Part shown: piece after piece, positions 1 through 29,701 of the stretch | Position numbering within the stretch: position 1 is the stretch's first letter | How the letters are laid out: every line of letters begins with the position of its first letter | Virus record (IMG/VR): IMGVR_UViG_3300046167_000208 | Location: 1-29,701 of that record | DNA: 29,701 nt | From: a virus | Strand: one strand, 5' to 3' | The notes under the pieces: model-generated | What the model saw: only the letters and a program-made list of their open reading frames with translations | Database searches by the model: none | What the model was told of the DNA's origin: nothing | Position numbers and translations under genes: made by a program

Positions 1-1673
1 CCAAGTCAGATCAGCACACGGTCACCGGCTTGCCCAATGACGCGACCAGATACTACTTCCTGCGTTCTGTAGACCATTCAGGGAACGGTTCGGTTTACAG
101 TTCTAGCGTTACTGCAACCACCCAAAAGATCACGCTAGATGACCTCGGTAGCGACGTGTCCGATGCCCTAGCCGGTAGTTCTGACACCGCTTACGGTGTG
201 CAACCAGTAGGCACCCTGCCATCCAGCGGGACGTATGTGGGCGAGATAGTGCTGCTGACCACGACGAATACGCTGTATGTCTGGACTGGCTCTGTTTGGT
301 CAGAGGACATATTTACTGCCTCATCGGTAGATCCCGGATCTATTACCGCTGCATCCTTCGCGGCAGGCATTGAGCCTATATCTGCGGTCAATAGCCTGCC
401 GTCGCCCACAGGGTATACAGGAAGCTCTCTCGTCTTCTTAACCACAGATAAGAAACTGTATCGCTACGACTCTACTGTTCCTGAATTCACAACGGCGATA
501 GCCACAGGTGACTTAGAGGGCACGATCCCGCCAGCTAACTTTGCTAGTGATCTGCGCCCTGTGGAAGTGGTTAGCTCCCTCCCCACTACAGATTTGACAG
601 AGGGGCGGGTGGTTATCCTGACCACTGACAACGACAAACTGTATCGTTACACAGGCAGCGCGTGGACTAAGGCTATCAGCGCAGCAGACATGGATGACCA
701 AATCACCGCTGGTCAAATCGCAACAGACGCAGTCACGGCTGGAACCATCGAAGCTGGGGCGATTTCTACAGGGAAGCTAGACGCGGGAGCGGTCACGGCT
801 GCGAAGGTCGATGTGGACGAACTGTTTGCTAATACAGCCGTCATTGGTGCCATTCAAGCCTCTTCTATTACGACTGCTGCCATCGTGTCTACGATTGGTG
901 ACTTTGAGTTTATAGAGTCGGATAACATCGCAACCGACGCGATAACCGCAGGTAAAATTGACGCTTCAGCCGTAGACACTCGGGAGTTAAAGACGAACGC
1001 GGTCACTGCAGGGAAAATTGATGTATCACAATTGTCGGCTATCTCAGCGGATGTAGGGACGATTACGGCAGGCACAATCAACGCCGATGTCATCAAGCTA
1101 GACAATTTAACAATGGATACTGACGCCAATAATAATCTTGTAATCAAGAATTCTGGTGTCGATTCGGTGCAGATCAAGCCAAACGCCCTAGGGACAACTA
1201 AGGGCGACTTCACCGCTTCACAAACTGCGGAACAGTACACAGCAGACTTTACTGATTTTTTAGCTTCTGATCCTCCTTACAAATACGGAACTACAACCCT
1301 TGAAGAAATCGCCGGTTTTACATTCACGACCCCGCTGACAACTTCAGACACTTTGCAGTACATCATCCAAAGCGATTCTTTTGCGAATGGTACAGCGTTT
1401 TCGTACTCGCAGGCCATGCTAGTTTTGCACGTCCAGAGGACGAACAGCCTTGGTCAAGCGTATGACATAAACGGAACGCGGGCTGGTGATGATAATTTCT
1501 ATTCCGAAGTCATCTTGCTTGGCTCTAAAGCTACTGGGGTTCACAGATTGGCCGCTGCTCGGGATTTAAGGGGTGGAAGTACGGTTTATATCAAGCTCTA
1601 TGGTTATCAAAAGGGTATTTCTAATCCGAGTTGGAAAAATACCTTAGCAGGGGTGGAGGCTTTAGCCAGATGA
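1..1673 (+). CDS. Tail tip / central tail fibre protein (lambda gpJ-like), C-terminal part
   Basis: This is the continuation of the frame that is open at the last base of the window; codons begin at base 3, so no real start codon lies here. The first residues finish a fibronectin type III-like domain (RYYFLRSVD, then GNGSVYS). Next come three degenerate copies of a unit of about 61 residues, marked by SLP, LTTD and LYRY (roughly bases 196-735). After that there are many short repeats of the type ITAGKIDA (bases about 700-1110), which suggest a trimeric beta-rich shaft. The last 150 residues form a globular end. In lambda-like phages gpJ sits at the tail tip and recognises the host receptor; the extreme C-terminus is the likely specificity part. 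The stop codon overlaps the next gene as ATGA. Confidence 0.9.
   Translation, partial: KSDQHTVTGLPNDATRYYFLRSVDHSGNGSVYSSSVTATTQKITLDDLGSDVSDALAGSSDTAYGVQPVGTLPSSGTYVGEIVLLTTTNTLYVWTGSVWSEDIFTASSVDPGSITAASFAAGIEPISAVNSLPSPTGYTGSSLVFLTTDKKLYRYDSTVPEFTTAIATGDLEGTIPPANFASDLRPVEVVSSLPTTDLTEGRVVILTTDNDKLYRYTGSAWTKAISAADMDDQITAGQIATDAVTAGTIEAGAISTGKLDAGAVTAAKVDVDELFANTAVIGAIQASSITTAAIVSTIGDFEFIESDNIATDAITAGKIDASAVDTRELKTNAVTAGKIDVSQLSAISADVGTITAGTINADVIKLDNLTMDTDANNNLVIKNSGVDSVQIKPNALGTTKGDFTASQTAEQYTADFTDFLASDPPYKYGTTTLEEIAGFTFTTPLTTSDTLQYIIQSDSFANGTAFSYSQAMLVLHVQRTNSLGQAYDINGTRAGDDNFYSEVILLGSKATGVHRLAAARDLRGGSTVYIKLYGYQKGISNPSWKNTLAGVEALAR
196..735 (+). repeat. Three tandem degenerate protein repeats (about 61 residues each) in the tail tip protein
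   Basis: The unit has the pattern P-x-x-x-V-x-SLP, a Gly-turn, V-x-LTTD, LY-x-Y/W, then a Ser/Trp/Thr tail and an Ala-Ser/Asp-rich linker. Copies start near bases 196, 376 and 556. They differ strongly at the DNA level, so this is an old duplication rather than a recent one. Boundaries are approximate. Confidence 0.65.
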
Positions 1674-1903
1674 CGTACTACCGAAGGCCCGATAGAACGC
1701 TAGTCGTAGATTATCAGCAGTTGAACTCTACCCGCAGGAATGAAGCCTTAGCAGAAACCGACTGGACGCAGGCAAATGACTCGCCCCTCTCAGGCGCGGA
1801 TCAGCTAAAATACCGCACATATCGGCAATCCCTACGCGACCTAACAACGCATGAAAACTGGCCTGAGCTTCGAGCAGAAGACTGGCCCACACTGGAGAAC
1901 TAA
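1670..1903 (+). CDS. Tail fibre assembly chaperone-like protein (Phage_tail_APC type)
   Basis: A 77-residue protein starting MTYYRRPD. The C-terminal half has the order NEALAETDWTQANDSPLS, then YRQSLRDL, then a WP motif near the end (EDWPTLEN). This is the layout of the small tail assembly chaperones found beside phage tail fibres (R/D-W-TQ, plus LRD, plus W-P). I chose the ATG at 1670 because it overlaps the tail-tip stop codon as ATGA and has a GGAGG about ten bases upstream inside the tail-tip gene. Such proteins help fold or trimerise the fibre and are usually absent from the virion. The fibre gene follows directly, which fits this role. Confidence 0.75.
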   Translation: MTYYRRPDRTLVVDYQQLNSTRRNEALAETDWTQANDSPLSGADQLKYRTYRQSLRDLTTHENWPELRAEDWPTLEN

Positions 1904-3703
1904 ATGGCAACTCAGGTACAGTTCCGAAGAGGAAGCACGACACAGCACAACTCGTTCACCGGCGCTACCGGCGAGATCAGCGTTAACACTTCCACAGAAA
2001 CGCTGCATGTCCATGACGGTTCTACTGCCGGTGGCTTCCCGTTAGCAAGGGCAGACGGCAACAACGTCTCAAATTGGAGCGTAACGAACGTCGATGTGTC
2101 TGGCGCCTACGAGATGGACGGCACCACTATCATCAATACTAGCAGGCAGTTCGTCGGTGCTGGGCTACAGGTTGATACAACTGGTTCTAACGCTATTGAT
2201 TTCCAGATTGTTGATAGCCAAGCAGATGTTGGTTTCAACGGTGCTCGAATTGACTACACGAGCACAGGAAGCCAGACCCTAAGTGCTGACAGGGCTAAAG
2301 TCGCCTTATCCATCACCTCCGAAAGCGACGTTGCAGGGGGCGACACGGCTAACGAGCACCGGCTACATGGCATTCGGGCGATTACAAAAGCCACGGGCGA
2401 CTCGGACTTAATCTACGGCATCTACAACAGCGCCGAGGCAGAACAAACCACTGGAACCGTGTCTGCGCTACACGGAGCCTACAATCAAGCAGTCGCTGAC
2501 GCTGCTGCTGGGCAGATTACGAACAGTTACGGTTCATACAATCTAGCGAATCTATCTGCTAGTTCTGGCACGACCATCACAACCGCTTACGGTTCTTTTA
2601 GCATAGCTAATTTTTCTGTCACGCAAGAGTCCGACGTTACAAGAATGGTTGGCGCTTACGGTGAGATTCAAGTCGCGGCCTCGACAGGCCAAACGATAAC
2701 AAATGCGATGTGTATGGAGGCGCAGTTCGACAACAATTCTATTGGCGCTACGACAATAACCAACGGCTATCTGTTCTTCGGAAACTATACAGGCACTCTG
2801 CCCAGCAATGCGTGGGGCTTGTATATCAATGATAATGTCGATAGCTTCACTGCTGGCGGTTTTCTTTTTGGTGGAACTGACGTAACGCCTTGGAACAACA
2901 CAGGAACCGCTGACGGAGCTTACATTTCAGCGGAGGGACGCATCGGTGCGGCTAGTGTTAACAATTCGCCCATCGACGTGAACAGGTTGAGCAGCCGTGG
3001 CTCTATCATCCGCGCAAGGTTTAACGGCACTGAGGTCGGCAGTATTGCTTCTTTCGACCAAGGCGGGGTGGAGCGGGTTAGCTTCATCAACACAGATGAC
3101 AACGGTTTTGGAATCAGGCGAAGTGATTCCAACACCTATCAAATTGTGCCTATCGTAGCCGATGCCACTATCGCAACAGCCGACGCTGACTTAGGCCACG
3201 GAGATGCTCCTTGGCAAAATCTTCACTTGCACGGCGGAGTGTATTTTGATGGCGACACAGCAACGAATAAGCTGGACGCTTACGAAGAAGGGACGTGGAC
3301 GCCGACTTACACGACTTCCAACAGTGACGGGACGTTTACTTACGACGTTATACAGAAAGGATATTACACGTTGATAGGTAACGTGGTTCATGCGTCGTTC
3401 AGGCTGAGAACTGATGCTGTGAGCGGGGTCAGTGGAAACTTGTTAATCAGTGGTTTGCCATTCGCGGCAAAAAATGTGACTGGCGCAGGACAAGGTGGCT
3501 CACTTGTTGTTGGGCGAGCGTTCAACTTCGGAACCAATTATCCGGTTGGCGGTTATGTTTCGGACAACGCAGCAACAATCAGTGTCCAAGCATTGACATC
3601 GCTGAATGCAAACCCCGTCACAGCAGCCGCTGACATTTTGATAGTAGCCACTTCCGGCAACAAAAATGACCTGATGGCTCACATCGTATACGTAAAAGCA
3701 TAG
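1904..3703 (+). CDS. Tail fibre / receptor-binding protein
   Basis: A 599-residue protein. Residues 1-45 (TQVQFRRGS, then HDGSTAGGFPLA) match the N-terminal attachment module common in phage tail fibres. The middle has recurring AYGSYN-like motifs about 20-25 residues apart (residues about 165-300), consistent with a beta-helical or beta-prism shaft. From about residue 460 an EEGTWTPTYT segment, followed by a G-YY-x-LIGN-x-V pattern, marks a C-terminal domain seen in many fibre tips. It begins on the base after the preceding stop codon. It probably binds the cell surface. No peptidase or lyase catalytic motif was recognised. Confidence 0.85.
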   Translation: MATQVQFRRGSTTQHNSFTGATGEISVNTSTETLHVHDGSTAGGFPLARADGNNVSNWSVTNVDVSGAYEMDGTTIINTSRQFVGAGLQVDTTGSNAIDFQIVDSQADVGFNGARIDYTSTGSQTLSADRAKVALSITSESDVAGGDTANEHRLHGIRAITKATGDSDLIYGIYNSAEAEQTTGTVSALHGAYNQAVADAAAGQITNSYGSYNLANLSASSGTTITTAYGSFSIANFSVTQESDVTRMVGAYGEIQVAASTGQTITNAMCMEAQFDNNSIGATTITNGYLFFGNYTGTLPSNAWGLYINDNVDSFTAGGFLFGGTDVTPWNNTGTADGAYISAEGRIGAASVNNSPIDVNRLSSRGSIIRARFNGTEVGSIASFDQGGVERVSFINTDDNGFGIRRSDSNTYQIVPIVADATIATADADLGHGDAPWQNLHLHGGVYFDGDTATNKLDAYEEGTWTPTYTTSNSDGTFTYDVIQKGYYTLIGNVVHASFRLRTDAVSGVSGNLLISGLPFAAKNVTGAGQGGSLVVGRAFNFGTNYPVGGYVSDNAATISVQALTSLNANPVTAAADILIVATSGNKNDLMAHIVYVKA

Positions 3704-3712
3704 GAGAAAAAC

Positions 3713-3964
3713 ATGCTGACAGAATCAACCGAGACAGACAAAGTAGAAATCACCACCCACCCGCAGTGGAAAATGGTGGGAGTGAGGACGGCAACCGTCG
3801 TTTACCGCGACGACGTGGAAATTTCGCGCAGCAACCACAGGAAGGTGATTAGCCCGATTGACGATTGGAGTGCCGAGCCTGCCGACGTTCAAGCAATCTG
3901 CAATCTGTACCACGATGCCGATGCTGTCGCTGCGTTCCAAGCAGCTCACTCAGCTACCGAATAA
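3713..3964 (+). CDS. Hypothetical protein, 83 residues
   Basis: A small acidic protein with no transmembrane segment, preceded by an AGGAG site six bases before the ATG. I do not recognise a domain. The middle (WKMVGVRTATVVYRDDVEI) looks like a beta-hairpin and the C-terminus (DVQAICNLYHDADAVAAFQAAH) is helical. It sits between the tail fibre and small membrane proteins, so it could belong to fibre assembly or to lysis, but the sequence does not decide this. Confidence 0.7.
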   Translation: MLTESTETDKVEITTHPQWKMVGVRTATVVYRDDVEISRSNHRKVISPIDDWSAEPADVQAICNLYHDADAVAAFQAAHSATE

Positions 3965-3975
3965 AGGCGTTTGTC

Positions 3976-4182
3976 ATGTCTGACAGAGCGGAACAAGCGT
4001 TAGAGAAGATCGCCAAGCATGAGCAAGAGTGCGCCCAACGGTGGGGTGAGGCTTTGGTTGAACTGCGGGAACTACGCAAGGCTACTGATGCCCACGCTCT
4101 GCGGTGGGAGAAGTTGGCGTGGCTGGTTGTGGCATCTGCTGTGACTGGTGTGGTCACTGTCGTAGTTAGCAATCTCCAGTGA
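3976..4182 (+). CDS. Small membrane protein, XhlA/holin-accessory-like
   Basis: A 68-residue protein. Residues 1-45 form a charged helix (EKIAKHEQECAQRW, then ELRELRKA). A single transmembrane segment follows near residues 46-66 (LAWLVVASAVTGVVTVVVS). An N-terminal coiled coil plus one C-terminal membrane helix is the layout of XhlA-type haemolysin or holin-accessory proteins. I chose the ATG at 3976, which has an AAAGGCG ribosome site; longer in-frame versions read back into the preceding gene. Its stop overlaps the next GTG start as GTGA. A second, better holin candidate lies near 13.6 kb, so a lysis role is inference. Confidence 0.65.
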   Translation: MSDRAEQALEKIAKHEQECAQRWGEALVELRELRKATDAHALRWEKLAWLVVASAVTGVVTVVVSNLQ

Positions 4183-4622
4183 TTCTTGAGGCTGTTGCAG
4201 CGGTAACGACTGCCTGCAAAGCCTTGGAAATGGCTGCGGGAGCGGCTAACAACATAGAGTCACTGGGTGTCTTCATAGGGCGCATGGGGGCCGCAGAATT
4301 CGACCTACAGCGAGCCAAGAACCAAACCAGAAGCATGAACGAGGCCGAGGCTGCAAAAGCGGTCATGGCCGAAGAGATGGTTCGCCAATCTAGAGAAAAC
4401 ATTTACAACGTGTTCCTAGCTACAAATCGGCTGGATTTGTGGAACGACATGCAAAGGAAGATGGCCGAAGCTAGGAAGGCTCGACAGGAAGAAATCAAGC
4501 GGCAAGAATTAGCTGCCAAGAAGCGCAAAAAGCAGATGATCGAGGTGTTGATCGTTTTGGCTATCGCCCTTGGATTGGTTCCCGTCGCTATTGCGTTGGT
4601 GGTCTGGTGGGCTACGTCTTAG
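4179..4622 (+). CDS. Hypothetical protein with N-terminal amphipathic region, long helix and C-terminal membrane segment
   Basis: A 147-residue protein starting at a GTG that overlaps the previous stop. The N-terminal 40 residues are Ala-rich (EAVAAVTTACKALEMAAGAA), residues 45-115 are a highly charged helix, and residues about 119-145 are a strongly hydrophobic membrane segment after a KKRKK cluster. From memory, proteins with this layout are conserved unknowns in marine T4-like and T7-like phages; this was not verified. Possible roles include a virion-internal membrane protein or a lysis accessory protein. Confidence 0.65.
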   Translation: MILEAVAAVTTACKALEMAAGAANNIESLGVFIGRMGAAEFDLQRAKNQTRSMNEAEAAKAVMAEEMVRQSRENIYNVFLATNRLDLWNDMQRKMAEARKARQEEIKRQELAAKKRKKQMIEVLIVLAIALGLVPVAIALVVWWATS

Positions 4623-4624
4623 CC

Positions 4625-4672
4625 ATGATCGCTGGAATCTTGCTAGCCGTCTGGCTGGCCTACACAATTTGA
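4625..4672 (+). CDS. Possible 15-residue membrane peptide
   Basis: A very short frame, MIAGILLAVWLAYTI, fills the gap between the preceding stop and the next gene. All of it is hydrophobic enough to be one short membrane helix. There is no clear ribosome site of its own, but translational coupling to the gene ending at 4622 is possible. It could equally be chance. Confidence 0.25.
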   Translation: MIAGILLAVWLAYTI

Positions 4673-4679
4673 GGCAACC

Positions 4680-5390
4680 ATGTACCAATACCATCAGCAA
4701 AGACCCACTCCCCACCTATTGTTTGACGTTGCACAAGGTAAAATGTGGGATCAGCGAGCCGTTAACATCTTCGGATTCAACACCCTAGTCGGAACTTCGT
4801 TTGAGACGCTCTGGAACGACGGTGCAACGTATGTATTCCCCTCATCAGCTGTTGCTATGGATCTGGTTTCAACCAGCGCCAGCGACACTATGGGCGTTCT
4901 GGTGAGCGGCCTAGATGCGAACTACAACGAGATCAGCGAAACAGTGACTTTGACGGGTACGGTAGCGGTGACAACCTCTGCCAGTTTTCTACGCATCAAC
5001 TCGGCTATCATCCTTGGTGGACAGAACGCGGGTGATATCTCCATAAGTAACGGAGGCACCACCTACGCTTTCATCGGCACCAACTTGGGAACGACGCAGG
5101 CCTGTATCTACACAGTCCCAGCCGGTCATTCGCTGTACATCTTCCGCATAGACTTCAACAGTGCGACAGCTAACCCAAACAAGTACCTGACAGTGAGAAA
5201 CAAGCTAGCCAATGACACAGGGAGAGTGCTACACGTTGCAGAGGCGACATTCTCTACCAGTCAGGTAAGCTATGACCGTCAGGTGCCGTTCAAGATAGCG
5301 GAAAAGACTGACTTTGAATTCCAAGCGAAGTCCAGCAGTGGTGACAATGAAGTTGCTGTCTTCGTGGAATGCGTGTTGATCAAAAACTAG
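4680..5390 (+). CDS. Putative virion structural protein, beta-rich
   Basis: A 236-residue protein with no signal peptide, rich in Ser/Thr/Gly and beta strands. The segment FGFNTLVGTSFETLWNDG, followed by a YVFPSSAVAMDLVSTS-like strand, and DANYNEISETVTLTGT resembles a family of uncharacterised virion proteins that I recall from cyanophages and other marine phages. The C-terminal half (VPAGHSLYIFRIDF, later QVPFKIAEKTDFEF) looks like a jelly-roll or decoration fold. Its place after tail genes and before a small helical protein fits a structural role, but head versus tail location is not evident. Confidence 0.6.
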   Translation: MYQYHQQRPTPHLLFDVAQGKMWDQRAVNIFGFNTLVGTSFETLWNDGATYVFPSSAVAMDLVSTSASDTMGVLVSGLDANYNEISETVTLTGTVAVTTSASFLRINSAIILGGQNAGDISISNGGTTYAFIGTNLGTTQACIYTVPAGHSLYIFRIDFNSATANPNKYLTVRNKLANDTGRVLHVAEATFSTSQVSYDRQVPFKIAEKTDFEFQAKSSSGDNEVAVFVECVLIKN

Positions 5391-5399
5391 GAGAATTGA

Positions 5400-5594
5400 A
5401 TGATCACAATTGATGGCGTTGAATACACAGAAGAAGAATTGACTGATGATGCGAAGCAGCGCGTCCGCAGAATTGCGGCACACCGCGAACAACTATTGGA
5501 GGCTATCATGCGTCAGCAAGAGCTAGAGCAACTGATAACTTTCCAAGCGCAGTTAATCAAGCAGATTATGAAACCATCCGAGGAAGACGAATAG
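5400..5594 (+). CDS. Small helical hypothetical protein (DUF6447-like)
   Basis: A 64-residue protein beginning MITIDGVEYTEEELTDDAK and then a long helix that is probably a coiled coil (AAHREQLLEAIMRQQELEQL). A clear AGGAGA ribosome site precedes the ATG. The I-T-I-D/N-G-x-EY start followed by a coiled coil recalls the DUF6447 group of small phage proteins; function unknown. It is the last gene of the rightward unit, and its stop codon overlaps the left edge of the parS-like palindrome. Confidence 0.65.
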   Translation: MITIDGVEYTEEELTDDAKQRVRRIAAHREQLLEAIMRQQELEQLITFQAQLIKQIMKPSEEDE

Positions 5595-5608
5595 TTCCAC
5601 GTGGAACA
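5593..5608. other. parS-like palindrome (possible host ParB binding site)
   Basis: The 16-mer AGTTCCACGTGGAACA contains the perfect 14-base palindrome GTTCCACGTGGAAC. Known chromosomal parS sites have the form TGTTTCACGTGAAACA, with TGTTCCACGTGGAACA as a common variant in pseudomonads; this site differs from that variant at one edge base. It lies between two converging genes and touches both stop codons. No T-run follows on either strand, so it does not look like an intrinsic terminator. Binding by host ParB is inference. Confidence 0.6.
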
Positions 5609-5890
5609 CTAGGCTAAGTTGGTGGGAGAGGGCCAAGATGTCCTCTTTACCAGCAGATGCACCTTGTACCGTGTCACGCCCAACTCGTCAGCAATCCAAC
5701 GCGTCGATAATCCCGCTCGTTGCCATTCCCATATCTGACGCTTCGTGGCCTCGCTGAATGGGGCACTGACATTGGCAAGCCGATAGTCCAAGTATTCTCT
5801 TTGCAGTCTTTCCTGCGCTTTGATCGCACGATAGAACATATCTACCGGCTCTTCTTGAAGCTCGTATGCCTTTGGTGACACTTCTGGCAT
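5609..5890 (-). CDS. Small helix-turn-helix protein
   Basis: A protein of up to 93 residues. The C-terminal half has a resolvase-type helix-turn-helix: a helix with IWEWQRAGLSTRWIADELGV and a recognition helix TRYKVHLLVKR. The N-terminal half is a charged helix. The start is uncertain. The ATG at 5890 overlaps the upstream gene by 49 bases, whereas an internal ATG at 5839 lies two bases past the upstream stop and gives 76 residues. It is the last gene of the leftward unit. A regulatory or site-binding role is likely, but the target is unknown. Confidence 0.65.
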   Translation of the reverse strand: MPEVSPKAYELQEEPVDMFYRAIKAQERLQREYLDYRLANVSAPFSEATKRQIWEWQRAGLSTRWIADELGVTRYKVHLLVKRTSWPSPTNLA

Positions 5891-6033
5891 CTTCTTGTTA
5901 TACCCTTTGTGAGTTCCTTGGCCTCAAATAACCCCTTACAGTTCATGCACACTTGCATATCGCGCGGCACACCGTAGGGAAGTCGCGTGATCTGCCCTCC
6001 TTCTTCAAGAAATTTCTTGACGGCTTCGTTCAT
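5842..6033 (-). CDS. Small zinc-ribbon-like protein
   Basis: A 63-residue protein with two CxxC pairs (CMNC and CQKC) spaced about 20 residues apart, followed by a basic tail (RHTSFKKSR). This is consistent with one treble-clef or zinc-ribbon site. It starts at an ATG that overlaps the upstream stop as ATGA, so it is translationally coupled. Function unknown; nucleic-acid or protein binding is likely from the fold type alone. Confidence 0.6.
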   Translation of the reverse strand: MNEAVKKFLEEGGQITRLPYGVPRDMQVCMNCKGLFEAKELTKGITRRCQKCHQRHTSFKKSR

Positions 6034-6491
6034 CGCTGCCCCTCCCTTTGTGCTACAGCATAGCCCACTGAGCCTAGCTGCGCTTTCAACGGGTAATGCG
6101 CTAGATCCAAGCGTAACTTTTCTACCAATTGCTCAATCCAGCTAGGGATATTTTCTGGTCGCGACACTGGTTTCCCAGCATATTCAACACCGGCGAGATG
6201 TTCTAGTAGTCTTGTGGCTACAGTTTCCGAATCTGACGTTACATTAGTCTTGCCTTGCCCGTCCTCAGTCTTACTGCTGGAAAGCTTGTTAAGTTTCTTC
6301 CTGATGTCAGCCGGTGATGGGAACGCAGACTGTTCTTCAGTCAGCTGCCCTAATGCTTCAGTCATCAAGGATACGCTTTCTCGCGCAAAGGCTTGATAGT
6401 GCACTTTACCGAGTTCAGGCCAATCCCTTTTTTTGAAAGGGTGCAACGCGAACCATTGTTCGTAGAGCGCGGTGAATTCGTTTTTATCCAT
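6030..6491 (-). CDS. Hypothetical protein, possible replication accessory
   Basis: A 153-residue soluble helical protein with a strong GGGGAG ribosome site six bases before the ATG. The N-terminal region (YEQWFALHPFKKRDWPELGKV) and the segment SAFPSPADIRKKL are reminiscent of phage helicase-loader or replisome-organiser small proteins, which carry an FP-x-x-x-EIR-type motif. I could not confirm this. It lies in the same leftward unit as the annealase and the SSB-like protein, which fits a DNA-metabolism role. No catalytic motif was seen. Confidence 0.6.
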   Translation of the reverse strand: MDKNEFTALYEQWFALHPFKKRDWPELGKVHYQAFARESVSLMTEALGQLTEEQSAFPSPADIRKKLNKLSSSKTEDGQGKTNVTSDSETVATRLLEHLAGVEYAGKPVSRPENIPSWIEQLVEKLRLDLAHYPLKAQLGSVGYAVAQREGQR

Positions 6492-6698
6492 ATTTCTCCC
6501 CTGTTTGAATATCCATACTATGGGTCTTCATTTTTTTATAGGATATTTCGAGCCGTGAAATATCGCATTAAATGCCGCAGTCGGTCGCTTTGACGGTGAA
6601 TGTTGCGGGCCGTTAGCAAACGACCTATCTCTCATGCCCCAGAGGGGAGGCTGACGCTGCGGCTCGCCTGCCTGAATTACCCGCTGCGCAATAGTACC
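6492..6698 (-). other. Gap of about 200 bases in the leftward unit
   Basis: No confident gene lies here. On the minus strand a 35-residue frame (start 6635, stop 6528, beginning MRDRSFANGPQHSPSK) is preceded by a weak GGGG site; it has no recognisable features. The gap also holds a CCCCAGAGGGG hairpin (6637-6647) and a palindromic ATCCATACTATGG element (6510-6522) that recurs near 19727. This is probably an untranslated regulatory spacer. Confidence 0.4.
6510..6522. repeat. ATCCATA-S-TATGG palindromic element, copy 1
   Basis: The bases ATCCATACTATGG are an imperfect palindrome followed, after a few bases, by a T-run. A close copy (ATCCATAGTATGGAT, then CATTTTT) sits near 19726-19740, upstream of the scaffold promoter. 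On opposite strands the two share the 15-mer ATATCCATACTATGG. It could be an operator for a phage regulator. Confidence 0.45.
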
Positions 6699-6971
6699 CT
6701 AGAACGGGATGTCGTCATCAACCTCCGGTTCTTGTTGTGTAGCCTGTTGGGTTGGTTTCTTATCACCTCTGCCCCGCTGCACGTCTGCGTACCATTCACC
6801 TTTTTGATTGAGCTTAACCTCCATATTTATCCAACCGCCCTCCGTTTCCGTCGTTTGCAGCCAAGGAATCAGGCGATCCTTGTTGATGTTAATGCGAAAC
6901 TTAACCCAGTCAGGGGAGTTAGGCCAAGGCTCTTTGATGTATAGGCCGTCTGCAAATTCTTTATCGCTCAT
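6699..6971 (-). CDS. SSB-like protein with DDDIPF C-terminal tail
   Basis: A 90-residue protein. Residues 1-65 are beta-rich with several Trp residues (PWPNSPDWVKFRINI, then WLQTTETEGGWINMEVKL) and could be a minimal OB-like or ssDNA-binding module. Residues 66-84 are a Gln/Lys-rich linker, and the protein ends in VDDDIPF, the hallmark tip by which SSB recruits partner proteins. It is much shorter than bacterial SSB (about 170 residues), so it may be a divergent SSB or an SSB-tail mimic. I chose the ATG at 6971, which has a GGAG five bases upstream and overlaps the previous stop as ATGA; the longer frame lacks such support. Confidence 0.65.
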   Translation of the reverse strand: MSDKEFADGLYIKEPWPNSPDWVKFRININKDRLIPWLQTTETEGGWINMEVKLNQKGEWYADVQRGRGDKKPTQQATQQEPEVDDDIPF

Positions 6972-7369
6972 AGATACTCCAAAATAATCGTTGTCAGCGC
7001 CGCTGATATGGCGGCTATTGCAGCAACTAGCGCAACTTCGCGCCATCCTGCGTTAGATAGCGCCTCATACGGCTCTATTTGCGCCCTCTCGGGCGTTTTA
7101 TTGACGGGTTGGTGCAAATCCACAGGTTCCGCACTAAACGCGTCTGTTTGACGCATTACTGCGTTCGCCACTACAAACTTCTTTTTGCAATGTTCAGTCC
7201 TTTGCAACTGTTTGCGATTTTGCATGTTCGTCAGAGCTTTTTTTACCTGTTTGCTGGATGCCCTGATATTGCGTTCCCGCAGTCTTTTGTGAATGCCGTT
7301 GTACGCTAGCGGGCCTTCCGCCAGCAAGATTTCATAGATGTCCTTTGCGAACCCCCTGTTTGGTTTCAT
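6968..7369 (-). CDS. Winged-helix protein with C-terminal membrane segment
   Basis: A 133-residue protein. Residues 5-60 (DIYEILLAEGPLAYNGIHKRL, then SSKQVKKALTNMQNRKQLQR) look like a winged-helix DNA-binding domain. After a polar linker the C-terminus (REVALVAAIAAISAALTTII) forms one membrane helix. This combination would tether a DNA-binding domain to the inner membrane and is unusual for a replication unit. Both ends overlap neighbours as ATGA, so it is coupled to the annealase upstream and the SSB-like gene downstream. Confidence 0.6.
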   Translation of the reverse strand: MKPNRGFAKDIYEILLAEGPLAYNGIHKRLRERNIRASSKQVKKALTNMQNRKQLQRTEHCKKKFVVANAVMRQTDAFSAEPVDLHQPVNKTPERAQIEPYEALSNAGWREVALVAAIAAISAALTTIILEYL

Positions 7370-7980
7370 TTGCTGCTGCCTCCCATGTTTTTGAGTTTCT
7401 TCTGATAGTCATCTGGCAACTTTGCCACGACAGCGGTTCGCAGGTTATCCGTAGCTTTCATTTCTTCAAAAATTGCCTTGATGCCTTCTGCGTCTGTACC
7501 AGCGTCCAGCATTCCTATTATCTTGGCTTTGTATTGGATAACTTTGTCTTCATCTACGGCGACAGGTTTTGGCGTGGGCGGCGCTGTTTTCTTATACTGC
7601 GACGTCGCTACGTTGCCGTCATCGTCCTCCTCGGCAGATATACCGCAGGCTAGACACAAACTGTATCTTTTCGCGTATGTCAGTGCAGAACCAAATCCAT
7701 GCGCGTTAGCTTTGCCGATAGGCACTGGCACAGGCCCAGTACAAATTTCCTCGCCATGTCCATAGAAACATGTTTCCACCGCTATGCCTGCTTCTGTCGG
7801 TACGCTTTTTTGTATGAGTGCAATGCCGAAGGCATTTAGGGCTGGTTTCACAGCGTCTAACACGCTCGACAGGCTGGCGTATTTGGTGTTGAACGCGGGA
7901 TTGTTTGAATCAAGTGCCGCGTGTGTCATCATTTTTTGCGCTTGCACAAATGCTTCAATCAGTGTTTGTTTTGAGTTCAT
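7366..7980 (-). CDS. erf: Erf-family single-strand annealing protein
   Basis: A 204-residue protein whose N-terminal 120 residues have the Erf signature: NPAFNTKYASLSSVLDAVKPAL, an FGIALIQ strand, then GSALTYAKRYSLCLACGI followed by an acidic EEDDDGN turn. Such proteins anneal complementary single strands during phage recombination and replication and pair with an exonuclease. A YqaJ-type exonuclease is encoded on the other arm of this genome, and an SSB-like protein lies two genes downstream. The C-terminal third is a linker plus a small helical domain. The ribosome site AAGGAAG precedes the ATG. Confidence 0.85.
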   Translation of the reverse strand: MNSKQTLIEAFVQAQKMMTHAALDSNNPAFNTKYASLSSVLDAVKPALNAFGIALIQKSVPTEAGIAVETCFYGHGEEICTGPVPVPIGKANAHGFGSALTYAKRYSLCLACGISAEEDDDGNVATSQYKKTAPPTPKPVAVDEDKVIQYKAKIIGMLDAGTDAEGIKAIFEEMKATDNLRTAVVAKLPDDYQKKLKNMGGSSK

Positions 7981-8146
7981 TCAATAGCTTCCTTATTTCG
8001 TTTTGGATGTAATCATATCTTTCGACTGAATTACGCGGGTGATCGCAGTCACGGAGGTTATCCATAAGCTGAGACGCGGGGAGCGGGACTAGCTCATCGT
8101 CTAGCCCTAGCTGATCTTCGAACATATCTGACTTGACGCGACCCAT
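7955..8146 (-). CDS. Hypothetical protein, 63 residues
   Basis: A small acidic helical protein (MGRVKSDMFEDQLGLDDEL, then RYDYIQNEIRKLLNELK). It starts one base inside the upstream stop codon (TAATG) and runs 26 bases into the annealase gene, so it is tightly coupled to both. No recognised domain. Its position suggests an accessory to recombination, but that rests on neighbours only. Confidence 0.6.
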   Translation of the reverse strand: MGRVKSDMFEDQLGLDDELVPLPASQLMDNLRDCDHPRNSVERYDYIQNEIRKLLNELKTNTD

Positions 8147-8580
8147 TATAGGATCTCCGTCAAGCAGCCGACCTGTCTGCCGTTGTGGTAGAAAAAGTAT
8201 TGGCGAGCGGGATTTGAGTTGATGACGTCAGCGCGTTCTAAGGCAGCGCCGATGTCAGACTCTTTGCCGTTGTGCTGATGTTGCATGGTTAGGAGCGCGT
8301 CGTTATTGCGCATGTATTCGACGACGAATTGCATTTCTTCGCGGTTTTCTGCGATAAGACCCTGAGGCCAGCCGTGAAACCCGCCATGCTCGTCTTGGCC
8401 GTACCAATGAACCTTAAACTCTCGGTCAAAGTCGCGAATCTTGTCGCCGCTGCAATACTCGCAGAAAGGCATCATTCGGCCCATGTCATCCTCGGCATAG
8501 GTGCAGACTTCGTGGCAAACACCACACATATCTGCATCTAGCGAGTGAGGGTTATGAAAGTGATAATCTTGACGTTCCAT
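8146..8580 (-). CDS. Hypothetical protein with N-terminal zinc-binding cysteines
   Basis: A 144-residue protein. Residues 19-43 hold CGVC and CEYC, a likely single zinc site, and residues 50-75 are rich in His, Trp and Gly (VHWYGQDEHGGFHGWPQG). The rest is helical. I do not recognise a family. A strong AGGAGGGG ribosome site precedes the ATG at 8580, just after a hairpin that surrounds the previous stop codon. Confidence 0.6.
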   Translation of the reverse strand: MERQDYHFHNPHSLDADMCGVCHEVCTYAEDDMGRMMPFCEYCSGDKIRDFDREFKVHWYGQDEHGGFHGWPQGLIAENREEMQFVVEYMRNNDALLTMQHQHNGKESDIGAALERADVINSNPARQYFFYHNGRQVGCLTEIL

Positions 8581-8594
8581 GTTAGTCCCCTCCT

Positions 8595-8612
8595 AAGCCG
8601 CTTACGCGGCTT
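8595..8612 (-). other. Hairpin at stop codon, copy 1 (shared 13-mer)
   Basis: The arms AAGCCGC and GCGGCTT enclose a four-base loop that contains the TAA stop of the 64-residue gene. The core CCGCTTACGCGGC recurs at 12670-12682 at the same place relative to another gene. There is no T-run, so it is not a standard terminator. It lies between a stop codon and the next ribosome site, so it might affect translation coupling or mRNA processing. Confidence 0.5.
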
Positions 8613-8796
8613 CTCCACAGGTTTTTAAGCAGATGGCAAGAATATCGCTAGCCAGTTCATCGCTGTCGCATTCGTAGATTCTTCGGTCACAGTTGACGTG
8701 TAGCATCTCTGCGTTGCGGTCAAGGTAAGCAAGAACCTCTCCCTCGTTTGACTTGATGATGCCGTTTTCCAAGATGTAAAAGTTGATTGTTAGCAT
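8602..8796 (-). CDS. Hypothetical protein, first gene of the leftward unit
   Basis: A 64-residue protein (MLTINFYILENGIIKSNEG at the start, CGEAA at the end). No known domain; it has alternating strand and helix character and three Cys. It is the first gene behind the leftward promoter, where phages often place small host-takeover or regulatory proteins. The ribosome site is GAGGAACG. Leader and stop-region sequences match those of the unrelated gene at 12674-13033. Confidence 0.6.
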   Translation of the reverse strand: MLTINFYILENGIIKSNEGEVLAYLDRNAEMLHVNCDRRIYECDSDELASDILAICLKTCGEAA

Positions 8797-8807
8797 GTCC
8801 GTTCCTC

Positions 8808-8824
8808 GTTGTTGATGGAATCAT
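8808..8824 (-). repeat. 17-base leader repeat, copy 1
   Basis: The minus strand reads ATGATTCCATCAACAAC, starting inside the -10 region and continuing through the likely transcription start. An exact copy is at 13045-13061, placed identically with respect to the promoter and start codon. It could be an operator or a leader RNA element. Confidence 0.75.
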
Positions 8825-8850
8825 TATAAACCTTGAGTGTAGTAAAACAA
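8823..8850 (-). promoter_or_regulatory. Leftward early promoter 1
   Basis: On the minus strand there is a perfect -10 box TATAAT (8828-8823), with TTGTTT (8850-8845) 16 bases upstream as a weak -35. The 17 bases covering the end of the -10 box and the leader (8808-8824) are identical to those of a second promoter at 13045-13061. Confidence 0.65.
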
Positions 8851-8884
8851 GTGACAAAATAAACTTTTTTTGTAAATAAATTCC

Positions 8885-8913
8885 TTGCACACTTTTGGTA
8901 TAGGCCGTATGGT
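8885..8913 (+). promoter_or_regulatory. Candidate rightward promoter for the YdaS-like regulator
   Basis: TTGCAC (8885-8890) and TATGGT (8908-8913) are 17 bases apart, a modest sigma-70 match. If used, transcription would start at or next to the ATG at 8921, giving a nearly leaderless mRNA. An alternative TATAGG (899-904 in the 8.8 kb block) has no good -35. Low certainty. Confidence 0.3.
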
Positions 8914-8920
8914 AGGTGGG

Positions 8921-9118
8921 ATGGAAACAGAAGCATTTAAGAAAGTAGTTCAGATCGTCGGTTCAAAGGCCGAGATAGCCAGACAATGTGGGGTAACAGA
9001 CCAACACATCCAGAAGTGGAAAAGCAAAGTTCCTGCTGTCCATGTGGTAAAATTGGAAAAGTTAACGGAAGGAATTGTTCGGCGCGAAGATCTACGGCCA
9101 GATGTGTTTTACGATTAG
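8921..9118 (+). CDS. YdaS/Cro-like helix-turn-helix regulator
   Basis: A 65-residue protein. The order AFKKVVQIVGSKAEIARQCGV (helix 1 and first HTH helix), TDQHIQKWKSKVPAVHV (recognition helix and turn), then GIVRREDLRPDVF at the end is the YdaS/Cro-type layout, including the final R-x-x-LRPD motif. I chose ATG 8921 because upstream residues of the longer frame fall in the promoter. It is the first rightward gene, divergent from the early leftward unit, the position of Cro in lambda. It probably binds operators in the 8797-8920 gap. No CI-size repressor is present. Confidence 0.8.
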   Translation: METEAFKKVVQIVGSKAEIARQCGVTDQHIQKWKSKVPAVHVVKLEKLTEGIVRREDLRPDVFYD

Positions 9119-9119
9119 C

Positions 9120-9176
9120 GGTCAGCCCCTTACCTATCCCCTCTCCCCCGTTGTTGTGGGGGGCTGGCCCTTTTTT
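9120..9176 (+). terminator. Intrinsic terminator after the regulator gene
   Basis: The arms GGTCAGCCCC (9120-9129) and GGGGCTGGCC (9160-9169) pair with one G-T wobble and are followed by C and six T. A second, inner pairing CCCCC with GGGGG across GTTGTTGT could compete. It separates the regulator from the recombination operon. Confidence 0.75.
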
Positions 9177-9477
9177 CACGGTTTGTCCTGCACCGAAAGC
9201 AGCAGAGGCCCGACAGGGTGCCGGTGGTTAGCCGGTTGGACGCAATGACCAAAGACAATTTGACAGAAGCTGGGCGCATTAGTGGGAGCGCCAAACTGAA
9301 CACTCGTTAATGGTGACAAAACTCTCCCCCTCTATTTTTAGATAGACAGGGGAGTGGGTCAGGTATGAGTCAGCCTCCATATACCGGAAAATGATTGAGT
9401 GAAAATACAGCCTGTTGATAGGGATATCCTAGTGGGTCACCTAACCCCACTAAATGACACGACGTGGGAGCAACAAA
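9177..9477 (+). other. Gap of 300 bases before the recombination operon
   Basis: No confident gene lies here. Short frames exist: a 21-residue frame from 9246, and a chain of overlapping mini-frames at 9365-9485 (9, 3 and 28 residues, the last starting GTG at 9399 with MKIQPVDRDILVGH). A hairpin CTCCCC / GGGGAG around an A/T-rich inner stem lies near 9331-9354. A TTGACA occurs near 9259 without a convincing -10. The operon promoter should be here or come from readthrough of the terminator, but I cannot place it. Confidence 0.4.
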
Positions 9478-9795
9478 ATGGATGACATGGATAATATTCT
9501 AAGTTTACTTAGTGAGCGTATATATGAGTGGGAGGGAGCAAGCAGGGAAGCAATTGAAGCGGAAACAACTTTTAAGTCTTACGAAGCGGCTGTCCAGAAA
9601 GCGCACATGGATTCTGGGTCAAGTGCTGCTAAAGCGCAAATTGAAACAAGATCAAGCAAGCGGTGGGCCGAGTACTACGGGGAAGTCCAGCGGGCCAACC
9701 TAGAAGCCGAAAAGGTGAAGAAGCTGATATCACTAACACAACTGATGTTTGACGCAGAGCGCACGAAACAAGCCAATCAGCGGAGGATTGTGTGA
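9478..9795 (+). CDS. Hypothetical coiled-coil protein upstream of the exonuclease
   Basis: A 105-residue, mostly helical protein with charged heptads (EWEGASREAIEAETTF, then EVQRANLEAEKVKKLISL). I chose ATG 9478 with GGGAG eight bases upstream over the in-frame ATG at 9454. The stop TGA overlaps the exonuclease ATG (TGATG), so both are co-translated. No known domain. Small helical proteins occur beside YqaJ exonucleases in other phages, so it may be an accessory, by context only. Confidence 0.65.
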   Translation: MDDMDNILSLLSERIYEWEGASREAIEAETTFKSYEAAVQKAHMDSGSSAAKAQIETRSSKRWAEYYGEVQRANLEAEKVKKLISLTQLMFDAERTKQANQRRIV

Positions 9796-10427
9796 TGTTA
9801 CAGGGCAGTGATGAATGGCACTTATCTAGAATAGGCAACCTGACCGCCAGCAGATGTCATGACGCGGTTGCCAGAACAAAGAGCGGGTATAGCGCATCGC
9901 GTTACAAACTGATGGATGAGCTTGTAAACGAAAGGCTAACAGGCGAGCGCAGGGTGATAACGCAAACCGCAGCGATGCAATGGGGCGTAGAAACTGAGCC
10001 TTTGGCGCGGCAAGCCTACGAGCAGATTCTGGGTGTCGATGTTTACGAAACTGGTAGTGTTCCGCACCCACTGATCGAAGAATCAAGTGCAAGCCCTGAC
10101 GGCTTGGTTAATGAAGACGGGCTGATAGAAATTAAATGCCCGAACACGACAACGATGGTCGATACGGTAATCAAGGGAAAGATACCTGCTGCCTACCAAA
10201 CGCAGATGATGTGGCAACTTGCCTGCACTCAGCGTGATTGGTGCGACTTCGTAATGTTTGACCCAAGACTGCCGGAAGGGCGCAACATCTGGATACAGAC
10301 ATTTGAGCCTTCACGGGAAGAAATAGAACTTCTTGAGTTGGCGGTAATAGAGTTCTTGCAGGAAACCCGCAACAGGGTACGCAGCTATCAGGAGTGCATC
10401 GACGCAAACTTCCAAGCCCACAGATGA
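9795..10427 (+). CDS. YqaJ-type (lambda Exo-like) recombination exonuclease
   Basis: A 210-residue protein of the PD-(D/E)XK nuclease fold. It starts with GSDEWHLSRIGNLTAS, as in YqaJ proteins. Catalytic elements are visible: E68 region (WGVETEPLAR), ASPDGL with D102, then the E112-x-K114 pair (IEIKCP) and YQTQMMWQL (Y134-x-Q136), followed by W-DFVMFDPR. The enzyme degrades one strand of duplex DNA to expose a strand for the annealase encoded at 7366-7980. GGAGG lies eight bases before the ATG. The next start overlaps its stop as ATGA. Confidence 0.9.
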   Translation: MLQGSDEWHLSRIGNLTASRCHDAVARTKSGYSASRYKLMDELVNERLTGERRVITQTAAMQWGVETEPLARQAYEQILGVDVYETGSVPHPLIEESSASPDGLVNEDGLIEIKCPNTTTMVDTVIKGKIPAAYQTQMMWQLACTQRDWCDFVMFDPRLPEGRNIWIQTFEPSREEIELLELAVIEFLQETRNRVRSYQECIDANFQAHR

Positions 10428-10855
10428 AGCGAAAGAAAACAGCCAGTTCAACTCTAAGATCTAAAGCGTTGAAAACGCTGCAAAAACTTGCAAGAATCGC
10501 GGCAGCAGACGACAACGGATATGCGCTTTGCGTTTCATGCGGTAAGGCGCAGCACTACAAAGAGATGGATGGCGGTCATTTTATACCGAAAGGATCTTCC
10601 AGCCGATGGGCGCTGGAGGAGCAGAACGTGCATCCGCAGTGCAAGGGGTGCAACGGTTTTGGAATGAAGCATGGCAGCGCGGAAGCGCAGTACACGATCT
10701 GGATGCTGGATTGGTACGGTAAAGAAGCTGTCGAATATATGCTAGCGACGAAGAAAGACCCCGTAAAGTTCTATACGGCAGACTACCGCGAGATGATTGC
10801 TGACTGGGAAGAACAGATCAAAGCACACGAGCGTCGTGTGGGTGAGCGCAGATGA
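10424..10855 (+). CDS. ninG: NinG/Rap-like recombination nuclease
   Basis: A 143-residue protein beginning MKRKKTASSTLRSKA. The pattern CVSCGK, GHFIPKGSSSRWAL, then NVHPQCKGCN and an aromatic C-terminal region (YTIWMLDWYGKEAVEYML) is that of lambda NinG (Rap), a zinc-containing HNH-related protein that acts on recombination branches. The Cys pairs CVSC and CKGC are the likely zinc ligands. Length is somewhat short against lambda NinG (about 200 residues). The start ATGA overlaps the exonuclease stop, and its own stop overlaps the next start in the same way. Confidence 0.85.
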   Translation: MKRKKTASSTLRSKALKTLQKLARIAAADDNGYALCVSCGKAQHYKEMDGGHFIPKGSSSRWALEEQNVHPQCKGCNGFGMKHGSAEAQYTIWMLDWYGKEAVEYMLATKKDPVKFYTADYREMIADWEEQIKAHERRVGERR

Positions 10856-11034
10856 GATCGCCACGGGCTGTTGCTGCTGACATGGTGAAGGCTATGGACG
10901 CAGCAGCCAAACAGGTCTGGGACGCAGAGCCAAAAAAAGAATCGGATGAAGGATTGAAGCGGCAGGTGTTTGCTCACGTCTGCAATTCTTACACGAGACG
11001 AGGCGAATATGGCAAGACCAAAGCTACCGACTGA
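10852..11034 (+). CDS. Hypothetical protein, 60 residues
   Basis: A small basic helical protein (MRSPRAVAADMVKAMDAAAKQ, then GLKRQVFAHVCNSYTRRGEY). It is coupled to NinG by an ATGA overlap and runs 26 bases into the next gene. No recognised domain. Confidence 0.55.
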   Translation: MRSPRAVAADMVKAMDAAAKQVWDAEPKKESDEGLKRQVFAHVCNSYTRRGEYGKTKATD

Positions 11035-11977
11035 TCCAGAGGTTTTTGCAGTAGAGTTCGAGGCGCTAGGTGCGACGAATGTGGCTGCTAAGTACAATGT
11101 GTCGGTCAGAAATGTGTTTGCTAAGCGCAAGCGGGTGGAGGGTATGTTGGGCAGGACTTTGAACGTCCCTGCGCACCTATCTAAGACCAACGGGCCTAGA
11201 AAGGCAGTTCGCCAGACGATGACTATCAAGAAAGACAAAACCTTCTTGATCGGGTCAGACTGCCACTACGAAGCAAACACTGTAACCACTGCTCACCTTG
11301 CCTTTGTTGAATTAGCCAAGCAACTCCAGCCAGATGTCATTGTCTTGAATGGTGACTTGATGGATGGGGCCAGTATCAGCCGTCACGCTCCGTTGGGGTG
11401 GGAGGAAAAGCCAACGGTAGAGCAAGAGCTAAACACCGTGACGCAAAGGCTTTCAGAGATTGAGAAGGCTGCGCCCAACGCGGAAAGATTTTGGACGATG
11501 GGGAATCACGATCAGCGCTTTGATATATCTTTGGCGCAGAATGCGGCGATGTTTCAGGGGGTCCCAGGGTTCAGCTTGAAAGACCACTTTCCTAGCTGGA
11601 CGTTCTGCATGTCCCTTTGGGTGGAGGGTGCGGAGAAGCCGATTATGATAAAGCATAGGTTCAATGGCGGAATCCACGCAGGGTATAACAACGCCCTAAA
11701 ATCTGGCGTTCACATGGTGACTGGGCACACTCATCAAATGGAGTGCAAGAGTTGGTCTGATTACAACTCTCACCGATATGGCGTTCAGTGTGGGACAATG
11801 GCAGACCCCCACCAGCCTTCATTTGATTACGCAGAGGATGGCCCGAAGAACTGGGTGTCGGGCTTTGTGGTTTTAGCTGTTCGTGATAACTTCCTGCTAA
11901 CCCCAGAGTTTGTAAAAGTTCACAAGCCAGCCGAATATGAATGGCGTGGCGAGATCCACAAAGTAGAATACGAATGA
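11009..11977 (+). CDS. Metallophosphoesterase with N-terminal helix-turn-helix
   Basis: A 322-residue protein. Residues 8-45 (EALGATNVAAKYNVSVRNVFAKRKR) are a helix-turn-helix. From residue 78 the calcineurin-like phosphoesterase motifs follow in order: GSDCH (D84, H86), NGD (115-117), GNHD (165-168), a His near 216 and GHTH (239-242). These bind two metal ions and hydrolyse phosphoesters; SbcD/Mre11 nucleases share the fold. Position in a recombination operon with an exonuclease and NinG suggests DNA as substrate, but nuclease activity is inference. ATG 11009 has GAGG upstream; the longer frame lies in the previous gene. Confidence 0.8.
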   Translation: MARPKLPTDPEVFAVEFEALGATNVAAKYNVSVRNVFAKRKRVEGMLGRTLNVPAHLSKTNGPRKAVRQTMTIKKDKTFLIGSDCHYEANTVTTAHLAFVELAKQLQPDVIVLNGDLMDGASISRHAPLGWEEKPTVEQELNTVTQRLSEIEKAAPNAERFWTMGNHDQRFDISLAQNAAMFQGVPGFSLKDHFPSWTFCMSLWVEGAEKPIMIKHRFNGGIHAGYNNALKSGVHMVTGHTHQMECKSWSDYNSHRYGVQCGTMADPHQPSFDYAEDGPKNWVSGFVVLAVRDNFLLTPEFVKVHKPAEYEWRGEIHKVEYE

Positions 11978-12174
11978 TGCGCGACATAGAAGCCACCGAG
12001 TACATCATCGCCAACCAACTAAATTATTTGAGTGGGCGAGTGGTTCACCTGATTACGGAATACGGGGCCACGAAAGACATCCAACTACTTGAGGAAGCCT
12101 GCCGTGATTTGGCGACCTTGGTTCAGCGGGAACGCTTTATAGAGGAGAGGTTTGGTGCCGACAGTTCTGATTGA
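11974..12174 (+). CDS. Hypothetical helical protein, 66 residues
   Basis: It begins MMRDIEATEYI at tandem ATG codons (11974 and 11977) that overlap the phosphoesterase stop. The protein is helical and acidic (IQLLEEACRDLATLVQRERF). No known domain. It is the penultimate gene of the rightward recombination unit. Confidence 0.55.
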   Translation: MMRDIEATEYIIANQLNYLSGRVVHLITEYGATKDIQLLEEACRDLATLVQRERFIEERFGADSSD

Positions 12175-12316
12175 GGATCTACCCAACAACTGTCAGGTGA
12201 CAGTCATCGTCTCAGATATCTACGAGGAGGAGCCAGACCCTAACCCTCCAGCGAAGATGCCAGAGGATCAGGAACGAGAAAATATCTGGTTGGTTAGCAA
12301 GAAGGCCGCAGATTAA
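12155..12316 (+). CDS. Small acidic protein, 53 residues
   Basis: A GTG-start frame (MPTVLIEDLPNNCQVTVIVSD, then EEEPDPNPPAKM and a final IWLVSKKAAD). A good GAGGAGAGG ribosome site ends four bases before the start. It overlaps the previous gene by 20 bases. The first 20 residues look like a beta-hairpin. Unknown function. Its 3' end overlaps the end of a leftward small gene by 23 bases, so the two units converge here. Confidence 0.5.
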   Translation: MPTVLIEDLPNNCQVTVIVSDIYEEEPDPNPPAKMPEDQERENIWLVSKKAAD

Positions 12317-12452
12317 GATAGTCCTCGTGGACACCATCACAGAATCGTTCTATGTATTGTTGCTCCTCCAGTAATTCGTTTTCATAGTCGTTATTACCGG
12401 CGATTAAGAAACCGACAATTAACAGCAGGGCGAGAGGGTAACGTAGTTTCAT
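12294..12452 (-). CDS. Small membrane or secreted protein, 52 residues
   Basis: Begins MKLRYPLALLLIVGFLIAG, a signal peptide or single membrane anchor, then an acidic periplasmic-looking tail (NNDYENELLEEQQYIERFCDG) and a final Cys. This N-terminal anchor plus DY-x-x-EL, Y-x-x-x-x-C-DG pattern recurs, as I recall, in small proteins of Pseudomonas and other phages; function unknown. Its start lies close to the end of the 68-residue gene upstream, so it is the third gene of the leftward cassette. Confidence 0.6.
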   Translation of the reverse strand: MKLRYPLALLLIVGFLIAGNNDYENELLEEQQYIERFCDGVHEDYLNLRPSC

Positions 12453-12655
12453 GCGCTTGCCTCCGATGCTTCTTTGCCGTTAGCGATACACGCGGCTATC
12501 GTTTTTTCGGCCAAATCTTCAGGCGCTAAGTCATAGGCCATCTGGCTAAAGAAAGTCAGGCCAGCAAAAATAACTTCCGCTGGGTTTTCGTCGTAAACCA
12601 TGCCGGTGATAGCAAGTAACGCTTGACGGTATTCACTCATTCTTTGTTCATCCAT
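12449..12655 (-). CDS. Hypothetical protein, 68 residues
   Basis: A helical protein (MSEYRQALLAITGMVYDENP, then FFSQMAYDLAPEDLAEKTI). The ATG is preceded by GAGGGGAAAG, just after the hairpin at the previous stop codon, and its stop overlaps the next start as ATGA. No recognised domain. It is the second gene of the leftward cassette. Confidence 0.55.
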   Translation of the reverse strand: MDEQRMSEYRQALLAITGMVYDENPAEVIFAGLTFFSQMAYDLAPEDLAEKTIAACIANGKEASEASA

Positions 12656-12669
12656 TACTTTCCCCTCGA

Positions 12670-12682
12670 CCGCTTACGCGGC
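12670..12682 (-). other. Hairpin at stop codon, copy 2 (shared 13-mer)
   Basis: CCGCTTACGCGGC again surrounds a TAA stop and precedes a GAGGGGA ribosome site, as at 8595-8612. The stem here is only four to five base pairs. The identical placement makes the match meaningful rather than random. Confidence 0.5.
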
Positions 12683-13033
12683 CTCCTGTGGATTAAATTG
12701 ATCGACGAAAAGATTTAATGGGCCGCCCCACTCCAACTCAAAATCTGCGCTGTCCCAAGATTGACGCTTGTAAGCGTAAACCCACCAAACCGAATGGCGT
12801 TTTTCTAGGTCGTAGTGGTATTCGGTATCGCCATGAGCTTCGTGACCGGCAGTGAGTTCTGCTCGCTCGTTAGCCCAAAGGAAGCAAGGGAGGAGGGGAC
12901 GTTTAGCTACACGCATGAAGTCCAGCGTGTTGCGAAAGTAGAGGGCAGCACCCTCGAAGTATCCATCGTGGTGGATGTAGAAGGTTGCGGTGCTGAAACC
13001 GCTTTTGATTTGATAAGTAGCTCGTGTAGACAT
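12674..13033 (-). CDS. Hypothetical protein, conserved phage family
   Basis: A 119-residue protein beginning MSTRATYQIKSGFSTATFYIHHDGYFEGAA. This start (STRATY, a strand, then Y-x-HHDGY-x-EGAA) is one I recall from conserved uncharacterised proteins in phages and bacteria. The C-terminal part has many aromatics (WWVYAYKRQSWDSADFELEWG). Function unknown. It is the first gene of the second leftward cassette, behind a promoter and leader copied from the one at 8.8 kb, but its protein is unrelated to the one there. Confidence 0.65.
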   Translation of the reverse strand: MSTRATYQIKSGFSTATFYIHHDGYFEGAALYFRNTLDFMRVAKRPLLPCFLWANERAELTAGHEAHGDTEYHYDLEKRHSVWWVYAYKRQSWDSADFELEWGGPLNLFVDQFNPQEAA

Positions 13034-13044
13034 TATGTTCCCCT

Positions 13045-13061
13045 GTTGTTGATGGAATCAT
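13045..13061 (-). repeat. 17-base leader repeat, copy 2
   Basis: Exact copy of the 8808-8824 sequence, again joined to a -10 box (TATTAT) and located about 12 bases before the start codon. Confidence 0.75.
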
Positions 13062-13087
13062 AATACACCAAAAGTTTATAAACACAA
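13060..13087 (-). promoter_or_regulatory. Leftward promoter 2
   Basis: On the minus strand TATTAT (13065-13060) is preceded, 16 bases upstream, by TTGTGT (13087-13082), the same geometry as promoter 1. The upstream half contains the palindrome GTTTATAAAC (13074-13083), a possible operator. The 145-base divergent gap to 13178 is very A/T-rich; a rightward promoter for the lysis/packaging unit should be here but I could not assign clear boxes. Confidence 0.55.
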
Positions 13088-13178
13088 AGGGAAAAAGGTA
13101 AAAAAAGGCACTTTTTTATAAAGTTTTCGTGTATTGTCAGCGGTTAGCACATAATTGAACCCAAAACAAGGATCATAA

Positions 13179-13583
13179 ATGGCTCTACTCCGTCGATTTG
13201 CATACCTAGAAAGCGGAACGCTAGGCAGGTTAACGATAGGTCACTGGGAATGCTTCACCATTGAGCGCCCTTGGAAAGATAATCAGCCGAACGTATCTTG
13301 TATCCCTGAAGGAGTTTATGCCTGTGAGCCGTTCAGTGGGGAAAGGTTCAAGGATGTGATACAAGTTATGGATGTGCCTGATCGCAGCTATATCCTGTTC
13401 CATGTGGCTAACTTTCCGTATGACATTGAGGGGTGTATTGGTGTCGGGGATACGTTTGTGTCAGATGCGCTAGAACCTGCTGTCTACAATTCCAAAAAGA
13501 CGCTGCAGAAGCTGATGGAGATATTTAACGGGCATCAAGAACGAATGACCCTGAAGATAACCGGCGTGAGGGCTGAGGTATGA
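13179..13583 (+). CDS. DUF5675-like protein, probable lysis enzyme
   Basis: A 134-residue protein. The order LLRRFAYLESGTLGRL, CFTIERPWKDN, VSCIPEGVY and then the motif ILFHVAN..YDIEGCIGVG (H75, D82, C86) fits the DUF5675 family. These proteins are frequent in phage lysis regions. The conserved His and Cys resemble a cell-wall cysteine enzyme active site, but I know of no proven reaction. It is directly followed by the holin gene with an ATGA overlap, which supports an endolysin-like role. No other endolysin was found. Confidence 0.7.
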   Translation: MALLRRFAYLESGTLGRLTIGHWECFTIERPWKDNQPNVSCIPEGVYACEPFSGERFKDVIQVMDVPDRSYILFHVANFPYDIEGCIGVGDTFVSDALEPAVYNSKKTLQKLMEIFNGHQERMTLKITGVRAEV

Positions 13584-14053
13584 AGTGGGACTCAATCAAA
13601 GGTTTAGTGGGCGCGGTAGCACCGACCATAGGAAGCGCGATAGGAGGCCCAGTAGGGGCCGGAGCGGGGAAAATACTTGCACAGGTACTTGGGGTACCGG
13701 CAGAGCCACAAGCCGTCCAGAAGGCGCTGAGTGAAGCCTCACCGGAACAACTGGCAGAGATAAAGAAAGCTGACATAGCCTACAAGACCCGTTTGGCAGA
13801 GTTGGAAGTAGACATATTCGAGCTAGAGAACGCTGATAGGTCGAGTGCGCGGGAGATGGGCAAAGGTGACTGGACACCCAAGGTTCTGGCGTTGCTGGCG
13901 TTTCTGTTCTTTGGCGGATACGTCACTGTCGTAACGGTCAGCCCTTACGAGCAGAACGAGGCCATTATCAATCTGGTTCTGGGTTACTTGGGCGGCATTG
14001 TTTCCGCTGTTGTTAGCTTTTACTTCGGCGCAAGCCATAAGGCTGACAAGTAA
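13580..14053 (+). CDS. Holin (3-TM holin superfamily-like)
   Basis: A 157-residue protein. The N-terminus is Gly/Ala-rich and weakly hydrophobic (residues 8-38). A charged helix with ENADRSSAREM follows, then WTPKVLALLAFLFFGGYVTV (residues 98-117) and a last membrane helix (residues about 129-149) ending in FYFGASHKADK. The N-ADR-x-x-AR-x-M, D-x-TP and YFG-x-S features are typical of the phage 3-TM holin family. It forms the inner-membrane hole at lysis. The start overlaps the DUF5675-like stop, and the ParB-like start overlaps its own stop (TAATG). Confidence 0.8.
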   Translation: MKWDSIKGLVGAVAPTIGSAIGGPVGAGAGKILAQVLGVPAEPQAVQKALSEASPEQLAEIKKADIAYKTRLAELEVDIFELENADRSSAREMGKGDWTPKVLALLAFLFFGGYVTVVTVSPYEQNEAIINLVLGYLGGIVSAVVSFYFGASHKADK

Positions 14054-14594
14054 TGCTAGAAGTCGCGTATATAGCCACAACGGACGTTATTCCGTACGCA
14101 AACAACCCGCGCACACACAGCGACCAACAGGTTGCGCAGGTAGCGGCGAGCATTCAGGAATTCGGGTTCAACAACCCGAATCCTTATTGATGAGCACAAT
14201 AGCATCATCGCAGGTCACGGCAGGCTGGCAGCAGCGCAGAAGCTAGGAATGAGCCTAGTGCCCACGATAACCCTTGAAGGGCTTACAGAAGCGCAGCGCA
14301 AAGGCGTATGTGATAGCAGACAACAAACTAACCGAGAACGGGGGGTGGGATTACGACCTGTTAGCGGTAGAGATTGAGCGTCTGGCAGAATTGGATATTG
14401 ATTTAACGCTGACAGGGATGGACGAAATAGAACTTGCCAAGATGTTCGATGAACCACAAGAGCATGTCGTTCAAGAGGTTGATTACGCTGAGTCTTTTTC
14501 CGTTGTCGTTGAATGTAGCAACGAATCGGAGCAGGAAAAAATCTTTAATCGTTTGGATTCGGAGGGGTATAAGTGCCGAGTTCAAAGTTTGTAA
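14053..14594 (+). pseudogene. ParB-N/sulfiredoxin-like domain protein, frame broken twice
   Basis: The first frame (from MLEVAYIATTDVIPYANNPR) runs to GFNNP near 14178 and then hits a stop. Removing one A near 14179 restores ILIDEHNSIIAGHGRLAAAQ, which carries the ParB-box AGHGR. A second single-base excess near 14299 (GG for G after AAA) must be removed to reach KAYVIADNKLTENGGWDYD and the C-terminal part. The repaired length is exactly 180 codons (179 residues). This is a ParB N-terminal (nucleotide-binding) domain without the DNA-binding HTH, the type found beside phage DNA methylases and modification genes. The two excess bases may be sequencing errors or real decay. It overlaps the ABC-GNAT start by 22 bases. 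Confidence 0.75.
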
Positions 14595-15649
14595 TCGAAT
14601 CAGAAACTAGCGGCACGTTCAGGGCCAATAAAATTAAGTCGATGTTTGACTGCGACATGGATGTTGTCACTAAGACATTCGATGTAAACATTCCAATAGA
14701 AGATGTTGATTGGAACATTGGATTGATTGTTGGAGCAAGCGGAACGGGAAAAACAACAATAGCCAAGCGAATGTTCAAGGATTACGAACTGTTCAGTGGT
14801 TATGAATGGTCGGGTGATAGCTTTGTTGATGATTTCAGTGAAATGTTAACCGCAAAACAGATAACAGAGGCGCTGTCCAAAGTTGGATTCTCGTCGCCGC
14901 CAGATTGGTTGAAGCCGTTTGGCGTGTTGTCCAATGGTCAAAAAATGCGAGCAGAGCTTGCAAGGTTGATCCTTGAAGCAGACAAGCCATTCATTTACGA
15001 CGAGTTCACGTCTGTGGTCGATAGATTGGTGGCGCGTTTGGGATCTTCTGCTATTCAGAAGTTTATCCGCAAGCAAGGTCGTAAGTTTGTTGCCGTTAGC
15101 TGTCATTATGACATCGAAGAGTGGCTGGAGCCTGATTGGGTGTTTAACTGCGATGATATGCAGTTTAGTCGGAGGCGTCTTAGGCGACCCGAAATTAGAG
15201 CAACAATCAGAAAAGCAAAGCAAAGAGAGTGGGCTGAGTTCATGGAGCATCACTATTTGACGCATTCACACAACAATGCGGCTCACAAATACATCTGCGA
15301 GATTGATGGTCGATCAGTTGCTTGGTGTTCGGTAATCCATTTCCCACACCCTATTGTCAAAGATATGAAGCGGATTCATCGAATTGTGGTTAAGCCAGAC
15401 TATCAAGGGATTGGTGTTGGAGCTGCGTTTATGGATGCAATAGCCGATTCATACAAGCAAAAAGGGTATCGGATGAGCTTGGTTACCAGTTCGCCCGCAT
15501 TTGTTCTCGGATTGCAGAAAAACCCCACTTGGGCAATGACTCGAAAGCCGTCGAGGTTGGCGCAACCTAAAACAGGCGATTTGAAAGCTTCTGCATCATC
15601 GGCTCGGTTAACGGCCAGCTTTGAATACGTTGGAGCGCGACATGTCTAG
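14573..15649 (+). CDS. ABC-type ATPase fused to GNAT acyltransferase, Mom-like DNA modification candidate
   Basis: A 358-residue protein with a GTG start and GGAGG seven bases upstream. Residues 45-185 are an ABC-type ATPase: Walker A GASGTGKT (54-61), signature-like LSNGQKMRAELARLI (119-133), Walker B FIYDEF (140-145) and switch His in SCHYD (178). There are no membrane helices, so it is not a transporter. Residues about 205-330 are a GNAT domain with RIVVKPDYQGIGVG (270-283), the acyl-CoA binding loop. Mu Mom, which modifies adenine in phage DNA, is a GNAT-fold enzyme. The coupled ParB-like gene and the following terminase suggest DNA modification before packaging. Substrate and chemistry are inference. 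Confidence 0.75.
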   Translation: MPSSKFVIESETSGTFRANKIKSMFDCDMDVVTKTFDVNIPIEDVDWNIGLIVGASGTGKTTIAKRMFKDYELFSGYEWSGDSFVDDFSEMLTAKQITEALSKVGFSSPPDWLKPFGVLSNGQKMRAELARLILEADKPFIYDEFTSVVDRLVARLGSSAIQKFIRKQGRKFVAVSCHYDIEEWLEPDWVFNCDDMQFSRRRLRRPEIRATIRKAKQREWAEFMEHHYLTHSHNNAAHKYICEIDGRSVAWCSVIHFPHPIVKDMKRIHRIVVKPDYQGIGVGAAFMDAIADSYKQKGYRMSLVTSSPAFVLGLQKNPTWAMTRKPSRLAQPKTGDLKASASSARLTASFEYVGARHV

Positions 15650-15983
15650 ACCATTGGCACAGATAGATTGGGATCAAGTCGACAAAATGTGCGCTATTCA
15701 CTGTACGGGAGAGGAGCAGGCTGCAATCCTAGGGGTGAGCTATGACACATTGAATAGAGCATGTCAGCGTGAATACGACTGTAGTTTTGCGGAGTATTTC
15801 AGGCAAAAGGCCAGCCATGGGCGAATGAGTTTACGTCGCAAGCAATACACTGCCGCAATGGACGGTAACACCACAATGCTTGTGTGGTTAGGCAAGAACT
15901 GGTTAGGACAGTCAGACCAGCCCGAAGTGGAGGCGCAAGACCTGCCGCCGATCATTATCGAGAGGGCGGGTGAAGCTAACTAG
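15642..15983 (+). CDS. terS: Small terminase subunit-like DNA-binding protein
   Basis: A 113-residue protein. Residues 10-50 form an HTH (DQVDKMCAIHCTGEEQAAIL, then YDTLNRACQREY), followed by a helical oligomerisation part containing RRKQYTAAMDGNTTMLVWLGKNWLGQ, a pattern common to phage small terminases. It recognises the packaging site and stimulates the large subunit. ATG 15642 has GGAG six bases upstream and overlaps the previous stop; an in-frame TTG lies seven codons upstream. It overlaps the large subunit by 14 bases. Confidence 0.8.
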   Translation: MSRPLAQIDWDQVDKMCAIHCTGEEQAAILGVSYDTLNRACQREYDCSFAEYFRQKASHGRMSLRRKQYTAAMDGNTTMLVWLGKNWLGQSDQPEVEAQDLPPIIIERAGEAN

Positions 15984-17196
15984 GCCACAAGATGACATCT
16001 TCTTCAGTGACTCACGGTTCAGGGCGGTGGTTGCTGGTAGACGATTTGGGAAGACGTTTTTGTCTACCCACGAGCTTCTTCGTGCTGCCCTAGAAGGCAA
16101 GAACAGGAACTGCTGGTATGTAGCGCCGACCTACAAGGCTGCAAAAGAGATAGCTTGGGACATGCTGAATGAGGCTTTGCCTGATGGGTATATCAGTAAG
16201 CGGAACGAGACCGCACTATCGCTGACGCTGAAGAATGGCTCTACCATATCCCTCAAAGGGGCAGAGAAGCCTGACAACCTCAGAGGGAGGGCGTTGGACT
16301 TTGTTGTTCTGGACGAGTTCGCAGATATGCGGAAGGAAGCGTGGTACGAAGTGCTGCGGCCCAGTCTGTCGGATCGTCACTCTGGAGATAATCCGACACG
16401 AGCACTGTTCATTGGAACACCGAAGGGGCGTAACCATTTCTATGACATCTGGACGCGAGGCGTCGATGAGGAGGAGGGCTGGGAAGCCTTCCAGTACACG
16501 ACCATCGAGGGCGGTAATGTTGATGAGGCTGAGATCGAGGCAGCGCGGAATGACCTAGACGAGCGGACGTTCAGCCAGGAGTATCAAGCCAAGTTCGTGA
16601 ACTACTCCGGCATTATCTACTACGCATTCAGTCGAGAGGAGAGCGTGCGGAAGGGTTACATGAACGACCAGCTACACATTGGCATGGACTTTAACCTTGA
16701 CCCTATGAGCGCAGCCGTGTGTGTGAGGGAGGCGGATACGATCCAAGTGATCGACGAGATCGTTATTTATGGATCAAACACCGACGAGATGGTGGACGAG
16801 ATCAAGCAACGGTATGGTGACAGGCAAATCACTATCTACCCTGACCCAGCTAGTAAACAGAGAAAGACCAGTGCGGGAGGGAGGACAGACCTATCAATAC
16901 TCCAGAACGCAGGGTTTGCGATAAAGGTGCGGAACAGTCACCCCGCAATCAGGGACAGAATCAACAGCGTGAACAGCAGGCTACGCTCCACCAGTGGAGT
17001 GCGGTCTTTGTTTATTGACCCTAAGTGTAAGCAGACCATCGCTTCCCTTGAACGACAGACCTACAAGGAAGGCACTAGCCAACCCAACAAAGATGACGGC
17101 TATGACCACATGAATGACGCGCTAGGGTATCTAATTGAGTACCTGTACCCGATTCGTAAGCAAAGAGAAATTGAACAACCAGTGAGGTGGAGCTAG
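15970..17196 (+). CDS. terL: Large terminase subunit
   Basis: A 408-residue DNA-packaging motor. The ATPase domain has Walker A-like AGRRFGKT (22-29), Walker B VVLDEF (112-117) and the coupling motif FIGTPKGRNHFYD (about 147-159). The nuclease domain starts at GMDFNLDP (D240), with further acidic positions at YPDPASKQ (about 290) and GYDHMNDALGYL near the C-terminus. It translocates DNA into the prohead and cuts the concatemer. It begins with GTG after a GAGAGGG site. The circular map with no defined ends would fit headful packaging, but cohesive or direct-repeat ends are not excluded. Confidence 0.95.
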   Translation: MKLTRPQDDIFFSDSRFRAVVAGRRFGKTFLSTHELLRAALEGKNRNCWYVAPTYKAAKEIAWDMLNEALPDGYISKRNETALSLTLKNGSTISLKGAEKPDNLRGRALDFVVLDEFADMRKEAWYEVLRPSLSDRHSGDNPTRALFIGTPKGRNHFYDIWTRGVDEEEGWEAFQYTTIEGGNVDEAEIEAARNDLDERTFSQEYQAKFVNYSGIIYYAFSREESVRKGYMNDQLHIGMDFNLDPMSAAVCVREADTIQVIDEIVIYGSNTDEMVDEIKQRYGDRQITIYPDPASKQRKTSAGGRTDLSILQNAGFAIKVRNSHPAIRDRINSVNSRLRSTSGVRSLFIDPKCKQTIASLERQTYKEGTSQPNKDDGYDHMNDALGYLIEYLYPIRKQREIEQPVRWS

Positions 17197-18576
17197 TGGC
17201 CAGCAATATCGAGTATCAACATCCCGACTACGATGCCAACGAGAATAGGTGGGAGCTATATGTTCGCTCATACCTTGGGGGTGAGGAGTATCAGGCAGGC
17301 AACTACCTGACCGGCTACCTAAACGAGTCAGAGAACGAGTATGCTCGACGCATACAGTTGACCCCGATTGATAACCACTGCCGCAACGTGGTGCACATCT
17401 ACAGTTCTTTTCTGTGGCGCACTCCCCCTGTTCGCGTGTTCAACTCTCTAGCCAATAACCCAGCGCTAGAGGCGATGATAAACGATGCCGACTTGGACGG
17501 CGCAAGCCTCAACAGTTTTATGAAGCAGGCCCAGATATGGTCATCGGTTTATGGGCACGTCTGGATTCTTGTGGACAAGCCAGAGTCCAACGCGCAGACG
17601 AGAGCGGAGGAGCTAGATCAAGATATACGGCCCTATCTCTCTCTATTCACGCCTGAAAACGTCTTCGACTGGAAGTGGGAGCGCACGCCTTCAGGACGCT
17701 TTGAACTCACCTATCTCAAGCTCAGAGAAGCGGTAGACCGTGAGAACGCCACAACCAAGGTGAGCTACTACCGCATTTGGCGCAAGGACACGATCCAACA
17801 GTGGAAGTCTGACGGCGACAAGGAGCAGATGGTTAGCGAGATAGACAACCCACTGGGTAAGATTCCAGCGGTCTATCTACCTGCTCAGCGCAGTGTGACC
17901 CGTGGTGTGGGGGTGAGTGACCTGTCAGACATCGCCTACATGCAAAAAGCTATCTACAGTGAGCTTTCAGAGATTGAGCAGCTAATCAGGATCAGCAACC
18001 ACCCCTTCCCTGGTTAAGACATACGACACGGATGCGAGCGCGGGAGCAGGTTCTGTTATCAACGTGCCCGATGACGCAGCCGAAACCATGAAGCCGTTTC
18101 TGCTACAACCCTCTGGTCAGAACATCAACAGCATCAGGGAATCCATCAAGGACAAGGTGGAGTCCATCAACCGCATGGCCCAGATGGGCGCTGTACGCGG
18201 AACCGATGCGAAGACGATGTCAGGCATTGCTATGCAGACCGAGTTCCAGATGCTGAACGCTAAACTGTCAGAGAAAGCCGACCTGCTGGAGTTAGCTGAG
18301 GAGCATATGTGGACGTATTTCTGCAACTGGCTAGACGTAACGCCAGACGTGGAGGTGTTCTATCCTGATTCCTTCGACATCCGCGACTACGACAAAGAGC
18401 TTGAGTTCTTGCAGAAGATGAAAGCCAGCGGCGTGAGGTCGGTTACGTTAGCGCAAGAGTTAGATAAGCAGATCGCCGACCTAGCCCTTGATGACGACAA
18501 GTTGGCGCAGTCCCATGTCGAGATCGAGGGACAGACGCAGGTGCTAGGCCAATTCCCAGTGGAGGGTGAGGTGTAG
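17187..18576 (+). pseudogene. Portal protein, frame broken by one extra C
   Basis: Two abutting frames (17187-18017 and the +1-shifted one up to 18576) together form a typical portal protein of about 460 residues. The first ends with EIEQLIRISNHP, then an out-of-frame tail. Removing one C from the CCCC at 18002-18005 gives HPSLVKTYDTDASAGAGSV, which leads into the second frame. The first part has LTPIDNHCRNVVHIYSSFLW and the second a long helical stem (MQTEFQMLNAKLSEKADLLE), matching DUF4055-type portals. An intact portal is essential, so a sequencing error is the simplest explanation. Start is GTG 17187 or GTG 17196. Confidence 0.8.
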
Positions 18577-18578
18577 CG

Positions 18579-19457
18579 ATGGCGGCTGATGACGTCTATG
18601 AAAATATCCAAGAGGCTATGGAAGATCGGCACAAGGAGTTCTTGTCCAACGCTTTCGACCTAACCGAGCGGGATATGGCCGACCTAATACAGTCGGCACC
18701 AGACAGCGCAGGCAAGCTATTTGACTTGGAGTGGGCGATTAATGCTCGCTCTGAGATGCGCCGCATACTGGAAGACGACTACCTTTCCAGCGTACAGACC
18801 GTTCTGGGCGACTACAGAGGCCTCTCAGACGATTTACAGGAGATGCTAGGCACTTATGGGGACTTCGCAAAAGTACAGCCACAGGTCATTTCAGGGCTTC
18901 AGAGGCTATCATTTCAAGGCTTTGAGGCTTTGGCGCAATCACAACTGGATGCCTTGGCGAACGGGGTCTATCAGGCGTCCTTGTCTGGCAGGTCTAAACA
19001 GGACTTCATCAAGGAGGTCAGGGGGCGCATCAATGGAATCTATCAAGCAAGCGATCAGGCAGAGATTGAAGAACTGGTGGAGGTCGCTAAAACAACGACT
19101 GGAGCCACGCAACAGGCAGCGGTTGATCGACTCCATGGAGTTTATAACTCAGATCGCCTTGGTAATAACCTTCGGCGTTATGCGACAACTTACGCAACAG
19201 ATTCAATCAACCAGTTCTCAGCTTCGCTCACGATTGACATCGCTAATCAGGCGGGAATAGAAAAGTTTAAGTATCGGGGCAACGTGATACGCGATACGCG
19301 GGATTTCTGTAAGAAGCACAGAAACAAGACATACACCCGTGATGAGATTACCGAAATATGGAGAGGGAGCTGGGCCGGTAAAAGTGCCGGTGATCCTTTC
19401 ATCGTGCGCGGGGGCTACAACTGTCGCCATCGCTGGATACCAATAGTAGAGGAATAA
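18579..19457 (+). CDS. Head morphogenesis protein (Mu gpF / SPP1 gp7-like)
   Basis: A 292-residue protein. The N-terminal two thirds are helical. The C-terminal 90 residues carry the family signature: YATTYATDSINQFSASLT, then RDTRDFCKKHRNKTYT and GGYNCRHRWIPI, with conserved Cys and His that may bind metal. Members are minor head proteins that bind the portal and may enter the cell with the DNA. The gene sits two bases after the portal stop, the standard order of terminase, portal, morphogenesis protein. Confidence 0.9.
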   Translation: MAADDVYENIQEAMEDRHKEFLSNAFDLTERDMADLIQSAPDSAGKLFDLEWAINARSEMRRILEDDYLSSVQTVLGDYRGLSDDLQEMLGTYGDFAKVQPQVISGLQRLSFQGFEALAQSQLDALANGVYQASLSGRSKQDFIKEVRGRINGIYQASDQAEIEELVEVAKTTTGATQQAAVDRLHGVYNSDRLGNNLRRYATTYATDSINQFSASLTIDIANQAGIEKFKYRGNVIRDTRDFCKKHRNKTYTRDEITEIWRGSWAGKSAGDPFIVRGGYNCRHRWIPIVEE

Positions 19458-19458
19458 C

Positions 19459-19710
19459 ATGTCCAAAGAATTAGACCGAGCTAAGAATCTGGTCGCTAGA
19501 AGACCAATCCCACCCGCTATCCGTGAACTGCTGGAGCCATTGGCAGCGGCTGCACCGGAAGACGAGAAGCTGGAATTTGATGACCTGTATGGAATCGTGA
19601 ACGTGCTGCTGCCATTACCTAAAAAGACGAGGAAGAAAAAAGATGCCGAGCCATTACGGACACAGCAAGACGAAGAAAAAGAAGCCGATGAACCGAAAGA
19701 AGAAGGCTAA
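19459..19710 (+). CDS. Hypothetical small protein with charged tail
   Basis: An 83-residue protein. The N-terminal 50 residues (LVARRPIPPAIRELLEPLAAAA) look helical and ordered; the tail is disordered, first basic (PKKTRKKKDAE) and then acidic (DEEKEADEPKEEG). It follows the head morphogenesis gene by one base. Unknown function. A second, shifted frame of 24 codons with a Lys-rich product lies inside its 3' end, so the odd charge pattern of the tail may partly reflect double coding. Confidence 0.6.
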   Translation: MSKELDRAKNLVARRPIPPAIRELLEPLAAAAPEDEKLEFDDLYGIVNVLLPLPKKTRKKKDAEPLRTQQDEEKEADEPKEEG

Positions 19711-19717
19711 AAAATAG
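19643..19717 (+). CDS. Nested 24-residue Lys-rich basic peptide gene
   Basis: In a different frame inside the end of the 83-residue gene, an ATG with AGGA nine bases upstream opens a frame starting MPSHYGHSKTKKKKP and ending in KKKAKK, with about half of all residues Lys or Arg. From memory, very short proteins beginning MPxHYG and rich in Lys occur in marine phages, often near head genes. A nucleic-acid binding role is plausible. The frame could be chance in an A-rich stretch. Confidence 0.45.
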   Translation: MPSHYGHSKTKKKKPMNRKKKAKK

Positions 19718-19725
19718 ATTGGAGA

Positions 19726-19740
19726 TCCATAGTATGGATA
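19726..19740. repeat. ATCCATA-S-TATGG palindromic element, copy 2
   Basis: ATCCAT-AGT-ATGGAT is a perfect inverted repeat with a three-base centre, followed by CCCATTTTT. It lies about 20 bases upstream of the -35 box of the scaffold promoter. The second copy is at 6510-6522. Operator or weak terminator are both possible. Confidence 0.5.
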
Positions 19741-19762
19741 TCCCATTTTTCACCATCAGCTA

Positions 19763-19789
19763 TTGACAATCCTGTGAAGCTGGTATAAT
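19763..19789 (+). promoter_or_regulatory. Strong sigma-70-like promoter before the scaffold and capsid genes
   Basis: Perfect -35 TTGACA (19763-19768) and perfect extended -10 TGGTATAAT (19781-19789), with a 15-base spacer. The short spacer is compensated by the TGn extension. It would start mRNA near 19797, just ahead of the scaffold ribosome site (AAAGAGG), and together with the terminator at 21351 would define a separate scaffold-capsid transcript. Confidence 0.8.
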
Positions 19790-19814
19790 CCCCCCACTCG
19801 AAAGAGGTTCGTAC

Positions 19815-20483
19815 ATGAGCGAAGAAGTCATGGTTGAAAGCACTGAAACTGAACCAGTGCAGGATACGGAAGTTCAGGAAAGCAAGACGTTTACCCAAGA
19901 GGAGCTAGACCGCATCGTTGCGGATAGAGTTGCAAGGGAGAAACGTAAGCACGACAAAGCGCTAGAAGGTATCGACATCAACGAAGCTCGCCAGATCATG
20001 CTTGAGCGTGAACAGGCGAACATAGAACGCCAAAAGGAAAAAGGCGAGTTCGAGTCGGTACTGAAGCAAACTGTCGAAAAGAAGGATCTGGAGATTGCCG
20101 CCATGCGGATGGCGTTGGAAACCACCAAGATAGACGGTGCGTTACTGACGGCAGCAAGCAGGCATAACGCTGTAGATTCTGAGCAGGTATCGCAACTGCT
20201 GCGGAATCGTGTAAAACTCTCCGACGATGGTTCGGTTGAAGTCTTAGACGATAACGGCGCAGTCAGATACAACGACAAAGCCGACCCCCTCTCAGTTGAT
20301 GAGTTGGTGGGTGACTTTCTTACGGCTAACCCGCATTTCGTCAGAGCCTCCCAAGGTGGCGCTGGCACGCAGGGGATGGCTGGTGGCTCCACGCAGAAGC
20401 CTATATCTGTGGCTGACATGGTTGCTAATTGGAAGGACGGAGGTGCTGAGGCATACCGCGCCTACAAGAAGAAAACCAAATAA
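19815..20483 (+). CDS. Scaffolding protein
   Basis: A 222-residue, highly charged helical protein. It has an acidic disordered N-terminus, then FTQEELDRIVADRVAREKRK, a signature of phage scaffolds, a long coiled coil up to about residue 100, a mixed middle part, and a C-terminal helix ending in AEAYRAYKKKTK that would bind the capsid protein. Scaffolds guide prohead assembly and leave before packaging. Position directly before the major capsid gene supports the call. Confidence 0.85.
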   Translation: MSEEVMVESTETEPVQDTEVQESKTFTQEELDRIVADRVAREKRKHDKALEGIDINEARQIMLEREQANIERQKEKGEFESVLKQTVEKKDLEIAAMRMALETTKIDGALLTAASRHNAVDSEQVSQLLRNRVKLSDDGSVEVLDDNGAVRYNDKADPLSVDELVGDFLTANPHFVRASQGGAGTQGMAGGSTQKPISVADMVANWKDGGAEAYRAYKKKTK

Positions 20484-20509
20484 ACCACTTTTGATATAGG
20501 ACTACTCTT

Positions 20510-21343
20510 ATGGCTGCTACAACAAGCACAACCCTTGACGACCTGTTTGCGAATATCATCGCTCAGGCACGATTCACCGCTGAAGAAGAATCCCTAATGA
20601 TGGGATTGGTGACGCAGTACAACATCGGCGACGAAGCCGGCAAGACGATTCAGGTGCCAAAATACCCTGCAATCACTGCCGCTGACTTGACGGAAGGCAC
20701 CGACCTGACCAGCACGACTGTTTCTACTTCCTCTGTTGACATCACTGTTGGTGAAGTTGGCGCACAGGTAGTATTGACCGACTTGGCTGCTATGGGTGCT
20801 GGCAACCCTGCTGAAGAGTTGGGTACGGTACTAGGTAACGCTATCGCCACCAAGATGGATGCAGACCTGATTGCTTTGTTCGATGGGTTCAGCACTTCCT
20901 TCGGCGCTGCCGCTCAAGAGATCACTGTAGCTGATCTGTTCAAGGCTGCTGCTACCTTGCGTAACAACAAGGCACAAGGCGACATCTTCGCGGTTGTAAA
21001 CCCTTTCCAAGCGTACCAACTGAAAGCCAACCTAACCAATACCTTCGCTAACCCCAACGGTGGTGACGCGCAGAACACGGCTATGGTTAACGCTTACGTT
21101 GGAACCATCGCTGGAATCGACATCTACGAGTCATCCAATGTGACTGTAGACGGTTCTGGTGACGCGAAAGGCGCTGTCTTCTCACGCGAGGCTTTGGCTA
21201 TCGCTATGAAGCGTGACTTCCAGATCGAAGCACAACGAGACGCATCCCTACGGGCCTTCGAGCTTAACGCTACCGCCATCTACGGTGTGGGCGAGCTTGA
21301 CGACACCTACGGCTGCGAGATGTTGTTCGACGCTAGCATCTAG
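20510..21343 (+). CDS. Major capsid protein (HK97 fold)
   Basis: A 277-residue protein. Typical features: an N-terminal helix region, a segment GKTIQVPKYPAITAADLTEG (E-loop and P-domain beginning), VDITVGEVGAQVVLTDLAA, a spine-helix region (AEELGTVLGNAIATKMDADL), AVVNPFQAYQL (A-domain) and a C-terminal strand (AFELNATAIYGVGELD). There is no visible delta domain or protease gene, so maturation probably uses the separate scaffold. It is on a short transcript bounded by the promoter at 19763 and the terminator at 21351. Confidence 0.9.
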   Translation: MAATTSTTLDDLFANIIAQARFTAEEESLMMGLVTQYNIGDEAGKTIQVPKYPAITAADLTEGTDLTSTTVSTSSVDITVGEVGAQVVLTDLAAMGAGNPAEELGTVLGNAIATKMDADLIALFDGFSTSFGAAAQEITVADLFKAAATLRNNKAQGDIFAVVNPFQAYQLKANLTNTFANPNGGDAQNTAMVNAYVGTIAGIDIYESSNVTVDGSGDAKGAVFSREALAIAMKRDFQIEAQRDASLRAFELNATAIYGVGELDDTYGCEMLFDASI

Positions 21344-21350
21344 AGCGTTT

Positions 21351-21399
21351 GGATGGCCCTGCCCCTATCTCTCCTTTGGGGTGGGGCCGTCCCTTTTTT
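21351..21399 (+). terminator. Strong intrinsic terminator after the capsid gene
   Basis: A 15-base-pair stem (21351-21365 with 21378-21392, allowing three G-T pairs), a 12-base loop, then C and six T (21394-21399). It begins eight bases after the capsid stop codon, and the next gene's ribosome site starts immediately after the T-run. It probably reduces expression of downstream tail genes relative to capsid. Confidence 0.9.
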
Positions 21400-21409
21400 G
21401 GAGGTTCTA

Positions 21410-21697
21410 TTGGCTATTACTTACCGAGGCGAGCGGTTCGAGGGTTACAACAAACCCAAGCGCACACCGAAGCACCCAGAGAAAAGCCATGCAGTATTGG
21501 CAAAGGAAGGCGACAAGGTTCGTCTGATCCGCTTTGGGCTACAAGGTGCAGAGAACAAGCCCCCTCGCAAGGGTGAGAGTGAGGCAGACAAAGCCAAGCG
21601 TAGATCGTTCAAGGCTAGGTTTGCCAAGCAGATAGCAGCAGGGCGCAAAGACAAAACAGCATCAGCGGCCTATTGGTCAGATTTGGTCAAATGGTAG
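21410..21697 (+). CDS. Hypothetical basic protein after the capsid gene
   Basis: A 95-residue protein with a TTG start, chosen because GGAGG lies five bases upstream; longer frames read through the terminator hairpin. It is basic, with KARFAKQIAAGRKDKTASAAYWSDLVKW at the C-terminal end. The KARF/A-K-x-I, KDKT, AYW-S order recalls small conserved phage proteins of unknown role located near structural genes. It may be a minor virion protein, but this is by context. Confidence 0.6.
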   Translation: MAITYRGERFEGYNKPKRTPKHPEKSHAVLAKEGDKVRLIRFGLQGAENKPPRKGESEADKAKRRSFKARFAKQIAAGRKDKTASAAYWSDLVKW

Positions 21698-21706
21698 GGG
21701 CATAAC

Positions 21707-22120
21707 ATGGCATTTTCTCAAGACTCCGATCTGGTAGCCCTTGTCCCTGACATCTTGGACTTCGGCATCACATCCTTTGCGACTGAGCACGCGAAAGCGC
21801 AAACAGATTTAACCCGTACTATCCGAAACGAGTGGTGGTACAAGAAGCAGATCCCAGGGGAAATGAACCCCGCTTATCTGACCGATTCCCAGTGGACGCG
21901 CTGTAATTCATATCTAGTGTTGTGGAAGTACGCTCTCCCCCAGCTTACAAACTGGGTACAGGATGACCGATTCCTGAACATGATCACGTTCTATCAGCAG
22001 CGATATAACGAAGAGTTGGTTGCTGTATTCGCTGACGGTGTCGAGTACGACGATGACAACAGCGGCACCATCGAAGATGACGAGCGCGGCATTGTGTCCT
22101 ATGGACGGCTAACGCGATGA
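21707..22120 (+). CDS. Head-tail connector or adaptor candidate
   Basis: A 137-residue protein, helical in the first 100 residues (LVPDILDFGITSFATEHAKAQ, then WKYALPQLTNWVQDDRFLNM), with an acidic C-terminal segment (DDDNSGTIEDDERG). Between the capsid gene and a gp10-like protein, this is the slot of a gp6-type head-tail adaptor, whose helical bundle attaches to the portal. No sequence motif fixes the family. The stop overlaps the next start (ATGA). Confidence 0.6.
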   Translation: MAFSQDSDLVALVPDILDFGITSFATEHAKAQTDLTRTIRNEWWYKKQIPGEMNPAYLTDSQWTRCNSYLVLWKYALPQLTNWVQDDRFLNMITFYQQRYNEELVAVFADGVEYDDDNSGTIEDDERGIVSYGRLTR

Positions 22121-22551
22121 GCCTAAAGATTGATGTCAAAACCTTCCCTGAAGACTTTACCAAGATCACAAGGGCGCAGCGGCGTGATGTGAAGCGTGGT
22201 GTGACCAAGGGTATAGCTAGGGCGGCATCCAAAGGCAAAGAGATTATCGAGGAGCGCACTGGGGAAGGCAGAGGAATCAAAGGCAAGTTCGCGCCGTACC
22301 CAGAAAAGTATAAAAGATGGCTAAAAGCTGCTGGCTACCCTATCAGGCCTGTTGACCTAGAGAACGAGGGCGACATGCTGGGATCTATGCAAGCGGCTGT
22401 CACTAGCTCCAACGAGGCTGTCCTGTACTTTGATAACGCTACGCAAGCAAAGAAGGCAGCGTTCAACAATCGTATTAGACCTTTCTTCGGCTTTAACAAG
22501 AAGGAAGAAAAGGTGTTGGCTGATGTGTTCAGGAAGCAGTTACAACTATGA
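22117..22551 (+). CDS. Head-tail joining protein (HK97 gp10 / Mu gpG-like)
   Basis: A 144-residue basic protein. Its middle holds GKFAPYPEKYKRWLKAAGYP, then MLGSMQAAVTSSNEAVLYF and RIRPFFGFNKKEEKVLADVF at the end. The pattern of a pre-strand basic helix, a loop with K-Y-x-x-x-K, a beta pair and R-P-F-FGF/L-S-x-x-E near the C-terminus is typical of gp10/virion morphogenesis proteins that join head and tail. ATGA overlaps at both ends show coupled translation. Confidence 0.75.
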   Translation: MSLKIDVKTFPEDFTKITRAQRRDVKRGVTKGIARAASKGKEIIEERTGEGRGIKGKFAPYPEKYKRWLKAAGYPIRPVDLENEGDMLGSMQAAVTSSNEAVLYFDNATQAKKAAFNNRIRPFFGFNKKEEKVLADVFRKQLQL

Positions 22552-22982
22552 GCGTGAGAGAGAGCATTGCAGGAAATCTGGTGACTTCGCTGCAAGCAGT
22601 GACCACGCCGACAGACATCAAGTTCGTGACCCGCGAACCGTTTGATTTTGACAAGTTAAGCAACGCGCAATATCCAGCGGTGTTGGTCAGAACAACAAAC
22701 GAAAACAGGGAAGACGGAACCGTGGGTGGGAGCATGACCCAGCGGTTCGGCACGATTGACTACCAGCTTGTCTGCTATGTGAAAGGGACAGGCTTGGACG
22801 AAGCAAGAAACAACATCGTCGAGGCTATCGAAGAAAAGCTAGACGAAGACAGATCACGCGGTGGTCACGCAATAGACACACAGATTGTCAGCGTGGAAAC
22901 CGACGACGGAAGTATTACCCCCATCGGTGGGGTGATTTTAACGGTGCGCATTGAGTACCAATACACTCGTGGAACAACCTAA
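22548..22982 (+). CDS. Tail terminator protein candidate
   Basis: A 144-residue alpha/beta protein starting MSVRESIAGNLVTSLQAV. Strands at PAVLVRTTNE and TIDYQLVCYVKG, then a helix ARNNIVEAIEEKLDED and a last strand GGVILTVRIEYQYTRG, give the order of gpU-type tail terminators. These cap the tail tube at its head end. Its place between the gp10-like and tail tube genes is the usual one. Confidence 0.7.
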   Translation: MSVRESIAGNLVTSLQAVTTPTDIKFVTREPFDFDKLSNAQYPAVLVRTTNENREDGTVGGSMTQRFGTIDYQLVCYVKGTGLDEARNNIVEAIEEKLDEDRSRGGHAIDTQIVSVETDDGSITPIGGVILTVRIEYQYTRGTT

Positions 22983-22994
22983 AGGGGTTTAATC

Positions 22995-23396
22995 ATGGCA
23001 ACGACTAAAGGCTCAAGCGGCTCAGTCAAACTTGCGGTAAGTGGCGGCAGTGTCGCTGCTATGGGTGAAGTCCGCAGCTTCACGCTCTCGGAATCAGCGG
23101 ACACGATAGAAGACAGTGTGATGGGCGATACCGCTCGCACATACTTGTCCTCTCTCACTTCTGCCACTCTCTCTATGGACGTTTACTGGGACGACGCTGA
23201 CGCAGTCCAACTAGTAATGGATTCTGGCGCAGACCTTGATTGGGAACTGTACCCAACGGGAACCGGCACTGGTGAGAAGTATTACAGTGGCAGCGGCATC
23301 CTGACGAGCAAAGAAATTACAGCGTCCTTTGATGGTATGGTAGAGGGCAGCTTTGAGCTACAAGTCTCAGGCGCTGTTACTGAAGCCACCGCATAA
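22995..23396 (+). CDS. Major tail (tube) protein
   Basis: A 133-residue beta-rich protein. It contains EVRSFTLSESADTIEDSVMGD, TLSMDVYWDDADAVQLVM, and ASFDGMVEGSFELQVSG near the end, the sequence type of short phage tail tube proteins. These form hexamer rings of the tail tube. It is followed by the G/GT chaperone pair and the tape measure gene, the invariant order of siphovirus tails. Confidence 0.85.
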   Translation: MATTKGSSGSVKLAVSGGSVAAMGEVRSFTLSESADTIEDSVMGDTARTYLSSLTSATLSMDVYWDDADAVQLVMDSGADLDWELYPTGTGTGEKYYSGSGILTSKEITASFDGMVEGSFELQVSGAVTEATA

Positions 23397-23407
23397 GGAA
23401 TCCCACA

Positions 23408-23758
23408 ATGGGTTTAGCGAAAGAATTACGAAACAGAAGACAAGTGAATGCGAGACGGATAGAGGTCGAGGCGTGGGCTGATCCTGATGGACAGCCCTAT
23501 GCCATGTTCTGTTTTCCGATTACCTGCTATGACATCAACCAGCTACAAAAGAAACATCCTAAGTTTATGGAGAACACAACGATGGCGGCGATGATCGACC
23601 TCATCGTCATGAAAGCCAGCGACGAAGATGGTAATCGGTTGTTTACTTCAGCAGAGGATAGAACCGATTTGATGGGCGAGGAGACGGGCGTTATTTCTAG
23701 TATCGCCGAGCAGATGTTCGCTGAAATCGAATCTGCGGAGGATCTGGAAAAAAACTGA
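23408..23758 (+). CDS. Tail assembly chaperone, short form (lambda gpG-like)
   Basis: A 116-residue protein, the unshifted product. It contains a beta part (VEAWADPDGQPYAMFCFPIT) and a helical part (MAAMIDLIVMKASDEDGNRLFTS). It ends at a TGA directly after the run GAAAAAAAC, a slippery site that allows a longer product. In lambda the short form G coats the tape measure. Ribosome site AAGGAA precedes the ATG. Confidence 0.8.
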   Translation: MGLAKELRNRRQVNARRIEVEAWADPDGQPYAMFCFPITCYDINQLQKKHPKFMENTTMAAMIDLIVMKASDEDGNRLFTSAEDRTDLMGEETGVISSIAEQMFAEIESAEDLEKN

Positions 23759-23904
23759 TTGCCGATTCGTTGAGGTTTAACCTTATATCCTTGGCGGATC
23801 GGCTACACATGAGCATCGGCGAAGCCGAGCAGATGCCCCTCTCTGAGTTCTATGAATGGGTGGCGTACTTCAAGATAATGAGCGAGAGGCAAGAAGATGG
23901 CTGA
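23408..23904 (+). CDS. Tail assembly chaperone, -1 frameshift product (gpGT-like)
   Basis: The slippery heptamer A-AAA-AAC (23749-23755) is in the right phase for a tandem -1 shift just before the TGA at 23756. The shifted frame adds about 50 residues (LIADSLRFNLISLADRLHM, later MPLSEFYEWVAYFKIMSER), giving 165 residues in total. The T extension recruits the tail tube protein. The shifted frame has no start codon with a ribosome site, and its stop overlaps the tape measure start by eight bases. Such frameshifts are conserved in siphoviruses. Confidence 0.85.
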
Positions 23905-25591
23905 AGAAGTCAAAATCTATATCAAGGCGATAGACCTTACCAAAAAGGGCTTCTCCAAAGCTGCTGCTGGCCTCAAGAACATCGCCGGTAAGGTACTGAA
24001 TCTAAAAACTGCGATTGTCGGCGCTGTTGGCGCTGGTGGTTTCGGTGCGCTAATCAAGTCATCAATAAACGCAGGGGATGAGTTAGCTAAAACAGCTGAC
24101 AAGCTAGGTGTCACCACCGAAGCCCTCACTGGGCTGCGTCACGCAGCAGAGCTTACAGGCGTCTCTACAGGCACGATGGACATGGCGATGCAGCGTTTCA
24201 CCAGACGCGCTGCGGAAGCCGCACAGGGCACCGGAGAAGCTGTAGGAGCACTCCGTGAGCTAGGGATAGATGCCGAGTCTATCACCCGTCTGCCGTTAGA
24301 TGAGCAGATGAACGTCGTAGCCGATGCTATGAAAGGCTTGGATAGTCAGGCTGACAAAGTGCGCATCGCGATGAAACTGTTTGACAGTGAGGGTGTGGCG
24401 CTAGTCAACACTCTAGGCGGTGGTTCTGAAGCACTGAAAGCCATGACAGCAGAAGCCGAGCACTTTGGCGTGACGCTCTCTCGCACCGACACAGCGCAGA
24501 TGGAAGAAGCTAATGATGCGATAACAAGGCTTAAGGCTGTATTCACCGGCCTGACTAATCAACTAGCGGTAGCGTTTTCTCCCATCATCACGTTCGTTGC
24601 CAACGCTTTCCGCCAATCCGCCCTAGATGCGTCTGACTTTGGAGCGATAGGCCAAAAAGTAGCAAGCGCGATGATAAGGGTCTTCGGTTTCCTGCGAAAC
24701 AATTTGCATTTTTTGCAGATAGTTTTCACTTCAATCAAGTTAGCCGTTCTGCAACTTGCCAACGCTTTTGGGCAAAAGCTAACGCCCGTTTTAGATTTCT
24801 TCATTGAAAAGTACAACGCGATGGCGAACAGCATGGTCGGCGGGTTGCTTGGAATGGAGGAGTTGGGCACAACCGGCAAACAGATGGTCGCTGGTTTGCC
24901 TGAAGCTATAGCTGCAACTACCGCCTCCTTAGAAACATTGAAGGCGTCTAATCCTGGTGCGCAGCTAGTAATAGACATGGAAGCCTTCGGTGTGGCGAGC
25001 AGGAAAACAGCAGAGGACATAGCCGCTGTATCAGCCGCAGTAACAGGGGCAACTGGAACTGACGGCGGCACAAAGAATATCGCTGACCGACTGCACGACA
25101 GCTTCGACAAACTACTCAAAGACATGCCGACGGTTCAAAAAAGCCTAGACAAAATCGCTGGCACAACAATGAAGAACATGTCAGACGGCCTGATGAATGT
25201 GGTTAAGGGCACTATGTCGCTGAAAGACGCGTTTAAGAAAATGGCGCTTGATATGATTGCCCAGATGATACAGATGTTCATCATCGACAAGATCACTGGC
25301 GGCTTTATGTCTTTTGCCAAAGGTTTAACCGGCAAAGCTATTGGCGGCTCTGTTCAGTCTGGTCAGCCGTACATGGTTGGGGAGCGTGGGCCGGAGATGT
25401 TCGTGCCTAACCAGTCAGGATCTATCGTGCCAAACAAAGGTATGGGCGGGGGCGTTACTGTTGTTAACAACGTGGACGCTAGGGGTGCTGGCGCTGATGT
25501 AGACCAAAAGATTAGATCAGCAATGCAACTGACTTCTCAGCAGACTATAATGAAGATCCAAGACTTAAAGCGGCGCGGGAGATTCGCATAG
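23897..25591 (+). CDS. Tape measure protein
   Basis: A 564-residue protein. It begins MAEEVKIYIKAIDLTKKGFSKA, a typical tape measure start, then a Gly/Ala hydrophobic stretch (VGAVGAGGFGALIKSS). The middle is helical with repeated Ala/Asp motifs and hydrophobic segments near residues 215-300. The C-terminal part has MVGERGPEMFVPNQSGSIVP, a motif common to many tape measures. Length sets the tail length: at about 1.5 angstrom per residue, near 85 nm. Lytic transglycosylase or peptidase motifs were not seen. Confidence 0.9.
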   Translation: MAEEVKIYIKAIDLTKKGFSKAAAGLKNIAGKVLNLKTAIVGAVGAGGFGALIKSSINAGDELAKTADKLGVTTEALTGLRHAAELTGVSTGTMDMAMQRFTRRAAEAAQGTGEAVGALRELGIDAESITRLPLDEQMNVVADAMKGLDSQADKVRIAMKLFDSEGVALVNTLGGGSEALKAMTAEAEHFGVTLSRTDTAQMEEANDAITRLKAVFTGLTNQLAVAFSPIITFVANAFRQSALDASDFGAIGQKVASAMIRVFGFLRNNLHFLQIVFTSIKLAVLQLANAFGQKLTPVLDFFIEKYNAMANSMVGGLLGMEELGTTGKQMVAGLPEAIAATTASLETLKASNPGAQLVIDMEAFGVASRKTAEDIAAVSAAVTGATGTDGGTKNIADRLHDSFDKLLKDMPTVQKSLDKIAGTTMKNMSDGLMNVVKGTMSLKDAFKKMALDMIAQMIQMFIIDKITGGFMSFAKGLTGKAIGGSVQSGQPYMVGERGPEMFVPNQSGSIVPNKGMGGGVTVVNNVDARGAGADVDQKIRSAMQLTSQQTIMKIQDLKRRGRFA

Positions 25592-26194
25592 ATGACTACT
25601 TTCGCCTTCCCTGACATCATTCCTACGAGTAGCACGTTTGAGCTTGTATCCAACACGCGGGTTTTCCAGTCCCCGCTCACTAACGCTGTCCAAACAAGCT
25701 CTCGCAAGGGTTCCATGTGGAAAGCTACTTTGCAGTTCAACAACCTGACAGGCGATCAGCGAGCAGAGATGCAGGCGTTTCTAGTTAAGCTCAACGGGCA
25801 GCAGCATAGATTTGAGTTGAAAGATCACTCGTATACTAGGCGAGGCGCTGGAGGTGGGACTCTGCGAGTCAACGGTGGTAGTCAATCAGGTACCACTCTC
25901 CTCTGTGATGGCGCGACGGCTAGTGTTAACAATTATTTGAGAGCTGGTGATTACATCAGCTTCGACGGTCAGCTGTATATGGTTGTCGCTGACGCCAACA
26001 GCGATGTCGCTGGGCAAGTAACGCTATCAATAGCTCCCCCACTAAGGTTTTCGCCGGTTAATAATAGGATCGTTACATATTCGGGTGATGTTGAAGGTGT
26101 TTTCATGCTGGGCGGGTCGGCGTCTTGGGATACGCAGCTAGGCATAGTTTCTAATTTTACACTCGAAGCGGTACAGGATGTTCTAGCAACATGA
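25592..26194 (+). CDS. Distal tail / minor tail protein
   Basis: A 200-residue beta-rich protein. It starts MTTFAFPDIIPTSSTFELV, then a strand-rich N-terminal part (MWKATLQFNNLTGDQRAEMQAFLVKLNGQQ), an inserted middle domain (GTLRVNGGSQSGTTLLCDGA) and a C-terminal SFTLEAVQD-like strand. Its place after the tape measure corresponds to lambda gpM or a distal tail protein that joins tube to tip. It starts on the base after the tape measure stop, and its own stop overlaps the next ATG. Confidence 0.65.
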   Translation: MTTFAFPDIIPTSSTFELVSNTRVFQSPLTNAVQTSSRKGSMWKATLQFNNLTGDQRAEMQAFLVKLNGQQHRFELKDHSYTRRGAGGGTLRVNGGSQSGTTLLCDGATASVNNYLRAGDYISFDGQLYMVVADANSDVAGQVTLSIAPPLRFSPVNNRIVTYSGDVEGVFMLGGSASWDTQLGIVSNFTLEAVQDVLAT

Positions 26195-26838
26195 GTAGAG
26201 GTTTTCCTTCAACGGTTCTTGACGCGTTATCGGCACAGCATGTCGCGCTTGTCACTTTTGTCAAACTAGAGTTCCCAAGCGGGACTCTGTACCTGCACAA
26301 CTCTATAGGAACGTATACATGGGGTGGTGAGGACTGGCTAGGCGTCGGCGATCTTGGCGAAATAAGCGAGATTGAAGAGGGCGCAGAAATAAGCCCTTAT
26401 AAGATCACACTCACGCTCAGTGGTTTGGATGCTACAATCAGCGGTGCCGCGCTCACTGAAGATTACTATTTGCAGCCGGTGACGGTTTATCTTGGCGTTC
26501 TGGATTCTAGTGATGATCTGATTGCTGACCCTACGGTTGTATGGGAAGGGTCAATGGATCAGATGGTAGTGTCTGTTGGGCAAACGTCTGGCGATCAAAT
26601 ATCACTAACAGCGGAGTCTGAGTTAGCTAGATTCAACAAAGCCTCAAACCTTAAGTATACAGACGCGCAGCAGCAGAAAGACTTCGCAGGCGATTTAGGG
26701 TTCAGTCTACTTGCCGACATAGAGGGCGCAAAGCTGCGGTGGGGCGACCCAGATTCTAACGCGATCATCGGCACACCAAGGGCAGGCACCTTTACGCCAT
26801 TCGACCCTGAGAACATAAGCCTACCGAGGGGCGTTTAA
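26191..26838 (+). CDS. Minor tail / baseplate hub protein (gpL or DUF2163-like)
   Basis: A 215-residue protein. It begins with SAQHVALVTFVKLEFPSGTLYL, then YTWGGEDWLGVGDLGEISEIEEGA and YKITLTLSGLDATI. The YLG-x-LD and W-x-GSMDQM pattern belongs to a baseplate protein group that sits just before the NlpC-like gene. It may correspond to lambda gpL in position. A short Cys-free C-terminal half has helix LARFNKASNLKYTDAQQQKD. The stop overlaps the next start (TAATG). Confidence 0.65.
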   Translation: MSRGFPSTVLDALSAQHVALVTFVKLEFPSGTLYLHNSIGTYTWGGEDWLGVGDLGEISEIEEGAEISPYKITLTLSGLDATISGAALTEDYYLQPVTVYLGVLDSSDDLIADPTVVWEGSMDQMVVSVGQTSGDQISLTAESELARFNKASNLKYTDAQQQKDFAGDLGFSLLADIEGAKLRWGDPDSNAIIGTPRAGTFTPFDPENISLPRGV

Positions 26839-27206
26839 TGCGGGTGCATCTCGCCTTAAGCAAGTGGAAGCGCCGTGAATTTAACTACGGTGATGCTGAC
26901 TGCTGCCAGTTTGCGGCTTTCATTGTGAAAGAGCTAACCGGCAAGGATTACTCTGAGCGGTTTAAGTACGAATCAGAAGCGCAGGCTGAAGTTTTAGTGG
27001 GTAGAGAGGGCGAGTTAGTTGATTTCATCGGCAGCATCTTGGGTGATGTCAGTTCTGACATACAAGACGGCGACCCTTGCATTGTTGACGTGCCGATGAT
27101 TGGGCAGGTGTGCGGCATAAAATTATCGGACAAAGTGATCTGCCTGACTGAAAAAGGCATGGCACAGATTCCAGACCGATACCTAGTAGCAGGATGGAGC
27201 GTATAA
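26838..27206 (+). CDS. NlpC/P60-like tail assembly protein (DUF6950-like, gpK position)
   Basis: A 122-residue protein. The N-terminal part has the motif NYGDADCCQFAAF with a candidate catalytic Cys in D-C-C, as in NlpC/P60 cysteine peptidases and DUF6950 proteins. The second half has DGDPCIVDV and a later strand LVAGWSV. The usual catalytic His is not obvious: the C-terminal part lacks a clear H-x-x-x motif, so activity is doubtful or the family uses a different residue. In lambda, gpK fills this place and helps cross the cell wall. Confidence 0.65.
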   Translation: MRVHLALSKWKRREFNYGDADCCQFAAFIVKELTGKDYSERFKYESEAQAEVLVGREGELVDFIGSILGDVSSDIQDGDPCIVDVPMIGQVCGIKLSDKVICLTEKGMAQIPDRYLVAGWSV

Positions 27207-27207
27207 G

Positions 27208-29701
27208 ATGCCGCCAGTAGTCGCAGCAATAGGGGCAGGCTTAACAACTATCGGGGCGGCGGTTACGCTGGGTGTCGCTACCGGCGGCTTGGCAATGGCT
27301 ATTGGCGCTATCACGGTTGTTGGTGGCGTGATGGCTATGCGCGGCATGATGCCGGACTTGTCGATGTTCCAGAGTGACAATGACACTACGCGCCAACAAA
27401 CCGTCAAAGGCACTATTGAACCGCAGAAGCTCGTATATGGTGAGGCTTTGGTTAGTGGCCCTATCTTCTTTGTCGGCTTGGCAGGCACAGATAATAAAGA
27501 CTTATATCACTCTATTGCGCTAACAGGGCACGAGGTTGAAGATATCGGTGATATCCACTTCGATAATGAGCGCATCACTGACGCGCAGATCTCGGGCGTC
27601 AACGTCACGGCTGGAGCTTATGGCCCAGTAGCTAACGAAGAGGGCGGGGCGGTCCAAACCATCTGCCAAATCAACCGCCGGTTAGGCGCTGATGACCAGA
27701 CTTATGACACGCTTCTTCAGCCTTTTGTCGGTGTAAACTGGAGTGCGGCTTACAGGAATCGCGGCATAGCCACGGTCACAACTATGTGGCGTCTAACAGA
27801 TGGGTCGCAGGAAATATGGGATAGGAAGAAGCCCAACAACATCAAAGCTTTGGTCAAGGGTAAAAAAGACATCTATGACCCTCGCCTTGATACATCAGCA
27901 GGCGCAAACCCGACGAGCGCGACATATCAGCAGTGGTCAGATAACCCTGCGCTCTGTGTTGCAAATTACCTGACCGATACGCGGTTTGGGTTAGGTGTAG
28001 CGCCTAGCAAGATTGACTGGGATGCGGTTGAAACTGCGGCTGATGCCTGCGATGTAACAGTCAGCATCCCCAACACAACTCAAAAGCGGTTCACGGCTAA
28101 CGGTGTTATCTATGCAACAGATACACACCAGAACAATATAGATAAACTACTCAGCGCCATGAACGGGAGCTTGGTCTACTCCAACGGCATATACACGATT
28201 AGAGCCGGTATCTATGAAGCCCCCTCAGAAAGCCTTGATGAAGATAACCTCGCTGGACCGATATCGGTTAACACTTCGGTGGAGCGCGGTCAGCGTTTTA
28301 ATACAGTCCGCACGATTTTTGTTGACCCCACCAACAACCACAAAAGCATTGAAGCTCCAGCGGTTAGCATTACAAGCGCAGTTGACAGAGATAATGGTGA
28401 AGTTCTGACAAGGGACGTTCAGCTACCTTTCACGAATAACGTCTATATGGCGCAGCGGATCGCGCACAAGCAAGTCCAGATGTCAGACCAGCAAAAGGTA
28501 CTGACATTTCCCACAAACCTCTCAGGGCTTCGGGTGGACGTTGGGGACAGGGTTCAAGTGACTGTTGCAGAGCTAAACTATAGCAACAAGGTTTTTCGTT
28601 GCGCTGGTTGGTCATTTAGTGACACAGAGAGCGGGGTGGTTAACCTAACCTTGCTAGAAGATGACGCTGGCTCCTACGCTGACCCAACTGTTGCCGAGTA
28701 CAGCGTTGTCGGGGCATCTGGTGTTATCACGGAGGCCTTCCGTGGGGTGCCTGACCCGCAGAACCTGCAAGCAACCGCCGGATTGAAAAGCATTGAGTTA
28801 AACTGGACAAACCCAGCGAACCCGAAGCTATTTGAAACTATCGCTGTCTACGCTTCTGCGGATTCTTCGTGGTCTAACCGGCAATTGATTGGTGAGACTC
28901 GTGGCACCCAGTTTATACATGACGCATCCAACGCTACCGACCCTCTCGCTGTTGGGGATACGAGGTACTACTGGATACGCGCCCTAGCTTATGGCGGCGG
29001 CAGCGATGACCCCTTTGTTCGCTCAGACCGAAACCCAGATAACGATACCTCCAACATCCTCGCCACTGTTGGCCCTAATAATCCAGATTACTCAGACATT
29101 GTAGATGACACCCCAACGCAGGACGCGCCGAATAGCTTGGTTCTGGTGGAAACTACAGTCCTCGGCAATGACGGGACAGTATTACCGGCTATCAGGGTTT
29201 CGTGGACAGCGCCAACAGCATCAACGTATGTCAGCTTCTACGAGCTACAGTACAAACTGTCCTCGACTTTTGAGTTTAACTACGGGCTGATTGAAGACGC
29301 TTATACGGCGACTGAGAACTACGGCAGCATCGCTACAGCGCAGACATTAGAATTAGATTACGGCACTGTCGCAGACACAGTCCCTGGTCAGGCGGAACCG
29401 TTCAGCTCTGTTTCGATTTATGGCGACAGCACTGTTATCACCGGCATCAAAGAGCTTGAGGAGTACACATTCCAAATCAGAGCGGTTACTTTTACCGGCA
29501 AGACCTCTGACTACCTGACTGGCGAGATAAACTTGCAGGGCGATCAGACCGCACCGGCCCTGCCAGAAAACATCACGGCTACCGGCGGCATCCAGCAAAT
29601 CAAGATTAACTATGACATGCCATCGGATTCTGACCTGAGTTTTATTGAAATTCTGGAGTCAGAAAGCAACAACCTTGCGTCTGCTGAGCTAATCGTGAAG
29701 A
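27208..29701 (+). CDS. Tail tip / central tail fibre protein (gpJ-like), N-terminal part
   Basis: The frame starts at ATG 27208 and is open to the last base; joined to the start of the window it totals 1388 residues. The N-terminal 50 residues are Gly/Ala-rich and hydrophobic (GAGLTTIGAAVTLGVATGG), a likely membrane or channel segment, comparable to gpI/gpJ entry segments. Next is the hub part (KLVYGEALVSGPIFFVG, then SIALTGHEVEDIGDI and YLTDTRFGLGV), typical of J proteins. Fibronectin type III-like domains follow from about residue 515 (PDPQNLQATAGLKSIELNWT) and again near residues 635 and 785. It follows the NlpC-like gene by one base. Confidence 0.9.
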   Translation, partial: MPPVVAAIGAGLTTIGAAVTLGVATGGLAMAIGAITVVGGVMAMRGMMPDLSMFQSDNDTTRQQTVKGTIEPQKLVYGEALVSGPIFFVGLAGTDNKDLYHSIALTGHEVEDIGDIHFDNERITDAQISGVNVTAGAYGPVANEEGGAVQTICQINRRLGADDQTYDTLLQPFVGVNWSAAYRNRGIATVTTMWRLTDGSQEIWDRKKPNNIKALVKGKKDIYDPRLDTSAGANPTSATYQQWSDNPALCVANYLTDTRFGLGVAPSKIDWDAVETAADACDVTVSIPNTTQKRFTANGVIYATDTHQNNIDKLLSAMNGSLVYSNGIYTIRAGIYEAPSESLDEDNLAGPISVNTSVERGQRFNTVRTIFVDPTNNHKSIEAPAVSITSAVDRDNGEVLTRDVQLPFTNNVYMAQRIAHKQVQMSDQQKVLTFPTNLSGLRVDVGDRVQVTVAELNYSNKVFRCAGWSFSDTESGVVNLTLLEDDAGSYADPTVAEYSVVGASGVITEAFRGVPDPQNLQATAGLKSIELNWTNPANPKLFETIAVYASADSSWSNRQLIGETRGTQFIHDASNATDPLAVGDTRYYWIRALAYGGGSDDPFVRSDRNPDNDTSNILATVGPNNPDYSDIVDDTPTQDAPNSLVLVETTVLGNDGTVLPAIRVSWTAPTASTYVSFYELQYKLSSTFEFNYGLIEDAYTATENYGSIATAQTLELDYGTVADTVPGQAEPFSSVSIYGDSTVITGIKELEEYTFQIRAVTFTGKTSDYLTGEINLQGDQTAPALPENITATGGIQQIKINYDMPSDSDLSFIEILESESNNLASAELIVK

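Follow-up and report, generated by a model that had tools for sequence, protein, structure and literature searches.

Small exchangeable gene cassettes between a promoter leader and a stop-codon hairpin in a virus genome from IMG/VR

In lambdoid phages, short conserved sequences at gene borders have been proposed as anchors for modular recombination, and in integrons single ORFs stand head to tail behind a promoter, each cassette with a hairpin-forming attC site as its 3′ border. The promoter early stem-loops (PeSLs) of T4-type phages are reportedly the subject of work by Arbiol in 2010 and Comeau in 2014. These PeSLs comprise a conserved promoter and stem-loop around small ORFs and are credited with gene shuffling (PMC4503421). 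Cluster K mycobacteriophages have Start-Associated Sequences (SAS/ESAS), 13-bp conserved repeats at the borders of genes of unrelated families (PMC3203893); these lie at gene starts and include the SD sequence, they are almost missing from the host, and their extended inverted repeats do not support RNA pairing (PMC3203893).

Here we analyze a 29,701-nucleotide virus record, IMGVR_UViG_3300046167_000208 (the window; 29.7 kb), whose terminase is nearest to HTVC111P-type pelagiphages. We hold it to be quite likely that two of its leftward units are each a single-ORF exchangeable cassette directly behind a conserved phage promoter, operating by the mechanism that we outline below.

Two short cassettes with common borders

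An earlier note on this DNA had described, at positions 8595 to 13087, two leftward cassettes with copied promoter, leader and 3′ junction. The shared borders stand; the feature is no single 4.5-kb unit but a pair of separate short cassettes at about 8595-8850 (site 1, the ydaS side) and about 12668-13087 (site 2, the endolysin side), composed as follows.

8845-8850, minus strand: -35 (TTGTTT) of the site-1 leftward promoter, read from the sequence, 16 nt from its -10
8823-8828, minus strand: -10 (TATAAT) of the site-1 promoter, read from the sequence
8797-8824, minus strand: site-1 shared leader and 5′ border, CCATCAACAACGAGGAACGGAC plus SD, with the 17-mer shared with 13045-13061
8602-8796, minus strand: cassette ORF A, 64 aa, no known family (family searches; copy at site 2 of G009)
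8595-8612, minus strand: stop hairpin A and 3′ border, AAGCCGC-GTAA-GCGGCTT, TAA in the tetraloop (sequence and pairing analyses)
8146-8580, minus strand: resident gene after site 1, 144 aa (sibling comparison)
13082-13087, minus strand: -35 (TTGTGT) of the site-2 promoter, read from the sequence
13060-13065, minus strand: -10 (TATTAT) of the site-2 promoter, read from the sequence
13034-13061, minus strand: site-2 leader and 5′ border (shared 17-mer; sibling comparison)
12674-13033, minus strand: cassette ORF B, 119 aa, no known family (family searches)
12668-12683, minus strand: stop hairpin B and 3′ border, GGCCGC-GTAA-GCGGTC (sequence and pairing analyses)
12449-12655, minus strand: 68-aa gene behind cassette B (sibling comparison)
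12294-12452, minus strand: resident gene after site 2, 52 aa, MKLRYPLALLL (junction partners; sibling comparison)

The promoter geometry is as the note had it, with a 16-nt spacer between -35 and -10 at both sites, and a search of the window places the exact 17-mer leader repeat only at 8808-8824 and 13045-13061 and the 13-mer CCGCTTACGCGGC only at 8598-8610 and 12670-12682. The 17-mer lies within a 52-nt promoter/leader repeat, 75% identical between the two leftward units, and the site-1 leader reaches to the ATG from approximately where transcription is expected to begin. Exact 17-mer repeats number three in the window against 0.02 expected from Markov resampling of it, two of the three deriving from a different, 18-bp repeat. 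The 13-mer alone was rejected as evidence, since chance would give the window about nine repeats of that length; we take it to be real because of its recurrence elsewhere and its position: in both operons the first gene ends in it, with the stop codon in a loop, and none of the 10 other leftward gene ends has it.

Both first genes end in one hairpin, GCCGC-GTAA-GCGGC/U, with the UAA stop within the tetraloop, and the EAA C-terminus common to both proteins follows from its sequence, read as GAR GCC GCG TAA. Neither protein matched a Pfam or PHROGs family, and the hairpin had no match in Rfam. At neither window copy does a U-run follow, as an intrinsic terminator would require. In a 71-nt context, hairpin A folds no better than shuffles (z -0.2) and hairpin B folds better (z -3.25).

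Exchange of occupants in siblings and across viral records

Four siblings share with the window the backbone (terminase 84-99% identity; protein 20510-21343 100%) and both sites, with differing occupants. At site 1 the 64-aa gene and hairpin of the window are replaced by a 74-aa gene and hairpin in G009, G015 and G036, and the site is empty, its hairpin absent, in G001 (aligned to the window) and in the more distant G003; with the site empty, the 144-aa resident gene stands immediately behind the leader. Site 2 holds the 119-aa gene and hairpin in the window and G001, a 91/92-aa gene and hairpin in G036 and G015, and, in G009, a hairpin with the 64-aa gene A, which the window has at site 1. 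The 68-aa gene is missing at site 2 of G009, G015 and G036.

The swap junctions in the siblings are the leader/ATG and the hairpin. For example, G009 and G015 are identical at site 2 through promoter and leader up to the ATG, their ORFs are unrelated, and identity returns at the hairpin, GAGGCCGCGTAAGCGGCC; between site 1 of the window and site 2 of G009, identity sets in with the leader and tails off at the hairpin. The siblings directly support one of the note's readings, that of cassettes which can be exchanged between conserved borders: they have different genes or none between the same flanks, and one cassette at a second site.

The borders recur with many other genes enclosed. Across IMG/VR the hairpin terminates about 70 unrelated protein families (195 instances, 134 families counting both sides), counts that are biased because most loci were retrieved by the motif itself and inflated by near-identical contigs; only the protein-fetched relatives and the sibling comparison are largely free of motif bias. 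At hairpin junctions, at least two partners occur for 26 of the 72 families upstream and for 27 of the 85 downstream. The ORF B family meets 11 different families downstream and 5 upstream, and the 52-aa resident-gene family lies across the hairpin from 9 different upstream families. Immediately beyond the hairpin, identity drops to background from about 0.9, and among pairs with at least 70% identity before the stop, the next gene differs in 31 of 49 with a hairpin versus 350 of 1613 at other gene ends of the same loci, a control that contains non-independent pairs.

The strict pattern of hairpin, SD and ATG occurs in 76 viral stretches versus 2 matches in 84,980 bacterial and archaeal genomes (257 Gb), on which ground we rejected a host-derived repeat. 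The leader, in promoter context, precedes more than 20 unrelated gene families, and it is found identical ahead of unrelated genes in other phages. Its informative part is the shorter CCATCAACAAC in promoter context; of the 14 listed stretches with the exact 17-mer, most are chance occurrences, inside other genes or lacking a promoter, and only L003 and L064 are true leaders. No GenBank phage matched the region, its promoter/leader or its hairpin junction at the DNA level, and none had a match to the 119-aa protein. A query with a junction of the second stem class returned only matches at E = 4, among them Sphingobium phage Lacusarx, taken as chance once its annotation had been inspected, and phage DSL-LC06, a terminase relative, has neither hairpin nor leader.

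Proposed mechanism and competing explanations

In the mechanism that we propose, the 5′ border is the promoter-proximal leader CCATCAACAAC, followed by SD and ATG, and the 3′ border is the stop hairpin GGCCGC-GUAA-GCGGCC with the stop codon of the ORF in its tetraloop; the next gene follows with its SD and its start, the latter about 20 nt past the stop. Because all cassette ORFs enter the hairpin in one frame (GCC GCG UAA), a crossover within it would spare both the upstream stop and the downstream SD, and unrelated small genes could thus be swapped, gained or lost without damage to the operon. In support, the stop codon lies inside the loop in 166 of 171 hairpins, stems of at least 5 bp occur at the stop-in-loop offset in 187 of 1269 junctions versus 0-7 at other offsets, and the covariation score exceeds all 500 shuffles. 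What carries out the exchange? We infer homologous recombination over the short borders, assisted by the common flanking backbone, by two phage proteins.

7366-7980, minus strand: Erf-type annealing protein, candidate recombinase (PF04404 3e-19, PHROG 2324/155)
9795-10427, plus strand: YqaJ-type exonuclease, candidate partner of the annealing protein (PF09588 4e-26)

A hairpin of 16-18 bp is short for known annealing proteins, and most of the task may therefore fall to flanking homology; selection for expression, rather than exchange, could account for the conservation of part of the shared leader. In the mRNA, the hairpin would most likely serve 3′-end or intercistronic stability or processing, and with a U-run it would act as a full terminator. 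More tentatively, and as less likely than not, we entertain an exchange grammar widespread among phages in which the stop-in-tetraloop hairpin of small accessory genes would be translation end, mRNA 3′ hairpin and recombination joint at once, with lineage-specific stem dialects (GCCGC or GCGGC) and exchange mainly within a dialect.

Could hairpin and leader be purely expression elements, the swapping being ordinary mosaicism tolerated at gene ends and the borders having no role in it? This is a possibility that we take seriously, if with less belief than disbelief. Selection on RNA pairing, rather than on one DNA sequence, is indicated by compensatory stem changes that keep the pairing and by a second stem class, GCGGC/GCCGC, in 49 stretches. 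Moreover, the leader is shared by three promoter types, and 11 of 247 hairpins have a TTTT run within 12 nt, some of these being, from their sequence, probably terminators. Against a purely expressive role, however, stand the far higher partner switching behind hairpins, the travel of the hairpin with its cassette and its lack at the empty site, and the adherence of 51 of 54 multi-hairpin loci to one stem class (3 mixed, versus 18.7 expected). A dedicated site-specific system that used the hairpin in the way integrons use attC would fit the position of the hairpin, which closes single-ORF cassettes on their 3′ side with as many as five in one 8-kb contig (G018/L090), and the orientation that hairpins share within most records, but we judge it very unlikely: at 14-18 nt, with a loop of 4 nt, the hairpin is too short for attC, neither a GTTRRRY core nor bulges of the attC kind were seen, both stem classes are used alike, Rfam gave no match, and no integrase-like gene was recognized among the window proteins scanned. 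Tags of the ssrA type end in AA, as do nearly all cassette proteins, and the selected feature might be the C-terminal EAA itself, for example as a ClpXP-type degron. We rejected this reading, whose probability we put very low, as conservation is nucleotide-exact within a stem class and extends beyond the stop through GCGGC, a change in one arm of the stem is matched on the other side of the stop, and class 2 (GCGGC) keeps AA while the nucleotides flanking the stop change jointly.

A further explanation concerns regulation, for which these features are relevant.

8828-8841, minus strand: operator-like repeat TACACTCAAGGTTT, near-match to TACACCAAAAGTTT, adjoining the site-1 -10
8861-8874, minus strand: operator-like repeat TACAAAAAAAGTTT, near-match to TACACCAAAAGTTT
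8889-8902, minus strand: operator-like repeat TATACCAAAAGTGT, near-match to TACACCAAAAGTTT, upstream of ydaS
13064-13077, plus strand: operator-like repeat TACACCAAAAGTTT over the site-2 spacer (motif scan)
13120-13133, minus strand: operator-like repeat TACACGAAAACTTT, near-match to TACACCAAAAGTTT
8921-9118, plus strand: YdaS/P22-Cro-like regulator (PF15943 2e-19, PF14549 2e-8), above both family cut-offs (69.5 bits vs 30; 34.7 vs 30.2)

Of the six near-matches to TACACCAAAAGTTT in the window, five belong to the promoter regions of the two sites; three of these five separate ydaS from the site-1 promoter. The layout is the same in four siblings. This distribution makes it plausible that both promoters are co-regulated in addition to exchange, and one regulator, probably the YdaS/Cro-like protein, would control both through these candidate sites; the co-regulation by one factor that the note had suggested thereby gains circumstantial support. 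Might the units have only a regulator in common, with promoter regions that arose by duplication in the genome and persist for the sake of co-regulation, and no exchange at all? The sites at both promoters, in the window and in the four siblings, would agree with this, but the changed occupants, the empty site and gene A at site 2 of G009 would be left unexplained; as sole explanation it is contradicted and highly improbable, and as an addition to cassette exchange it may apply.

Significance and relation to known systems

The stretch between a CAACAAC leader and a stop hairpin gives uncultured phages a concrete signature by which their small accessory genes can be searched for; most of these genes go unrecognized by any family library. 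The cassette pool contains an ArdC-type antirestriction gene, and other members may therefore act against host defenses. Whether phage mosaicism is driven by conserved gene borders, a long-standing question, can also be put to a direct test, since there are siblings in which the sites are filled, empty or exchanged.

A literature search, which covered PeSLs through PMC4503421, found no published description of a stop-in-loop hairpin border. Integron cassettes are likewise single ORFs, each with a hairpin-forming 3′ border; here, in contrast, no integrase was seen among the window proteins scanned, nor was an attC core seen, and a 14-18-nt tetraloop hairpin sits over the stop. Unlike the boundary sequences of lambdoid phages, one hairpin with the stop built in is reused behind about 70 unrelated ORF families. 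The SAS resemble these borders as short conserved repeats beside unrelated phage genes, nearly absent from the host; the repeat here lies instead on the stop codon, and its pairing is backed by covariation. The closest known kind is the PeSL cassette of T4-type phages, in which promoter and stem-loop likewise flank small ORFs of unknown function in highly variable phage regions. The present borders differ in that promoter/leader and hairpin stand at opposite ends of one ORF rather than in one intergenic space, the stop codon lies in the loop, a U-run is usually absent and the SD of the next gene follows the hairpin; moreover, the phages are unrelated ones of ~30 kb, not T4-type, and siblings with empty, filled and exchanged sites are at hand. 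What is new here is the stop codon within the hairpin loop together with the exchange of single ORFs.

Two leftward units and the occupants of their sites

In this 29.7-kb IMG/VR virus record, two leftward transcription units carry repeated sequence at both borders of their first genes:

8796 (-), start of unit 1, first gene 64 aa
13033 (-), start of unit 2, first gene 119 aa

The shared 17-mer, 16-nt spacer and stop-codon repeat that the earlier note claimed for these units are real. The exact 17-mer (8808-8824 and 13045-13061) is part of a 52-nt repeat of 75% identity spanning the -35/-10 region and the leader, i.e. the 5' border up to the ATG, and the promoter spacer is 16 nt in both units. 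Both first genes terminate in GCCGCGTAAGCGG(C/T), a 6-7-bp hairpin with a GUAA loop whose UAA serves as stop codon (predicted folding energies of -12.8 and -11.2 kcal/mol for 37-nt fragments); the window's ten remaining leftward gene ends are without it. Against chance, the repetition of the 17-mer within the window is remarkable and that of the 13-mer around the stop codons alone is not. Neither protein, of 64 or 119 aa, has a family match in Pfam or PHROGs.

The proposal that these are exchangeable cassettes with conserved borders proves right: sibling phages G001, G009, G015 and G036, to which the backbone of the window is common, have different, moved or no occupants at the same sites.

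Occupants of the two sites in the window and its siblings
Site 1 (beside ydaS), window: leader, then 64-aa gene and hairpin
Site 1, G009 and G015: leader, then 74-aa gene and hairpin
Site 1, G036: leader, then 74-aa gene and hairpin, plus one extra gene
Site 1, G001 and the more distant G003: resident 144-aa gene directly after leader, no hairpin
Site 2, window and G001: 119-aa gene and hairpin
Site 2, G009: the window's site-1 gene at 89%, and hairpin
Site 2, G036 and G015: 91/92-aa gene and hairpin

Site 2 adjoins a DUF5675 gene (13179-13583), endolysin-like as judged from its position. There, G009 and G015 have identical promoters and leaders through the ATG, then unrelated ORFs, and identity returns at GAGGCCGCGTAAGCGGCC; between site 1 of the window and site 2 of G009, unbroken identity runs from CCATCAACAACGAGGAACGGACATG and tapers off at the hairpin and SD. 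In promoter context, the leader lies ahead of more than 20 unrelated gene families (several of the 30 families listed being chance matches without a promoter) and is paired with three or more distinct promoter sequences.

The stop hairpin as a recurrent border

Among relatives of the 119-aa gene, fetched by protein sequence, nearly all close ones keep the stop hairpin and the next gene varies; three (L021, L027, L028) are without it. Among the genes upstream of these relatives, others likewise terminate in the hairpin, and relatives of the 64-aa gene follow the same pattern, with the hairpin kept at the stop and a variable next gene. A scan with GAGGCCGCGTAAGCGGC matched at least 120 viral stretches. 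Across the loci compared, 166 of 171 hairpin instances supply the stop to an ORF of 30 codons or more, these ORFs falling into 71 protein clusters, and an SD and next start follow most hairpins, the start at a median of 19 nt from the stop. The strict form (hairpin, SD and ATG) occurs in 76 viral stretches versus only two matches in 257 Gb of bacterial and archaeal genomes; it is therefore a feature of viruses and not a repeat of host genomes. The borders do recur in related phages, hairpin and leader alike, with different genes between them.

Partners also change at the hairpin. Over 195 instances, at least two different partners are seen downstream for 26 of 72 upstream families and upstream for 27 of 85 downstream families; the counts for the 119-aa family are 11 downstream and 5 upstream partner families, and a 52-aa family (MKLRYPLALLL) lies downstream of nine different families. 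In comparisons of loci with a common upstream gene but different downstream genes, identity is ~0.9 up to the hairpin, 0.97-0.99 inside it and at background ~15-20 nt beyond, and the mirror case has a similar profile. When pairs are restricted to those with 70% identity or more ahead of the stop, a different next gene is seen in 31 of 49 with the hairpin versus 350 of 1613 without it, a ratio that is indicative only, since the pairs are non-independent and motif-based fetching favours diverse contexts.

Individual loci add variety. In L078, L084, L117, L119, L144 and L150, ~35-kb records, the hairpin closes a structural-looking gene (family F7) with a constant next gene, apparently a vertically kept, non-cassette case. 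The hairpin-ended cassette gene at L106 2314 (-) encodes an ArdC-type antirestriction protein (PF08401, PF18818). In L003 (upstream of 115), L004 and L229, the gene preceding the 119-aa homologue ends in GAGGCCGTGTAATG, in which the left half of the stem runs straight into the following ATG (TAATG overlap), as though the right arm of the junction had been lost.

RNA evidence and stem classes

At 1269 gene junctions of the loci compared, a tetraloop stem of at least five pairs occurs 187 times at the exact xTAA-loop offset versus 0-7 times at any other, the height of the peak being partly due to ascertainment. All five pairs are kept in 157 of 159 junction hairpins, which were picked solely by similarity to the consensus. 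Variants comprise G-U wobbles, compensated stems (GCGGC/GCCGC, GCAGC/GCTGC, GCCTC/GAGGC) and TAG for TAA in the loop, and covariation scores higher than in any of 500 shuffles or any slid version. The compensated class GCGGC-GTAA-GCCGC occurs in 49 viral stretches, and loci mostly hold one class, with mixtures in 3 of 54 multi-hairpin loci versus 18.7 expected. Of 247 hairpins, 11 precede a TTTT run, which gives some the look of an intrinsic terminator; most are intercistronic.

The second class is found in L228, L152, L284, L253, L259, L261, L267, L274 and L275, and in several contigs a recurrent leader peculiar to this class, TTCACAACCAGCAAGGAG, comes after its hairpin, ahead of different genes. 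In L072, L177, L090 (5075) and L259, a run of 7-8 T follows the hairpin, and the stop codon coincides with a terminator-like hairpin.

Exchange, regulation and known relatives

How might cassettes be exchanged? Homologous recombination would be the economical reading, because the window encodes two recombination proteins and because leader and hairpin would offer short homology at both sides of a cassette, leaving stop and SD unharmed:

7366-7980, Erf annealing protein
9795-10427, YqaJ exonuclease

In RNA, covariation and position suggest that the hairpin may act in 3' protection, processing or, where a U-run follows, termination.

The two promoters may also be co-regulated. At up to three mismatches, TACACCAAAAGTTT has six matches in the window (2.4 expected), five of them in the promoter regions (8828, 8861, 8889 and 13064, 13120), a count that is not an independent test, the consensus having been chosen after inspection of the promoters. 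Better evidence is the layout recurring in siblings with partly diverged promoters: in G001, G009, G015 and G036, site 1 has three matches and site 2 one or two. A candidate site adjoining each -10 would suit a repressor, and the neighbouring YdaS/P22-Cro-like protein (8921-9118) is a candidate binder.

Other features of the window are as follows:

1904-3703, protein with a major tropism determinant N-terminal domain (PF18454)
2949-2966 and 25917-25934, identical copies of an 18-bp direct repeat, CGGCTAGTGTTAACAATT, separated by 23 kb
6509-6537 and 19713-19741, 29-nt inverted repeat whose arms are 83% complementary and contain ATATCCATACTATGG cores
14573-15649, ABC-type ATPase part joined to a GNAT acetyltransferase part in one protein, without a match among the ten genomes compared

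A literature search, with subscription papers outside its scope, found no earlier description of a stop-codon-hairpin border. Border repeats at gene starts are known as the Start-Associated Sequences of Cluster K mycobacteriophages (PMC3203893); the stop codon within the hairpin loop distinguishes the present element, this feature not being described in the available text for those sequences or for the promoter early stem-loops of T4-type phages (PMC4503421). Modular phage cassettes with conserved borders are known; here the cassettes hold single ORFs, each ending in a stop-codon hairpin.
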